From Fistulifera solaris (Eukaryota > Bacillariophyta > Bacillariophyceae > Naviculales > Stauroneidaceae), in assembly GCA_030295235.1 (NCBI GenBank), contig AP026136.1, forward strand, positions 434,001 to 498,000: a stretch of DNA of 64,000 nucleotides, given 5' to 3'. The notes below the pieces were generated by a model. It did not search any database. It was not told the DNA's origin and saw only the letters and a program-made list of their open reading frames with translations. A program made the translations under genes and the position numbers. This document shows, one piece after another, positions 1-64,000 of this stretch (position 1 is its first letter; each line of letters opens with the position of its first letter).

Positions 1-186
1 AGCAGCGTACGTGAGGCAAGAATGCATAAGCACCTTCACAAAATTTCTACAAATTATTACAAGACCTCATAAACAAAGGGTATCACACATTAATTGTCTT
101 TCTTGTCATCTTCCTCGTAGCTTACAAATAACGGTACACTGTCTTCCAATTGAAACGCTTTCCGACTCGAGTTTCGCACCACAACA

Positions 187-723
187 ATGTTCCGCCCTCA
201 CAAGACACACGTGAGGCGAAGGATGGAAGACGTCGAATACTGGCGCAAACGCGCGGGTTGGTTTGATGATGATACCTCGATGCAGAGCTACAACAACGGT
301 GTATACGATGCCTATTATCAAGCGGACGACGATGGATCGCACAAAAATAGGAACGCCCACAATGCAAAGAAGGCCGCAAAAGCTGCGAGAGCCGAGAAGA
401 TGAAGAAGGCTGTCAAAGTATTGACCGTATTGATTTCGGTCGTTCTCATACTTTTCATGTTCAGGCTGATTTGTCGGCGAATGGCAGATGCTACAAAAGA
501 CAAAAAGAAAAAAACTGATAGCAAATCTACGGATGGCAGTAAGCCACGAAGCAGAAGTCGTTCGCGCTCGAGGAAAGGAGAATATGATCTATTGCAAGAC
601 GACAAAAGTGAGTCGCGAGGTAAGCGGAGCAGAAGCAAGAGTCGAACAAAAACTAGAAGCCGTAGTAGAACACGGACGCGTTCGACCTCTCGGTCTCGTA
701 AAGAGAAACCTATCGTAGTATGA
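187..723 (+). CDS. Small single-pass membrane protein with RS-rich tail
   Basis: The predicted protein has 178 residues and no family I recognise. What can be seen is a charged N-terminal third, an Ala/Lys-rich stretch, one hydrophobic segment at about residues 77-96 (VKVLTVLISVVLILFMF core), then a strongly basic tail full of Arg-Ser dipeptides (repeated SRSRSR and RTRTRS) to the C-terminus. The ATG at 187 is the first in frame and gives the whole protein. The RS tail resembles SR splicing factors, but there is no RNA-recognition motif and the membrane segment argues against that role. It converges with the aminotransferase gene downstream. Function unknown; the gene call rests on uninterrupted frame and composition. 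Confidence 0.65.
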   Translation: MFRPHKTHVRRRMEDVEYWRKRAGWFDDDTSMQSYNNGVYDAYYQADDDGSHKNRNAHNAKKAAKAARAEKMKKAVKVLTVLISVVLILFMFRLICRRMADATKDKKKKTDSKSTDGSKPRSRSRSRSRKGEYDLLQDDKSESRGKRSRSKSRTKTRSRSRTRTRSTSRSRKEKPIVV

Positions 724-928
724 TCAAACGAAAACCAAGCGAATCCCCTCAACAATCATCAGATCCATGCAACGACTCAATTTCAACTCTATTCACATTC
801 ATTATAAATGATTACTTAGGCCTGTGTTGCTATTGAGCTATCGCTAAGCTGTGAATCTTTCGAGGGTTACAGCAAGACGAAAACTAGTAAGGAAATATTC
901 GTATTACACTTAAATGTTCGATTATGGT

Positions 929-2217
929 TTACGCTTTAACTTGGTGATAAGCCCAATTGAGCCAAGGCATTAAGGCTTCCACATCTGCTTGCTCAACGGT
1001 AGAACCACACCAGATACGAATAGAAGGTGGCGCGTCACGGTAACCTCCGATGTCCAACGCCACTCCCTCTTTCTCGAGAAGTGAAACAAACGCTTTGATT
1101 TGTTCAGCGGTGAGATCGAGAGTACAGCACACCGAAGTAGACGAGCGGATAGCGGGGTCCTTTGCGAGGAAATCAATCCAATCGTTTTCCGCGACAAACT
1201 TTTCAATCACGGCAAGATTGTTCAAACTGAGCTTCTTCAATCCAGGCACGCCACCGATGGAGTCAGCCCACTGCAGGGCGTCGATGTAATCTTCAACAGC
1301 CAACATACTAGGGGTGTTGATAGTAGAGCCTTTGAAAATGGAGGTGTCAACCTTTCCTTTCTTCGTCATACGGAAAATCTTGGGAAGAGGACGGTTTTCG
1401 GGAACATATGTTTCCAAACGTTCGACGGCGCGCGGGCTGAGAATGAGCACACCATGGCCACCTTCTCCACCAAGGACCTTTTGCCAAGAATACGTAGTGA
1501 CATCGAGTTTCTCCCAAGGCATATCCATCGCAAAGCAAGCTGACGTTGCGTCACAGAGGGTCAAACCCGTACGGTCGTCAGAGATAAAGTCACATCCGTC
1601 AGGAACTCGAACGCCCGAAGTTGTTCCGTTGAAAGTAAAGCAAATATCATGGTCGGGGTTTGTCTTAGAAAGATCAGGGAGCTCACCATAGTCAGCCGAG
1701 AACTCGTTGACTTCTACCAAGTCTTTCAGCTTCAAATGAGAGACGGCATCCCCGTACCATCCCTTGCCAAAAGATTCCCAGTAGCAAATATCCACATTTC
1801 GAGCTCCTAGCATGTTCCACATTGCCATTTCGTAAGCGCCAGTGTCAGAGGCAGGTACGATTCCGAGCAGGTAGTCATCAGGGAGACCCAAGATGCGCTT
1901 TGACTCGTCAATAGCCAGTGCGAGACGCTCTTTCCCGATTTTTGAGCGATGACTTCGACCCAGGATTCGTTTATCGAGAGCATCGACGTTGTAACCGGGT
2001 CTTTTCTTGCACGGTCCCGACGAAAACTCAGGGTTGGCAGGCTAAGAGAGCAGGCGACAATTCAAATTAGATATGGTCACAAGATCCGAACCAATCGGCG
2101 GAAACGCACCTTGGCGGCAGGAGGAGCCATGCTCATCATCCGAACCGACACTCGAGGCATGAATGTTGGCTGCTTGTGAGCAAAAGCCAAGAAGCGTGAG
2201 GAAGTTAAGCGCAACAT
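929..2217 (-). CDS. serC: Phosphoserine aminotransferase, one intron
   Basis: This is a PLP enzyme of the phosphorylated serine pathway that makes 3-phosphoserine from 3-phosphohydroxypyruvate and glutamate. Two exons, 2217-2110 and 2041-929, are joined across a 68-bp GT..AG intron in phase 0, giving 406 residues. Exon 2 opens with the family hallmark [12 protein letters not shown], continues with GRSHRS and [10 protein letters not shown], and carries the PLP lysine in [15 protein letters not shown] at about residue 224. The GRSHRS/ASDTGA pattern fits the longer PSAT branch found in alpha-proteobacteria and Methanosarcina rather than the E. coli type (family knowledge). Exon 1 encodes about 36 residues rich in Arg, Ser and hydrophobics with no acidic residue, a likely mitochondrial presequence ([12 protein letters not shown] start). 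The frame is intact. Confidence 0.93.
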
Positions 2218-3787
2218 AGTAACTTTCTATTTTAGCTCAATCGAAGAGAATTGTGACCAGTTGGGTGTTAGATGTCCGACGTAATTGATGGGCGAAAGCG
2301 AAAAAGCGATGGATGGAGTGACGAGCCGCGGTTATCGCGAAGGTTTCCAACAGACGTGCAAATTCGCTGTGAACGTGCGGGAGGGATCGAACGTGCAGTG
2401 TGCAGTCGATCCATCCGACACTTTTGATTGGTCACCCCGTCTGTAAGACGCTCGCTTTCGTCGGGTCTTAGCCAACCAACCAACAACAAGTACCGTACCC
2501 GTACCGTACCGTATATCGTACTCCGTCCTCGTCTCTTTGTACTCCGTGCTCCTTACTATTCGTATTTGCAGTTGGTGCTACTGACTATTGCGTACTGCTC
2601 AGGGATTACGGTATAAAGCGCTCTAATTAACAAACAGCCACCGGACCGTTGGGGGTCTAAGTATCACTATTTGTTCAGTCGGTCGTGCGTCGTGCGTATC
2701 TCTTTTTCTTTTTCTCACCACAAAAGCTTGTACTCTAGTATGAAGTGTAGGGAGTTGCATCGTACCGCACTGAAAATGAAGGGTTTCCGCGTTTCCGTAT
2801 CTTTTCCCTTTTCATGTGCCAAAAGCCACGGACCACGGATCCATGATTTTCTTACAAAGAAAATTTCTTGAAGCAAGCGAATCCAACAGCACGTTCTTCC
2901 CTTTTATTTGTCGTCGCATCTCATTCCCTCACTTGCGCTACTTCACTTAGAAAAGGTCAGTTTCACGAGCAATTGTTGAAATGGATACGAATAATTCGGC
3001 AAAGTGTACACATCGTTTGTTTTTTCGAGGGTGTTAGCACGAATGTGAAAGAGTGAGGCGGCTTTCACTTGTCAATTACAATCGTAGAAGTAAAAAAACT
3101 GTTGAGAGTGCTGAGTATTCTATCCTCATCCAGACCTCTCATTGTCGTCGCTTTTCCAATCATACCAATCCCCGGTTGTTGGTCGTTGATCGTGATTCAT
3201 TCATCCTTCAACAAGGCTTTCGCTTTCAGCTTTCAGCATCTTCCAACACTTCCAACTTCCGGTTGATGGAATTACGTCATCTGATCGGAATGCGCTGTCC
3301 CCAAGTCGTCTTGCTGGTACAAAAAATAGATACTTCAAGTCTCGGTTTCGGATATTCCATTTTTGACTTCATCGCTTTCGTCAGCATGTGGACAGGATGT
3401 CCTACAGAGAGACAGAAAGTTCCTGGTCCCAACAAGACTTCTTTCGAATTGTCTTTTCCGAGATTTTCGATGTTCTGTTCTTTGCTCTTCGTCCATGCAC
3501 GTCATTTGTTGGTGTCTGTCGTTGTTTCTTTTTGACGTATAGTATACTCATCCCGAATCTGTTTCTACTGTTTGACTCTGACTGCTGATGTCTCACATCT
3601 ACATCAACCTTCGATCAGTCTGGCGCGACTGTATCCGCGGGCAATTCGGCCAAAAACATCGAACGAAAGGATCGGAAATTCTTTTCACAAACCAAAAGTG
3701 ATCTTTGGCAAAAAAAATTAATCAATTGGGGCTTCATAAAGTAATTTGAGCGTCAATTACAATTGCGCAAGATAGAAGAAAACGATC
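2218..3787. other. Gene-poor stretch
   Basis: About 1.57 kb between the aminotransferase start and the kinase start. I see no convincing gene. The open frames here are T-rich and lack domain signal. Around 2489-2547 there is a run of GTACC/CCGTAC words followed by two TACTCCGT words, motifs that recur in other intergenic regions of this window. The stretch presumably holds both upstream promoters. Confidence 0.5.
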
Positions 3788-5289
3788 ATGCATGCTGCCG
3801 CAACGAAGCGACGATCGAGCTTAAAGCCTAGCTCGATTCATCGCAGCGGACACTCTCCTATGGATCTGTCAGGGACATTATCCTTTCGAGAAACTGTCTC
3901 AAAGGAGCTGGAAATCAGAAACAGCCTTGAATCTTCAGAAGTTCTTATTGGTTCGGTAGCTGAAGTGTTTTGTGTGGAGCATGAAAGATTGAACGAAACC
4001 CTGAATGTGACATCTGTTGAAGATACGATTTCATCTGTCCGAAAACGAAAGAGGATTGCGAGTCCTCATTTGAGTCTTTCTCTCTTTCGACGACCTGAAA
4101 ACACAGTTCGCTTGACAAAGTGCGATCTGTCGAGGAAGCTGGAGGTCGAGTATGATTGCCAAGGAAAATACTGCCGTGTTCTAGGACATGGAGCGTTTTC
4201 TACCGTCAGATCGGCTATCAGAAGACTAGATGGGATGAAGGTGGCAATCAAGAGTATTTCGAAACATGATGCGCTGAAAGCTAGGAGACTTCGTATCAGT
4301 GGAAGGACTTATGTAGAGGAGTGGGAGATATTAAAGCAGCTCAGTGAAAACCAACATGTCGTTTCGCTTCTGGACATTTTTGAAACAAGTGAAGAGATTC
4401 AGCTTGTTCTTGAATATTGTCCCGGCGGTGAACTTTTGACGCAATCCAAAGGAAGCAAAGTATGACATTGACAAAACATCAATACAAAGAAGAAGACGCT
4501 TCTTTGATTACTCAGCAAGTTCTACACGCACTTCAGGATATCCATAAGCGGGGGATCGCTCACAAAGACATTAAACCGGAAAATATTTTACTATTCAGTA
4601 CAGAGGAAAGTCGCTCAATTCATGTGAAACTCTGTGACTTTGAGATGGCGCGAGTGATTTGTCAAGATGGCGATGACAATCTATCCTGCGACGGAGATGC
4701 TTCTCCAGCCACTCCAAGTCGAACGCAGTCGTTTCAGTTGTTTGCATCGGACTATTACACAGCTCCCGAGTTACAACTAGGTTGTGGTCTGTACGATACG
4801 TCCGTGGATATGTTTTCTCTTGGTGTTACAGTTTACATTCTGCTCTGTGGATTTCCACCTGTCTTTGAAGGTAATGATTCTGACTGTGTGACCTTTCCTT
4901 CACTATACTGGAAGAACATTTCCGTGGAAGCCAAAGATTTCGTACGAAGCTTGCTTGCGTTTGAACCAGCGTACCGCATCAGCGCGGAACGAGCTATGAA
5001 GCATCCCTGGATTCGGAATAGCGATCGCTCTTCTGGAGTTCTTACTATAGCAGGCTTGACGACAGATGATATGCGCATGGCCTTGCTCAAGCAACGACTG
5101 TACCAGTGCCTCAAGCACCCAAAGTCTGAGTCTCTCGGACGAAGTCGCGGCAAAGACAAATATAGACAGCATCGAAAGCGGCCTCGAAGAGCTACAGTCA
5201 TACGAGTGAGTTTGGCCGAACTATGCGCAACAGGTGTGACAGCCGCGCCGTCAGTCGGAGCGATTGCTTCTTCGTCCATCGTAGAATGA
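3788..5289 (+). CDS. CAMK-like Ser/Thr protein kinase with DFE motif, frame break
   Basis: This encodes about 500 residues: a 115-residue low-complexity N-terminus, then a protein kinase domain. The glycine loop GHGAFSTV, the ATP lysine in VAIKSI (about residue 155), an alpha-C glutamate in EEWEIL, the catalytic loop HKDIKPENIL (Asp codon at 4567), YYTAPE and a subdomain XI arginine are all visible. The Mg-binding DFG is DFE (GAG at 4642-4644), so the glycine is lost while the Asp is kept. The reading frame changes at the T4 run 4434-4437. Restoring one T gives GGELFDAIQRKQS followed directly by the second half, exactly what kinases of this class show there. Domain layout and the YxAPE spacing fit the CAMK group. 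Substrate unknown. Confidence 0.85.
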
Positions 5290-5542
5290 AGACTATGTAA
5301 AAATGATGATATTAGATAACTATTGTCGAATCATTGCTTTCATCTACGTATAGTGGTAGTAACCTTAGTCAAGAAGTTCAAATGCAGCAGTATCAATAAT
5401 CAGTTCGCAACCGAATACTGGTACGACATTGAGTCAAACTGGTCATTGCGGCGGTCACGAAACACGAAATGATTGAGAACGCGTTGAACCACGCAAAATC
5501 ACAATGCCGCCTGAACAGCTCAACACTTGGCAGTAAGTCACC

Positions 5543-7317
5543 ATGGCCCCTAAGGTTGTCGATTCTACGACAGGAATCACCACAGCTGTGGATAGCAGTG
5601 CAGTTGCCGGGACGCCGGTCCCTCCAGCGGAAGGGGGGAATGGGAAAATCTTTGTATCGGTGGTCAGCTATCGAGGTACGAATGAACAAAGTCCAAAGAT
5701 GCCGCACTAAAACCATTTTCTCTGACTCTTTATTATTCGTCAGACGGGGAACGGTGCGGAGAAACGTTGAAATCAATATTCGAAAATGCCAAGGATCCTA
5801 ACCGTGTTGTGATAGGTTTGATCGAACAAAATGAGGCTCAAGATAAGTTTTGTTTGGAGGAATACTGCAAAGCATATGGTGCGTATCTGATGAGGAACAT
5901 GACTTTATGCAACAGGCAATCTGATTCACTTTTCTCGTTTGTCTATAGGTGTCACCACCATAGATCGTAGGAATATACGGGAAGGGATGACCAAAGTTGT
6001 CGCGAATCCAGAGGAGCTCAAAAAGTGTCCGCATGCCGATCAAGTCAAATACGGTGCGATATTTCACATTAATGCGAAGGGACCGATTTTTGCTCGTAGT
6101 TTGACTCGCAAAATTCTCGGAAACGAAGAATTCTGCATGCAAGTCGATGCTCACACATCGTTCGCGAAGCATTGGGATGAAATGGTATTAGAAGAGTGGC
6201 ACAACACAGAAAACGAGTTTGGTGTGATCACATCCGTACCACCGGCGAAAAGCGAGCAAGAAAGCTATATCGTCGGTGGAAGTAAAGGAACCGGGTTCCT
6301 AGACAGTGTAAGATCGATTTCCGTGAGAATCATTTTCCTGTAAGTGTTTTTGTTTGTATTATCTCAAGATTATTGCAAGTGCGAGATTTGCTGATAACAT
6401 TTTCATTGGAACAGGATTTTGAAACACCCGCGGACGGATATGCAGAAGATTTGGTAAAGCCTCTCCTGTCACATGGCTGGTCAGCGGCTTTTTCCTTTGC
6501 CAAATGTCATCTGGAAGAAAGTGCTCCTTACGATCCGTTCCTTCATTATGCCCTGCCGATTGAACAGTTTTCTAGATATGTTCGCTTCTGGACGCGAGGG
6601 TAAGCCTTTTTTGCGTAGTAAAGTGTTGATTTGTTCTCCCTTTCTTTTGCTCACAAACTTTGCGCAAGTTATGATACCTATACGCCAACTCGTAATATAG
6701 TATTTCACGACTATGGACCACAGCCAAATGGTCATGGCAATAATGAATGGTTCAAACGACAGCGAGACCGATTTCGCAAAGCTTCGATACAGCGAGTTCA
6801 AACAGCACTACAAATTGAAGGAGGTGAGACGGAAGAGAAGGCACAAGCCAATTTGGGCATCTATGGACTTGGCAAGCGACGAACACTACAACAGTTCCAA
6901 AAATTCGCCAATATGGACTTTAAAACACTGAAAGGAAATTCAGGGCCGAATCAACGATGCAGTGGAGCTCAATGGGTCCCCTATGATGCGAGCATTTCAC
7001 CTGTCGACAATTTATTTGACAATCCGGACAATTTAGACCCGCAACCCGAATTTCCTCTACGGTCTGAAATGGTGTTCTATGAACAAGTTGTTTTAAAATC
7101 GCCTCATGCGGCCTATACTCTTCCTCGGACGGAATATCATCATGTTTCAGCTCCTGTCAATGATACGCTGTCCTCGCTACCGTCGTTACCGGTGCTTTTT
7201 TATTCTCTGGGTTTTGGGATTAGTGTTCTGGTGCCTGTTTTGCATGAAACCGTCAAACAGAAAACCACGGCCGAAGAAAAAGAAATCTTTGGATCTTGTA
7301 GAGTCTGCTGCTTATAA
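5543..7317 (+). CDS. GlcNAc-type glycosyltransferase, five exons, frame break
   Basis: This resembles the glycosyltransferase (GlcNAc) family typified by the Dictyostelium Skp1-hydroxyproline GlcNAc transferase. Exons 5543-5675, 5744-5878, 5949-6339, 6415-6599 and 6669-7317 are joined by four GT..AG introns of 68-75 bp. Family blocks are seen in order: VSVVSYRDGERCGETL, QNEAQDKFCLEEYC, a QVDAHTSFAKHWD block with the DxH-type metal motif, ITSVPP, and YALPIEQFSRYVRFWTRGYD running across the last intron to TPTRNIVFHDYG. The frame changes at the GGG at 6293-6295; one more G restores the reading to CKIDFREN. A hydrophobic segment lies near the C-terminus, but two frames are open there and differ by the T6 run near 7196-7201; the alternative would end at 7327 with a Lys-rich tail. 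No N-terminal signal is seen. The acceptor protein is unknown. Confidence 0.85.
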
Positions 7318-7664
7318 AGACGTTTGAAAGACAAGGTAACTCAACTGTGGAATAGGTCGTACAGAGTGAACTACTATTGATTAGGATGCCACTGTTAATG
7401 AACTTACTATTTATCGTGATCAATATTTCTCATGTCGAGCTTGTGAAGGGTTTGCAAATTACCACTCTAACACGAAGTCATTTTGAGGAGTCACGGCTGC
7501 TACCCAACTTTAAATTACAACGAAACCACATCCTCCCTCCAAGATGAAAAGGATGTTCATAAGGTAATTCTGTCAAATCACTTCCACTCAGCAGCCTTGT
7601 AAATGACATCAGAAAACGTACAAGACGAAATCGATTTGAGAGTTAAACGGTGGGATTCGTCCGT

Positions 7665-8420
7665 TCAGGGCGTCCTTGACGACATTGTGGGTTCCGATTG
7701 CTTTTGCGGTCCTCCTCCTGATCTGCGATAAATGAAACCTTGCGTAGTGTTCTTGATGGCCACACGATTGGCAGGGTTGTCCAGATACGTCAATATGGAG
7801 CTTTTGACAACATGATCCAACCTTGTCTGCTGCGACGGTATCAACGATAGCACGGATGACAGAGCCAGTGGAAAAATCGGTCCCATGGGCAATCCGACGA
7901 TTAGAGGCAATATCGCATTCTGCATCGCTTCCGACGGCAAGAAATCGACCGCGAGCTTGGAAAACTGAACATGTCCCAAGGCAGTGGGGTCGTACGGAAT
8001 ATCCGCAACCAAGATGTTTCGATGCCATATGGGTCGTTCTCGCTCTTTTTCACGTTCTGATTTCCTCCAGTTAGCATATTCTGTTCCAGCGAGATAATTA
8101 TCACGCTGCCATTGAATCGCTTTATATGCAGATTGAAACAGTTTCGTTTTTCGAATCATGTTCGGTTCTGTGGGTATGTGATCGTCAATGCGTATTGCTG
8201 CCATAACTTGGTCCGCATAGCCGCCTTCGTTCTCTTTCTCGGGTTCTTTTGGATTGACGTTCTCTTCTTTACTATCGGCGGGAGCTATTCCGTAGAATAT
8301 TGAATTAAGTAGACCTCTTACATGCTCAATAGCTGGATTGTCTTGCTGTTCAGAATGCTTCTGGTTTTTTGAAGGTTCCTGATCCACCTGGGAGCGAGAA
8401 CTTTCTCCGTTTCGACCCAT
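7665..8420 (-). CDS. Hypothetical protein, 251 residues
   Basis: An intact frame from ATG at 8420. The N-terminal 65 residues are polar and disordered-looking. The middle is charged (QWQRDNYLAGTEYANWR, then KSEREKERERPIWH). A hydrophobic stretch of about 30 residues rich in Leu, Pro and Ile (LPLIVGLPMGPIFPLAL) lies near residue 180, possibly membrane-associated. The tail is Ser/Gly-rich. I recognise no family. It is divergent from the TPR gene at 8876, and the spacer between them contains a TACGGAGTA word at 8561. Confidence 0.65.
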   Translation of the reverse strand: MGRNGESSRSQVDQEPSKNQKHSEQQDNPAIEHVRGLLNSIFYGIAPADSKEENVNPKEPEKENEGGYADQVMAAIRIDDHIPTEPNMIRKTKLFQSAYKAIQWQRDNYLAGTEYANWRKSEREKERERPIWHRNILVADIPYDPTALGHVQFSKLAVDFLPSEAMQNAILPLIVGLPMGPIFPLALSSVLSLIPSQQTRLDHVVKSSILTYLDNPANRVAIKNTTQGFIYRRSGGGPQKQSEPTMSSRTP

Positions 8421-8875
8421 AACTTAGGCATCTAAATAAGCGACAAATGTGGAGGCACTCGTCCAAGCTATAGGGGTATATCTGATAATATGATGTTGAT
8501 CCTATGATCTCAAAGCTTCTCACCTAACAAAAATCCTTGACAAAATCGCCTTCCCTTTATTACGGAGTAATTTTGTTCTTTCCATTGCCACTAAGGTTTA
8601 GGATAGGATAAAATTAATTCAGCTGAACCGGTACTGGAAATAAATCTTCGATTATTCTCAAAACGTCTACCTCGAAAGTGGTGGCGTCACATGATGAACT
8701 TTTCGCGCCATTTTTTCCCACGACGTATCGACGCCGTATGCCGTGACATTCATTCGCCGCATCCATCAAGGATCGGGCATGACATCGACGAAATCGTTCT
8801 CGCTGTCACAAGATAAAAATACCTTAAGTGAAACTATCTTGCTTTCCTATTTCTTTGATCAAAGACGAGAGAAGA

Positions 8876-10065
8876 ATGCGGAAGAAGAACCGGACGTCAA
8901 GAATAGGGTTCATCTCCGCTCTTACACTTCTTTTTCATTGTGATGGATTCACTGCACGCGTTTCACCTTGGAGTTTGGTGAAGGAAAGGAGCGCTTTGAG
9001 TCTTTTTCGACAAGCTACTTCTGATAATGATGTTGTGGTAAGCGAATTATTCTTGTTGGGATTCTCCATCAAATTCTAATTTCCACTTTATGCCTTCAAG
9101 GAATGGAATGTTTATGTGGATCAATCCAAAGCCTCCTTAGAGAAACGCGCCAACACGGCGCTAGACGCATTCTAGCTTTAGCTCCCTCGTCGGTGGCAGT
9201 GACACCAGCGGTCTTTAAAAGTAAAGCCAAGGGAGGAATGATACGTTGCATTTCAAGTAAGAAGAACAAATCATTTGAAGTCAGTAATGTTGATTCGGTA
9301 GATAAGGTTTACCGGATACTGACCAAGCACATGGAGTTGGTAGGTATTTCTACTCACAGATCTCACTAGCGTATGAATTGTATAAGCTGACGCATGTTTC
9401 GGTTGCAGAAAGTCAGCACAAAAGTGTGCGATTGCCTCAAATGGAAATACAAAGGAAATGGCCACCTAGAAGCAGGACAAATTGATCTCGCTATTGATGC
9501 GTACGACAAAGCAATCGAAACGGAAGTTGGTCAGCAAGAAGGCATTGTTCTGTTAATGCGATCAACAGCTTATTTACAAAGAGCCATATCGCATAGAACG
9601 ACTTTGAAGGAGATTGTGAATGAGCTAATCGGGATGGTTCCATCGGCTCTCCCTTTTGTTTTTGATGAGGCCATCCGGCATCCCAGTCTTGCCAATGCCA
9701 TATTTCGAAAATTTGTCGAGCACACGGAGCGACAAGACAAACATTTTCGAAAAACACAATACCGACATGGGCTCTATCAGTACGCCTTACTCAAAGCAGC
9801 GCAAGATGCCATCCGCGCCACTCAATTACTGCCTTACTATGAAGTAGCCTGGTTACGGGCCGGTGAGATTCTCTCAGAGCTTTGGCGGCTGAAAGAGAGC
9901 GCACAGTATTACGAAAATGCTATCGAGCTCGATTCGTCGTTGGAGTCCTCACTCCGACCTGTGATTGAACGGCTTCGTCTTCGACAAGAGCTGCTGGACA
10001 CGGCTAGAGCGTACGGTTGGACCGAAGATATTCTCCGGTTAGCATTAGACTATCAGCGGGCCTAA
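8876..10065 (+). CDS. Plastid-targeted TPR-like protein, three exons, frame break
   Basis: Exons are 8876-9037, 9101-9339 and 9409-10065, with introns of 63 and 69 bp. The start at 8876 gives a basic N-terminus, a hydrophobic core (ISALTLLFHCDG) and then FTARVSP, a signal peptide plus Phe-led transit start typical of diatom plastid import. The C-terminal half has tetratricopeptide-like helices (KGNGHLEAGQIDLAIDAYDK, ALLKAAQDAIRATQLLPYYE, SAQYYENAIELDSSLE), consistent with a protein-interaction scaffold. Exon 2 changes frame near 9170-9173: the residues before (KASLEKRANTALDAF) and after (LALAPSSVAVTPAVF) join if one base is missing. This break is not in a long homopolymer. Partners are unknown. 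Confidence 0.75.
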
Positions 10066-10229
10066 TCCAGCTGTACTCTACAGTCAATCGACGTTAAATA
10101 TCTTGGAGACGGCATGTGAAACAACGAATCCCATACTACTGAATTCTTTATTCGGCATTATACTATGTATAGTCGTTAGTATCTCGCGTACTACGATTGA
10201 TTAATGATGGAAAAGAGAGGAAAGATGGC

Positions 10230-10976
10230 TTACACTTCTTTGGGGCAGTATAAGTAACTGGCCTTTAATCCATGCAAAGGATGGGACGGATTGGTTTTGA
10301 TCTCATTGAAATCTCTGCAAGTCCAATAATATTCACTGTTGATGTTGCGACAATCATATATTTTGCAAAAGTCGTCATCCGCTGTAGCAAGGTTGCACTC
10401 AACGCCATTGATTTTCAAAACACTAAACTGAGTTTCTGCATCCCAAAAGTAAAGACTTGGATAATCTTTATTGATGCCTTCCACAGCGAAAAGGAAATCG
10501 AATGATTTCTCTTCCACGACATTCCAGGAGCCGCTGTCCGCCCCGCTGGACGTTACTTTAATAAAAGCCTGATTGAGTTGGTAGTACCCTATCCCGTCTT
10601 CATCCTTGCTTGAAGGTAATGATAAGTAATAGGTAGTTTTGCTGCTATCAATGCAGGCGTCTTTACCTTCGAATGCACCGCACCCGCTGCAGCTTTCACA
10701 GGTAATGGTCAGGGAGCCAAAGCACAAGTTACACTCGCACGAGGATCCGAGGGCGGAGGTGATTAGCTGGTGTTCCTCATTGCATACATTTGAACCTTCA
10801 CACGGGTCGGTTGGAGCAGCTGTAGGTGGTGGTGGAACGTCCTCCTCACTGTCACGATCATCATTTCGTCCCAACCAATCACATGCTTCGATCCAGCGTT
10901 CCGGTGACGATGGTTCAGCTTGTACATTGTTTTCAAGCGAGATGAAGGCGACCCATCCCATCCAGAAGGTCTTCAT
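10230..10976 (-). CDS. Secreted cysteine-rich protein
   Basis: An intact 248-residue frame. The N-terminus (MKTFWMGWVAFISLENNVQA) is a plausible signal peptide. It is followed by an acidic, Pro-rich linker (EEDVPPPPTAAPTDPC) and a Cys-rich part with CECNLCFGSLTITCESCSGC, likely disulphide-bonded. The C-terminal half contains aromatic-rich segments (GYYQLNQAFIKV, DYPSLYFWDAETQ) and further paired cysteines. There is no membrane anchor. I do not recognise the family; secreted Cys-rich proteins with PPPPTAAPT-like linkers are common in diatoms. Its upstream region is shared with the deubiquitinase gene and holds three TGACGT-type boxes. Confidence 0.7.
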   Translation of the reverse strand: MKTFWMGWVAFISLENNVQAEPSSPERWIEACDWLGRNDDRDSEEDVPPPPTAAPTDPCEGSNVCNEEHQLITSALGSSCECNLCFGSLTITCESCSGCGAFEGKDACIDSSKTTYYLSLPSSKDEDGIGYYQLNQAFIKVTSSGADSGSWNVVEEKSFDFLFAVEGINKDYPSLYFWDAETQFSVLKINGVECNLATADDDFCKIYDCRNINSEYYWTCRDFNEIKTNPSHPLHGLKASYLYCPKEV

Positions 10977-11361
10977 GATGAAAGTGACCGGCTGTTTGTT
11001 TGTGGCTTTTATGATTTATGATGATGCGAAAGCGGAAAGCGGTAAAGAGTGGGCGGTGGGCGACCAACCGTGACCGGGACTGAATGAATTACTACTTACT
11101 TACATTGAGGGCATCGGTAATCGGTACTGGTAACCATTCTCTCCACACCTAATCGTAGATCGTATGATCGTAGGTAGTCACACCATTTTAACTTTACATA
11201 GTACTCAGTACTCCTTTTAATGAAATGTGACCATTGATGACTGCGATTGTGACTATGACCTGTGACCCATGCAGAAAACACTTACTAACTACTAACAGTA
11301 CTGCGTACTGCGCACTGCACTCGCTCGCGCTTTTTCCGTTCAAATTTGATTAGTTACGCAT

Positions 11362-11450
11362 ACGTCATGAACGAACCTTATTTACAAGGTAAATTTCTAA
11401 GTAACTCAACGAAGACGTTTTTATGACGTTATGACGTAGCAACAGCCAAT
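11362..11450. promoter_or_regulatory. Three TGACGT/ACGTCA boxes and a CCAAT box
   Basis: ACGTCA at 11362-11367 and TGACGT at 11424-11429 and 11432-11437, followed by CCAAT at 11446-11450, in the spacer between two divergent genes. TGACGT is the core bound by bZIP/ATF factors, and the same core is described as a CO2/cAMP-responsive element in P. tricornutum carbonic anhydrase promoters (established knowledge). Whether these copies work is inference. Confidence 0.45.
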
Positions 11451-11511
11451 CAGGACGCGCTCAGGCAAAAACGGTACCCAACACCCAACTGACGGCGGCT
11501 CGGCGGCTCGG

Positions 11512-11594
11512 CTCTCTCTCTGGCTGGAGCTCTATAGAGAGACTCGAGAGGCCTCTCTCTAATAGAGAGTGAGTAGAGACAAGTAGATAGAGCT
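11512..11594. repeat. GA/CT-rich overlapping palindromes
   Basis: A short tract made of interleaved CTCTCT and AGAGAG words, including CTCTATAGAG, CTCGAG, AGGCCT and a CTCTCT-CTAAT-AGAGAG stem-loop. It lies 155-240 bp upstream of the deubiquitinase ATG, so it would be in its promoter or 5' leader. Confidence 0.55.
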
Positions 11595-11748
11595 CATGTT
11601 GTTATTATTGTCCTCGTCGGGAAAAAAGTGAACATGGCATTCGTCGTGGGCGAGGTCAAAAGTTGCAACCTCAGAGAAAGCAAATTATCGTAGATTGGTT
11701 TGATTCTTCGTGAAAGGAAAATTTTAAATTTACAGAGGAATCATCATC

Positions 11749-14133
11749 ATGGTAGAGCCCGCTCGAGAAATAATAACATTCGACGATGAAGATGATGACG
11801 CTGAACTTCAGAGAGCTCTAGCTTTGTCTCTCAAAGAGCACAGCCATGTTACATTTGGACAAGTGAATATAGCTGGTGAAGACGATGATGATCTCAAACA
11901 AGCTTTGGCCCTATCTCTTCAAGATGAGCTTTCTAAACAGAGGCAATCGGATTTACGCTCTGTTGAAGGCGTTAGTGCTGCTGTCGTTTCATCTGCCACC
12001 GATACAAATTTTTCGCTACCGGAACAGCTACCGTCCTTGGTTTTAAACATGGAAGTCATTGACGCGTACTATAGCGAAACCGAGCCTTTTGATATAGAGT
12101 CGTTTCGCTCTATCATGTGGGATGAAAATTTAACGACCGAGAATGATAAGCGTCGGTGGATCGAGCAACCAATAACGATGCGCAGTGATGAAATTGCAAG
12201 CCAAGATTCGTCTGAGCCTGTCAGTGATGATGAATTGACGCGCCTGGATCGACTTGCGAAGTCGCATGTTCCTTGGGGATTAGTACAACAACACGGTGGG
12301 CCGTGTGGCGTTCTGGCAGCGGTGCAAGCAGAAATGTTAAGATACTTGATATGGGGACCGCTGCCGTATTCATCTTTTCTGTCAGCTGAAGCTTTGTTAG
12401 AAGCCCTGGCTAGATCCCTTGGAACCATACTTGCTCGTGCAGCCTTAGCGGACGCCGTGGAAGCATCCTCCGATTGCGATAGGCAAGGCTGTGAAAGGAC
12501 AGAAAGCTGTTCTGGCATAGAAAAGCAAATAGCTGTAAAGCTTGTTTTGCCTTGTCTAGACGGTAAGAATATTGACCGCCCACTGACATGGGAAGACTTC
12601 GAACCATGGCAGAGTGTTGCTACAGCCAATGGTCCCGAAAATACATCGAGCACTTCTTCTGTCTCTGCGTCGTTCATAACATATAATATTACGTCAACGT
12701 CGTCTTCTGTTGACTCAAGTCAGAACAAAAGTTGCAAAAAGCAGAAGACCGGTAGTTCTGAAGCTGGAAACGGTCTGGCTAGTCAAGAGATAGAAGTGCA
12801 GGAACTGTTGCTTCTTGATGAGATAGATAGATTAGCACGCCACGTTTCCGCCTTTTTGCTTCAAGCACAAGATGGCGGGTTTCCTCCGATAAATCACTTT
12901 CGTCAAGCAGGAGGAGTACTTCTGTTGGTTATGTCTGTAGTTGCGTCTCGTGGTCACGCAAAGCTCCGAGCTGAGTTCGACGATCCTATCGGAACTCGTC
13001 TTACAGGTCAGTTTGGTCATTGCAGCCAGGAACTTATTAACGCTCTTCTCACCGGACAGGCGGTATCGAATGTATTCGATAACGTTCTAAACCCATCGGG
13101 GGATATGATATGCAGGGGAATTTGCGCAAAACCTGTCGTCGGATATCTTACTCGACTCGAAGCTCTTCAGTATTGTTCGGTGGGTTCGTACTTTAAATCC
13201 CCTCGTATCCCCGTTTGGATAATTGCGTCGAGCAGTCACTTTTCTGTCTTATTTGGTCCCAAAAAAGCCATTCAGGAGAGTGCGAGCGACATGCTATTGG
13301 AGAAATGCCGTCGGGCTTTCAAAAGTGTTGAAGGGGGAGAAGAGAACGGATTTATTCCGACCGAGTCGCTCTCATTTGTGCTGTCTGCGCTTGATTACAA
13401 TTTAGATCCCCCCAAAATATCTGCTCTAAGAGCTGCATTAGAAGTAACAGGCGCAGGTATAATATTGTGGGATGACTTTTGGAAGGCTATCAGTAGGCTA
13501 ATGACAGGGGCAGCGATTGAGACAATTCTCGAGGGCCAAGTCGCTTCTGACAAATCTCCCGCATCACAAAGCGGAAGTCATAATACAGGGCAGTACCCCT
13601 CGCCCCCCTTCATCCACCAGGATATGCTAGCTATAAATGCTGTTTTTAGCGATGATGTAGTCACGTCAAATTCAAGAAGCTTTGGACCAGCATTCGAGAC
13701 ACGAATCGACCAAACAGAAACAGACGAGGAAATGGCGAGAAGATTAGCTGGTGAGTGGGGTAGTGAAGATGCAAATAGTGTCGGCGCTGTGAACGGTGGA
13801 TCTCCCATTGATGTCCCATTCGCCGACCAGGAGGACGACGAAGCTGACACTGGCGACTTAAAACCTGCGGCCGAAGGATCTACAGGCATCTTTGATTTTG
13901 AAACTTATGGGAATACATTTCCCTTGTACCATTATAATGGGCTCCGAGGGGGCGTTCTTTCGCCTTTTCGAGTCACAAGGTTAACCCCTGAAGAGGCTGT
14001 TGGCGCAAGTATTGCCCTTAGTCGTGCTAATGGTGCATCGGCGCAAAGCTCGGATTTGGAGGAAGTCATCAGAACGAAATGGCCATCTTGTGCTTTCAAC
14101 TTTCTTGGAAAGCCACCACCTTTGATCGACTAG
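11749..14133 (+). CDS. MINDY-3/4-like deubiquitinase with tandem UIMs
   Basis: An intact single-exon frame of 794 residues. Two ubiquitin-interacting motifs stand at the N-terminus (DAELQRALALSLKE at about 17-30 and DLKQALALSLQDE at about 48-60). The MINDY catalytic region begins near residue 175 with VPWGLVQQHGGPCGVLA, where Cys186 is the expected nucleophile, and the candidate catalytic His497 sits in WIIASSSHFSVLFGP. An EF-hand-like segment follows (residues about 520-590), as in MINDY-3/CARP. The conserved tail reads RTKWPSCAFNF near the end. MINDY enzymes trim Lys48-linked ubiquitin chains; the two UIMs fit a preference for chains (family knowledge). Acidic, disordered linkers separate the domains. 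Which MINDY class it belongs to is uncertain. Confidence 0.88.
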   Translation: MVEPAREIITFDDEDDDAELQRALALSLKEHSHVTFGQVNIAGEDDDDLKQALALSLQDELSKQRQSDLRSVEGVSAAVVSSATDTNFSLPEQLPSLVLNMEVIDAYYSETEPFDIESFRSIMWDENLTTENDKRRWIEQPITMRSDEIASQDSSEPVSDDELTRLDRLAKSHVPWGLVQQHGGPCGVLAAVQAEMLRYLIWGPLPYSSFLSAEALLEALARSLGTILARAALADAVEASSDCDRQGCERTESCSGIEKQIAVKLVLPCLDGKNIDRPLTWEDFEPWQSVATANGPENTSSTSSVSASFITYNITSTSSSVDSSQNKSCKKQKTGSSEAGNGLASQEIEVQELLLLDEIDRLARHVSAFLLQAQDGGFPPINHFRQAGGVLLLVMSVVASRGHAKLRAEFDDPIGTRLTGQFGHCSQELINALLTGQAVSNVFDNVLNPSGDMICRGICAKPVVGYLTRLEALQYCSVGSYFKSPRIPVWIIASSSHFSVLFGPKKAIQESASDMLLEKCRRAFKSVEGGEENGFIPTESLSFVLSALDYNLDPPKISALRAALEVTGAGIILWDDFWKAISRLMTGAAIETILEGQVASDKSPASQSGSHNTGQYPSPPFIHQDMLAINAVFSDDVVTSNSRSFGPAFETRIDQTETDEEMARRLAGEWGSEDANSVGAVNGGSPIDVPFADQEDDEADTGDLKPAAEGSTGIFDFETYGNTFPLYHYNGLRGGVLSPFRVTRLTPEEAVGASIALSRANGASAQSSDLEEVIRTKWPSCAFNFLGKPPPLID

Positions 14134-14367
14134 ATTGCTTATGGAAGTCTTAAAAGAAACTCTGACCCCTATCATTTATGTACTGAACTAATTCTAGTCA
14201 TCCACCACTTGCAACTAGAGTCATGAGAGGGTCGACCTCTTACTTATAGTCTTAAAGCAGAATACGCTCGGGTATGCTCCAATTCTTAGGAAAACAAAGT
14301 TTGAGTGCAAACGCAATTTGTCCATGAAAGTCAAAAACTATCCAACTTACCACAAACCCTCTGCAGT

Positions 14368-17300
14368 TTATCGACTGGCAATTGCAAGGAATTCTTTTTC
14401 CAGGTCTTCCTCTGAGGACGAATCACCCAACAAAGCGAAAGACGGTTTGTAGTCGTAGGTAATCTCATCGTGAATCTGGATATCCACTAATGCAACAAAG
14501 AAAATTCTCTCGCGGCATACTTCGCAAGGCGTTTTCACAAAATGCATCGAGCAATTGGGGAGACAGCTGTGGTTTAAGAAACGCGCGGGCCCGCCCTTCG
14601 TGGTAGCATCTATGGCGCACTCATCGTTGATGTGAATGATGAAACTCGGGTTCCTCTTTTCAAGATACTCTCCTTCTCGGGAAGCGATGGTCTCTTTATC
14701 AATGTATTCGCCAATATACTCGGCGACAATTTGGCCCTTTTGAATTGTTGATCCGCAAATAGACCAAAGCCGTGTATTCTGCTTGGTCGAACCGAAACGC
14801 AAGAGGGGACTTCCCCCGCAAGCTCTTCATCTTTCATTTCACTCAAGTACAAAGCTTCTTTACGGTTCAAAGTGCTTGCGAGCCCTGTCGTCAATTCGCA
14901 TCGTGAAATGCTAATTCTATGGTGTGCATTATCTCCTCGCTTTCTTCTCTCTTCATGCTGAATATCAATCTCTTTCATGGCATCAAACTGAAGGCAGCGA
15001 GAGCAAATGTTTTCTGGATGCGATCTTCGCTCAACCCTCCTCTTACGCATCCTACGGAGTAAATTTAGAATTAGTTCCTCCTTCTGACTCGGCGTCTGAT
15101 GGAAGTCAACTAGTTGACCAGCCCTGGTTACCTCATTGTCTACGATGATTCGCAATCTCCTATCAAAGGTCGCATCCCTCCCAACTACTAACGCGTGTTC
15201 ACGTGTACTGTCAGGGTTGGGTGCGAGCGTGGCCGATGCAGCCACCGCGATTCTTTTCACGACCAAAGCTCCGTAGTAAGCCTGTTCGTTCTCGTTCGTA
15301 CGCAGAATACTGGCCTCGACTTGACAGCGAAGCGCTTCTTCGTTTTCTATCATTTCCACTGCCTCAGGCCACACATCTCTGAGTTCAACAAATGGCTCCT
15401 GTTCAAAAAGTTGATCATCTAACTGAAATGTTTCTGTATCGCTGCTTGGGTCATAAGCCACTACGCACTTCTGATATGCAGTTAGCACCGCATTCATCCA
15501 AGCTGCAGTTCGACTTGCTGCAATAAGAAGAGCGCTTTGTATGCCCTTCGCGTGTCTGCACACTGAAGATGGACAGGGGTAGAACGAAATTATGGCCGTG
15601 CACATTGATTCGATATCCTTTACAAGATCCCCTACACTTTCATAGGACTTATCAAGTACTTTGTCTTTAATCGTACCGATGTCTATGAAATGGCGAAATG
15701 ATGCTGAAAATTCTTGGTCCTTTATGGTCCGTGCGACCAGTCTCAGCGGGTCGCGACGTAGAGAAGCTAGCAAAATACCATAACAGCATATTGTCTTGCA
15801 TCTGGATTCGAAAGCATCCATCTTTTCCTTCTTTCTCATCAGCTTCTGTCGGTCAGGATCACTATAATCCTTGTTTGACGTGGATGATACAAGAAGTCTA
15901 GTTGGCGGCTGTCGACTTCTAATCGGGCACCTCCCCAGCTGTTGATTGTTTTCTGCGTCAGGGGCCTTGTCAATGGTAGCATCCGGCACGAAATCATCCT
16001 CACGTGCAATACTCGCTATTTTCACGTATCGATCGCGGTCGTTTGTATCGTCTAAGCCGTTAGGGTTTTCGTCACTTTCACCTTCATGGCAATCAAACGT
16101 CCTCGTCTTGGAAGGCGCAAGTAGTACCTGCGGGGGCAAAATCGCCAGAGGAGCCCATCTGCTCTTTAATATTTTACTTGACACCTGGTGCTCGCCCTTA
16201 GACCGAGTCTCGTCAAATCCATCTTTTCCTTGAATACGACCAAGCATAACTGTTTGGACCCTCAAAGTATTTCCATCGGCTTTGTTCGTATCGGAAGAAT
16301 CAGAACCTGCAGGCTGTTTCTTCGACAAATTATAAACCAATTGTGCTCTCCTACAACGAATACAACCAGCTTTATCCTCAGTGCATGCCCCGCAGCGACC
16401 ACAAAGGAGCAAAGATGCTTTGTTACGTTTAGTGTCTTCGTTGCAGGCGATGCCATTGGCATTTATCGTCGTGACATCGTCGATAAAGACAGCGACATCA
16501 TCGAAGCGATCTAAAGCCTCTCCAAGGCTACTACTGGGTAGCAAGGGAAGATTTTGTAGTTTTTCCCAGTCGCTGGATGGACTACAAGAAAGCGGCTGAA
16601 GGTGGTCCACCTCAAAATTGACCAAATCCTCGTCGACCAGTTGACCGCGATCCAGGCGAGGTCGCAGCCCAAGTCCTACTCGGGTTGCTATGAGTGAGCT
16701 CATTGGCGGTTGCAATTTCGCACGAGGCTCAATAGCGGGAATTTGTCTGCTTAAAACGTGGCAGTAATGCTTCCAGCCTCTAGAACAGCCAAGACATTCG
16801 TCACCAATGCTCGTCGAAAGCGGACCGTGGACTTCAAAGTAAGGAATCAATGACTTAGCGTGATCATCGATAACTGTTGTGCTTTTATCACGATTGGCCT
16901 GTACCATTGGCAATTTTCCGAACCGCAGATCATGGAGTAGCTCGTAGGCAATCTTATTCTGAGTGTCATCTACTTCCTCAGCGACTGGCTTTGTCCCAAC
17001 GCAGGCATCTTCTAGTCGTTTGCGGCGGTTCAACTGTTTACGATCTCCGTTTCTGAGCAACGTTTTAATTTCATCATCCGACGAGTTGCTATCTTCCTCA
17101 TCTACAGCTTCCAAGTCAACGATCTCCCGAAGACTTTTCTCTTCCTTCCATTCGATAGTACGTGCCTCGAAATCACGCATTGACATTGTCATATAGCGAC
17201 GGTGGTCGACTGGACGTAATTTGACCCACCACATCGCTGCTTCTCTCGCAACGAGCTCGTTTCTCTCGTCGCCTTTCGGTAAACGATTAAAAGTTCTGTG

Positions 17301-18650
17301 CTTTCGAGCCAAAACCCGCTCAATCTTCCATCGGTTCTCGGCTAGGTAGAAATAGAAGGCCGGTGTTGCTCTCACTAAGTCAGAAAAAGAAAGAGAATCT
17401 TTTCCGTCTTCTTCCCCGCAATGGTTTAAACTGTTTATTGAAGAATTTGCTTGATCTTTTATTTCTCTCTTTTCTTCAAACCGTTCTGCTTCTTCTTCGT
17501 TTTCACCTTTACTTCGTATGCTTGCTTGTCAGAAGCGACTGAATCAGTCCGCCGCCGCTTTCGCAAATTACGGTGTTCACCATCAACCTCTTCCTTACTT
17601 TCTTTTCACCTTGTTCAATGTCAAATTCTTTATTTTTTCAACATCACCATTTACATTATCCTCAGCATAGCTGGAAAAGTGTCTTCGGCTTTTCCTTGTT
17701 GCCGTGGCGTTCTCCTCGTCCAAACTATCTTCTTTGACAGTTTCAAAAGCGGCCTGACAAGCACTGCATCTTATATAATTTTCTTCTTTCTCAATCACTT
17801 CAAATGCAGCGGACTCTTCAACTTTCTTTCCACAGACCTCGCACAAAGCGCACGTACCCTTGTCTGAGTCCCCAAGAGAAGCTTTAGATGGAGAAGTGTC
17901 TAGTTCAGAAAATGTGGTGGGGACACTATCGTCAATGCATTCTGGACAGTACCACGGGTCTTCATCTCGGTCGAGCGATGTGCGAGCTGCGTTATCGAGC
18001 GGAATGCACTCCTTGTGATAAACACGCGGGCATCCATCGCAACAAACAACATCCCCAAACTCATGACAGACCTGGCACCAAAATTGGTTGCCATCGTTTC
18101 CCAGCTGAGACAATCCAGGAACGTCTCCAGGCATGAGAGAAGTAAAACAAGAACCTTCGAGAAGTATCTTCACCCTTGTAGTTCTATCTCGCCCTTCTTC
18201 CGTAGCATACAATACGGAATCGCCCGGCGGAATAACGTTGTTGTCCTGCCCTCTTTGTTCAGGAGAAGCCGATGTAACAGACATTGAAGTACGCTTCTTT
18301 TCCGGAGCGCCTGGATTGGACTCTGATTGGGTGTGTCTTCGAGTAGACGCTCGTTGACGTTTGTTCACAATCTCCGGCTCGTTGATCTTTCCAGCTGTGT
18401 CCATCGATTCCGTATGCGCGTCACGCTCCGGCGATGCTTGTAAGGACGTCCCAGCGGCGACTGCGTCTGAAACAAAATCGCGATGAAGATGTGATTGACC
18501 TTGTAAAGTATCGGCCTGCTTTGGGTTTTCTCGTTTGTTTACTAGAGAAGCCTCTTGCTCTTTGATGCATCCGTTTGAGTTCTGCGGAGGCCGGCACTCC
18601 CACTTTGTGATACCTTTGATCTCTTCATGAAGCCTCCTAATCAAGCTCAA
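14368..18650 (-). CDS. PHD-HMG-bromodomain-SET histone methyltransferase, 5' end unresolved
   Basis: One large chromatin gene read from 18650 down. Domains in order: a PHD finger (FWCQVCHEFGDVVCCDGCPR to WYCPEC), a second Cys-pair region, an HMG-box-like region (TPAFYFYLAENRWKIERV), a bromodomain-like region (IGTIKDKVLDKSYESVGDLV), and a SET domain starting SRIHGFGLFA, with AEYIGEYID, FLNHSCLPNC and EITYDYK. A 78-bp intron at 17598-17521 joins the PHD half to the rest in frame. A one-base break lies in the T4 run 14738-14741; one more base restores FKKGQIVAEYIGEY. The protein ends 20-25 residues after EITYDYK, without the CxCxxxxC post-SET zinc motif. No ATG precedes 18650 in frame, so the first exon(s) lie upstream. 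The layout is trithorax/MLL-like; likely H3K4 class but unproven. Confidence 0.82.
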
Positions 18651-19129
18651 AGATGATTTAATTGAGACTCAACAGCGACCGTGAGAGACTGAATTACTTA
18701 GCTTGATAAGCAGCTCACAAGATGAGCAGCAGCTGGCAGATTTTTGTGAGGATAGACCCTGTCTTGCGGGTTGCCGCGCTTGAACGCTAATAACTGGGGA
18801 CACAACTTTTTGTCTCGGTTGAGAGTGGGATGTTGCAACACGATACACGATGGTTACATAAAACAGTACTGCAAGGCTCCTGCCTTGAACCAACTGTAGA
18901 AAAGTGAGAGCCCAGAGCGCAGTTCAAAGTTCGACGAAGCCACAAAATTCTGTGCCAGAACATGTCGCAGGTTAAATCACAATATAATCGAAATGTAGTG
19001 CGTGTTCGATAGAAGAATGTAGTGCTGCTTTTCGCCTTATAAGCGACTTTCCACTAAATTTATCGAGATGACTTTTGATTTTCGTGTCTGTCAATACGTA
19101 GTACTTTTATGTAGTTTTCTTCTTAAAAA
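18651..19129. other. Upstream region of the SET gene, no resolved exon
   Basis: The missing first exon of the SET gene should lie here or slightly further on. Several short minus-strand frames are open (for example 18893-18669, rich in Ser and Cys), but none has an ATG and a clean donor that joins 18650. I see no other gene. Confidence 0.4.
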
Positions 19130-19815
19130 AGTTAGATCGAGTTGTGTACCGTTACGATATTCAAGAAATCTTTGCAAGGTGTGGGGTGTGTGAGTTGTGA
19201 GTAGCAAACTTCAAGCCGATGAGACACTTTTGACAGATTCGGACCAGAAAATGCGAAGTGCAAAATGCACATGTCTCTTTGCACGCAAGCCTTTGGACCC
19301 AAATCTGTTCGCGATGAGCCTACCATTCACACATTTGGCAACAGCAACAACAGTACACAGGTTCAAGAGCTTCGAGGAGATGTTTCGGCCTATGGCTTTT
19401 GGAATGAGAGACGAACGACCATTTTCGATGTCCGAGTTACTGATACCGACGCACCGTCATACAGAAACCGTGACCCGATTAAGGTTCTGGCTTCTCAAGA
19501 GCGTGAAAAGCGTAGCATGTACGGACCCCCTTGCCACGAACGCAGACGAGACTTCACTCCCCTGGTCTTTTCCATTGACGGAATGATGGGACAACAGGCT
19601 ATTTCAGCATCGAGACAGCTTGCAAGAAAACTTCAGCGGAAGTGGAACAAGCCATACTCCGAGATCTGTGGCTTCATCCGGGGCGCTGCATGAGTCTTTC
19701 CCTGGTCAGGTCAGTTAGTATGCTTCTCGCGAAATCCAAGAGAAGGAATGCCAAAACGGAATCCCCCTCATTGGGAAACGGGCTCGGGACTGGCCCTCTA
19801 CTAGCGCACTAAGGC
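19130..19815 (+). mobile_element. Retroelement pol-type C-terminal remnant (fossil)
   Basis: A short coding relic whose best-preserved block (about 19430-19680) reads KRSMYGPPCHERRRDFTPL, then SIDGMMGQQA and WNKPYSEICGFI. This matches from memory the conserved C-terminal tail found behind reverse transcriptase in retroelement polyproteins of diatoms and other protists. Everything upstream of this tail is missing. The copy is broken by truncation and has at least one further break. No terminal repeats are visible. The element class cannot be assigned from this fragment; it appears old. Confidence 0.5.
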
Positions 19816-20170
19816 TAGGGAGTTAGAACCAAAGCTTACTCATTAAAGTGTCAGACTGAAATATATGTGAATGAAAAGTGGAAAATTCAGTCGAATGTCA
19901 AGATTAGATTCTGACAATTAAAAAATTAGGAATAAAATATATATGTGAAAAAATACAGAAAAAAAAATACAGGAGGTTTTTGAGTCAGGGTTAGAGCATT
20001 TTCGAAGTCGGAGTATCCGTTCGCGCAATTTGCTCAACGCCACGTTTCAAGCCAAGCTTCGCTTCTTGTTTCAAAATAAAAGCAAATAGGTACGAGACCA
20101 CATCCTTCTTCATCGACTGAAGGAATATCATTAATCATCCAAAGTACACCTAAAATTTAGAGTAAGGGCC
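19816..20170. other. A/T-rich intergenic stretch
   Basis: About 350 bp with A-runs (19960-19970) and no open frame of note. It is likely the upstream region of the gene at 20171. Confidence 0.4.
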
Positions 20171-20867
20171 ATGATCCACGCCAACAAAAGCAGAACCATG
20201 AAATACGCAGATGAAAGCTGTAACGCAACCGAGGAGTCATCTTCAATGGCTTCGTCCTTTGACGAATCGGATACGGATACACTAAACGAAGGTCGCTGGC
20301 TTGTTTCATTTTCGAAGACAAAACAATTGCTGTCAAATCATAGCGAATCAATACGATCAGGGGAGTATGTCAGTAACGGCTGGGGAAAGGGCAATCCGTC
20401 ATATCAGATCAAATGACTATCCAAGTGGGAATGCGATTCGGTCGCGCTTGTTAAACAAACTCGGATTCGAACCAGCGGCATCTAAAATACCAGTGAGTTC
20501 AGCAATATCTCCCACTCCAAGTTGGCACCAGAGCCACGCCTTTTTTGTCGACTTGAAGGGCGACTACGGAGTCCCAGAAAAGAGCTCGGTTTGCAAACAA
20601 AACCAAAGTGTGAACCCCAAAGGACGGATTGTATTTAATCCTGAAGTTAAAGTTCAGATAATTCCTTCGCACGTAGATTTTTCTGATCGCATTCGCCGCG
20701 TTATGTGGACGGACGCTGTGGAGATGGACGAAAACGCTGCTCGAAATTGCCTCGAATACACCGCCGAAGGTTGGGACTGGCGGAATGTGCTCGATGACGA
20801 AGATATGATTGTAATTAACGGAGAAAAGATACATCCAGTGCATTTCTCGGACGAAGAGTGCATTTGA
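20171..20867 (+). CDS. Diatom-type unknown protein, frame break
   Basis: About 230 residues. The Ser/Glu/Asp-rich N-terminus is followed by SGNAIRSRLLNKLG and a conserved-looking C-terminal block: RIVFNPEVKVQIIPSHVDF, DRIRRVMWTDAVEM, YTAEGWDWRNVLDDEDM and HPVHF. I recall similar IPSHxDxSDRIR..W / AAEGxDWRNVxxDDxM patterns in diatom proteins of unknown function, but no characterised family. The frame changes near the AAA at 20411-20413; either one extra base or two missing bases would explain it. The start at 20171 is the first ATG of the first frame. No targeting signal or membrane segment is seen. Confidence 0.65.
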
Positions 20868-21148
20868 ATCGAGAGTTATCAGGTATCTCGTCATCGCATT
20901 TACAGTAAATTGACAGTTGCAAGGCTACCTTATGAGCACAGACAGAGAATCCTTTTCTGTGTCAAAAAGTCGACATTTAATAATGATAGAACTAGAATAC
21001 AGGGTTACGACTTTGTCAAAAGATGAATGTATATCAGGTTTTTTTCAAAGACTTCAGCCAAGACGATGGCATCCAGTACGCTCAACCATGTCGCGATCGA
21101 GAATGAGATCTCGCGCGATCCTTGATTGACTGAATAGTAATGTGATTC

Positions 21149-21424
21149 TTACGCTCGTAATTTGACAATATAAATATGCGATACATCACGAGCGACAATA
21201 TATCGAGTGGCTTGAAAACTAACCGTCATCCGACTAAAGGAATCGAGCTTTAGGTTTCCTGCTTGTACCAGCATTTGGTACAGCAAAGCACAATCTTTCT
21301 CACTCAGTGGACCACGAAGTAGATTACCGTGTAAATCTAGAACGGCACTAGCTTGCTGTCCTGGAACAGGAGAGGCCTCTAAATCAAGGGGAGCGAAGTT
21401 CTCGCTGTTATTAGATCGATCCAT
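21149..21424 (-). CDS. Roadblock/LC7 protein, LAMTOR4-like
   Basis: An intact 91-residue frame with a short Ser/Asn-rich N-terminus and then the small beta-helix-beta pattern of Ragulator subunit LAMTOR4: a first strand with a small turn (AVLDLHGNLLRGPLSEKD), one long helix (LLYQMLVQAGNLKLD), and closing strands FSRMTVSFQATRYIVA and HIYIVKLRA. Animal LAMTOR4 has F(K/S)R(L/M)SV..F and VFVVK at the matching places (from memory). Ragulator anchors Rag GTPases and TORC1 on lysosomes. Similarity is structural-pattern level, so another roadblock-fold protein is possible. Confidence 0.6.
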   Translation of the reverse strand: MDRSNNSENFAPLDLEASPVPGQQASAVLDLHGNLLRGPLSEKDCALLYQMLVQAGNLKLDSFSRMTVSFQATRYIVARDVSHIYIVKLRA

Positions 21425-21987
21425 ACTTTGTAAAAGCTGGGTGTTTAACTGACGGGAGATGTAAGCGGCAAACTCGTGGACTACCTTTTCCTCTTCTTTA
21501 AGACTCGTTAAGACTGCTATTCAGCTATTGTTAAATAGAAATTGTTGAATTGCTAGTTTATCCAATGCATTTTGTTTTTTGTTGTTGTCATTGCAATGCA
21601 CGAGCCATTTTACGTATGGCCTGACAGACGACACGACTTGCAATCAATAATAATCATCTTGAGCGTTGCGCTTGGGTTATCTATTCTGACGTAGAGGAAA
21701 CGCAAACTTTGGCGACTAAAAGGAAACAGAGTGACTGCTGTCTTGTTAACAAGCCAATCACGGTTTGCGCATCCCTCCAACTAGCCTTAATCTCTTTAGA
21801 GAAAATCACGCCAAGTCGTTTTTCCTGCATTGACCAGTTACCAAATGAATACGGAGTAATACTTATATCTCTTTCAAATACAAGCATCCTAGGTCAGGCG
21901 GGAAGACAGGTTTTTTACTGTTATTGCACTCGAGATTATAGCTTAGGAAACAATTCTCTACGAGTCGAAAGACTTGTGCTGACTATC
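21425..21987. other. Intergenic stretch, no gene seen
   Basis: About 560 bp holding the LAMTOR4-like promoter and the 3' side of the acetyltransferase. A TACGGAGTA word occurs at 21850-21858. Short open frames on both strands lack any support. Confidence 0.4.
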
Positions 21988-22671
21988 TCAAAGAAAAGGA
22001 TTCATCATTTTTTCAAGGTCATAACGATACCCATACGCCGTATCCAACTTATCTAATCCTTTCAAACGAGCCGCTTGTTCCAGCACTGCTACTCGCTGGA
22101 ACCCAAGTGATTCCCAGAGCGCTACTGACGCCATATTGGATTGGAACACGAGATTGAAATAAGCCGACTTGTATCCTAGCTGATGAGCCGCTTTCAAGAA
22201 GACCTTTCCCATGAGACGCGCTACGCCGCGCCGACGATAATCGGGATGTGTAATGAATCCGCCATTACAGATGTGGGAACATCGGCCGGGAAAATTGGGC
22301 TTGATGTAGAAACAACCCGCCACTTCCTTGGTTTCTAGACACCGCACCACAAACGCCGCGTGCGAAAGAAAATATCCTCGGTACGCGTCTAGCGTCTCAA
22401 ATTCCGATTCGAACGGCCATGATCGTCCCTCTCGAATAACATGGTTCATCAATGTCATGCCGGCATTCCATTCTGATTCTTCAAATGGACCGACTTGAAC
22501 AAGTGTCTCATCACGAAGTGTTGTATCAAAAGGGATCCAGTCTTTCAGCAGAGAGAATCCGGCTTTACCATTCCCCGGCTCTCCGGAATATGCTATCGTC
22601 ATCCATCGCCGTTTTAGGCCGTGAAAGTAGCCGGTTTTGGGTGCACGAGTTAGGACGGGGGGAACAATCAT
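21988..22671 (-). CDS. GNAT-family N-acetyltransferase
   Basis: An intact 227-residue frame. The C-terminal half is a GNAT domain: a central strand with THPDYRRRGVARLMGKVFL, where RRRGVA is the acetyl-CoA pyrophosphate loop, followed by AHQLGYKSAYFNLVFQSN and the closing SVALWESLGFQRV. The N-terminal half carries SWPFESEFETLDAYRGYF before the fold, similar in layout to fungal GNATs of the Mpr1/azetidine-carboxylate type (weak similarity, from memory). There is no targeting peptide. It probably acetylates a small molecule; the substrate is not inferable. Confidence 0.85.
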   Translation of the reverse strand: MIVPPVLTRAPKTGYFHGLKRRWMTIAYSGEPGNGKAGFSLLKDWIPFDTTLRDETLVQVGPFEESEWNAGMTLMNHVIREGRSWPFESEFETLDAYRGYFLSHAAFVVRCLETKEVAGCFYIKPNFPGRCSHICNGGFITHPDYRRRGVARLMGKVFLKAAHQLGYKSAYFNLVFQSNMASVALWESLGFQRVAVLEQAARLKGLDKLDTAYGYRYDLEKMMNPFL

Positions 22672-23138
22672 TTAAAATAAAAATTATCCAATTCGGAAAG
22701 TGCCTTTCTTGGAGGTCGCGCTTTAATACAACGTAGAGAATTGAGAACAAACTTGTGATACTGCAGAACTAATGATGGTAACGGTTTTTCTGTAAACAAT
22801 GATGTCAATAATAGAGGAGTGAGTTGCGCGTTGTGGCGGTGCATTTTTTTTAAGACGGTGCAATACCAGGTACCGGTACCAGGTACTTTTGTAAATCCAA
22901 AGTAATCCGCGTTGCGACAACAAACGAAGTCCAAAAATAATACTCCGTACGGAGTAACGTCGAAGGGGCGAAGATGAGTTTTCATTTTATTTGTTGAGAA
23001 AAGGACTCTTTAAAAGGGAAACGTTAACTATCCCTCATCCATAGCTAGTCTCGTAAGCTTTGCTGGTATACCTTCTTTTCTTCTCACTATTTAATAAGAC
23101 TTGCAAGCCTTCAGGCTCAAAGAAATGCTAATTAAACA
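22672..23138. promoter_or_regulatory. Divergent promoter region with GTACC and TACTCCGTA palindromes
   Basis: A spacer between the acetyltransferase (minus) and Ycf34 (plus). It contains a near-perfect run of GGTACC palindromes at 22866-22887 and a perfect 16-bp palindrome TACTCCGTACGGAGTA at 22941-22956. Both words recur upstream of other genes in this window. Regulatory function is inference. Confidence 0.4.
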
Positions 23139-23636
23139 ATGATCATGCTGAAATATCTATCAATCGGAACACTTGCTTTCACGCTCGACACTTTGCAATC
23201 GTTTTGCATTCCTCGAACCACCACAAGGAAATCATCTCTTTCCATGTGCATTTGCATTGACTGTGCACGTGTGACCGACTGTGCGGCATACCATTTCGTC
23301 GAAAGCAAACATGAGCAACCACATATGAACGAAAATCCCCAATTCACACCCCGCGACGGAAGTCCGACCATTCATGTCAATGTGCGAACACACCGCAACA
23401 ATGAGGAGATCCAGCGTATATGGAAGGAACATAAAGAAGAAACGAAGCTAGCGGAAGCCAAAGCTGGAGACACGCAAGGAGAGTTACGCGGTGAGACGGT
23501 ATACGACATGTCTCCTTCCACCACCATCGAGTACGATGTAGTAAAATGCGCAGATTTTGTGGAGGATAAGGGATGTTGGGTGCGGAATATGCCGGAAGAA
23601 ATAAGAAAAGCCAATCCAAATTTCGTTCCGACCTAA
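23139..23636 (+). CDS. ycf34: Nuclear-encoded, plastid-targeted Ycf34
   Basis: An intact 165-residue frame. Residues 1-36 are a leader: hydrophobic signal core (YLSIGTLAFTLDTLQ), then SFCIPRTTTRKSS, a Phe-led basic transit start typical of diatom plastid proteins. The mature part is Ycf34: C37-x-C39-x2-C42-x5-C48 followed by YHFVESKHEQPHMNENPQF, P.I.VNV, and the conserved end EYDVVKCADFVEDKG ... NFVPT. Ycf34 is encoded in cyanobacteria and in red-lineage plastid genomes; in Synechocystis it binds an iron-sulphur cluster and affects photosynthetic pigment and complex formation. Here it is in the nucleus, an endosymbiotic gene transfer with an acquired import signal. No intron. It converges with eIF1A. 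Confidence 0.92.
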   Translation: MIMLKYLSIGTLAFTLDTLQSFCIPRTTTRKSSLSMCICIDCARVTDCAAYHFVESKHEQPHMNENPQFTPRDGSPTIHVNVRTHRNNEEIQRIWKEHKEETKLAEAKAGDTQGELRGETVYDMSPSTTIEYDVVKCADFVEDKGCWVRNMPEEIRKANPNFVPT

Positions 23637-23782
23637 ATTGTGCGGAAAAGAACCATACACACACTCAATACAGGAATGGATAAAGAGAACGGCAATCAGG
23701 AAAGACTTTGTCTTTGTACACATACACCAAGTTAGTGTTTCACTCTCGTGCTTTAATTTTAGTCTTCCATTCTTCGCTTAGT

Positions 23783-24412
23783 TTAGATATCATCAAAATC
23801 AATACCAATATCATCATCATCCGCATCACCCGCCATAGCCATGTCCACTGCCGTTTCATTGATTCGGGCCGTCTCGGGAAGTTCTCCATATTGTTTCAAG
23901 TTACGTGCTTCATCAGCCGAATACTTGTGTATAATATCCACCTTTTCGTCTTGAAAATCACGTTTCGCCACTAGTACAATATCACCGGCTGTAATCCATA
24001 CCTTCTTTCGCATTTTGCCACGAATGTGGCCTAGACGAGTCACACCATCAAAGCAGAAACATTCACATCGTCCATTTCCCAACATTTTGACTACTTGGGC
24101 GTACTCTTGGCCTGAAGAAGTGAAAAGTCAGACGGATTAAAAAGGGAAAGAATACATAAAAATAGGGGAGCACCTTAAATCGACACCTACCATCTTCCTT
24201 GAATTCAAGTTCTCGCTTGCTTTCTTCGCCGTCACCTTTTCCCCTTCGTCGGTTCTTTCCTCCGTTTCCTGAGAATTAGAAAAATGAAAGATGCCGTGTT
24301 CGTCAGTAATTAGGTTTCTTACAGACGAAGACGAGCGATGCTCCTTAATAAACGAAAAGGAGCTGTAGCATCAGGAACAATGCTCTCTTCACGTACCTTT
24401 CGGTTTCGGCAT
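23783..24412 (-). CDS. Translation initiation factor eIF1A, three exons
   Basis: Exons 24412-24397, 24268-24191 and 24111-23783 give 140 residues, the normal eIF1A length. Exon 1 encodes only MPKPKG; exon 2 the basic tail [14 protein letters not shown]; exon 3 the OB fold with [28 protein letters not shown] and [15 protein letters not shown], then the acidic C-terminal tail [14 protein letters not shown] that contacts eIF5B. eIF1A stabilises the scanning 43S complex. Introns of 128 and 79 bp have consensus ends (GTACGT and GTAGGT donors). Intact. It is divergently paired with ribosomal protein eS8, so two translation genes share one roughly 500-bp spacer. Confidence 0.96.
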
Positions 24413-24909
24413 TTTCTTCTGTCAATATTACGAGCAAGACAAAAACGAGCCCCAACTATTTAATCCTTTGCGACAAAATATATACCTTTCGTTGGTGCTG
24501 GTGTCCTCTACAGTCCGACGCTGATGATTCGCTATCATGGAGCACTCGAACTCGAACGCCGCACGTCTTTGATAGACGTTCTCGGCCTCGTGGTGAAGAA
24601 AAACACAAACCGCACCGCCATCTTGCGCGGTTGCGCGTTGCTTAGGGGGGCGGCTACGTCTGACCTTAGTAAAAGTAGAATCATCTACATTTTGAGTCTA
24701 TAGTATTCGTGTACAAAAATCATAGTACTACTCATTCACCAAACTCCTTACCTCGTTACTAAAAAACAGAAGCTACGGCAGACCAAGGCGAGGACCGAGA
24801 AGGAAACAATTGAGAGCAATCAGCAACAAGTTAGCGGAACACCGTTGATAATCAAAGCAGTTTGTTTGTATCCAGTTGTTCATTAATTGCTAAATAAAGA
24901 AGAAGAGCC
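24413..24909. promoter_or_regulatory. Shared spacer of the divergent eIF1A and eS8 genes
   Basis: About 500 bp between two highly expressed translation genes in head-to-head orientation. No gene is visible. No clear TATA box stands at either side. Bidirectional promoter activity is inferred from the arrangement. Confidence 0.4.
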
Positions 24910-25518
24910 ATGGGTATTACACGAGAAGGCCGCCACAAGCGTCGCGAAACCGGTGGACGTCGCGAAAAGTTCCGCAAGAAGCGCAAGTTCGAACTCGGTC
25001 GTCAACCCGCCATGACCAAGATCGGTGAGGCTCGCATCCACCAAGTTCGTGGACGCGGAGGTAATCCCAAGTTCCGAGCACTCCGATTGGACAGTGGTAA
25101 TTTTTCGTGGGGTACCGAAGTGTGCACACGAAAAGTTCGTGTCTTGGACGTTTCGTACAACGCCTCAAATAACGAGTTGGTCCGCACCAAGACTTTGGTC
25201 AAGGGATCTATCATCGTGGTGGATGCTCACCCTTTCAAGGACTGGTATGAGTCACACTATGGTGTGAAGATTGGATTAAAGAAGAAGAGCGAAGAAGCTG
25301 CTACTGTGGATCTTTCCGGAAAGTCGGAGAAGACCGCCGCCAAGCTCAAGGCTCGTCAAGCCAACCGCACTTTGGAACCTGCTTTGGACCACCAGTTCGC
25401 ATCTGGTCGTCTTTACGCCAAGATTACCAGCCGACCGGGTCAAACTGGACGCTGCGATGGATATATTCTCGAGGGCCCTGAACTTGCCTTCTACATGAAG
25501 CAAATGACGAAGAAATAA
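24910..25518 (+). CDS. 40S ribosomal protein eS8
   Basis: An intact single-exon frame of 202 residues, the typical eS8 length. It begins with the invariant [17 protein letters not shown] and contains [45 protein letters not shown] and the closing [20 protein letters not shown]. It binds 18S rRNA in the body of the small subunit. The ATG sits in a strong context (AGAGCCATGGG). No frame break, unlike many neighbours. Confidence 0.97.
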
Positions 25519-26013
25519 ATTTCCAAATAAAATTAGCAGTTTGTTTTTAACTACTCAATTCACACATTCGCTGCGTCGATCTATCCTTTCGGTCCGAGTA
25601 GTGAGTGTCTAGACGTATCAAAAATCCAATTGTTCTCCTTAGAGTTAGGTCAAGTAGAGGTGATGAAACTACCATAGCAGTGAAATACTGTAAGGTTAAC
25701 GTTACGGTAATGATTCATGATTGGAGCCACGTTATAATATTTAGTCACGGTCACAAGCCGAACGCAGAACAAAAAAAATGGAACAGCACACGCAATGGGC
25801 CATGGGATGATTCGATTCGTATACAATTAGAATCAAGACATAAGCAATAACACGGATCACCGCTCATTGACAATCAGCGACAAAAGAAACGAGCTGATCG
25901 TGCGAAGTTAATTTCTTCGTATTATTGACGAAATTAGTCACCGAAATTCTTTCTCGGCTTGTTAATTTTTCTGTTGTTGACATTTTTTGCCGCAAACTTT
26001 CGAGCGTTCGAAG
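25519..26013. other. Intergenic stretch, no gene seen
   Basis: About 490 bp between eS8 and ATG3. I see only the 3' side of eS8 and the upstream region of ATG3. Confidence 0.4.
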
Positions 26014-27032
26014 ATGACTTCGGAATCCGGAACAGTGATGGGAAAGTTGCGTGGCTGGCGAGAGTATATGGCGCCTACTTTGAAAAAGACGGCTTTCCTT
26101 GAGAGAGGGGTCTTGACGCCAGAGGAGGTAAGAACACGAACCACGAAGGCGATGAGAAGTAGACTACCGCGTGTTTGTGTTTCTCATTTCAACCCTTTGC
26201 GTCTAGTTTGTACGCGCGGGAGACGAATTGGTATTTCGATGTCCAGCTTGGAGTTGGGAACGAGGAACAAATCCTCCCAAATCATATTTACCCGAGGACA
26301 AGCAGTTTTTGGTAACTCGCAATGTCCCCTGTCCCACCCGCGTCTCAGATATGGAAGCACAGCTTGGTCTCATTCAGCAACAAGCGCAAAACAATGACGA
26401 TGACGACGATGACTGGCTTGTGTCTACTCTGGTGAAGCAACATCCTTCGTCACTGGAAGATGAATTTGATATTCTAGATGAAGAGGGGGAAGTCGTGAAA
26501 AGTTGTCCGAATGAGGAGGAAGAAAAAGCCTGCAGAGGAGGAGGGCGACGAGTATGCAGACATGGCGGATTATGAAGACAAAAATGTGCTGGTGGACGAC
26601 GATGCTGCCGCTCCAGCGACGGCTGGCGATACAAATTTGTTAAAAGTGAGAACCTACGATCTCAGTATCACCTACGATAAATACTACCAAACACCCCGCG
26701 TGTGGATGGTCGGTCGTTCGGCCGAGGGTCAGCCACTTACTGGAAAAGAAATGATGGAAGATGTTATGACGGACTACGCCAACAAGACGGTCACGATTGA
26801 AGTGCATCCTCATGTCAGTGGCCCTCATGCCTCCATACACCCGTGCAAGCATGGAAAAGTGATGAAAACAATTGTCGACAATTTAATGGCCGCACAGCAG
26901 CAGACAGATGGAAATGAAGAAGCAGGGCCGTCTATCGAGATGTATTTGTTTATCTTTCTCAAGTTTGTGAGCAGTATCATTCCAACGATTGCTTACGACT
27001 TTACAATGGAGGTGAACACGGGAATGAAGTAA
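26014..27032 (+). CDS. ATG3: Autophagy E2-like enzyme ATG3, frame break
   Basis: ATG3 transfers ATG8 to phosphatidylethanolamine during autophagosome growth. Exons 26014-26127 and 26207-27032 are joined across an intron with GTAAGA donor (79 bp, phase 0), giving [14 protein letters not shown]. Seen in order: the amphipathic N-terminal region ([20 protein letters not shown]), [29 protein letters not shown], a long acidic flexible region, then [19 protein letters not shown], and the E2 active-site Cys in ASIHPCKHG, followed by [21 protein letters not shown] frame change occurs in the A5 run 26523-26527 inside the acidic loop; one A fewer restores [17 protein letters not shown]. The gene is otherwise perfectly conserved, so a consensus error is likelier than loss. 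Confidence 0.92.
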
Positions 27033-27422
27033 CTATTTTTTGGTAGCTAATTGATGACATCAAGTTGATAGCAGTGCGTCGGGTCAAAGTAAATGAGCGA
27101 GATGCTGTAACTTTACCTAGTGTGTTCTTTGCTTGCTTCGCGCTAGTTTCATCTTCATACCGGTACCCATTCTAGATACTTAAAACGTGATATGGAAGAT
27201 TTGGTTTTTCGTGACCATCAACACGAGACAAAACAAACCTCGACCTGAACATGGTGCGCATGAAACAAAGTAAAAGCAGTCATTCTCTTTCACCTACCAA
27301 TCAATGCCCGCAGATAAGATTTACCAGAAAGAAGCTATTTGCCTGCATGAATTGTACAAGTTCATTTTAATACCTGATCGATAAGACCGACTCCTCGACA
27401 CAGAAAATTTTTCACTCTTCAC
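27033..27422. other. Intergenic stretch, no gene seen
   Basis: About 390 bp. An ACCGGTACC word near 27160 belongs to the recurrent GTACC motif set. Otherwise featureless. Confidence 0.4.
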
Positions 27423-29043
27423 ATGTGGCTGAGCTGGATCGTCTTTCTCATTTTTCCTTCATCAACGCTAGTCCAATCCTTTCATTTAATTCCAAGACAC
27501 AGCAGATACGCTTATCAGAGAACAGTTGCTATAGACGAGCAATCGCAGAAGACACATCACAAAAATAGACGCACAAACCACAAGGTTCGTGGCTTACTCG
27601 ATCATGTTCTGAATCGATTGAATCATGAATGGGATGAAACAAAATGGTCTCGATTACGTAACTACTTGTATCGCAGTCAAGAAAAGTTGACCGAAGATCA
27701 AGTCAAAAACGTGTTGGATTTTTTATTGCAGCATTTGGAAGAAAAAGATGCAGCTCTTGTTTTGCAACAATCTCCTAGAATACTGCGTAAAAACGCCAAG
27801 ACAAGTCTAGAACCGACCTATCAGTTCCTAAAGGAACTTTACGGTGAATCGTTACTTTCTATGGCTTTGAAACGAAATCCAGATCTTCTTCTTACTCGTG
27901 GAGCTGGTTATGACGGGGGAGTCTTGGAGCTAGTAGAAGTCTTTCTTGCGGAAGAGCTAGCTTTGAGTCAACGACAAATCGCGACCATCAAAAAAGACTT
28001 TCCCGTCCTTTTCCAGACGCCTGTGTCAAAATTGCTCTCAACAGTCTACCTGTTTCGCACTCGAATGGAGCATCAAACGCGCGAACAAGCCACTGCTGCA
28101 ATTGCTAAATTGATGTTACTTCATCCTCAAGTATTCATTTTGTCAGTCGAGAGCATAGAGCATCGGATTGAATTCCTCGTCAAAGATTGCGGTTTAGACA
28201 CGGACTCTGTAGTTCGAAATGCGGGGTTCCTGTTGGGACTGTCAATAGAGGAGAATCTGGAACCGAAATTGAAATTGCTCTTGCAGTATATTCCCAACCG
28301 AGAAAAGTTAGCCACTGCCTTGAAATCACATCCACAGATTCTTGGATTAGCGCAAGATAATTTGCAAGCAAAGGTATCGTACTTTGATCGAATTGATGCG
28401 GATTGTTTCGGAACGCATCCATCTTTCGCTCGTGACGACTCTCTAGCCAGCCGCATTCTCATGAGAGCAACACCAGTTCTTTCTCTTAGCCTGAAAAAGA
28501 ATATTATACCGAAGATTGACTTTCTCGCTAAAGTATGGGGCATTGATGATGTCGCAGCTGATGCTCGTCCACGTATAGCATCGTTAGATACATCCCCTCG
28601 TTCGCCCAGATTGTCGCTTTCCAAACAACTTCGACAATACCCAAGTATTCTCAGCCTGAGCCTGGAGGGGGAACATACGGCCCACAGCCGAGTTTTATAA
28701 TCGAACAAATTACATTGAATTGGACAGTAACTGGAGGTTGCAGCCGTGGTCCGTCTCTCTCAGGGGTCGTGACTTGGCCGCTTCGCTACCCAATCGCTTA
28801 CTACCTCGATGGCATTTCTTTCACTCTAAACAAGTTTCAACAGAAGACCGCAATACACAGCGTGCAATGCAAAAAGGCCTTTCATTGCATATTCTTGTAT
28901 CGGCCACGGACACTATTTTCTGCGATGAATTCAATTTTGATACGACGGAGTATAGCGTATTCAAACGTGAGGCTATTCCGCGCTTGAAGTTCAGCTCCCA
29001 ATTTGACACGTGGATCAAGACAGGGCGACCCATTGATGTATAA
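27423..29043 (+). CDS. Plastid-targeted mTERF-like protein, frame break
   Basis: About 535 residues. The N-terminus MWLSWIVFLIFPSSTLVQSF then HLIPRHSR is a signal peptide with a Phe-led transit start, indicating plastid import. The body consists of repeated two- to three-helix MTERF units with the spaced LxxxP pattern: VLQQSPRILRKN, ALKRNPDLLLTRG, LMLLHPQVFILS, ALKSHPQILGLA, ATPVLSLSLKKN and LRQYPSILSLSLE. MTERF proteins bind organelle nucleic acids and act in transcription, rRNA maturation or splicing. The frame changes in the G5 run 28667-28671; one G fewer continues as SLEGNIRPTAEFYNRTNY and then a C-terminal part of about 100 residues. No intron. Confidence 0.85.
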
Positions 29044-29256
29044 GCCTGATTTTCCTACAGACAATGTAATAATAAATTAGCACGGATTCAATGAACCTAG
29101 CTAGGCGACAGCAAAGCACACCTAGTTTTCTGCTAACCTTACCTCAAAGCCAAACACCAGTACCACAGCGACGTTTTTGAATTTTGTCGTCACAAAAAAT
29201 AATTATCTGTCGTCGCAATCCGCAAAACATGACAACATTTTGAATGACCATGTACC

Positions 29257-30478
29257 ATGGTGTCTCTGAAGATTGTGCTGATAACATACGAGTTCACATA
29301 TAGCCCGTTCAGCGGAAATGGCATCCTTTCTCGCAGCCTGGTGCAGTCTCTCCAAGCGACTGGAGCTGAGATTACTGTTTGGTGTTGTCGTCCACATGCC
29401 GATGATCGCCTAGAAGAATCAACGTCGAGCTGGACATCCATTCCGCTAACCCTCCCAGCCGATGCGCAATGGAAACGTTTAGACCATGAGTCAGGATGGA
29501 AGCATTTCTCGTTCTCCAATCTTTCAACTAAAGCGCAAGAGCAGCTGCTGCAAGCCATTAACCGTGCCGATATCCTCGCCTCAGTTGACTGGACTGGAGC
29601 TTACGCGCTGAGATCTTTACCAGGCCCCAAAGTAAAGCCAACAATCTACTTTAATTACAGAGTTTTTGCTCAGGGAGTAAAGGATTTTGAAATGCAGAAG
29701 TGGTATAATCAAATGGAAATCGAAGCTCTTCAATCAGCAGACCTAGTCGTCGCGCTTTCGCATCGTGACAAGATGACTTTGATGAAACTGGTAAATGAAA
29801 AGGAGGTTACAGTCCTGTTACCTCCCCCTCCGTCAAGATATGGTGGCGTTGACGACACAAATTAAACCAGCACCACTACCTCCAGAGCTTGCATGGGTTC
29901 AATCAAAGTGCTTAGTGACATGCGTCGTTCGACTTTCGCCCGAGAAGGACGTCATGCGTTTCGTTTCATTCCTTGAATCGGTGCAAGATTTATTAAAGCA
30001 ACTAAAATGGACAGTAGTTCTTGTTGGGGCTCGGGCGGATCCGAGTTATGCAGATGAAGTGGAATCCAGATTACTTGTAGTCTGTCCCAACGCAGTTATT
30101 TTGACTCATTCGTTTCTCTCCCCGGCAACAATGGTATCTATTTACCAAAGAGCCGTTTTTAACTTTCACCCCTGTGTATATGACGCCTATGGAATGACCA
30201 TCATTGAGGCGGGGGCTTGTGGAGTTCCGTCAATCGTCTCGTCTGAAGGCGTGGGGGCATTGGACCTATTAGGAGATAGCTGCATTCCAGTTAAGATGAC
30301 CCATCATGATGGACTTAGCTTAGACACAATAAAAAAGATAAGGCGTGTCCTTATGGATGCATCAGAGCTGGAACGTATTGGGACGTCGGCAAAGAGCAAG
30401 GCTTTACAGTGGGATGAGCAAGCCTTCGGCAAAGCACTATTTTCATACATGAAGCTCAGAAATCCCAATGATTCGTAA
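29257..30478 (+). CDS. GT4-type glycosyltransferase, frame break
   Basis: About 406 residues with two Rossmann-like halves of the GT-B fold. The N-terminal half starts KIVLITYEFTYSPFSGNG and holds the acceptor side. The C-terminal half has CVVRLSPEKDVMRFV, TVVLVGARAD and the donor-binding E-x7-E region AYGMTIIEAGACGVPSIVSS, typical of retaining glycosyltransferase family 4. No signal peptide or membrane segment is obvious. The frame changes in the C5 run 29824-29828; one C fewer reads VTVLLPPLRQDMV and continues. The sugar and acceptor are not inferable. Confidence 0.85.
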
Positions 30479-30614
30479 ACAAGCAGCTTGCTTGAATAAT
30501 AGAACTCAAAAATAGATGAATAGAAGCAGTGAATGTAATACTTTTCTGTTGTCTTTCGTAACTTATGGATAATATGTGTACTTGGCAGCTCCAAGGGATT
30601 GTAAAAGAAATATC

Positions 30615-32085
30615 TCAGCGACTAGACGTTCGATTGTCAGTGATAAGGGTGGCAGTTTCATCAAATGAATACTGAGAAGAGCCGTGATAAGGTGACGGTT
30701 GCTCTGGTGAGTCCCCATCTTCGGCACCAGACCACGACTGCTCCGAGCCCGAGCCGTACGATTCATCGTCTTCGTCGTCGCTGTTTTCGGGCGTCTCTTG
30801 AATGGTCGCCATTTCCGGTACGCCACTCAAGAGCGCCTTTCGCTTCTTCTTTTTACGTCGTCTACGAACGGTCTGACCCGTCGATGCAACAGTTTTGGCT
30901 GGACGCGTTCCAGGGGGTAAAGGCGGCAGTAATGTGTCACCGGACTGCGTGTTGTCGCCGGCGGTTGCTAGATCAAATGGATTTAGAGCTCCGACAGGCG
31001 TAAGACTGCTCGCAGCCGCAGCAAGTGCAAGAACGGCAGGATTTTGAAGCATTGCCGGGTCAGTCTTGTTGCCACTATCCATCAGCATCGGGGCATCTGA
31101 ACCGACCTCTTCCATGGAACCACTTTCGACATCATCAAAAATCGAGTCGGCAGATAGCGTCGGTAATTGGTTCTCTTCGTCTTCTGATTTTTCGAAAGAA
31201 TCTGTTTCGGCCAGCATAGGCTGGCTCTTGGTCGAGAGCGGTACTTGGCCATTTCGACTATCGAAATCAGCGTTTTCCGAGTCAACTTGCTGGCTGTTGA
31301 GTTCGGAAGAGTCCGATTGGCGCCTTCGTCTTGTGACGAATAAACCGACCGCTACAATCAAAGCCAATGCAATCGGAATCACGAGGACGAGAGGTAGCAT
31401 GCCAGATGAGCTGTCGCTACTCTGAGGGTTTTGGGTTTCTCTATCCTCATCTTCCGCTACAAGATTGTAAGGGTTATCCGTACTTTTCCCCACAAAATAG
31501 GTTTGATAAATAGAGCCAACTAAGGTGTTTTGGGAGTCGAGTTCGACGCGTAAGTGGTACATCATGTAGTCTTCAATGACGCTTGCACTGGGTCCTGTAT
31601 AGAAAACGTCCATTTTACCACTCATCGCAAAACATATTAGGTTGTTCCTAAGGCTGTTAATGTACTGACACTCGCCTGTTGAACAATAAGTTCCGTTAGT
31701 CATGAGGCAAAATTACAGAAGTATCGTTAAAAGAAGCCAAAGAGTACCTACCGACAGGATGAAGCGTGTCTTTTTCTCCACTGGTCAATCCGACCACTTT
31801 GTGAAGGCCGGATCCACCACTTTGAAGCCAGGGATCTTCCGATTGCACCGACAAGTCACAGCTTCCAACTCCAGTAACTTCGTTCATACGCCGCAACATT
31901 CCGTATTCAACATCTGGTAAATCTTGCCATTGTACCTCCGGAAAGGGTTCGCCCGGGTCGGGCAAGGCAAATTCATAATCGTATTCCAGCGAGAGCTTTT
32001 TCACGTCTTCGGAGCTATCCTCGCACAAGACGCTATAAAGGCGGCCATCACGGTATTCCTTGGCGGCGGGCAGAGAAACCGACAT
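30615..32085 (-). CDS. Single-pass membrane protein, unknown, two or more exons
   Basis: Exons 32085-31752 and 31675-30615 are joined by a 76-bp intron (donor GTAGGT) in phase 1. The N-terminal half carries a few cysteines (SVLCEDSS, GSCDL, GECQYIN) and looks extracellular; one strong membrane segment (LPLVLVIPIALALIVAVGLF) is stopped by RRRR, and a 250-residue acidic, Ser-rich cytoplasmic tail follows, with RRRRKKKKRK near its end. This is type I topology, yet the first exon seen has no signal peptide. An acceptor-like AG directly before ATG 32085 suggests an upstream signal-peptide exon in 32090-32390. No known family. Confidence 0.7.
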
Positions 32086-33145
32086 GCTGTTGAATTCAAA
32101 CGGGTTACTTGTCTTTCAATTGCGATCACTATGTGATCAAAAACACAAAAGAAGTTTCCGCGTCGTTTGTGCAAGATTGATCAAATGCGAAACGAGACGT
32201 TGCGAAAGAGGAAAAACTCCGAGGATCGACATTATGTGCAACGGCTTCGCGGCATTTCCCCATGTGACGGAACGTGTCGCAATCCATTTAGGGAATCTGA
32301 GTACATAAAACAATAGTGTCGCTTGGAATCTGCTAAACACGTCAATCATAACCACTCGCCTATAGCACACAATGTATCGATCCACGCGAGCCGGCTCAAA
32401 TCACAACGAACAACCCTCTATGACGAATATAGGCTAATTTGTACGCTGTCAGCTGGATTGCATTTCAACGTATCGTGTCTGAGCGATCCTGGATCAGTCC
32501 CACGTCCCACTAGTGGTACGGTTAACACAGTGTCGCCGCTAAAACAGATCTAACTCCGCTTCATGCTTTCCATTTTCCACGATTTTAATCGATTCGGATT
32601 CATGCAGTCATGTATCCAATACTTCGATGGAATTGTTCGCAGCGGGTATCTGTGACATGTTTGTCGTATTCCCAGCGTGTCTTTACATCGTCGAAACTAC
32701 CAGATAGCTTTCTCCAGAAGACAACATGTCTATTTAAAATTATTAGACACGGCTATTCGCACTATTTTGTGAATGTTGCAAGTTGGGGCAAGTCTTCCGG
32801 CCAAAGTCTCATATTTTCAACTTTCTTCGCATTCAATTTACTGTATTCAATGAGGATAGGATACCTAGCCTAAACTTCTGTTTTCTTGTTAAGAATAAAT
32901 GTTCTTTCCATGTCTCGAACTCTAGCTCGAGGTAAACGTAAAAGGGCTTCTTTCCTTTTCGACAAGGTAGAAAGCGTAGGTTGATATGCAACAAGGATAG
33001 CGTTTATGTGAGGGAAGAAGATGGTGCTGCTCGGACGAGGTTTCACTTTTTCACGTTTTTTTTGATAACAAAGTGAAAGATTGCTCCTTGATCGATTCGG
33101 CACCTTATCTTTGCCATTGACTTTGATTCAGCCCTTACATTCAGC
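32086..33145. other. Intergenic stretch between divergent genes
   Basis: About 1.06 kb. The left part may contain a missing 5' exon of the type I membrane protein (minus strand). The rest shows no gene, RNA or repeat that I can support. Confidence 0.4.
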
Positions 33146-34030
33146 ATGGGGGTTATGCTCGTCCACTATTTATGTACGGTCATTCTGTGCGGCGCATCGA
33201 ATGGGTTCTTCGTCGTCAGTCATACGTCGCGTCTCAATCCAATCGAGTTTTCCGCCATCCGAGGTCCGCCGATGGAAACCAAACCCGACTACGAAGCCAT
33301 TGTTGGGCCACTGGGTCGGGCGGTCGACAATTTCTTTCTGGATTTGTTTCGTCAAAGCTGGAAGAAAATGTTGGCTTCGGTACCAATGAAACTGGATATG
33401 CCGCCATCATTGATTTAACATCTAAGCTCAATGCCCGATATTCCGATCGAAAAGAGATTCAACGACGTGCGCAGAAAACATTAATTGACTTGTTTCCATC
33501 CTGGCTACCGGGTTCTTACGCAGTTCTCTTTTCAAAGCCTCTTCCGAAGGTAAACCTATTAAGTGTTTTACTGATTTCTGGACGAGTCGTCCACTCACTC
33601 TCTCGTACGCCAGTTTTCAGCGAGAATGAACGCATGGGCGACATGGTGGGCCGGAACTTGGCTGATGGGAGAATGCGAAATCAATGATATCACCGCAGAT
33701 GGAGGAGAGCCCGGTCCGGCGCAAGGCTTACTTGTCAAACGCTGTCGGTTTCTCGAAGAAGCCGGCTGTGCATCTGTTTGTGTGAATAGTTGCAAAATTC
33801 CTACGCAAAACTTTTTTCTGCAAGAAATGGGACTACCGTTAACCATGGAACCGAACTATGAGACCTTCGAATGTCAATTTTCGTTTGGGAAGACACCAAC
33901 GCCCGAGACAGAATTGGATGCCATAGGAACTCCCTGTCTCATGCGATGCCCGACAGCTGGTGCGCTCCGTGAACTTCATTCCAAATCACCCAATGATTCC
34001 GAAGTAACAAGTCAATGTCATTTGATGTAG
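33146..34030 (+). CDS. D27-like carotenoid isomerase, plastid-targeted, frame break
   Basis: Exons 33146-33549 and 33614-34030 (64-bp intron). The leader MGVMLVHYLCTVILCGASNG followed by FFVVSHTSRLNP is a signal peptide plus Phe-led transit start. The body matches the DWARF27 family (DUF4033): GYAAIIDLTSKLNARY, then KRCRFLEEAGCASVCVNSCK directly followed by IPTQNFFLQEMGLPLTMEP and FECQFSFG, all D27 C-terminal hallmarks with conserved cysteines. In plants D27 isomerises all-trans to 9-cis beta-carotene, the first step towards strigolactones; diatom substrates are unknown. The frame changes in the A4 run 33365-33368; one more A reads SWKKNVGFGTNETGY. Confidence 0.88.
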
Positions 34031-34146
34031 CTTAGATAGATTGAAACAAATAAGTAAAACCGATAGAATTTTACAGAAGTGTTGAGTTAGCCAAGGGCTG
34101 ATATCGTTCTCATAAATTCTAATAATCGAATTTAATGTTTTGAGAA

Positions 34147-35370
34147 TCAATCCATGTCAAATGCAAGCTCTGCATCCGGATTCGTGTCATGAGAAGGCTG
34201 CAGCGGGTCGGTAAGCTGAGAATCGGGCGTATACTTGATGGCGTTCGAATGCGGGTGCAAAGCAAGTTGCAACGGTGGAAAAGCCTCGCCCCTGTGATTC
34301 GAATTGGTTGGATTCGGTCGCGTTACACTTGAACTATACTCTGGATTGGGATCGGAAAGTGATCGGGACAATAAAGCATTGTTCCCGGATTCGTCTGTCG
34401 GAAGCTTGTCGAGGTCAGCAAAAGCAATTTTCAGTGCATGGGATTGTTGAGCAGACGCGCCAGTACTCCCACGAAACCCTGCCTGTAAAACTTCCAGACC
34501 AGTAAGTGAAGTAGAGAGCATATCAGAAGGTCTGTCTCTCGTGAAGTCTTCATCATAAAACGTAACGGTTCGGTTCTTTGTTTGCTGTGCCGTGTCCTCC
34601 GCTTGTTGCATAGGACTGCTGATTGTGGAATTATCGGTTGACGCTTCCATGAGCGCAGATAATGACGAGGGCTGATGGTTATCCTGAGACGAAGCGCTCT
34701 CTTTTCGTTTTAATCGTGACTGCATGATGCGTTCCCCTATCGACAACGATGCCGGTAGCGACTGCGACAGATTGTGATTATTACTTCTATAGCGGACTCG
34801 GTGTTCCAGCGCCCGAATATCACCGGTATTTTTATCTCGATAACTACTGGGACCATCCAAAAATCTCCCTCGACTGTTGGAATCTCGTAGTGAACCATAC
34901 GACGTTCGATCTTCGGTCTCAACGCCGCCCAGAGGATTGTCTGCGGAAGTCATGGCAGGCGGCAGCATTGCTGGGTATTGTAAAGCCAGTTTGTTGTCAT
35001 TATCCGATATAGCAGTGAGTCGAGGTGCTCGGAGAAGATGATTTGGTAAAGATGAAGAGGTGTAAACTCTTCTCGAGTTCTCTGTTTCAATGCTGAGGGC
35101 ATCTAGCTCTAAATGAATCGTATTAATATCATCGTCATCATCGTCCAGCTCATCGTCACTCGATTCGGGATATGGGCCGTTATCATTCCTCACAATAGCA
35201 ATCGGATTGGATCGATTTCCGTTATTCTGTCGAAGCTGCGGCAAAACAATAGGGCGACCGCCCAGGGACTGAGAAATGGGAGCATTCATCGTCCACCTTT
35301 CCGGTGAATCATCGTCTGCCGATCCTCCTTCTGCTTCGTTTACAAAATTTTGTGACGACATTGTTTTCAT
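34147..35370 (-). CDS. Hypothetical disordered protein
   Basis: An open frame of about 407 residues from the ATG at 35370; the frame stays open some 40 codons further upstream, without an ATG, and that extension contains a hydrophobic stretch, so the true start may be in an upstream exon. The sequence is low complexity: acidic runs (DDELDDDDDDIN), many Ser, Asn and Gln, no domain I recognise. A short ordered-looking piece is TVTFYDEDFTRDRPSDML. It is divergent from the membrane protein at 35773, with a TACTCCGTA word at 35503. The long intact frame is the main support. Confidence 0.55.
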   Translation of the reverse strand: MKTMSSQNFVNEAEGGSADDDSPERWTMNAPISQSLGGRPIVLPQLRQNNGNRSNPIAIVRNDNGPYPESSDDELDDDDDDINTIHLELDALSIETENSRRVYTSSSLPNHLLRAPRLTAISDNDNKLALQYPAMLPPAMTSADNPLGGVETEDRTSYGSLRDSNSRGRFLDGPSSYRDKNTGDIRALEHRVRYRSNNHNLSQSLPASLSIGERIMQSRLKRKESASSQDNHQPSSLSALMEASTDNSTISSPMQQAEDTAQQTKNRTVTFYDEDFTRDRPSDMLSTSLTGLEVLQAGFRGSTGASAQQSHALKIAFADLDKLPTDESGNNALLSRSLSDPNPEYSSSVTRPNPTNSNHRGEAFPPLQLALHPHSNAIKYTPDSQLTDPLQPSHDTNPDAELAFDMD

Positions 35371-35772
35371 TACTGTCTCGTCCTTCGCTTTCACTAAGCT
35401 TGACAAAACCAAGGATAAATATACAAAAATGATAAAGGAACACCTCCATTGTGAGTGCACTGGGGCAAGAATGACAGTTGCCGCAGTTTCACGCAATCGT
35501 AATACTCCGTAAACACGCAGCTTCGTTTCTTTGGTGTATCACTTCTAGTACACTTCACTGCACAGTAGATCGACTTCATCGAACTCTTGATATTTAGAGC
35601 ATGTCGCATAGCGTGTGAGATTCTGTTTCTCATTATTTCGTCTGTTTTCGACCGCAGTGAAATACGCCCACTTCTCCTTTTATTTTTGTAGAATCTCTCA
35701 GCGCAACCGTTTCAATCATTTGAATGAATCGAATTCCGGAGTATCATTTTCCCAACCCCTCACACAAAAAGG

Positions 35773-36675
35773 ATGACAATGAGCACAAGAAAGAGCATGC
35801 AGTCGAAGCATATCTTGTTTGGGTACTTACTAGTCGGTACTCTGTGTCTGCAAGTTGCAGCATCTCGTCACACGCGGGCCGTCGAGTCACGATCCTTTCA
35901 AAGTCGACTGAATCATTTTCGAGGAGGAGGAGGTGGAGGACCGAGTTTTCCTGATTTCGATAGCCAGCAATCATCCGATTATTCATCCGAACATTATCAA
36001 GATGTGGAACCCCCTACTCATGAAATTACTGTTCAAGATAATATTGACACGTGGAGAGCTCAGCAACGACAACGTGCGGAAGCGACACAATATTCGATGC
36101 GTGATGATCAGGGGCGCGTAAAATTGCTGACATCTGTTGGGAAAGGTTCTCGTGCTCTTATTTTCTTCGTGTTGATGTTGCGTGATATACATCTCTATGA
36201 AGTGGCCGACACCTCCCGCAAAGGTCTCGCTCGAGTACTGTGTGTGACGCCTTTGATCGTTCTCTTTCTCTCCAACATGGTGGGTGCGTTTGTTTCGCTC
36301 GCTAGCCCAACTCATGCGACAAAGAAACGACTCAAAGTGATTTTAAATCTAGACAAGTGTCTGGAGGTCGTTTTGATGGTGTTCTATTTGTTACGGCTAA
36401 CAATATTCCCCCCGGCGCACATTCCCCGGGAAATTTTCATTGCAAATATATTCCATTCGGTATTTTTCATTCTACAAGCCCAAACGTACACCCGGTTGTC
36501 ATGGGATGAAACGGCGGCTCCAACAATCAATAGTTACACTGTTCCAAACAAGAATCCAAATTCTCGACAATTCCCTGCTTCATCCTATAACACTTATGGC
36601 AGCCAACCAGAGCCGCAAACATTCCAGCCGGCTCAACTCGGGGACGACTCTTCCGACACTTTGACCTATCCATAA
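35773..36675 (+). CDS. Secretory-pathway multi-pass membrane protein, unknown
   Basis: An intact 300-residue frame. The N-terminus has a signal-like core (ILFGYLLVGTLCLQVAA). A Gly-rich linker (FRGGGGGGPSF) and a polar segment follow. Three or four hydrophobic segments are visible: ALIFFVLMLRDIHLYEVA, VLCVTPLIVLFLSNMVGAFV, CLEVVLMVFYLLRLTIF and IFIANIFHSVFFILQAQ. The tail is Pro/Asn/Gln-rich and polar. I do not recognise a family. The first ATG of the frame is at 35773, with others just downstream (35779, 35794); the exact start is uncertain. Confidence 0.7.
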   Translation: MTMSTRKSMQSKHILFGYLLVGTLCLQVAASRHTRAVESRSFQSRLNHFRGGGGGGPSFPDFDSQQSSDYSSEHYQDVEPPTHEITVQDNIDTWRAQQRQRAEATQYSMRDDQGRVKLLTSVGKGSRALIFFVLMLRDIHLYEVADTSRKGLARVLCVTPLIVLFLSNMVGAFVSLASPTHATKKRLKVILNLDKCLEVVLMVFYLLRLTIFPPAHIPREIFIANIFHSVFFILQAQTYTRLSWDETAAPTINSYTVPNKNPNSRQFPASSYNTYGSQPEPQTFQPAQLGDDSSDTLTYP

Positions 36676-36723
36676 ATTGACTGATAAAGGACTCGCTACA
36701 TCATGTTTTTCTCATTTAATGGT

Positions 36724-37020
36724 TTATTCCTCTTTAGTTGGATCGTTTGTGTCATGTGTGGTTGTATGCACACGCACTTCATCGTTTTCTTCCAGTGTAT
36801 TGTATTCGTTGTGCAACCGCGATAGAACCGCTACAACAAGAAGTGACAGGAGGGCCACAAATCTTGAAAGTGGCGGAAACGGATCCACAACAAACAAAAA
36901 GGCACACACCAGTAAGGTTCCCTTGGCCACATATTCAAATGGCACGTACGACAGTAATGCTAACCCTGCTGCCAATGGAACATGCCTTCCTCCTCCTCCT
37001 CCTCCTCCCGGTGCGCTCAT
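36724..37020 (-). CDS. Small membrane protein, Gly-rich N-terminus
   Basis: A frame of 98 residues from ATG 37020: MSAPGGGGGGGRH, then two or three hydrophobic segments (VPLAAGLALLSYVPFEYVA, GTLLVCAFLFVV, FVALLSLLVVAVL) and a polar, acidic tail ending DPTKEE. A membrane pattern this regular is unlikely by chance, and the reverse strand offers nothing better. It converges with the membrane protein ending at 36675, the two stops 48 bp apart. No family known; could still be spurious. Confidence 0.5.
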   Translation of the reverse strand: MSAPGGGGGGGRHVPLAAGLALLSYVPFEYVAKGTLLVCAFLFVVDPFPPLSRFVALLSLLVVAVLSRLHNEYNTLEENDEVRVHTTTHDTNDPTKEE

Positions 37021-37268
37021 GTTGAAAAAGGGTTTTTTTCTTGACAATTTTGATTAGAAAAGGTGGGGAAGACGAACGACAGCGACGTGCAACTACACCA
37101 GACAAATATGGGGAATTATTTATTATTTGTTGTTTTCGCGGTTTCCCAACTACGGAAATAAGTTGTGTCAGATAGATAGTAGAAAAAGTTTTTTTTTGAA
37201 ACGACCGCAGAATTTTGCAAAGAACAACAATCAACAAACGACGAGACGAATGAGTTCAATTCATCAGC

Positions 37269-39112
37269 ATGTTTCTAAGAATAAAACCAGCATCACCTAT
37301 CCCATTCTCATTATATGTTCTTCTTTTCGTACAAACCGTCACTTCGTCCTTGCCGTGGGGCGACATCAACGTCATTGTCGTGACCGATGTACATTCCTGG
37401 GTGGCCGGACAGCGACATTTGTTTCCACAAGCCGCCGATTATGGGGATGTGCTTTCCTTTTACGAACAACTACCCCATGATGAGCAAGATCTATTCTTTG
37501 TTATGAATGGTGATTTCATGGATGGTACGGGTGTATCGACGATCCCCCCGACGCACTTGTTGCCGATTCTGGAGCAGTTGCCGTGGGATGTGGTGAATAT
37601 GGGGAATCATGAGTTGTATCACAGCGAAACTGTCGAATACATGAAGACGTCAGGATTTATTCATCACTGGAAGGGGGAATTACTTGACTTCAAATGTCGT
37701 ATGGTCATCCACGGTAAAACCCATCGGAAGTCGATACACGATCCTAAACGCAACCCACCATCGTGCGAGAATACTCACATTTGGGTTCTTGTATAATTTT
37801 CAAGGAAATTGCAACACTACACAAGTTATTCGGGTACAAGACGCTGTAAAGGAGGAATGGTTTCGTTCCGTGCTACGACACGAAGAATACGATGCCATTC
37901 TGGTTTTGGCTCATATGGATTATCAAGATGAACTCGTGTCGGTGATTCATCAGGCAATTCGAAATATTGTCGGGCTTAGCATGCCAATCCAATTCATCAA
38001 TGGTCATTCTCATCGTCGTGGTTCGGCTCAACTTGATAATACCAGTGCAGCCATGGAAGCTGGGCACTTTTTGGATACGGTCGGATTTGTCAGCTTCCCG
38101 GTAAAGCAAACGGTACTATCCTCCAATGCCACCTTGTCGCTCTTTCAACATGCATTCATTGATGCGGCTGTACCCGACTTGGCGCGGGCTTTGGAACAAA
38201 CGTCGCTTCATATCACCGATTCGGGCGAAGTTCTTTCCTCGCTCATTCGTCAAACAAGGGATTTGCTACAACTCGAGCAACCGGTGGGTTGTGCTCCCCA
38301 GACGTTTCGGCTAGGTCTTCCATTGGATGACCCCAGTTCGCTATGGGCACTTTACATGGACCACGTAGTCACACCCAAGCTTTTACGACGAAATGAATCC
38401 CTGGTGTACATACAAGGCACGGGCTTGTTGCGCTATGATTTGTACGCAGGGCCCATTACAATTGATGACATTATAGCAGTGACCCCATTCAACGATTCGA
38501 TCTACAGTGTTGTCGACAATGTGGACGGTGAGCTTCTAAGAGCGCTTTTGCAAGCCATGGAGAATTCTTCTTCAGCTGTCGGGACTGCTTTGCCTCAATT
38601 TGTCAGCACTTTGTTATCCTACGACGTCATTGCAACAAATCGATACGAACTACTCAGTTCGGATTACGATGCGCCTCGAATATGCCAATTGATTTCTTTG
38701 ATACAACCTGAAATCGAGTCGTCGTGTCGCCCTTCTCTCTATTTGCTTACACCAACGGATGCTTTGATGATCAACCTATGGATCGCTTATATCCAATCTC
38801 AATGGAGTTGCGAGTGGCATCAGGACGAAGAACAGCCAAGTGCCGTCTTTTTCCTTGCAATGCTCTTTTCTCTTTACCGCATTCGCGTGCTTGATTTATC
38901 ACTTTTTCGCCCCTGGAGCCTTTCCATCCAATGGGAACACCTCACGTGAGACGTTAGATGACGAAAAAACGCCATTAATCCGGAATCGATACGCAGGATC
39001 ATCTTGTGAGCGAGACCTACCTATCAACGATACTACTGAACATAAGAAAGCGGCGTCCCTCATGTTACCACAACATGTGTTGGTGTCCGTCTTTGAAAAA
39101 GATCAGCTGTGA
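37269..39112 (+). CDS. Secreted or anchored calcineurin-like metallophosphatase, two frame breaks
   Basis: About 614 residues. A signal peptide (IPFSLYVLLFVQTVTSS) precedes a metallophosphoesterase core with VVTDVHSW (D-x-H), NGDFMDGTG, VNMGNHELYH, LVLAHMD and the late metal-binding FINGHSHRRG. Layout and GHSH spacing resemble 5'-nucleotidase/UshA-like enzymes and the yeast YHR202W group; the second half corresponds to the nucleotidase C-terminal domain (GPITIDDIIAVTPFND). A C-terminal membrane segment (FTAFACLIYHFFAPG) with a short polar tail suggests a type I anchor. The frame changes at the G5 run 37673-37677 (one G fewer reads GNYLTSNVVWSS) and in the T-rich stretch near 38865-38876, just before the membrane segment. 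Substrate unknown. Confidence 0.82.
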
Positions 39113-39448
39113 TTTGATTACGTATCCGTAAAGTATTTTTGAGAGAATTTCTTTTTACCTTTGGAACTGTAGTACGGAGTATTTTTATGGACCTAGTTTT
39201 TTCTGAATAGCGCTAAATGGCAAGCCCAGTAGATTGATGCGAACAGTAATGCGTCTTAATGTCATATAGGCTCTGAAAATTGTATCCCGCAACCCTTGAC
39301 GAGAGTCCTGGTTGAAGTTCACGAGGATGATGCTTGATGACGACGGGGGCGATGAAAATGAAAGGGTTTGCAATGGCAAGCAAAATTAAAACACAGCAAT
39401 AATCCTAAAAGTATTTTACTTCTTTCTTTGATCGACATATACAGCAAA

Positions 39449-39918
39449 ATGGCGATGAATAATTTAATGCTTGCGCAGATGATGAAGGATATGCAGGTAA
39501 AATGATGAATTTCTACGAGATGATGTTGATGGGGTCCAGTCTATACTCAATCCGTTTCTTTTTGTCACGAAAGGATCCTGAAATGATGCGAGAAGCTCAG
39601 AAATTGATGCAGGATCCAGCTTTCCAGGCCCACATGAAGAAGATGATGCAGTCGGCAGGCTTCCAACAAGCGATAGCTCAGACGAAGCAAACTCTGCAAG
39701 ATCCGGAAAAAGCGAAAGAATTGGAAGAAAAGGCCAAGAAAGCTTTGGAGGAAGGAAATAAGGAATTAGAGAAAATCGAACAAGTGAGAAAAGAGCTGGC
39801 GGAAAAGCAGTCGGAAGGAGATGATAAGGATAAAGAAGATGAGACTGACGACAAAAAGAAAGCAGCCCTCGAAGAGCAGGAAGATATTCCTGATATTCCA
39901 TCTCTAAACCTCAATTAA
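39449..39918 (+). CDS. Small STI1-domain protein
   Basis: Exons 39449-39496 and 39574-39918 (77-bp intron, phase 0) give 130 residues. The N-terminus is Met-rich (MAMNNLMLAQMMKDMQ). It leads directly into an STI1/heat-shock-chaperonin-binding motif: DPEMMREAQKLMQDPAFQAH then MKKMMQSAGF. The rest is a charged helix (EKAKELEEKAKKALEEGN) and an acidic tail. STI1 motifs bind hydrophobic client segments in co-chaperones such as Sti1, Tic40 and ubiquilin. Without TPR or ubiquitin-like domains this is a minimal version. No signal peptide. Confidence 0.75.
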
Positions 39919-40043
39919 TGTCATTTTTACGCAGTACACATCGAGAACACAAGGATTATTTGTGTTGGCTCGGTCTAAAAGTTTATCGTTCGACGATCAG
40001 AAGCTTCGTGAACTTCATTGTTAAATTACCCCCGGAATAACTC

Positions 40044-41852
40044 TCAAATCGTTTTATGATCTTTAATCCATACATCAACTCCGTCTCGCAGACGTTTCAG
40101 GATTGTTTCTTCACTAATTTCCTTTATGACAGTGTCATCGGCGTAATTGCATCGTTTCGCTCGAACTCGCAATTTATTTTCTCGGGTAATTTCGACCATT
40201 ATTTCTATGCCTCCCTCTTTTGTTTGCGTGCGAAGTGGTGCAGTCGATGATTTTTCCGTTCCGCGTTGCTTCTCCTCCTCGCGACTCACGTAGTTCTTTC
40301 CCGTCGAAGTTGGCAAGAATAGAAGCTGCACCCCTTGAGATTGTTGAATGCCGGACTTTGAAATGGGGTCGATTACAGGAACAGCTCGAATTGGAGTCGT
40401 CAATCCTTTTCCTGATTCGGCGAGCAGCTCAGCCCATTCTCGGATATATTCTACCAAAGATGCATAATTTTTCGATACTTCTGTCTCTGTCAGATCCTCT
40501 CGCCAGAGTTCAGGGCCGTCCAATTTTAAGAAAAAATCGTCGAGCAAATTGTTTAGCTCCTCTTCGTTCCGTGTAACAGGTAGCTTTCCTACACACGACA
40601 ATGTTGCATTTCTGGCAGCAGGCTGATACCCAATAGCTTGCGTCAAAATGGTGATGGCTGTATCGGGATCCGTCGATCCATCTACTACGTCACCGGGTTC
40701 GAATGCTAAGACATCCTTAGACTCCTTCAGTTCGCCAAATTTGCACACAGTGTAGTCCATAGCCGGTTCTACCACTCGATTTCGTACGGTGTTGATGATA
40801 GCTTCTTCGATCTGTCGACGTTTATCGAGCTTAGCACCCATCATATTTTGCATTGTGTAAGGCATCTTATTTGTTCGCTCGGTTCCCACGGTTGATACTG
40901 CAATCAGCTGAGTTGGTGGCGAGCCGATAGAGCCATTCGGTTGCAACGTCTTTCGTAATAGCCGGTCAAAGGCATTGTAAAGAGCCGATTTTTCACTCCA
41001 GCTTGTACAGAATACCACGACACAAGCCGCATTATCAGCACCAATAGGCATGGTAGCAGTGGGTTTATAAACATCCACATCCAAGCAAGGAAGCATCTTT
41101 TTCAATGAATCGGTTAAATCAGGAACCAGCCGTTTCGCGTAAGGATCCGAACTGGTGTCCGCCAATATCAAAATTCGCTGCTGAGATTGATCGGTTGCCA
41201 CAGGAGAGTCTTTCTCTGATGCTGCGCTCATTCGGTTCTTTTCCTCTTGTTGTGCTTGATCGACGCTGCCGATCAAAGACGAAGACGACAAGCCGACAGT
41301 AGCTCCACGAATTGTCCCCCACGCACCCCAATCCAGTCCACGACCTCCTTCCATAGACCGATCCGCTGCAGCAGCTAATTTCGTCGACCGCCGTTGACTT
41401 TCCGTCTCTTTTAAAAAGGCATCCGTGAGTGTATCTATTTTTTCGAGCAATTTGGTCGATTCACGTTTCGCGTTCAATTCCGATTGCACCGCCATGGTTT
41501 CTCGCTTCTTGGCGAATTCGGCATTCATGCGCGCACGAAGTGTCTCGATTTCATCGATCCCTTCCGCAATCGCGTCATTGATAACTTCGGCGGCGGCGGC
41601 CTTGAGTTCAATCGCTTCTTTTTCCGTCAAGGGTTCCAACATACTGCCCAAGTCAATACCTAGTTTCTTGCGACTTTCAGTTGGATTATCTCCTAGATTG
41701 AAAAAAGACGGTACTTGTTTGTCTTCATCGTCGTCCTGCTTGGCGAATAATGAGACGGAGGGAATCGTTCGCGTGTTTGTCAGTAGTAGCCAGCCGTGAA
41801 CCACGCGGAACGGCACTATTGCGCAAATAATGCCCCCAATTTGAAAGCGCAT
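40044..41852 (-). CDS. Plastid-targeted protein of unknown function
   Basis: An intact 602-residue frame. The leader MRFQIGGIICAIVPFRVVHG followed by WLLLTNTRTIPSVSLFAK looks like a signal peptide and a Trp-led transit start. Next comes an Ala/Glu-rich helical part (EAIELKAAAAEVINDAIAEG), then an alpha/beta part beginning QQRILILADTSSDPYAKRLV and containing AACVVVFCTSW and PTQLIAVSTVGTERTNKMPY. This resembles a nucleotide-binding fold, but the GxxGxxG fingerprint is absent, so I do not call it a dehydrogenase. The C-terminal third contains GGIEIMVEITRENKLRVRA. It may be a diatom/ochrophyte family with a structural or assembly role; I do not recognise it. Confidence 0.7.
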   Translation of the reverse strand: MRFQIGGIICAIVPFRVVHGWLLLTNTRTIPSVSLFAKQDDDEDKQVPSFFNLGDNPTESRKKLGIDLGSMLEPLTEKEAIELKAAAAEVINDAIAEGIDEIETLRARMNAEFAKKRETMAVQSELNAKRESTKLLEKIDTLTDAFLKETESQRRSTKLAAAADRSMEGGRGLDWGAWGTIRGATVGLSSSSLIGSVDQAQQEEKNRMSAASEKDSPVATDQSQQRILILADTSSDPYAKRLVPDLTDSLKKMLPCLDVDVYKPTATMPIGADNAACVVVFCTSWSEKSALYNAFDRLLRKTLQPNGSIGSPPTQLIAVSTVGTERTNKMPYTMQNMMGAKLDKRRQIEEAIINTVRNRVVEPAMDYTVCKFGELKESKDVLAFEPGDVVDGSTDPDTAITILTQAIGYQPAARNATLSCVGKLPVTRNEEELNNLLDDFFLKLDGPELWREDLTETEVSKNYASLVEYIREWAELLAESGKGLTTPIRAVPVIDPISKSGIQQSQGVQLLFLPTSTGKNYVSREEEKQRGTEKSSTAPLRTQTKEGGIEIMVEITRENKLRVRAKRCNYADDTVIKEISEETILKRLRDGVDVWIKDHKTI

Positions 41853-41925
41853 CTTTCAGCTCTAATCAGAATTTTGTCAGCTGGGAGAACAGTTTGAAGT
41901 ACACACAATTGATTGCAAAAGCGTA

Positions 41926-42243
41926 ATGAGAATGAGAACACGCAATTTCCTCATGCAAAGAGCAGAGACACAAAACAATCTTGAAAGATACCGGCCACAC
42001 ATGTACTTTAGGGCTAAGGTTCTCACCTTGGGTAGTTTCGAAGATCCGAAACTCATTCACGCAGAGACTCCAAGAAAGGTAAGAACCAGAACTACAACGG
42101 GCAAAACAGCAACTCAAAGTCCCATAGCTGACATCAATCCGGGACTAGTAAAATGGGCGAAACGATTCATAATTCATACTCCCAAGAAAAATTTTGCTTT
42201 GGCAGCTGCTCGCGACCGCATTGCAATTGCAAATACCTGGTAA
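41926..42243 (+). CDS. Short basic protein, doubtful
   Basis: An open frame of 105 residues, very basic, with HAETPRKVRTRTTTGK and INPGLVKWAKRFIIHTPKKN. Composition is protein-like and no overlapping gene explains it. It starts only 73 bp from the divergent plastid-protein gene, which leaves little room for two promoters, and a GTAAGA donor-like site follows PRK. It could be a real small gene, part of a spliced one, or chance. Confidence 0.3.
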   Translation: MRMRTRNFLMQRAETQNNLERYRPHMYFRAKVLTLGSFEDPKLIHAETPRKVRTRTTTGKTATQSPIADINPGLVKWAKRFIIHTPKKNFALAAARDRIAIANTW

Positions 42244-42314
42244 TTCATCGTTCTACTTTCATTAAACTGTAACTTACTGGTAATCTCTTATCGCTACCGT
42301 TGCACTCAAACGAA

Positions 42315-43532
42315 ATGATGAAGATAACACTTTTCTTCTTTCTGATCTCAAATGTTCTGTCCTTTCAGCGGCCACCTCGATTACAACATTTTCATCTTCT
42401 GAGCAATCTACAGTCGTTCAACAACAAAAAGCAAGATTTAGATGATGCGCTATCTATTCCGTACATTCCTTTAGCCTACGAATCTATTGAAGAAACTTTT
42501 TCTTCCGAAGAGTCTGGAAAAGGACTCGATATTCGATCCACAATGAACGTAGTTTTACCGTTCCTGTTTCCCTTTTTGCCTTTGAAACGTACGATGAAGT
42601 GGCCGCCTTGTGGGAATTTTGCGTTGAATTGCTCTTCACGAAATCATGGGTCACGGTCGACGGAGGTGCTTATCAAGCCCGGATCATTGCTCCGGCGGTC
42701 AACGGAGTGGTGGTTCCGGCCATGGCGGTGTTATTTGCGACGTTGACGTCGACTACCATCAGCTCGTTACGGGATCGGCAACATACGGTACATCGCAGTA
42801 TCAACATGGAAGCGGGGGAGTTGCGCGCTCTGGAATGTGTGCTGGAAGAATTCCCCACGGGAAATTTGGAAACGAAGTGCACGCAATTATCTGGTTCAGT
42901 ACACGTCCCGATTGATTTCGGAAAGTAGTCCCCGCGACAGTTTAGATCATGATTTTACGAATCCTAGACGGAATATGGACTCGGAACTAAATGGTCTTAT
43001 TAGCTTCCTCAATCGACATGTAAGAGAACAAGATCAGAAACAGACTACCGAAACGATTCCCCCTCATATTCTTTCGGAAGTGTATTCATCTGTGACAAAA
43101 TTACGAGATCATCGTCACAACCGCATAACTGCGCTTCAATCATACTTCCCACCCTTGCACTACGCAGTGCTGGGTGTATTGGCTCTTTCGGAATGCATAG
43201 CCTTTCTTATGGAAACGAATCAAGAGATTTTGGTCTTTTTGAATGCATTTCAATTGAGAATCTTGTGGAGTATGCTGACGAGCACATTCGTGGCTTGCTT
43301 TGCTCTGTTTAATGACCTAAATTCTCCGTTTTCGGGCTCTTACTCGATCGCAACGAGCGCCGATCAGTTACGTACTATTCGTATTACATTAAACGCTTCC
43401 GCACGACAGGAAGAGCGAGAAGCCGAGAAAAATGGTAAGGAGCATGTTACGTTTAAAACCCAGCAAACTTTCACTCGGCAAGTGAAAAATACCACGATGT
43501 CTGGGACAGGCACAAATGGAAGTGAAGAATGA
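42315..43532 (+). CDS. DUF4239-like plastid membrane protein, three frame breaks
   Basis: The leader MMKITLFFFLISNVLSFQRP is a signal peptide with a Phe-led transit start. The body has membrane segments (IIAPAVNGVVVPAMAVLFAT, FPPLHYAVLGVLALSECIAF, LRILWSMLTSTFVACFALF) around a charged SLRDRQHTVHRSINMEAGEL loop, which fits the bestrophin-like DUF4239 membrane family. Coding sequence passes through three frames, with changes at the A4 run 42518-42521, the GGG 42859-42861 and the GG 42893-42894. In each case one more base gives continuous sequence (for example SIHNERSFTVPVSLFAFE, then GKFGNEVHAIIW). This is the most broken gene of the window, so a decaying copy is possible. Function unknown, perhaps an ion channel. 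Confidence 0.68.
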
Positions 43533-43686
43533 GCCACAAGCGCGGGACGGATGACAAGCTCCAGCTAAGGTGGCATCCGATGATGTGCGTTTTGAGTAAG
43601 ACATGATGTAAGAAAAGTAAATAGATTAGAAGGCGTCGAATACACATGACTTCATAGTGCTTCGCAATGTTAAATTTCTATTATTG

Positions 43687-45959
43687 TTATGTCATGGTAA
43701 GGGTTACGCCTTCGTTAGTTTCGTCGTCGCCATCAATCGCGGAAGGTGGTGCTGCCATGTCGTCCTCGTCGACGTCTTCGCTAGGTAACGGAGCGTGAGC
43801 ACCGTGTGACTGCAAATGCCCTGCAGGATCTTCACCATATAAAATCGCATCAGCGGCTTTTATGGCTTTCGGTCCCTCCCAGAGATCTTTCAACTCTCCT
43901 TGTCGCCATCCAATGTAGCTCATCGTCCCAAGACAGCTCGGTACAAGATAGAGTAGAGCCGGCTGTCCCATCTCCATCAAGTATACTGCCGCGTTCGCCA
44001 TGAATAAACCAATTGCGTATGCAATCACGAGTGGACCAAAGTATCCGCGAAAACAGAGGCAGCTTGACAAAAGCCGTTGCTCAGGACACGTTGTTGCTAT
44101 TCTACCACTACCTCCCCCCATGATACCAACCAAAGATTTGGCGGCATCGTACCGTGCAGCAAAACTGAGAAGGAGACCTGGAAGGACAATATCACCTAGA
44201 CCCAACAGACTTGCTCCTCCTTGGTAATCAAAGAATCGCGGAATCGTCAAAAGCATGGGCAGCGGGTTGCCCCCTTGGCAGTTCGCATCGTCAGGGTACT
44301 TTTCGCACCATGATGCATCTGCCGTGGGCGGTCCACCACTAGTTGCAACCGTAATCATGATTGACTTCTTGAAGATATAAGGTGTGATAAACACAAAGAA
44401 GATATCATAGAAAAATGCCACAACCAAAAGTATTGACGCAACCTCGATGCTGTTCAACCGGATAGTCTTCAAAAACATGATGCACATACAAGATCCAAAA
44501 ATGTTTTGGGTAACCCAAAAAAAAGTTCTTGTTTCGGCGTTTCGGTCTGTGAATGCGATCACAAGCCATGCCAGAGCTATCATGTAAGCGACCAAGAATG
44601 ACAATATCTGCGTGACCCTGATATCTCCAAAATCTTCCGTGCCTGTTTTCCACGCAATGGGATCGCTGGTACCGAAATGCTTACGGATCCTGTTCAACGA
44701 AGGTTGGAGGATCACTTGAGCTAGTGCATTGCTGCATCCCTGGGTAAGTAATGTTGAAGCGAGGGACGACGTGAGAATCAAAAGATTTTGGAGCATTCAT
44801 AAATCACATTTTCACTCACAAATGCGTACATGACTTTGACGACTCCGTATATCTTGAAATAAAAGAGAATCATTAAGCTAGAGGATGCCATAATGATGAA
44901 GCCCAGGGCATGCATGGGCGTCAATTCTAACGTTTCATCAGGATGAGTTGTAGGTCTATGAGCGGGCCTCGGTTGACGCCCTAGCTCAGATGACTCGCGC
45001 TGGCGGGTTTGCGCTCGTACAATTTTGTCTGAGAGCTTGCGGTAGTCATCGGCCGTAAGGTACGCTGCCAGAGCAGCGACAAACACACCAGCGCCCAAAT
45101 AACGCCTGATGAAACATTCCATTCCGGCTTCCATCGGGCATACATTCTTACGTGTTGCAATTCTTCCCCGCCCAGAAAACCAAAAAGTTGGGCTGCCTGT
45201 TCCATTGTGACGTACGCGGCCGGGATCGTCGTTTCTTCTTCAATGGAGCGGTCGTCATACAGCCAAATGGGCAAATCCCAAGCACAGCAAGCTTCTCGGT
45301 TTGAACCACTTTGTTTGCCTGTCAATAAGCAAGATTGGGAAGGGCAGTTAATAAGATTGTCATCGGATAGCTTCTGGCACAGATTCGTGTCCGAGTTACC
45401 CGACAACACGAGATTGTTTTGAATGGCATTGTATGGAAGCGGATCAAATGATAGTGCACTGGAAGGAATCATGGCTTCTCCCAAGGAACAATCATAATCG
45501 AATTTATCGGCAGGATAGACGATGTCATTCATTGTGTATTGATAGTTTGTTTCATTGGTGATATTGAGCTGATAACGACCTTCTAATGCCCCGTAAATCA
45601 GCACTGCACTAGCACCCATCTTTTGAGCATTCAGAACTTTCGTCTTGAAGGAACAGACACCACGAGGAATCATGATGATACTGTTTGACGGGTAAGTTGT
45701 GGACTCGACGACCTCACATAGAAAGTGATGCTCATTGCTGGCGGGTATGGGTCCGATCAGTTGCAACCGGGGACTCTCTTCCATTTTCATAGAGGGTATT
45801 GGGGGAAAGAATGCTTGTGAAGCAAACATAGTAACTGGATCATTGTTTTTGAAACTAATGTCCAAGACAAGTGTCTGTAAGACACATTCCGATGCTGTCG
45901 TAAAGAAAAATAGAAAAAGAAGAAAAGGTTTTCTGTGCGTAGCCGCCGTTTGAGCTCAT
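43687..45959 (-). CDS. Signal-peptide-peptidase-like intramembrane protease with PA domain
   Basis: A GxGD aspartyl protease of the SPPL2 layout. Exons are 45959-44820 and 44739-43687 (80-bp intron, donor GTGAGT). An N-terminal hydrophobic leader (PFLLFLFFFTTASE) is followed by a protease-associated lumenal domain (IIMIPRGVCSFKTKVLNAQK, ASAVLIYGA), then nine or so membrane segments. Catalytic motifs are VAFFYDIFFVF (YD) and LLGLGDIVLPG (GLGD), with the PAL motif in QPALLYLVPSCLG. Such enzymes cleave type II membrane stubs in endosomal and lysosomal membranes. Frame breaks lie at the T4 run 45929-45932 (leader) and CC 45088-45089, where one more base reads GVIWALGVFVAALAAY. The ATG at 45959 depends on the first of these. 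Confidence 0.9.
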
Positions 45960-46673
45960 CGTCGGTTCAGATTCTTCTTCACGAAGCGTAATATGAAAAT
46001 ACGTGGTTCCCTTGTGGAATTGTGACCAATGAACTGTTTTGGTCGAGCAATTCGGACGGATCAAGCAATAAATGAAATTTCAGAGCTATGAACGAAAAAG
46101 ACTAGCAAATAATGATGTCTTTCAACAAGCGTTTTATTTCCTCATCATCGTCTCGCAACCGAGGAGGCGGAGGCATGGCGGAGAAGCCGTTTTGCGCAAG
46201 CAAAATAAGTCTCACGATGTACAAAACGTCATCGGATGAAATACCTACATTATCGTTGATAACTTTTGAATACTATTCCTCAAGCTGATTTATTTTTTTC
46301 TGAACGGTAGTACCTGGTACGGTACTCGGGTATCGTGTGTCGTGTGTGACACCGTCAAGAAGAGGAAATCACGCAATGGCAGGCGCTGTGAGCTATCACC
46401 AAGCGTATCATTTTGATCAGCCATCATCCAAGAGGGATATGTTAACATTAAAAATATCTTTATAAAAGCGCGAACAGCTTATCCAGGATGCAACGTCGCA
46501 AGAAGCACGCTCTCTAGTTAAAAAAAGACAAGGAAAAGGACACAACTCATAAAGATCCAACCCATCGAGGCTACTTTAGATGATTCTTACTTCGTAAAAT
46601 AAATTACCGGTACTGATGATGGGATATGCATGCATGTGTACAGAGAAGAAATCAGCTAACAGTCCTCGATCAT
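45960..46673. other. Intergenic stretch with one very short ORF
   Basis: About 710 bp. A plus-strand ORF at 46115-46288 (57 residues, Ser/Gly/Arg-rich start MSFNKRFISSSSSRNRGGGG) is the only candidate and has no support beyond being open. GTACC-type words lie at 46306-46332 and 46606-46613. Confidence 0.3.
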
Positions 46674-47347
46674 TTAGGCCGCCAGTTTGGCCGTAATGGT
46701 AGCAAAGTGCTTTCCATGATTCTCGCAAATCGACAACTCCAATTCCGAAGGCATGCGAGAACCGTCACCCTGTTGACCAACGAATCAAGTGAGAAGACGT
46801 TCTATGTTAAATCATCCAATTGGAAACAAAAAGTACATACATTTGCAAAAGTTCCCGATCCGTACGGCGAAGCACCGTGGATTTCTTCCAAATTGAAAAC
46901 TTGCGGGTCCGTGTATCCCAGAGGCACAAAGCACATGCCTTGGTGAGAAAAGAAACTGAAGCAGCTCATGTTGACCGATTCTTGTCCGCCACCCAAAGTA
47001 GCGACGCTGGTAAAGGTACCGGCGGCCTTGCCCGTCATGGCTCCCTTCTGCCAGAGACCACCGCACGAGTCCATAAAGGTCTTGATCTGCGCCGGCATGG
47101 CTCCGAAGCGTCCACTGAGACCGAACAAGACACCATCATACTCGGCCATCTTATCGGGAGTGATGATGGGGTGATCCTGTTTCGGGGGAGCACCCATCTT
47201 GCCCAAGATCTCGTCGGACAAGGTCTCGGCAACTTGGTAAATGTCGCAGGTGGCTCCGGCGGCTTCGACACCTTTGGCCACCGACTTGGCCATGGTAGCA
47301 ACATGGCCGTAGAGAGAGTAGTAGACGATAGCGATTTTGGCGGGCAT
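46674..47347 (-). CDS. WrbA-type NAD(P)H:quinone oxidoreductase
   Basis: Exons 47347-46841 and 46769-46674 are joined across a 71-bp intron (GTATGT donor, phase 0), giving 200 residues, normal for WrbA. The flavodoxin-like fold starts KIAIVYYSLYGHVATMAKSV (FMN phosphate loop), with YDGVLFGLSGRFGAMPAQIK and ATLGGGQESVNMSCFSFFSH following. The end reads ASPYGSGTFAN|GDGSRMPSE across the splice, matching the conserved family end. These enzymes reduce quinones by two electrons, protecting against semiquinone stress. No targeting signal. Intact frame. Head-to-head with the JmjC gene. Confidence 0.95.
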
Positions 47348-47892
47348 GGTTGTTTTGTTAGTGCTGGTGGACGAGCGGCGATTTGCGGTGTGTTCGCTTG
47401 GATTTTGTGAAAACGACGAGCTATCAAAAAAAAAAACAATCGAAACGAACAGGAAAGAAATAAATCACGTCATTCCGAGCCTCCATTATCTTGGCCGCGA
47501 TAACGCCGCACCAGTAGCTTTTCTACGCAACCTCTACGAGAAGCGAATACCAAAGCTATTTCGTTGAGTGTTCGGCGATGTTCAGTGACGCATATTTCAG
47601 CCTATTATGACGTGGAAAGTGGGACTTGGAATTGAATGTCGTCACAGACTTCGTCACCGTTGCGAGACTAACGAGTTCATGACTCTTTTGAGTCACGGTT
47701 GGTAGTCACGCAGCCACGATCTTTCGCGTTCGCGTGTGTCGAAAAACTACTTCGAGCAATACGAGACAATGACTTCCCAGATACAAGTAATACGTAGGAT
47801 CATAGATTAACGAGTTCTCCTTGAGCTCATTCTTCTTGTAAACGACCATTACCTAGCAATAAAAGTCTTTCCCCCATAGAAAGACAAAGGAA
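47348..47892. promoter_or_regulatory. Divergent promoter region of WrbA and JmjC genes
   Basis: A 545-bp spacer between two genes transcribed away from each other. Words of bZIP type are present (GTGACG at 47585, TCACGTCATT at 47465-47474). No gene or repeat is seen. Confidence 0.35.
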
Positions 47893-50800
47893 ATGCATGA
47901 AATTTCTGAGTTTTCAAAGGCCAGCGTTAGTCGAGCGGGTTGTTTCTCTTACCCTTCGACCGACGCTAAGAATTTGAACCATTTAACAGAAAGCGATAGT
48001 CATCGACAAGAAGCGAACCATTTAACAGAAAGCGATAGTCAACGACAAGAAGCAGGCCAAGCATCGTGCGAGGCGAATCCGTCTCTCCTGGCGAGACTAG
48101 ACGAAGCGACTGACAAATGTGGTCGACGAACATCATCAAGATTCAGTCAGCAGGAAAATGAACCTGCTCAAAAGAGACCGCGTCAAACAAGCCAAAGTGG
48201 ATCACTGAGAACAACTAGTGACAGGGAAGCTGATGGGTTGGCACTTGATAATTTGGCCGCGACTACTACAACGAATGAACAGAAGGGCCCCGTACGAGAA
48301 GCGAAAGCCAGAACATCCTCTTCGTCATCTGGACGTCGAACGGGTATGAAAGCCTCCGCATCCGCCTCCCTCTCCTCGACACCAATGAAAATGAGCTCTT
48401 CACAAGCAAATGGAAGGCCGTTGCGAGCTTCGGTTAGGGTAGCTACTCGTCTGCCACCGAATTATGTCGAGGAGTCTGTACAGGATGAGATCCCTAGTGA
48501 CGCTGAGGAAAATGACAACGCTTCCAATCCCAAGAGAAAGGGTGTGAGAAAATCTTATGTTCTCAATGGGCGGCGTAGTCTCGCTCCTTTGAGGAATCCT
48601 CCGCCCCGCCCCAGGTCCCAGACGGACTTAAAGGGAAATGGACGTATACCGATGAAACTCGAATGTTCCTTGCCGACTTCAGAGATACCGCACAAGTCCC
48701 AAAGCAGGACATGAAGTTTTTACTAAAGCTCATGGCCAGAGACGATCTTGTGGTGGTCTCGGAAGGGCTTTGGAATCCCGCCTTTGAAAAACTTTTACGG
48801 CTGGAATATTTAGAGGCAGCTTTCGGAAATCAAGTTCAGCATAAGTTTCGCATGTTTTCAAGGAAGAAGGAAGGTGGCTACGCTGAGAAACCAGAAGGAT
48901 TATCCATGCGTGCAAAGGATTTTTTCCAATATTTAAAGATCAAAGTAGGGAAGGAAGGTGTCAGCAGGAGATTCGCTTTCACGGACTTTAAAGGAAAACG
49001 CCACGAAATCGACGTCGATGAGGTCTCCATATACATGATTGATTGCGATGTGCCGAAAATTTTGCCTTTGTTCTATGACAAGTACGTCGCCCACTGCAAG
49101 ATGCCTGAGATCTTGCCAGGAGGAGAGATGTGTATGATGAATGCTGTGAGTTTTGTTTGAGAGTCGTTCATACATGATTGTGCTGTCCTCACCACTTTCG
49201 CTATTGTACAGATGAATCGTGAGGGGCGACCATTCATGGGGCCCAATCTGTACATTGCACCAGGTGGAGGATTTACAAGCCTGCATCAAGATGGAGAGGT
49301 GCGCACCATCGTCACTGTTGACTCATGCCATACAGGCTTCTCACAATTGTATGAACTTGTACAGGGGACTGTGGACTCTGGTCATTCATGTATCACTGGA
49401 TACAACGAAGTTGTCATGCTTCGACGAATGCCAGAAGAACATAAGCACTTCGCCGCCGAACAGCTTGGGTATGATGGGGTGCATCGGTTGCCCCATGATG
49501 TCGGCACGACGTACGAAAACATTTGGCCAAAGAAGTCTGTTATCAATAAGTGGGAAGAAATGAAGTAAGTAGCTTGAAACTGCAGTCACATGACACTTTT
49601 TATCCCTCACCGTCACATCAAAGTTATTGTCCTTCCGTATTTGTACTGCGGCCTGGTCAGCATCTGCATATTAACAAAGGCCGTCTCCACACGTTCCGCA
49701 AAGTCAAGATGGAACCTCTCGAACAAGATGATTGTCACCATGAACTCCGAAAGGATCTTCTAGATCGTGGTATTGCTAAGCGAGATGAGCTTTGCATCAG
49801 CATCGCTTTTGATTGGTAAGTGAGAATGCAAATTCAGTGCATCGACTTATTTCCTATTCCATCTAACTTTGATTGGTCTACACGCTAGGATGTTTCTTGG
49901 TCATTCGCGAGAGGCCATCCACGAGGAGGTTAAAACCGCTTTACAGTGTGCAGATATTTGCAGGAATGTGGGTACTTCATCTCTTGGAATTCCAGAAACG
50001 TGCTTATTAAAGCTAGCTATGCTTTTATCGCACAACGGCGGAACGATTTGTAATGATCTTCTGTACCCAATTCGCAATGCGGCGTGCCAAGGAATTTTAC
50101 CCCACCTACAAGCTATTGTACAACAAGAAATCGAATCAGGGAGCGGCATCTCCAACAAGGCAAAGATAGCTGATAATCAACAGGATCCGGATTCCTACAG
50201 TGTCGATCCCTTCGGTGCCGACTATTTTTGTCATACATGTAAAAAGGAACTGGCAAACTCCTACTTCCACTGTTTAGGATGCGAACGCCTGCTACAAAAA
50301 AGACTTGAACATTTGCAGGATGTGCCTAGAGGAAAAGAAGTATGGAACGAACATACGTTTGGGTGTTGCGTGCAAAAGTCGTAATAGCGACATCATTCAT
50401 GCTGGAATTTTGAGTAAGCATGGCAATGCGAAAGGATGCTCGTGTCGTCAAGGCATTTGTAGGGAATGTGGTTATTGCAAAAGCTGCTCCTGTCGCTGCC
50501 ATCATGAGTTCCAACTTCATTATCGTTTTTCATGATTGATGAATTGAAAGATATGGTAAAGCGTGTTGAAAAACTGGCTAAAGCAAGCGATGACCACATG
50601 GAATCTTTCGCGGAGACACGTGAGCCGACAGCCGAAGCGGGAAATTTCAGCACCGAGCATATTGAGAAAGAGGCCGTCCTTCCAATTTGCGACTCTGAAA
50701 TTCAAAAGAGTTTCGGTGAGGCCGAATCTTGTATACAGCAATCGTTGCCACTGTCGGTCGACGGCACAGATACAGTCACGAGCGAAATTGTGAGTGATGC

Positions 50801-51071
50801 CATTCCGATCCGAGCTTCCGAGATTAATACTAATCATTTATCACTTCCTCGTGCGAACGGCCGTTCGACATTAATAGCACTAAAGCAGATGCCTGACCAA
50901 ACCGTGCACCACGACGCGGCACATATTGCGCAGAATGCACTCCTTGCTCCATCAGGACCAGTCCTAGTTACTTCGAAAGAACTTTCCTTAGGTGACGGGG
51001 TTTATGAAACTTTTTTCGAGGATGTCAAACGAAATAGTACAAGCCCTAAATCAGCTCGGATTATTCCGTAG
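47893..51071 (+). CDS. JmjC-domain histone demethylase-like protein with zinc-finger tail, frame breaks
   Basis: Five exons: 47893-49145, 49212-49298, 49365-49564, 49624-49815 and 49889-51071, with introns of 59-73 bp. A 230-residue Ser/Arg-rich N-terminus precedes the JmjC fold: PNLYIAPGGGFTSLHQDGEG with the iron-binding H-x-D, TVDSGHSCITGYNEVVMLRR, and HINKGRLHTFRKVK containing the distal His. Behind it is a Cys-rich zinc region (CHTCKKELANSYFHCLGCE, then CSCRQGICRECGYCKSCSCR). This resembles plant/algal JmjC proteins with a C-terminal Cys cluster. Frame breaks: TTT 48588-48590, A6 run 50296-50301 (one A fewer reads LLQKDLNICRMC) and T5 run 50526-50530. Probable 2-oxoglutarate dioxygenase; the target lysine is not inferable. 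Confidence 0.85.
47977..48054 (+). repeat. 39-bp in-frame tandem duplication in the JmjC gene
   Basis: Two adjacent 39-bp units, 47977-48015 and 48016-48054, differ at two positions and encode NHLTESDSHRQEA and NHLTESDSQRQEA in the disordered N-terminus. The low divergence suggests a recent duplication. Confidence 0.9.
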
Positions 51072-51096
51072 TAATTACAGCTTAATGTTTTTCACT

Positions 51097-53264
51097 TTAT
51101 GGTTTTTGAGCTATTAGTGACGGTTTGTGCTGCAGCAAAGAATGCGGACCATGAGGGATGATACCTGAGCTGCAATCAAACGTTGATTCAAAGGAACCTT
51201 GGGCGTGGAAGAAAAAGAGAAAAAATGTCCAAGAATGCAGAAGCAACAGGTAACAAACTATACGAAGACATGGTGAGACATAGTGGTCGACTAGCTTTCC
51301 CATCAATGCCTCGCGCACTTACTGAACAAAAGTCTGGCGATTGGATTGTGACGTAACACAGTTCCACTTTGTGAAAGCATTGTATCCAATACATCTAAAC
51401 TTTTGCTAAGCCTCTTGCTTCCCTCGCCTTGGGCACCGCTGAAATTTAAAGCCGAACTCATCGAGGTTTGGAAGCTGCTCGCTGGCTTCCTTCTCGACCG
51501 ACCAAGTAACCGGACCTTTGTACCTGACTCGATGTCACCGACGCCATCAGAGGACATACGCGACCTTTCAAGCGTATCTTCGGCCTTCTCAGCTCGGCTG
51601 ATGGCGGCTTTAAGACGGCTCTTTAATGTAGCTATCTCGCTCTTGCAGCTGATGACTAATTCGCGCTGTCGAAAAAGATCCTCTGAGAGCGTTTTCGATT
51701 CGCTTGTATCACTCAGAATTAAATTCTTTCCAGCGTCCAACCTCTTAGCTTGCTCGAGGTCACGCTTTAATAATATGATTTCATTGCTCATTTCTTGAAG
51801 TCTCCGATCGTTCTCGACTTGTCGTGTGGCAGATATTGATATCTCGTCGGCGCGTTCTCTTGTCAAAGACCGAACTTCCCGCTGGAGCATATCACATTTC
51901 TGTTTTTCAAGTGTCAATTGAGCTTCTAATGCTTCTATTTCATTAGAGAGATCGTGCCGAAAACTTGAAGCATCCACTGTTTGTTCTTTCCCCAATGGAG
52001 CATTTACGGATGATTTCGCTTCAACCAGAGCCGCCCCAAGCTCCGCAACGGTCTTTTCCAATTCCGCCTCCCTACTATTTCGTTGACTCATTTGTCGGGC
52101 GTGCAGCGAAAGCGCTTGGTCTAACCGATCTTCCGCCTCGCGCTCTCTGGCCATTGCATTGTCTGCCGTTTGTGTCAAGGATTCCAACCTACTTCCAAGA
52201 GCTTCTTGTTGCGCATGTAAGGTCCCAATTTGTGACAAAAACGTCGTTTTCTCATCTTCGAGCAACGCAATCTTTTGCATAAATTCCTGTTCGCGTTGTA
52301 CAGCATCAGACAATTCTTTATTCATATCGCCACCCTCTTGCATACGGCGTTGCTCCAGCTCATGGAATTGTCGTCGCGCTTCCTCTAGTTGCGCATTGGA
52401 TCTTCTCTTTGCATCTTCCAAGGCCTGTTCGTGCTTCACTTTCAACAATTGCATTTCCTCGGCATGCCTCTTCTTTTCCGCCTCTCTCTCTTGCTGATAT
52501 CGAGTCCGATCCTTTTCGATCCGTTCCGCTGCTCGTTCGAGCTCCTCACGCTGCGCTTGTATTTCAGTTTCGGCTTGTTCCAGTTGTGAATTGAGTTTAA
52601 TAACGTGTCGTTTCAATGTCTTGACTTCTTTTTGCAATTCGCGCGATGGCCCATCGTTGTCGGGTTGCGATGATGGCTCAACCACTTTCAAGTGACTTTT
52701 AATATTGTTGAAAAGGGCCCCACCCGCCATTCGAAACGGCGTCATATTGAATTGGGAGGATTGGTGCGTTTCCCATTGTACTTCGCCGTCCACCGGTGTT
52801 TTGATGGATTTCGAATGGTCCATGGAAGGTTGTTTCATCGGAGCCTCGTCGATCGGAAGAATAGCCCCTGTTTGAATATCGTTCTCCGCCGTCTCTCGAA
52901 TAATTTCCTCGGTACTACTCGTTTCTTGAGTCTGCTGTAGGTCTGATACAGTTTGAACTTGCTGTTCTGCTTCATTGTTGACCAATTCTGACAGGGATTG
53001 TTCGGGCCAAGCATTCGGATCAAGTTCTTCCTCTATTTCTAACCTGACAGGCTCTTCCTGCTTTCCTTCTGAAGCAATCTCTTCTTCCTCCAAATGATTT
53101 GCCTCGTCGTCGTCATCATCATCATTCTGTTCCAGACCCCTAGCGGCCAGAATACTGGCAATATCCTTACGATCCTCGGACTGCAATCGTTCGTCGGCGA
53201 CTTTTTCGGCTTGATCATCTAACTGCTCTAAGAATTGCCCCATATTTTGCAGCCATCGTGACAT
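51097..53264 (-). CDS. Golgin-84-like coiled-coil protein with C-terminal anchor
   Basis: Exons 53264-51323 and 51257-51097 (65-bp intron, donor GTAAGT, phase 1) give about 700 residues. The start MSRWLQNMGQFLEQLDDQAE resembles the golgin-84/TMF N-terminus. A 170-residue acidic region comes next, and from about residue 215 to 600 nearly continuous heptad-repeat coiled coil (RELQKEVKTLKRHVIKLNSQ onward). Then DVLDTMLSQSGTVLRHNP, which corresponds to the conserved region before the anchor, and exon 2 supplies the membrane segment (CYLLLLHSWTFFLFFF). Golgin-84 tethers COPI vesicles at the Golgi. A lumenal tail of about 35 residues follows the anchor, longer than in animals. Frame intact; converges with the JmjC gene. 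Confidence 0.85.
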
Positions 53265-53416
53265 TTTCGATCGTTTGCTTTTGAAGAGTAATGCTAATGA
53301 AACGGGTGGTGGTTGTTTGTAATATCAAAACGTTCTGACAAGGCATTTATTGTACATTGAATTGACAACAACAGAAACTGTCGCTTTCCGCTTGTGGCAA
53401 CCAACTTTCTGGCCCT

Positions 53417-53458
53417 ACCAGTACCACTACCAAGTAGCGGTACGGTACCGGTACGTAC
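53417..53458. repeat. GTACC/GGTAC palindrome-rich tract
   Basis: A 42-bp tract composed almost wholly of overlapping CAGTACC, GGTACGG, GGTACC and CGGTACG words, in the spacer between the golgin and transporter genes. The same words occur at 2489-2515, 22866-22887 and 46306-46332. Confidence 0.6.
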
Positions 53459-53643
53459 TTTGTAGTTCGGAGTATGAAAATTACCGTATCTATGCCAAAG
53501 GTCGTACCGTGACCTACCACCTACCACCTTACACTAATGACTGAAGTACGACTCAGAACCCGGAAGTAAGCTGTCACGCCGTGATGCGTGACTTTTCGCA
53601 TGGATGTTGAGAAATTCCGATTTCCTATTGTTCCTCCATTGAT

Positions 53644-55077
53644 ATGGTTCGCCTCACAAACGTTTATTGTAATCTGAAACAAAGTATGGGTTCTGTATTC
53701 GACAATTGCAACGATTCGTGTGGCTGGGTGGCGGGTATTGTGGCAGCCGTCGCGTATGGTTGCTTTGGTGTGCCCATCAAAGAAACCGCTCATTTGGACG
53801 TTCATCCGCTGATTTTACAGTCCTACAAAACAGGAACCATGTTCGTCTGCTGTTGGTGGGTCATGTCAATGGGAGTCGATGTTTCCTTCACGCCGTGGGG
53901 AATACTGTCAGGGTTTTTGTGGGTTTTGGGAGGAACGGCCGGTATCTATGCCATACGCTTGGCGGGGATGGCTGTGAGTGTCGGAACATGGGCGTCTGTC
54001 ATGATTTGTGTCAATTTCGTTTGGGGGATTTTAATTTTTCGGGAGCCCGTGGCGAGTATTTACGGCACTATGGGTGCTTTTGGCCTTCTCGGGTGCGGCT
54101 TAGTCGGTATGAGCTGGAATGCATCACCTCCCCAGCGATCGGCGGAGCGTTCTCAACTTATTCCGAGTACATCGACCGAACGACTCAAAGTAGAAGAAAC
54201 TACCGCATCCGGAGTTGTATCAAAGCGAAGGCAAGTAGATAAACGTAGGGTAGAGTTGGCCGGTTCAGGAGACCAAGCCGCCACGGAGGAAGCTCATCAA
54301 GCGTTGACACGGAGCAACTCCTACGACTCAGTTCAGGAAGGCATCAACAAAGATGATGCCGACGATGATAATTATGACACACCGAACCCTTCATCTCGAG
54401 TCATGCTACTTGGTGTGAACATGACGAGACATCAGGCGGGACTTTGTGGAGCGGTATTCAATGGTATAATGTCGGGAAGCTCACTCCTTCCACTCCATTT
54501 TGCTAAAAAGCAAGGCTTTGGCGGAGCTCGTTACATGATAAGTTACTCTACTGGAGCATTGCTTTCCAACGGCATCATATGGTGCTGCTTTGTTGGCATG
54601 AAATGGAGGGAGGTCTCGGCGACGAACGTCCCTGGTTCGGTGGCAATGCAAACGTACGCCAGTCTACCAAGCTGGCACTGCAAAAAGCTGTGGTTACCAG
54701 GAGTTACAGCAGGTTGGTTTCCCAGACGTCGCTTGCTGTGTTGTCATGGACTTGTCTTCTAACCGGTTCTCTTTCAGGTTTACTACTAACGATCGCCATG
54801 TTTGGCACTATCCTATCAACCACATATCTCGGTCAAGGTATAGGCAATAGTATCGTGCAGTCGAAGATATTAATAAGGTACGTGCATGTTTTCGGTTTCA
54901 AGATCGAGTATCACGTAATCTGACTTCTCTGTCAGTGGGTTATGGGGGATATTTTGGTACAAAGAAGTATCTGGACTGGGAAAAATCGTGAAATGGTTTA
55001 TTTCCGCGGCGCTATCTGTCATGGGCATTATCTGCCTCAGCTACGAGCGGCTTCATGCTATTCATAAGGAGGGATAG
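53644..55077 (+). CDS. TMEM144-like multi-pass transporter
   Basis: Exons 53644-54712, 54778-54877 and 54936-55077 (introns 65 and 58 bp) give about 436 residues. The first segment GWVAGIVAAVAYGCFGVPIK is the signature of the TMEM144/glucose-ribose-porter branch of the drug/metabolite transporter superfamily. Ten or so membrane segments follow in two halves, split by a 120-residue hydrophilic loop rich in Ser, Glu and Asp (about 170-275). The second half has CGAVFNGIMSGSSLLPLHFA, GVTAGLLLTIAMFGTI across the splice and SGLWGIFWYKEV in the last exon. Substrate presumably a sugar or nucleotide sugar, unproven. No frame break. Confidence 0.82.
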
Positions 55078-55159
55078 AAGCAAACTTCGAAAATGATGGA
55101 ACGATCTGCTATTGTATACTAATAAAAGCATACCAATTTGAATTCTGTATAGTATTTTA

Positions 55160-58100
55160 TCAACTTTCTTCGTCGCTGTCATCCAGGATATGACGTCCTT
55201 TCTTCTTTTCTAGTTCGTCTACTTGGCTTGTGTTGACGGCATCGATGGGGCGCTTTTGAACAATGTGCTCCGAAATGCTTGCAACAGTTGTAGTTGTGTC
55301 CCTTTCGTGGTCAGAAGTGGCGGCAGTAACGTTGCTCTCTTTGACCTGTCCTCCAAAGGCGATCTGCGCAGTACGATCATCATCGGTAGAACTAGGTTGA
55401 GCGGCTTCAAGCACATTCTCAAATGAAGTGGCGCGTGAGTCGCCTGCTTCGTGCATTGCTCCTGACGCTTGTTGCTCGGCTTCCTCTTCGTCGTCGTTTG
55501 TTGGCTCAAAATCGTTTCCGAAATTAACTGAATCTAACTTGACTTCGGTGGTCAATGATTGCTCTTCCTCACTTTCCAATTCATCATTGGTGGATCGCTG
55601 TTGGGTAGATTGTTCAGGAACATTCGCGGAAGCGGTAGTCGACTGGAGTTCGCCTTCGAAAAAAGCGTGCGACTCGTAATCTTTGATCGCTGCTCTTTCC
55701 TTTTCAAGCTCATTTCTTGGATAGCGGCCGTTTTCATAAGTGGCTGATTCATATTTCGCTTCCTTGACCGTATTTTCCATTTCCTTTTCGTTTTCCTCTT
55801 CCTCGTCAGAATCATCATCATCAATCAATCGCGTTTTTCGTTTCGGACTACTTTCTACCTTGCGCATTGCTTCGTTATGCTTTTCAGATGTAGCTGTATT
55901 TAAATCGGCTTCTTTCAGCGTGACCTGGTCCCCTTGAAACTCCATTTCTTCATCAGAATCGTCATGAATGAGGCGCTTCTGAGTTGTTCGTTTCGGACTG
56001 CTACCCAAAGTATCCGTCACTTTACGCTCGTTTCCAGAAGTTCCTGAATGTGCGATGACTTCTGTCGACGTGCCCTGCTCCTCTTCAAACTCCATTTCTT
56101 CATCGGAATCATCATTAATGGAGCGTCGCGGAATGCTTCGTTTCGGACTGTCAACATTGTCCGTCGCTTCAAGCTCGTTTTCAGAAGTTGTTGGATTTGC
56201 ATTGGCTTTTCTGATCATGGTCGTTTCCCCATCGAACTCCAACTCTTCATCAGAACTATCATCAATGGAGCGTTTCTGAGTTCTTCGTTTCGGACTGCTT
56301 CCAACATTGTCCGTCGCTTCAAAATCGTTTTCAGAAGTTGTCGAATTCGGCTTAGCACTTTTCAACATAACTTCTTTCCCTTCAAACTCCATTTCTTCAT
56401 CAGAATCATCATCGATGACTCGCTTACGAGAGCTTCTTGTGGCATTGCCATTCGATGTGCTGTTACTTCCATTTGCGCCTGAACGATCTTCTTCGTTCAC
56501 TCCCGCACCTCGTGGATTACCCGAAGACCCACCACGCTCAGTATGGTCATCAAACTCAGGTTCGTCTTCTTCCTCATCTTCTTTGGCAAGTGCTTCAGAG
56601 TACTGACGCTCAAAGAACTCCTGCCTTTCAAGAAGAAGTTCGCGGTCGGCCAACATCCTGAGTTCTTCCGTAACGTACATATTTGTGACATGATCACAGA
56701 ACTTATGTGGTAGCGGGTGCCTGAAAAGAGCTTCAACAAACAGCAACGGGTTTTCAGATGCTAGTTTTGCGAAATTGCCGACGGTCGTGACGCAAAAGTT
56801 CAAAACTGGCGTGAAATCCTTGTCCTTGTACACACATTTGTCGTTGAGAATGGTATTAGCAACGTTTAGAAAGTGATAATTGTAAAGCAAAGGTTCGAGA
56901 GTCACCTTCTTCGTGGCCAACAAGTTCTGCGGGAGTCCTTCAGTTTCGTCCGGGGACAGTGACTCAGGGACAGCTAACTTGACTTGCGCCAACCGAAGGA
57001 AAAACGACACGATCCGGTGATTCACTTGGGGAGAATTCACGTGATATTGAGACAGCAACTGCGTATACATGTGGACGGACTGGTTCGACACAATCTTCCT
57101 CGTAAAGTAGGCCATGACGTCGAAGCTGGCAGCAGCCGCTCTGAGTTTGTTGACGGTATCCTTTTGTCCTGAACGGTTTGGTTTCGAGCGGCCTTAGCAC
57201 TCAATTCGAGAAGCTTCATTGTTATGTGACTGATTTCCACGATATCGCAAAGATGTTCCCGTGTGTTTGTCCCTGGAGCCCATTTTGAAATAAGCTTTGG
57301 CAGACGATCTAAGGGATCTCCGTTGTAAAACAAGCGATCCATTAAACCAACAGCCATGAGATGCTCCGTAGAATCTTCCGACTGATACATGATATGGAGA
57401 AGATGCATCATTTCACTGAGCAGTGCGACGGTCGAAACCATACGTCTATGTTTCTTGTGCTGGTGAAACGTGTCTATCGCATTGAAAACCATGTTGAACG
57501 TGAAGATATCCAGCGTAAAAATGAGCTGTCCCAAAACCTCTTTCGTTGAATCACTGCTGTTAGTAGTTATTGATTTGCGTCCTCCCGATCTCCACCACTG
57601 CGAAAAGAACCACACGATATGGAAGAAGACGACTCGGTCATTATCTTCCAACCGAACCGAGTCCCGTCGAAATTCGTTTTTCAAACTCTTCATCACCGGA
57701 CCGTAGCACTCTTTCAAAAAGCGTCGACAGAAATCGTCCAAGGTACGGTGCGCGCGCTTGAAATGGGACCGATCGTCAATCGACAACCCGATCGCGCATG
57801 TACCTGCAGTGTAACAGAGTTTCCGACAAAGCAATCCAGCTTTTTACTTTTGCGTCGATTCACAATGGGTGCTGTAGAGGTAGTACTGGCAAATAATCCT
57901 GCGGACGTACTGACATATTTCCCCTTTTCTCCGTGACGTCCTTTTAACTGGAGCGTACCACCAAAGTTCGAATGTCGACTGGATACGGTCACCGCCAGGG
58001 CCTGTTTCTCACGGGCGAGCTGTGCTTGCAAGGAACCTGGTTGGCCCCGTCGCTGCTCCGGAATCGCCGGCCCCATGCATGCTTTCGCGACAGCCATCGG

Positions 58101-59072
58101 GTCTTGGTTGCGAAAGAGATGATGCAGCAATTCCATGAGCAACAAGTTGTACGGGGCGTTCTCTCGTTGCTCCAAATCTGCACAAAGTACATGAACAATA
58201 TCCAAGAAAAGCTCACGTTCGATCAAGTTGATGAACTCGTGATGAAGCTGTTCGGATTCTTGCGCTTGATCGGCGGAAGCCAGCACCAGTGGCTCGGCTT
58301 GCAACAGGTTGCGAAAGAGATGCAGCACAAGCTCAATGGTCAGATGATCATTTTCGGTGCGACTGGTTCCTTGTTTCGCGAGAGGCTCCGCCAGAAGAGA
58401 GACAAAGATCGATAAAACGCCTCCTTCATCACTTTGATTCGACTTGATGTGCGAAGGATGATAGCAAACGGCGCGCTTGTAGTCCATCAGCGTCTCCGCC
58501 TGCTTGAGTGCATTTTCTCGGAGTTTGATTTGCTCTTGTACAAAGCTGTGAAGACACGAAGCGTGAGGAATCAAGAAATAGTCAATAGAATTTTCATCAT
58601 GACATAATCACACTCACAGGGTGCCTTTGTTCTTTCCGCTACTGTTAATTTCCATCCTCCCCGCCCTCACCGTATTTTCCGCCAGCGGTTTCGTGAGAAT
58701 CACCAGAATCTTACAAATGGTCAACACCAACGCTGTATCGTATCGACATGAGATCACCAATGGCAATAGTTTCTGTTCCACAACTTTGAGGTCACCCAAA
58801 AAGAGCGAAATGGGTCGATAAAGATCATCATCGCGACGCAAGGCCCGCTGCAAATCTTGCAACCAATTCAAACAATCCTCGACCGGCACCATTTGACCTT
58901 CATCGGCGGTTCCCAGAACTCCACACACGAGCAACAATTCTTCTACGACATTCTTATCAACCGTCATGCGCTTTTTGAGGGAATCATGGTCGGGAGAAAT
59001 CAAACGGGCGGCGTTCTTGGCCCGTGTCGTTGGAATGGCCGGCGCACGGGCGTTCCGATTAGCTGTAGACAT
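55160..59072 (-). CDS. TIMELESS/Tof1/Swi1 fork-protection protein, frame breaks
   Basis: Exons 59072-58618 and 58545-55160 (72-bp intron, donor GTGAGT) give about 1,280 residues. The N-terminal TIMELESS domain is clear: ELLLVCGVLGTADEGQMV, DCLNWLQDLQRALRRDD, KLLPLVISCRYDTALVLTIC. The conserved middle reads RHSNFGGTLQL, LDDFCRRFLKECYGPVMKSL and, further on, YFTRKIVSNQSVHMYTQLLS. The C-terminal 450 residues are acidic and repetitive. The protein, with Tipin/Csm3, stabilises stalled replication forks and sister cohesion. Frame breaks: T5 run 57841-57845 (one more base reads SKKAGLLCRKLCYTAGTC) and T4 run 57162-57165 (reads DKKDTVNKLRAAAASFDV). Both halves are well conserved. Confidence 0.88.
55780..56445 (-). 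repeat. Diverged acidic tandem repeats in the TIMELESS C-terminus
   Basis: Five imperfect units of about 45 codons, each with a core like IDDDSDEEMEFEG preceded by SPKR(R/T)TQKR and followed by a TSEN-type spacer. Cores differ at several positions, so the array is old. The SDEE cores are typical casein kinase 2 sites (family knowledge). Confidence 0.8.
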
Positions 59073-59406
59073 TATAAAGAACGAACTAAGGCTTTTCAGA
59101 AGCAGTACGTTATTCGATGTCTACCACTATGAAACTCTTTTCTTTTCTTGTTGGTAGGGTTTGAGAGCAATGCGGATCGATTGATTTGTTGTTGCATCGA
59201 AACAAAGGTGGAGGGAAAAATGAAAAAGCAAGGCTCACCCGCGCGCCCGTCTACCACACCGTTCGGCGCGCGACCTTAAATAGCGAGGGTCGCTCTGCGA
59301 CAAGCGACAGATAACAACGGTGTGACACCATTCATTGCGAACAACATTTCCGGTTCATCGCATTCACAAAAAAAAACAACCTGGAAAAGTAAATATCTAC
59401 AAGTGC

Positions 59407-59414
59407 TATAAATA
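59407..59414 (+). promoter_or_regulatory. TATA-like box before the cereblon gene
   Basis: TATAAATA, ending 41 bp before the ATG at 59456. The 59073-59455 spacer between the divergent TIMELESS and cereblon genes otherwise shows nothing but a CG-rich patch (59235-59275). The short distance to the ATG would leave a very short leader, so the box may be coincidental. Confidence 0.35.
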
Positions 59415-59455
59415 CTATCCTCTCGGCTTCCTATTGTTGAAACTGGAAATAGACC

Positions 59456-61159
59456 ATGTCCTTAGTTGAAGATTTAAGTGAAAGCGACGACGACTCAAGT
59501 GAAAACGACGAGCACACGAGCAACGAATCATCATCATCGAATATCCCTCCACCGCGCGAACATGCTTACTTACCCACATCGCATCCGTTACATACTTCAC
59601 TGCAAGTACCAGCAGCTCGTACCTCCCACGTACAAGAACTGGCCGTAATGGAAATACCGGGAATTCTACTGTTTCCGGGATCACTATTTCCCCCTGCGCC
59701 TATCCGATGCGGCTTGGGTGAATTATCTAGGAACACAAATCACGATCAGTCGAAAATGTCCCAGTCAAGCGGGAGACGTGTGCTTGGGTATTTTGGCCGC
59801 CAAGAAGGAGCGGTCGTTAGATCGACGGTCATGGACACGACAAGCATTCGGGCCGGATCGATTGCGACGGTTATCGATGCAACTGATACAAGAGTTGGGA
59901 GATTTGGATGATCTGAGTGACGACGAAAGCAATGAAACGGAAGAACCAATGAGGTCCCTGAATAATCCATTAGAAGATACTTCGACCACGGTTGATCCGT
60001 CGTCATCGTCTCCTCGTCAGCAACAAGATCGATGTGGCTACATTGGCCGTGTAGGAACAATTGTGACAGTCATGAACACGCACGGAGATGAAGCTGGCAA
60101 CCACAACACGAGCGATTCGTCCTCCGTATGGCGAAGTGTCAATGAAGATGGTCAGCTAGTCCTCACGACACTGGCGACGAGTCGGTTTCGTATTCTGGGG
60201 TATTGTAGCGCAGACGATGAAGCTATTTTGTACGAACGAGCTATACTCCAGCAATCCTTTCGGAGATTCTTTTCTGCAAATGTTCCGACCTTTGTCGTTG
60301 AAGTCATGGAGGAAAGGCCATTTGAAATCCCCACTAGCATACAAAGGCCTATTGTGTCTTCTCAAAGGTCAAAGCAAAAGTGGTCACAGAACGGCGACAT
60401 TATTTCATCTCTTGCGATGATAACCCCCTTTCCTGAGTTCATCTACCGAAAATTGTTGCCATGGAGGCTCATTTTACTGATTCAAGAGGAAATGGCGTCG
60501 AGTCCTACGTTTCAAGCCTTCCTCCAGTGTCTTCCATGGCACGGCGACAGTCACAGCACAGAACATACCGATTCAGATGATGCTTCTTGTGGGACACTCA
60601 ACAAGGCAATAGAAGAAAACAATCCGGTTAAGTTGAGCTTCTGGCTGGCCTCCAATCTCCCTTTTCCGAAAATGATAAGTATCGATTGCTGAAAATGTAT
60701 AATGCCGTGCAACGCCTCGAATATATCTATCAGAAAATAAAAGAAAGGACCGAACCGCTTCTTTGCTGTCAGTGCTGTGGGTTGCCTTTGTCGCGGGCGT
60801 CCTCTATGTTTACCGTAGGAGGCGCCGAGGGGACGACAGGAGCCTACGTGAATGAACACGGCTTTGTGCATCAGACCTTCACGGTTCGACGGCTGCTATC
60901 GCTGAGTCAGCGTTCACCGACGAGTACCAGTGGTATCGAGGGGGCGGATGTTGTTTCCTTCTCGGGCGGTCCACAAACGAAAGACTCATGGTTTCCAGGG
61001 TACTCTTGGACGATCATGTCGTGTGCATTGTGTGACATCCATTTGGGATGGAAGTTTCGTCTCGTCCAGAGTTGCCCAAGAGAGAAAGAATCATTGGAGC
61101 GCCCTGACGTATTTTACGGATTGAGCGGTGCTAGTATTACCATTACTATCCCTCAGTAA
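59456..61159 (+). CDS. Cereblon homologue: LON-like plus CULT domain, frame breaks
   Basis: Cereblon is the substrate receptor of the CRL4 ubiquitin ligase. About 567 residues: acidic N-terminus, LON-like region starting EIPGILLFPGSLFPLRLSDA, internal TLATSRFRILGYC and SPTFQAFLQCLP, a helical linker (YRLLKMYNAVQRLE), then the CULT domain. CULT hallmarks: CCQCCGLPL (first zinc Cys pair), GAYVNEHGFVHQTFTV, SWFPGYSWTIMSCALC and IHLGWKF, ending FYGLSGASI. The three tryptophans that line the thalidomide/degron pocket in human cereblon all have counterparts. Frame breaks: C5 run 59690-59694 (one C fewer reads FPLRLSDAAWVNYLG) and A4 run 60669-60672 (one A more reads PKNDKYRLLKM). No intron. Confidence 0.9.
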
Positions 61160-61316
61160 GGCCGTTATATTTGACTTTTGAAGCAGTTTTCATACTTTGC
61201 TCAGAGTGCCTTGCTACTTGGTACAGTATTCGATTTAAAAATACATTTATTGTAACTTGTTATTGTCATAGCGACTAATTCGACTCCTCTAGAATTCCGA
61301 ACAACTCGTTTTGACT

Positions 61317-62411
61317 TCACTCACATTCATCTTCTGCTTCTTCTACGTTCTCTGAAATGGTTGCATGATAATTGCCTGTCGTTAGTGGGTCCATTATTTC
61401 ATCGAGATCCGCAGTATCATTCGTGTTTCGATATAGCCAGTAATGCTGGACGATAAAAATGATATCAAAGAGAATGGATATTACACCCAGGTAGAGTTTG
61501 GCAGGATTACCAGTGATCCCAGCCCAATCTTTCATGTCCATCGAGTCGAAGACTAATTGCAAATCATTGAGCACGCCCCCATTGAGATCCAGAAGAATTT
61601 GCCAGATAGAAAAGCCAACTGTAGATTTTCGTCGGAAATTCAAAATTACTTGAGGGATGTATTTTGTCAGAGTGACAATGATCTTGACGAAGGATAGCAT
61701 GTAAAGGTATTGGAGCCACGTTCCAAACTTCATCCCAGCCAATTGGAGCAGAGGATAGGCCACGGCCAAGACGCTAACGACCGCGATGAAACAGAGAATG
61801 ATTCGAAAAGGTCGCTGTTGCGAACGCAAACCGTCAAAGTAAGCAATTTGAAGAAACGTAATGGAAGCGAGTACGAACGAATGCACGGCGAATGCCACAT
61901 CGTTGCTTTGTACTGTGATCGGGGCATCATTGTGTTGTTCTCTGTATTCTTTTGAACCTCGGCGGAGTAAAACAGGGAAAGATTGTAAATGGCATAGCAG
62001 GCAAAACCGAGGACATTCAAGCCGCAAAAGTCGGCACTCAAACCGAGCGTCGTTCTTCGTTTAAAATTGTTAATTACTTGCGGGTAGAAACTCACACCCC
62101 ACGCCACAAAGCACGTGTATCCAATCATGGAAGAAATGATTCGATAGAACGGTGTGGGAAGAGACTCATTCTTGGGCATGAGGAAACCCAATAAACTCCC
62201 ACACACAGTCACGAATAATAAACCGAAGAAAATAGTCGGTAGAGAGTCTTGATGATCGGTGACCGGAGATAGCATCATTTCTAACCAACGGCCACAACGA
62301 TGTCGAAACACATTGCCTGCGTTTTTCTTCCTGCCGCTGCCGCGCTCGTCCTCCTTCTTCATCTACTAGGAGAGGCGTCGATGAAGTCGTCGGGGTCTCG
62401 TGAGTTGACAT
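61317..62411 (-). CDS. Cystinosin-like lysosomal cystine transporter, frame break
   Basis: About 355-365 residues, seven membrane segments and two PQ-loop repeats. First PQ region: YTCFVAWGVSFYPQVINNFK, then RRTTLGLSADFCGLNVLGF. Second: KYIPQVILNFRRKSTVGFSI, then ILLDLNGGVLNDLQLVFDSM, and ILFDIIFIVQHYWLYR at the end. This is the cystinosin layout, H+-driven cystine export from lysosome or vacuole. The frame changes in the T4 run 61950-61953; one more base reads EVQKEYREQHNDAPITV. The start is open: ATG 62362 lies in the same frame, whereas ATG 62411 starts in another frame that would join after the T5 run 62322-62326 and brings a dileucine-type TPLLVDEE, a better vacuolar sorting signal. Confidence 0.88.
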
Positions 62412-62901
62412 TCTTCTCGGTATGATCGCTCCTGGAATGAAAATGTTCTATAGTCGGATCTTGTCGAAAACCATTTTGTGTTGTCGCGTGCGTCATGCGT
62501 TGGAGGTAGTTTTGTGTAATAGTACCGGTAAGATACACAGGGGAGCGAATGCTGACGACAGCATGGTTTGCATTTAATGGAAAGGAAAACCTGGTGGAAC
62601 CATCTTGATGATGATTATACTTCTTTGATGTTTACAAGTACATTCAGATGCAGCATGTGCATCGATGAGCGAAGGCTTGTGTGCTTGTATCCGATAGACA
62701 GTGGACGGAATGAATTCCATCCTGCACAGCGCAGTGGACTATAGATTAATAAGTGTCGACTGTTTCGGGCGGCGTAGTTTACCTTCCGTGTCTCCTCGTT
62801 TATTGCCAAGAGCCGTCCGCCTTCAAGACAGCGAGATTTCTTTTCGTTCAATACGAAGCAAAGGATTGATTTAATCAACAACAACAAAAGAAAAAGAAAA
62901 A
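62412..62901. other. Intergenic stretch between divergent genes
   Basis: About 490 bp between cystinosin and the PH-domain gene. AGTACCGGTA at 62521-62530 belongs to the recurrent GTACC set. No gene seen. Confidence 0.4.
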
Positions 62902-64000
62902 ATGGTAACCGAATCCATTAAAATCGATCACAACCGAATCCCCAAAACTCCGTCGCGTGATTTGCTTTCCAAGTCTCTCGACTATTCGAGCTTATGGACC
63001 CAGCAACCGCGGTACGTGAACGACACGGCAAGCAGCTGTGCATCAGGAATGATTCTCACATTTCTTTCACCAGAAAACGCCCTTATGCACATCATGTCAG
63101 CGAGCTGTCCAATATATCTCATGCAGGATACCTGCTGAAACGCAGCAATCGTCCTTATCAAACTGTGAACCCGTTTCCACGCGACGACGAAGAAGTGAAC
63201 TTCAAGTACGGACGTCCTCGATTAAAACCGATTCTGTCGTCGCAAATTGAACTGTCGGCCATTGATACGATTGAAACAATACAGCCACCGCGACAGTTAC
63301 TCCTTATACCGCATGAAGTGAACACAGACCCGGATCAACATTTGCCAGACAACAAGACGAATGAGATTGAATGCAGAAACGTGTCGACAACCAATCAGCA
63401 TGATGCCTTTGACCAAACACTGCAATTCGCGGCATCCTTTTCGGTATACCGCTTAATCTTTTACCGAAGAGCCAACAAAAGGACGTGGATTATGACGATG
63501 ATGAATTGACATTTCGGTTTGGCGATCCTTCGTCCCCTCCTTCAACCCGCAGCATACCCATTCGAACGAATAATTCGGAAGCCGATACCGAACGACCGAG
63601 TTCCTTTCGTTTTTCCTTTAGTTCGTCACAGTCCGAAGAACTGAAACATTTGGAGCACCGATCCCTCTCCGATTGCAGTCACCCGGGCGATTTTGTCGAA
63701 GACGATGGTCACATTTGGCGTGCGAGATACTGCATTTTAGAGGATGGCGTTTTGTACTTTTACCGACATCAGCAAGATGCCGAGTCACCAGAAGCTCGCT
63801 TGGAGCGTCAACAAAAGAAAGGAGGGGACGAAGCATCGAAACCACTGCCTCTTGGGTACAGCCCTACTCCCACGATTCATGCAAAAGAACGGGAGGACTC
63901 GCAGGGTGCATACTTATGGGAAAAACGTGTTGCTCTCAACTGTGTTGGAGCGGTACGTTCGGCAGAGTTTGAATACGGCAAGAACTCGTTCGAGCTTGCC
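62902..64000 (+). CDS. PH-domain protein, 3' end outside window, frame breaks
   Basis: The start at 62902 lies behind an A-rich leader (AAAGAAAAAATGG). A polar N-terminus contains VNFKYGRPRLKPILSSQ, and a Ser-rich stretch (SFRFSFSSSQSEELKHLEHR) leads into a pleckstrin-homology domain: GDFVEDDGHIWRARYCILED then GVLYFYRHQQD, and ALNCVGAVRSAEFEYGKNSF as the window ends. PH domains bind phosphoinositides or proteins. The HIWRARYC and VLYFYRH strands are the best evidence. The frame changes at GG 63011-63012 and at the T4 run 63438-63441 (one more T reads FFGIPLNLLPKSQQKD). The rest of the protein is not visible, so its class cannot be judged. Confidence 0.7.

Follow-up and report, generated by a model that had tools for sequence, protein, structure and literature searches.

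To our knowledge, Ycf34 proteins outside the diatom nucleus are found in cyanobacteria and plastids only. The locus studied here lies in a 64,000-nucleotide stretch of DNA from the marine diatom Fistulifera solaris (the window), and it raises the question of how such a gene came to be there and whether its product can still reach the plastid. The answer that we favor, with a probability of roughly 0.87, is that the nuclear ycf34 is the product of an old plastid-to-nucleus transfer, with the plastid copy gone and a bipartite leader of 35 residues gained.

The nuclear gene and its homoeologue

The open reading frame at 23139-23636 on the forward strand translates into 165 amino acids with zero internal stops and no intron, while five stops interrupt the displayed frame of the opposite strand over the same interval. 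It is divided as follows.

23139..23636, + strand: nuclear ycf34 gene, 165 codons plus stop, no intron; intact second copy on contig C11
23139..23201, + strand: predicted ER signal peptide, residues 1-21, from the sequence and the homoeologue (MLKCLWIGTLLAFTIDSVQA); hydropathy weak in the window copy, clear in the homoeologue
23202..23243, + strand: predicted transit peptide FCIPRTTTRKSSLS, residues 22-35, starting with F at +1 and containing three basic residues and no acidic ones
23244..23402, + strand: Ycf34 N-terminal core from the ancestral Met, with CxCxxCx5C (Pfam, alignment)
23403..23519, + strand: 39-residue charged insert, residues 89-127, absent from the nine aligned cyanobacterial rows
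23520..23633, + strand: Ycf34 C-terminal core (TTIEYDVVKC...FVPT; Pfam, whole-assembly search, alignment); one amino acid change between the homoeologues in residues 130-165

An earlier note on this DNA had named the protein Ycf34 from its four-Cys motif, its YHxVE..H..PH block, and its EYDVV...NFVPT end. All of these blocks were found in the protein, and the name was confirmed by Pfam, which returned a single family, Ycf34 (PF10718), at 90.6 bits (cut-off, 25; E = 1.1e-25); an NCBIfam search with E up to 1 gave zero matches. The CxCxxCx5C motif is formed by C37, C39, C42, and C48 at the ancestral start, and these four cysteines are invariant in all 11 rows of an alignment of the window protein, its homoeologue, and nine cyanobacterial Ycf34 proteins. 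A fifth cysteine, C137 (in VVKC), is kept in the cyanobacterial proteins too. The positions common to all 11 rows (mature numbering) include, among others, M1, C2, C4, C7, C13, Y16, V19, E20, H23, H27, E96, D98, V99, C102, G110, W112, and P129. No relatives were found in the PDB, where the search gave only 14 weak matches (tektin, annexin, etc.; best E, 0.3), and a search for phage and viral relatives also found none. An AlphaFold2 model of the mature protein from a two-sequence input had a mean pLDDT of 36 and was too poor to use.

The assembly comprises 51.7 Mb in 61 contigs, and the window lies on a contig of 1.37 Mb (C12), where ycf34 is flanked by a GNAT acetyltransferase gene and an eIF-1A gene, with Ribosomal_S8e next. 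A second copy, with an open frame and 91% protein identity, was found on contig C11. Between window base 4 and base 55357, where the compared part of C11 ends, the two contigs share 12 collinear alignments; 11 of these are 83 to 90% identical, and the twelfth, of 132 bases, is 76% identical. The F. solaris genome is described in PMC5935921 as an allopolyploid one with 42 pairs of homoeologous chromosomes and an overall sequence homology of 75%, and the collinear copy on C11 fits an allodiploid diatom. A 23-base guide-RNA target of the apt genes, given with identical letters for both F. solaris homoeologues in PMC13276009, is present exactly two times in the assembly (on C38 and C39), and its reversed sequence is absent, which points to F. 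solaris or a very close strain. Additionally, the GC3 of ycf34 is 0.49, compared with 0.23 for psaB and 0.24 for psaA on plastid contig C60, which agrees with a long nuclear residence. The nuclear location claimed earlier was therefore upheld by the size of the contig, the eukaryotic neighbors, and the homoeologous copy. Bacterial contamination was also considered as a source of the gene and was excluded by the collinear homoeologous contigs together with the eukaryotic neighbors.

Insertions of plastid DNA into the nucleus occur in algae, and a locus of this kind could in principle be a functionless nuclear copy of plastid DNA. We give this explanation practically no credence, because each copy has an open frame and a nuclear composition, the pair shows purifying selection, and a search of the whole assembly found no plastid donor copy. 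Over 163 codons the homoeologues differ by 26 synonymous and 14 nonsynonymous changes (dN/dS, 0.12), and in the 130 codons of the mature protein the counts are 22 and 6 (dN/dS, 0.057). The changes are unevenly spread: the 50 core codons of residues 36-85 carry 6 synonymous and 0 nonsynonymous changes, residues 86-129 (the insert with three residues before and two after it) carry 10 and 5 (dN/dS, 0.10), and residues 130-165 carry 6 and 1. The low dN/dS between the copies, the insert region included, shows that the protein, with its insert, is selected as a protein. The maintenance of two selected copies indicates that Ycf34 still matters in F. solaris.

The plastid copy and the origin of the gene

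When the whole assembly was searched in six frames with PF10718 (E up to 10), 4 matches appeared, all within the two nuclear genes. There was no Ycf34 match on the plastid contigs C60 and C61, a 16,000-base stretch of C61 reading N. As controls, psaA and psaB were found on C60, and among small genes, ycf33 was found on C60 (one full and one shorter match) and psaE on both C60 and C61. A local search of plastid pieces with a Ycf34 profile had a best E of 1.9, whereas the nuclear homoeologue scored 1.2e-34, a positive control that is not independent because the profile contains the window protein. This local search took in 159,161 bases, with overlapping loci and the 16,000 N counted in; it covered 32,645 of the 232,645 bases of C60, the psaA/psaB loci of that contig, and all of C61, and the rest of C60 was covered by the six-frame search only. 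The lack of a detectable plastid ycf34 in the same species, which the reading in the earlier note implies, was thus borne out by both plastid contigs, on which the control genes were detected.

The plastid DNA itself appears twice in the assembly. C60 carries psaA and psaB twice, in mirror arrangement. C61 holds another version of the C60 sequence that is rich in indels and 98.6 to 99.8% identical over the compared parts, and in which the psaA and psaB frames are broken. Assembly noise is the most likely cause of this second version.

The distribution of ycf34 in other algae bears on where the nuclear gene came from. A table in PMC2765969 has a joint row for acsF/petJ/rps1/ycf34/ycf54, given as present in the plastids of Ectocarpus, Fucus, and Heterosigma, as partial in Vaucheria and red algae, and as absent in three diatoms, one haptophyte, and two cryptophytes. 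In PMC2410131, ycf34 is listed among the genes kept by the Heterosigma plastid and not by those three diatoms, and gene lists for Nannochloropsis plastids include a ycf34 of 252 to 261 bp. In the passages covered from papers naming ycf34 in the literature library searched, we found no report of a nuclear ycf34 in a diatom, and PF10718 is named in no paper of that library.

Among cyanobacteria, the family was found in 185 of the 386 Cyanobacteriota genomes searched. A gene resembling ycf34 also lies on four Leptolyngbya boryana plasmids of about 0.5 Mb (NZ_AP014640.1, NZ_AP014644.1, NZ_CP092421.1, and AP018205.1), with 55% identity across 78% of the cyanobacterial query. The diatom gene might instead have been acquired by horizontal transfer from a free-living cyanobacterium and gained its leader later, or it might be a contaminant. 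In a midpoint-rooted tree of 33 rows (31 cyanobacterial and 2 diatom), the two diatom proteins share a very long branch whose attachment beside a single cyanobacterial row, L069, is weakly supported (97/43), a position compatible with a cyanobacterial donor, and 16 of the 28 inner branches are unresolved. We rejected this cyanobacteria-only tree as evidence of origin, as it neither supports nor refutes a plastid source. The contaminant version is excluded by the collinear contigs and the eukaryotic neighbors, and for the remainder, relocation is the simpler fit for a gene that three diatom plastids lack and related plastids have, so that we regard a cyanobacterial donor as distinctly unlikely. 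The plastid origin of the nuclear gene is thus suggested by its distribution and not by the tree. The transfer from the endosymbiont proposed earlier stood as the kind of event, given the nuclear locus, the plastid contigs with no detected copy, and the origin indicated by the distribution; for this one diatom, ycf34 has moved and was not lost.

Three other genes, acsF, ycf54, and ycf65, are likewise absent from the three diatom plastids tabled in PMC2765969. AcsF (TIGR02029), Ycf54 (PF10674), and Ycf65 (PF04839) had no match anywhere in the assembly with E values of up to 1 allowed, each search having matched in Synechococcus elongatus as a control; since every exon is searched separately, genes split into very short exons might escape detection. 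Of Ycf34, AcsF, Ycf54, and Ycf65, the four families tried, only ycf34 was detectable in the nucleus. BchE (TIGR02026) had no match in the whole assembly at E up to 1e-5, a search in which none of the 14 controls was over the cut-off. Ycf54 is a partner of AcsF, the aerobic chlorophyll ring cyclase, and the closure of the chlorophyll E ring in this diatom is a known puzzle.

The leader and the insert

Residue 36 is the retained native Met of Ycf34, and the added leader is therefore 35 residues long, one fewer than the 36 given in the earlier note. The first ATG of the window copy is missing from the homoeologue, which begins at the Met that corresponds to window residue 3; this makes 23145 the probable conserved start. 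In the window, a five-codon upstream frame (ATG CTA ATT AAA CAA TGA, 23125-23142) overlaps the first ATG, and the homoeologue has neither this frame nor that ATG. The window leader reads MIMLKYLSIGTLAFTLDTLQS before and FCIPRTTTRKSSLS after the putative cleavage site, and the homoeologue reads MLKCLWIGTLLAFTIDSVQA before and FCIPRSTKRKSSLS after it. Both copies show an ASAFAP-type pattern, a predicted signal peptide with F at +1 followed by a basic, acid-poor stretch, and the F at +1, the CIPR, and the basic, acid-free character are all kept in the homoeologue (QAFCIPR). Plastid leaders of diatoms are described in PMC4329603 as an ER signal peptide plus a transit peptide that commonly has Phe first, is positively charged overall, and contains few acidic residues.

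A crude leader test was passed by the homoeologue and narrowly missed by the window copy, whose best 9-residue hydropathy stood at the limit of 1.6. This test is unspecific, as it also takes 7 of the 86 window open reading frames of at least 100 amino acids, some lying antisense to longer frames, and 1,709 shuffled leaders out of 20,000. Because it is too weak alone, the case for the leader rests on the pattern and its conservation. The mTERF-family protein encoded at 27423-28700 has a leader of the same type (VQS followed by FHLIPR) and is perhaps a plastid-targeted neighbor.

The leader could also belong to a functional nuclear gene whose protein is sent elsewhere, for example to the secretory pathway or the periplastidal space. 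Its 33 codons have 4 synonymous and 8 nonsynonymous changes between the homoeologues (dN/dS, 0.64), and this rapid evolution, together with the absence of strong hydrophobicity in the window copy, leaves some room for such a route. Fast change is usual in transit peptides. However, in both copies F stands at +1 and is followed by a basic stretch free of acidic residues, and the Ycf34 family is otherwise known only in cyanobacteria and plastids. The conserved features match the rule for plastid import (PMC4329603), and we consider another destination very unlikely. The bipartite plastid leader proposed earlier thus stands as a prediction from the pattern and from the QAFCIPR of the homoeologue, with its length corrected.

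The earlier note had also described an insert of about 45 charged residues before the conserved C terminus. The insert is real, translated, and charged, but it measures 39 residues against most cyanobacterial rows; it sits between the VNVRT and IEYDVV blocks, and 16 of its 39 residues are D, E, K, or R. The window protein has two further residues in excess of the cyanobacterial rows before the PTI block and a 7-residue extension near the C terminus, before the final VPT (23604-23624). Cyanobacterial Ycf34 proteins are 82 to 84 amino acids long in 32 loci, two of which are an identical Prochlorococcus protein and 30 of which are the best scoring of 185 positive genomes. Among the full-length cyanobacterial matches listed, the family spans 222 to 264 bases, versus 345 here (to profile position 76). 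An additional stretch that the cyanobacterial proteins lack, and that contains GT and AG dinucleotides, might be taken for an unspliced intron and not for a part of the protein. We judge this extremely unlikely, since there is no indel between the homoeologues across the insert, and the dN/dS of 0.10 over residues 86-129 argues for protein and against an intron. Our guess is that the insert serves as a partner-binding or regulatory loop.

Proposed function and comparison with known systems

If the leader works as predicted, the signal peptide would take Ycf34 into the ER, and cleavage between S21 and F22 (between A and F in the homoeologue) would expose a basic transit peptide with Phe first. 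The transit peptide would then bring the protein through the envelopes of the plastid that remain to be crossed and might be removed near the ancestral Met36. Iron-sulphur cluster binding is a feature of the Ycf34 family. In the 2012 work of Wallner et al., Ycf34 of Synechocystis reportedly has a role in photosynthetic electron transport. By analogy with that protein, the four-Cys motif may bind an iron-sulphur cluster in the stroma and support photosynthetic electron transport. A more speculative and rather doubtful extension is that the move placed a putative iron-sulphur helper under nuclear control and that the insert is a new partner site or switch for tuning it, for example to the iron supply. 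What is most useful in these results is the pair of selected homoeologues together with the translated insert, the latter being open to experiment, and F. solaris can be genome-edited (PMC13276009).

The cyanobacterial proteins of PF10718 share with the window protein the four-Cys motif, the fifth Cys, the E.DV, and the P at the end, and the nine aligned rows are 43 to 49% identical to it. They differ from it in being 82 to 84 amino acids long (32 loci) and in having neither the leader nor the 39-residue insert. The ycf34 genes of brown algae, Heterosigma, and Nannochloropsis belong to the same family, as judged by name in gene lists, and they are plastid encoded, whereas the F. solaris gene is nuclear; at 252 to 261 bp, the Nannochloropsis gene is too short for a leader plus an insert.

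Endosymbiotic gene transfer is a known kind of event, of which ycf34 is a further example, and for F. solaris, at least, it reveals the whereabouts of a gene that diatom plastid genomes lack. The closest parallel is the nuclear petF of Thalassiosira oceanica, which, like ycf34 here, is a gene for an iron-sulphur protein that has passed from a diatom plastid to the nucleus (PMC3022921). In contrast to ycf34, which is missing from all three diatom plastids tabled in PMC2765969, petF is described in PMC3022921 as kept in the plastid by T. pseudonana and other diatoms. Overall, ycf34 adds an iron-sulphur protein to the plastid-to-nucleus transfers of diatoms, beside petF.
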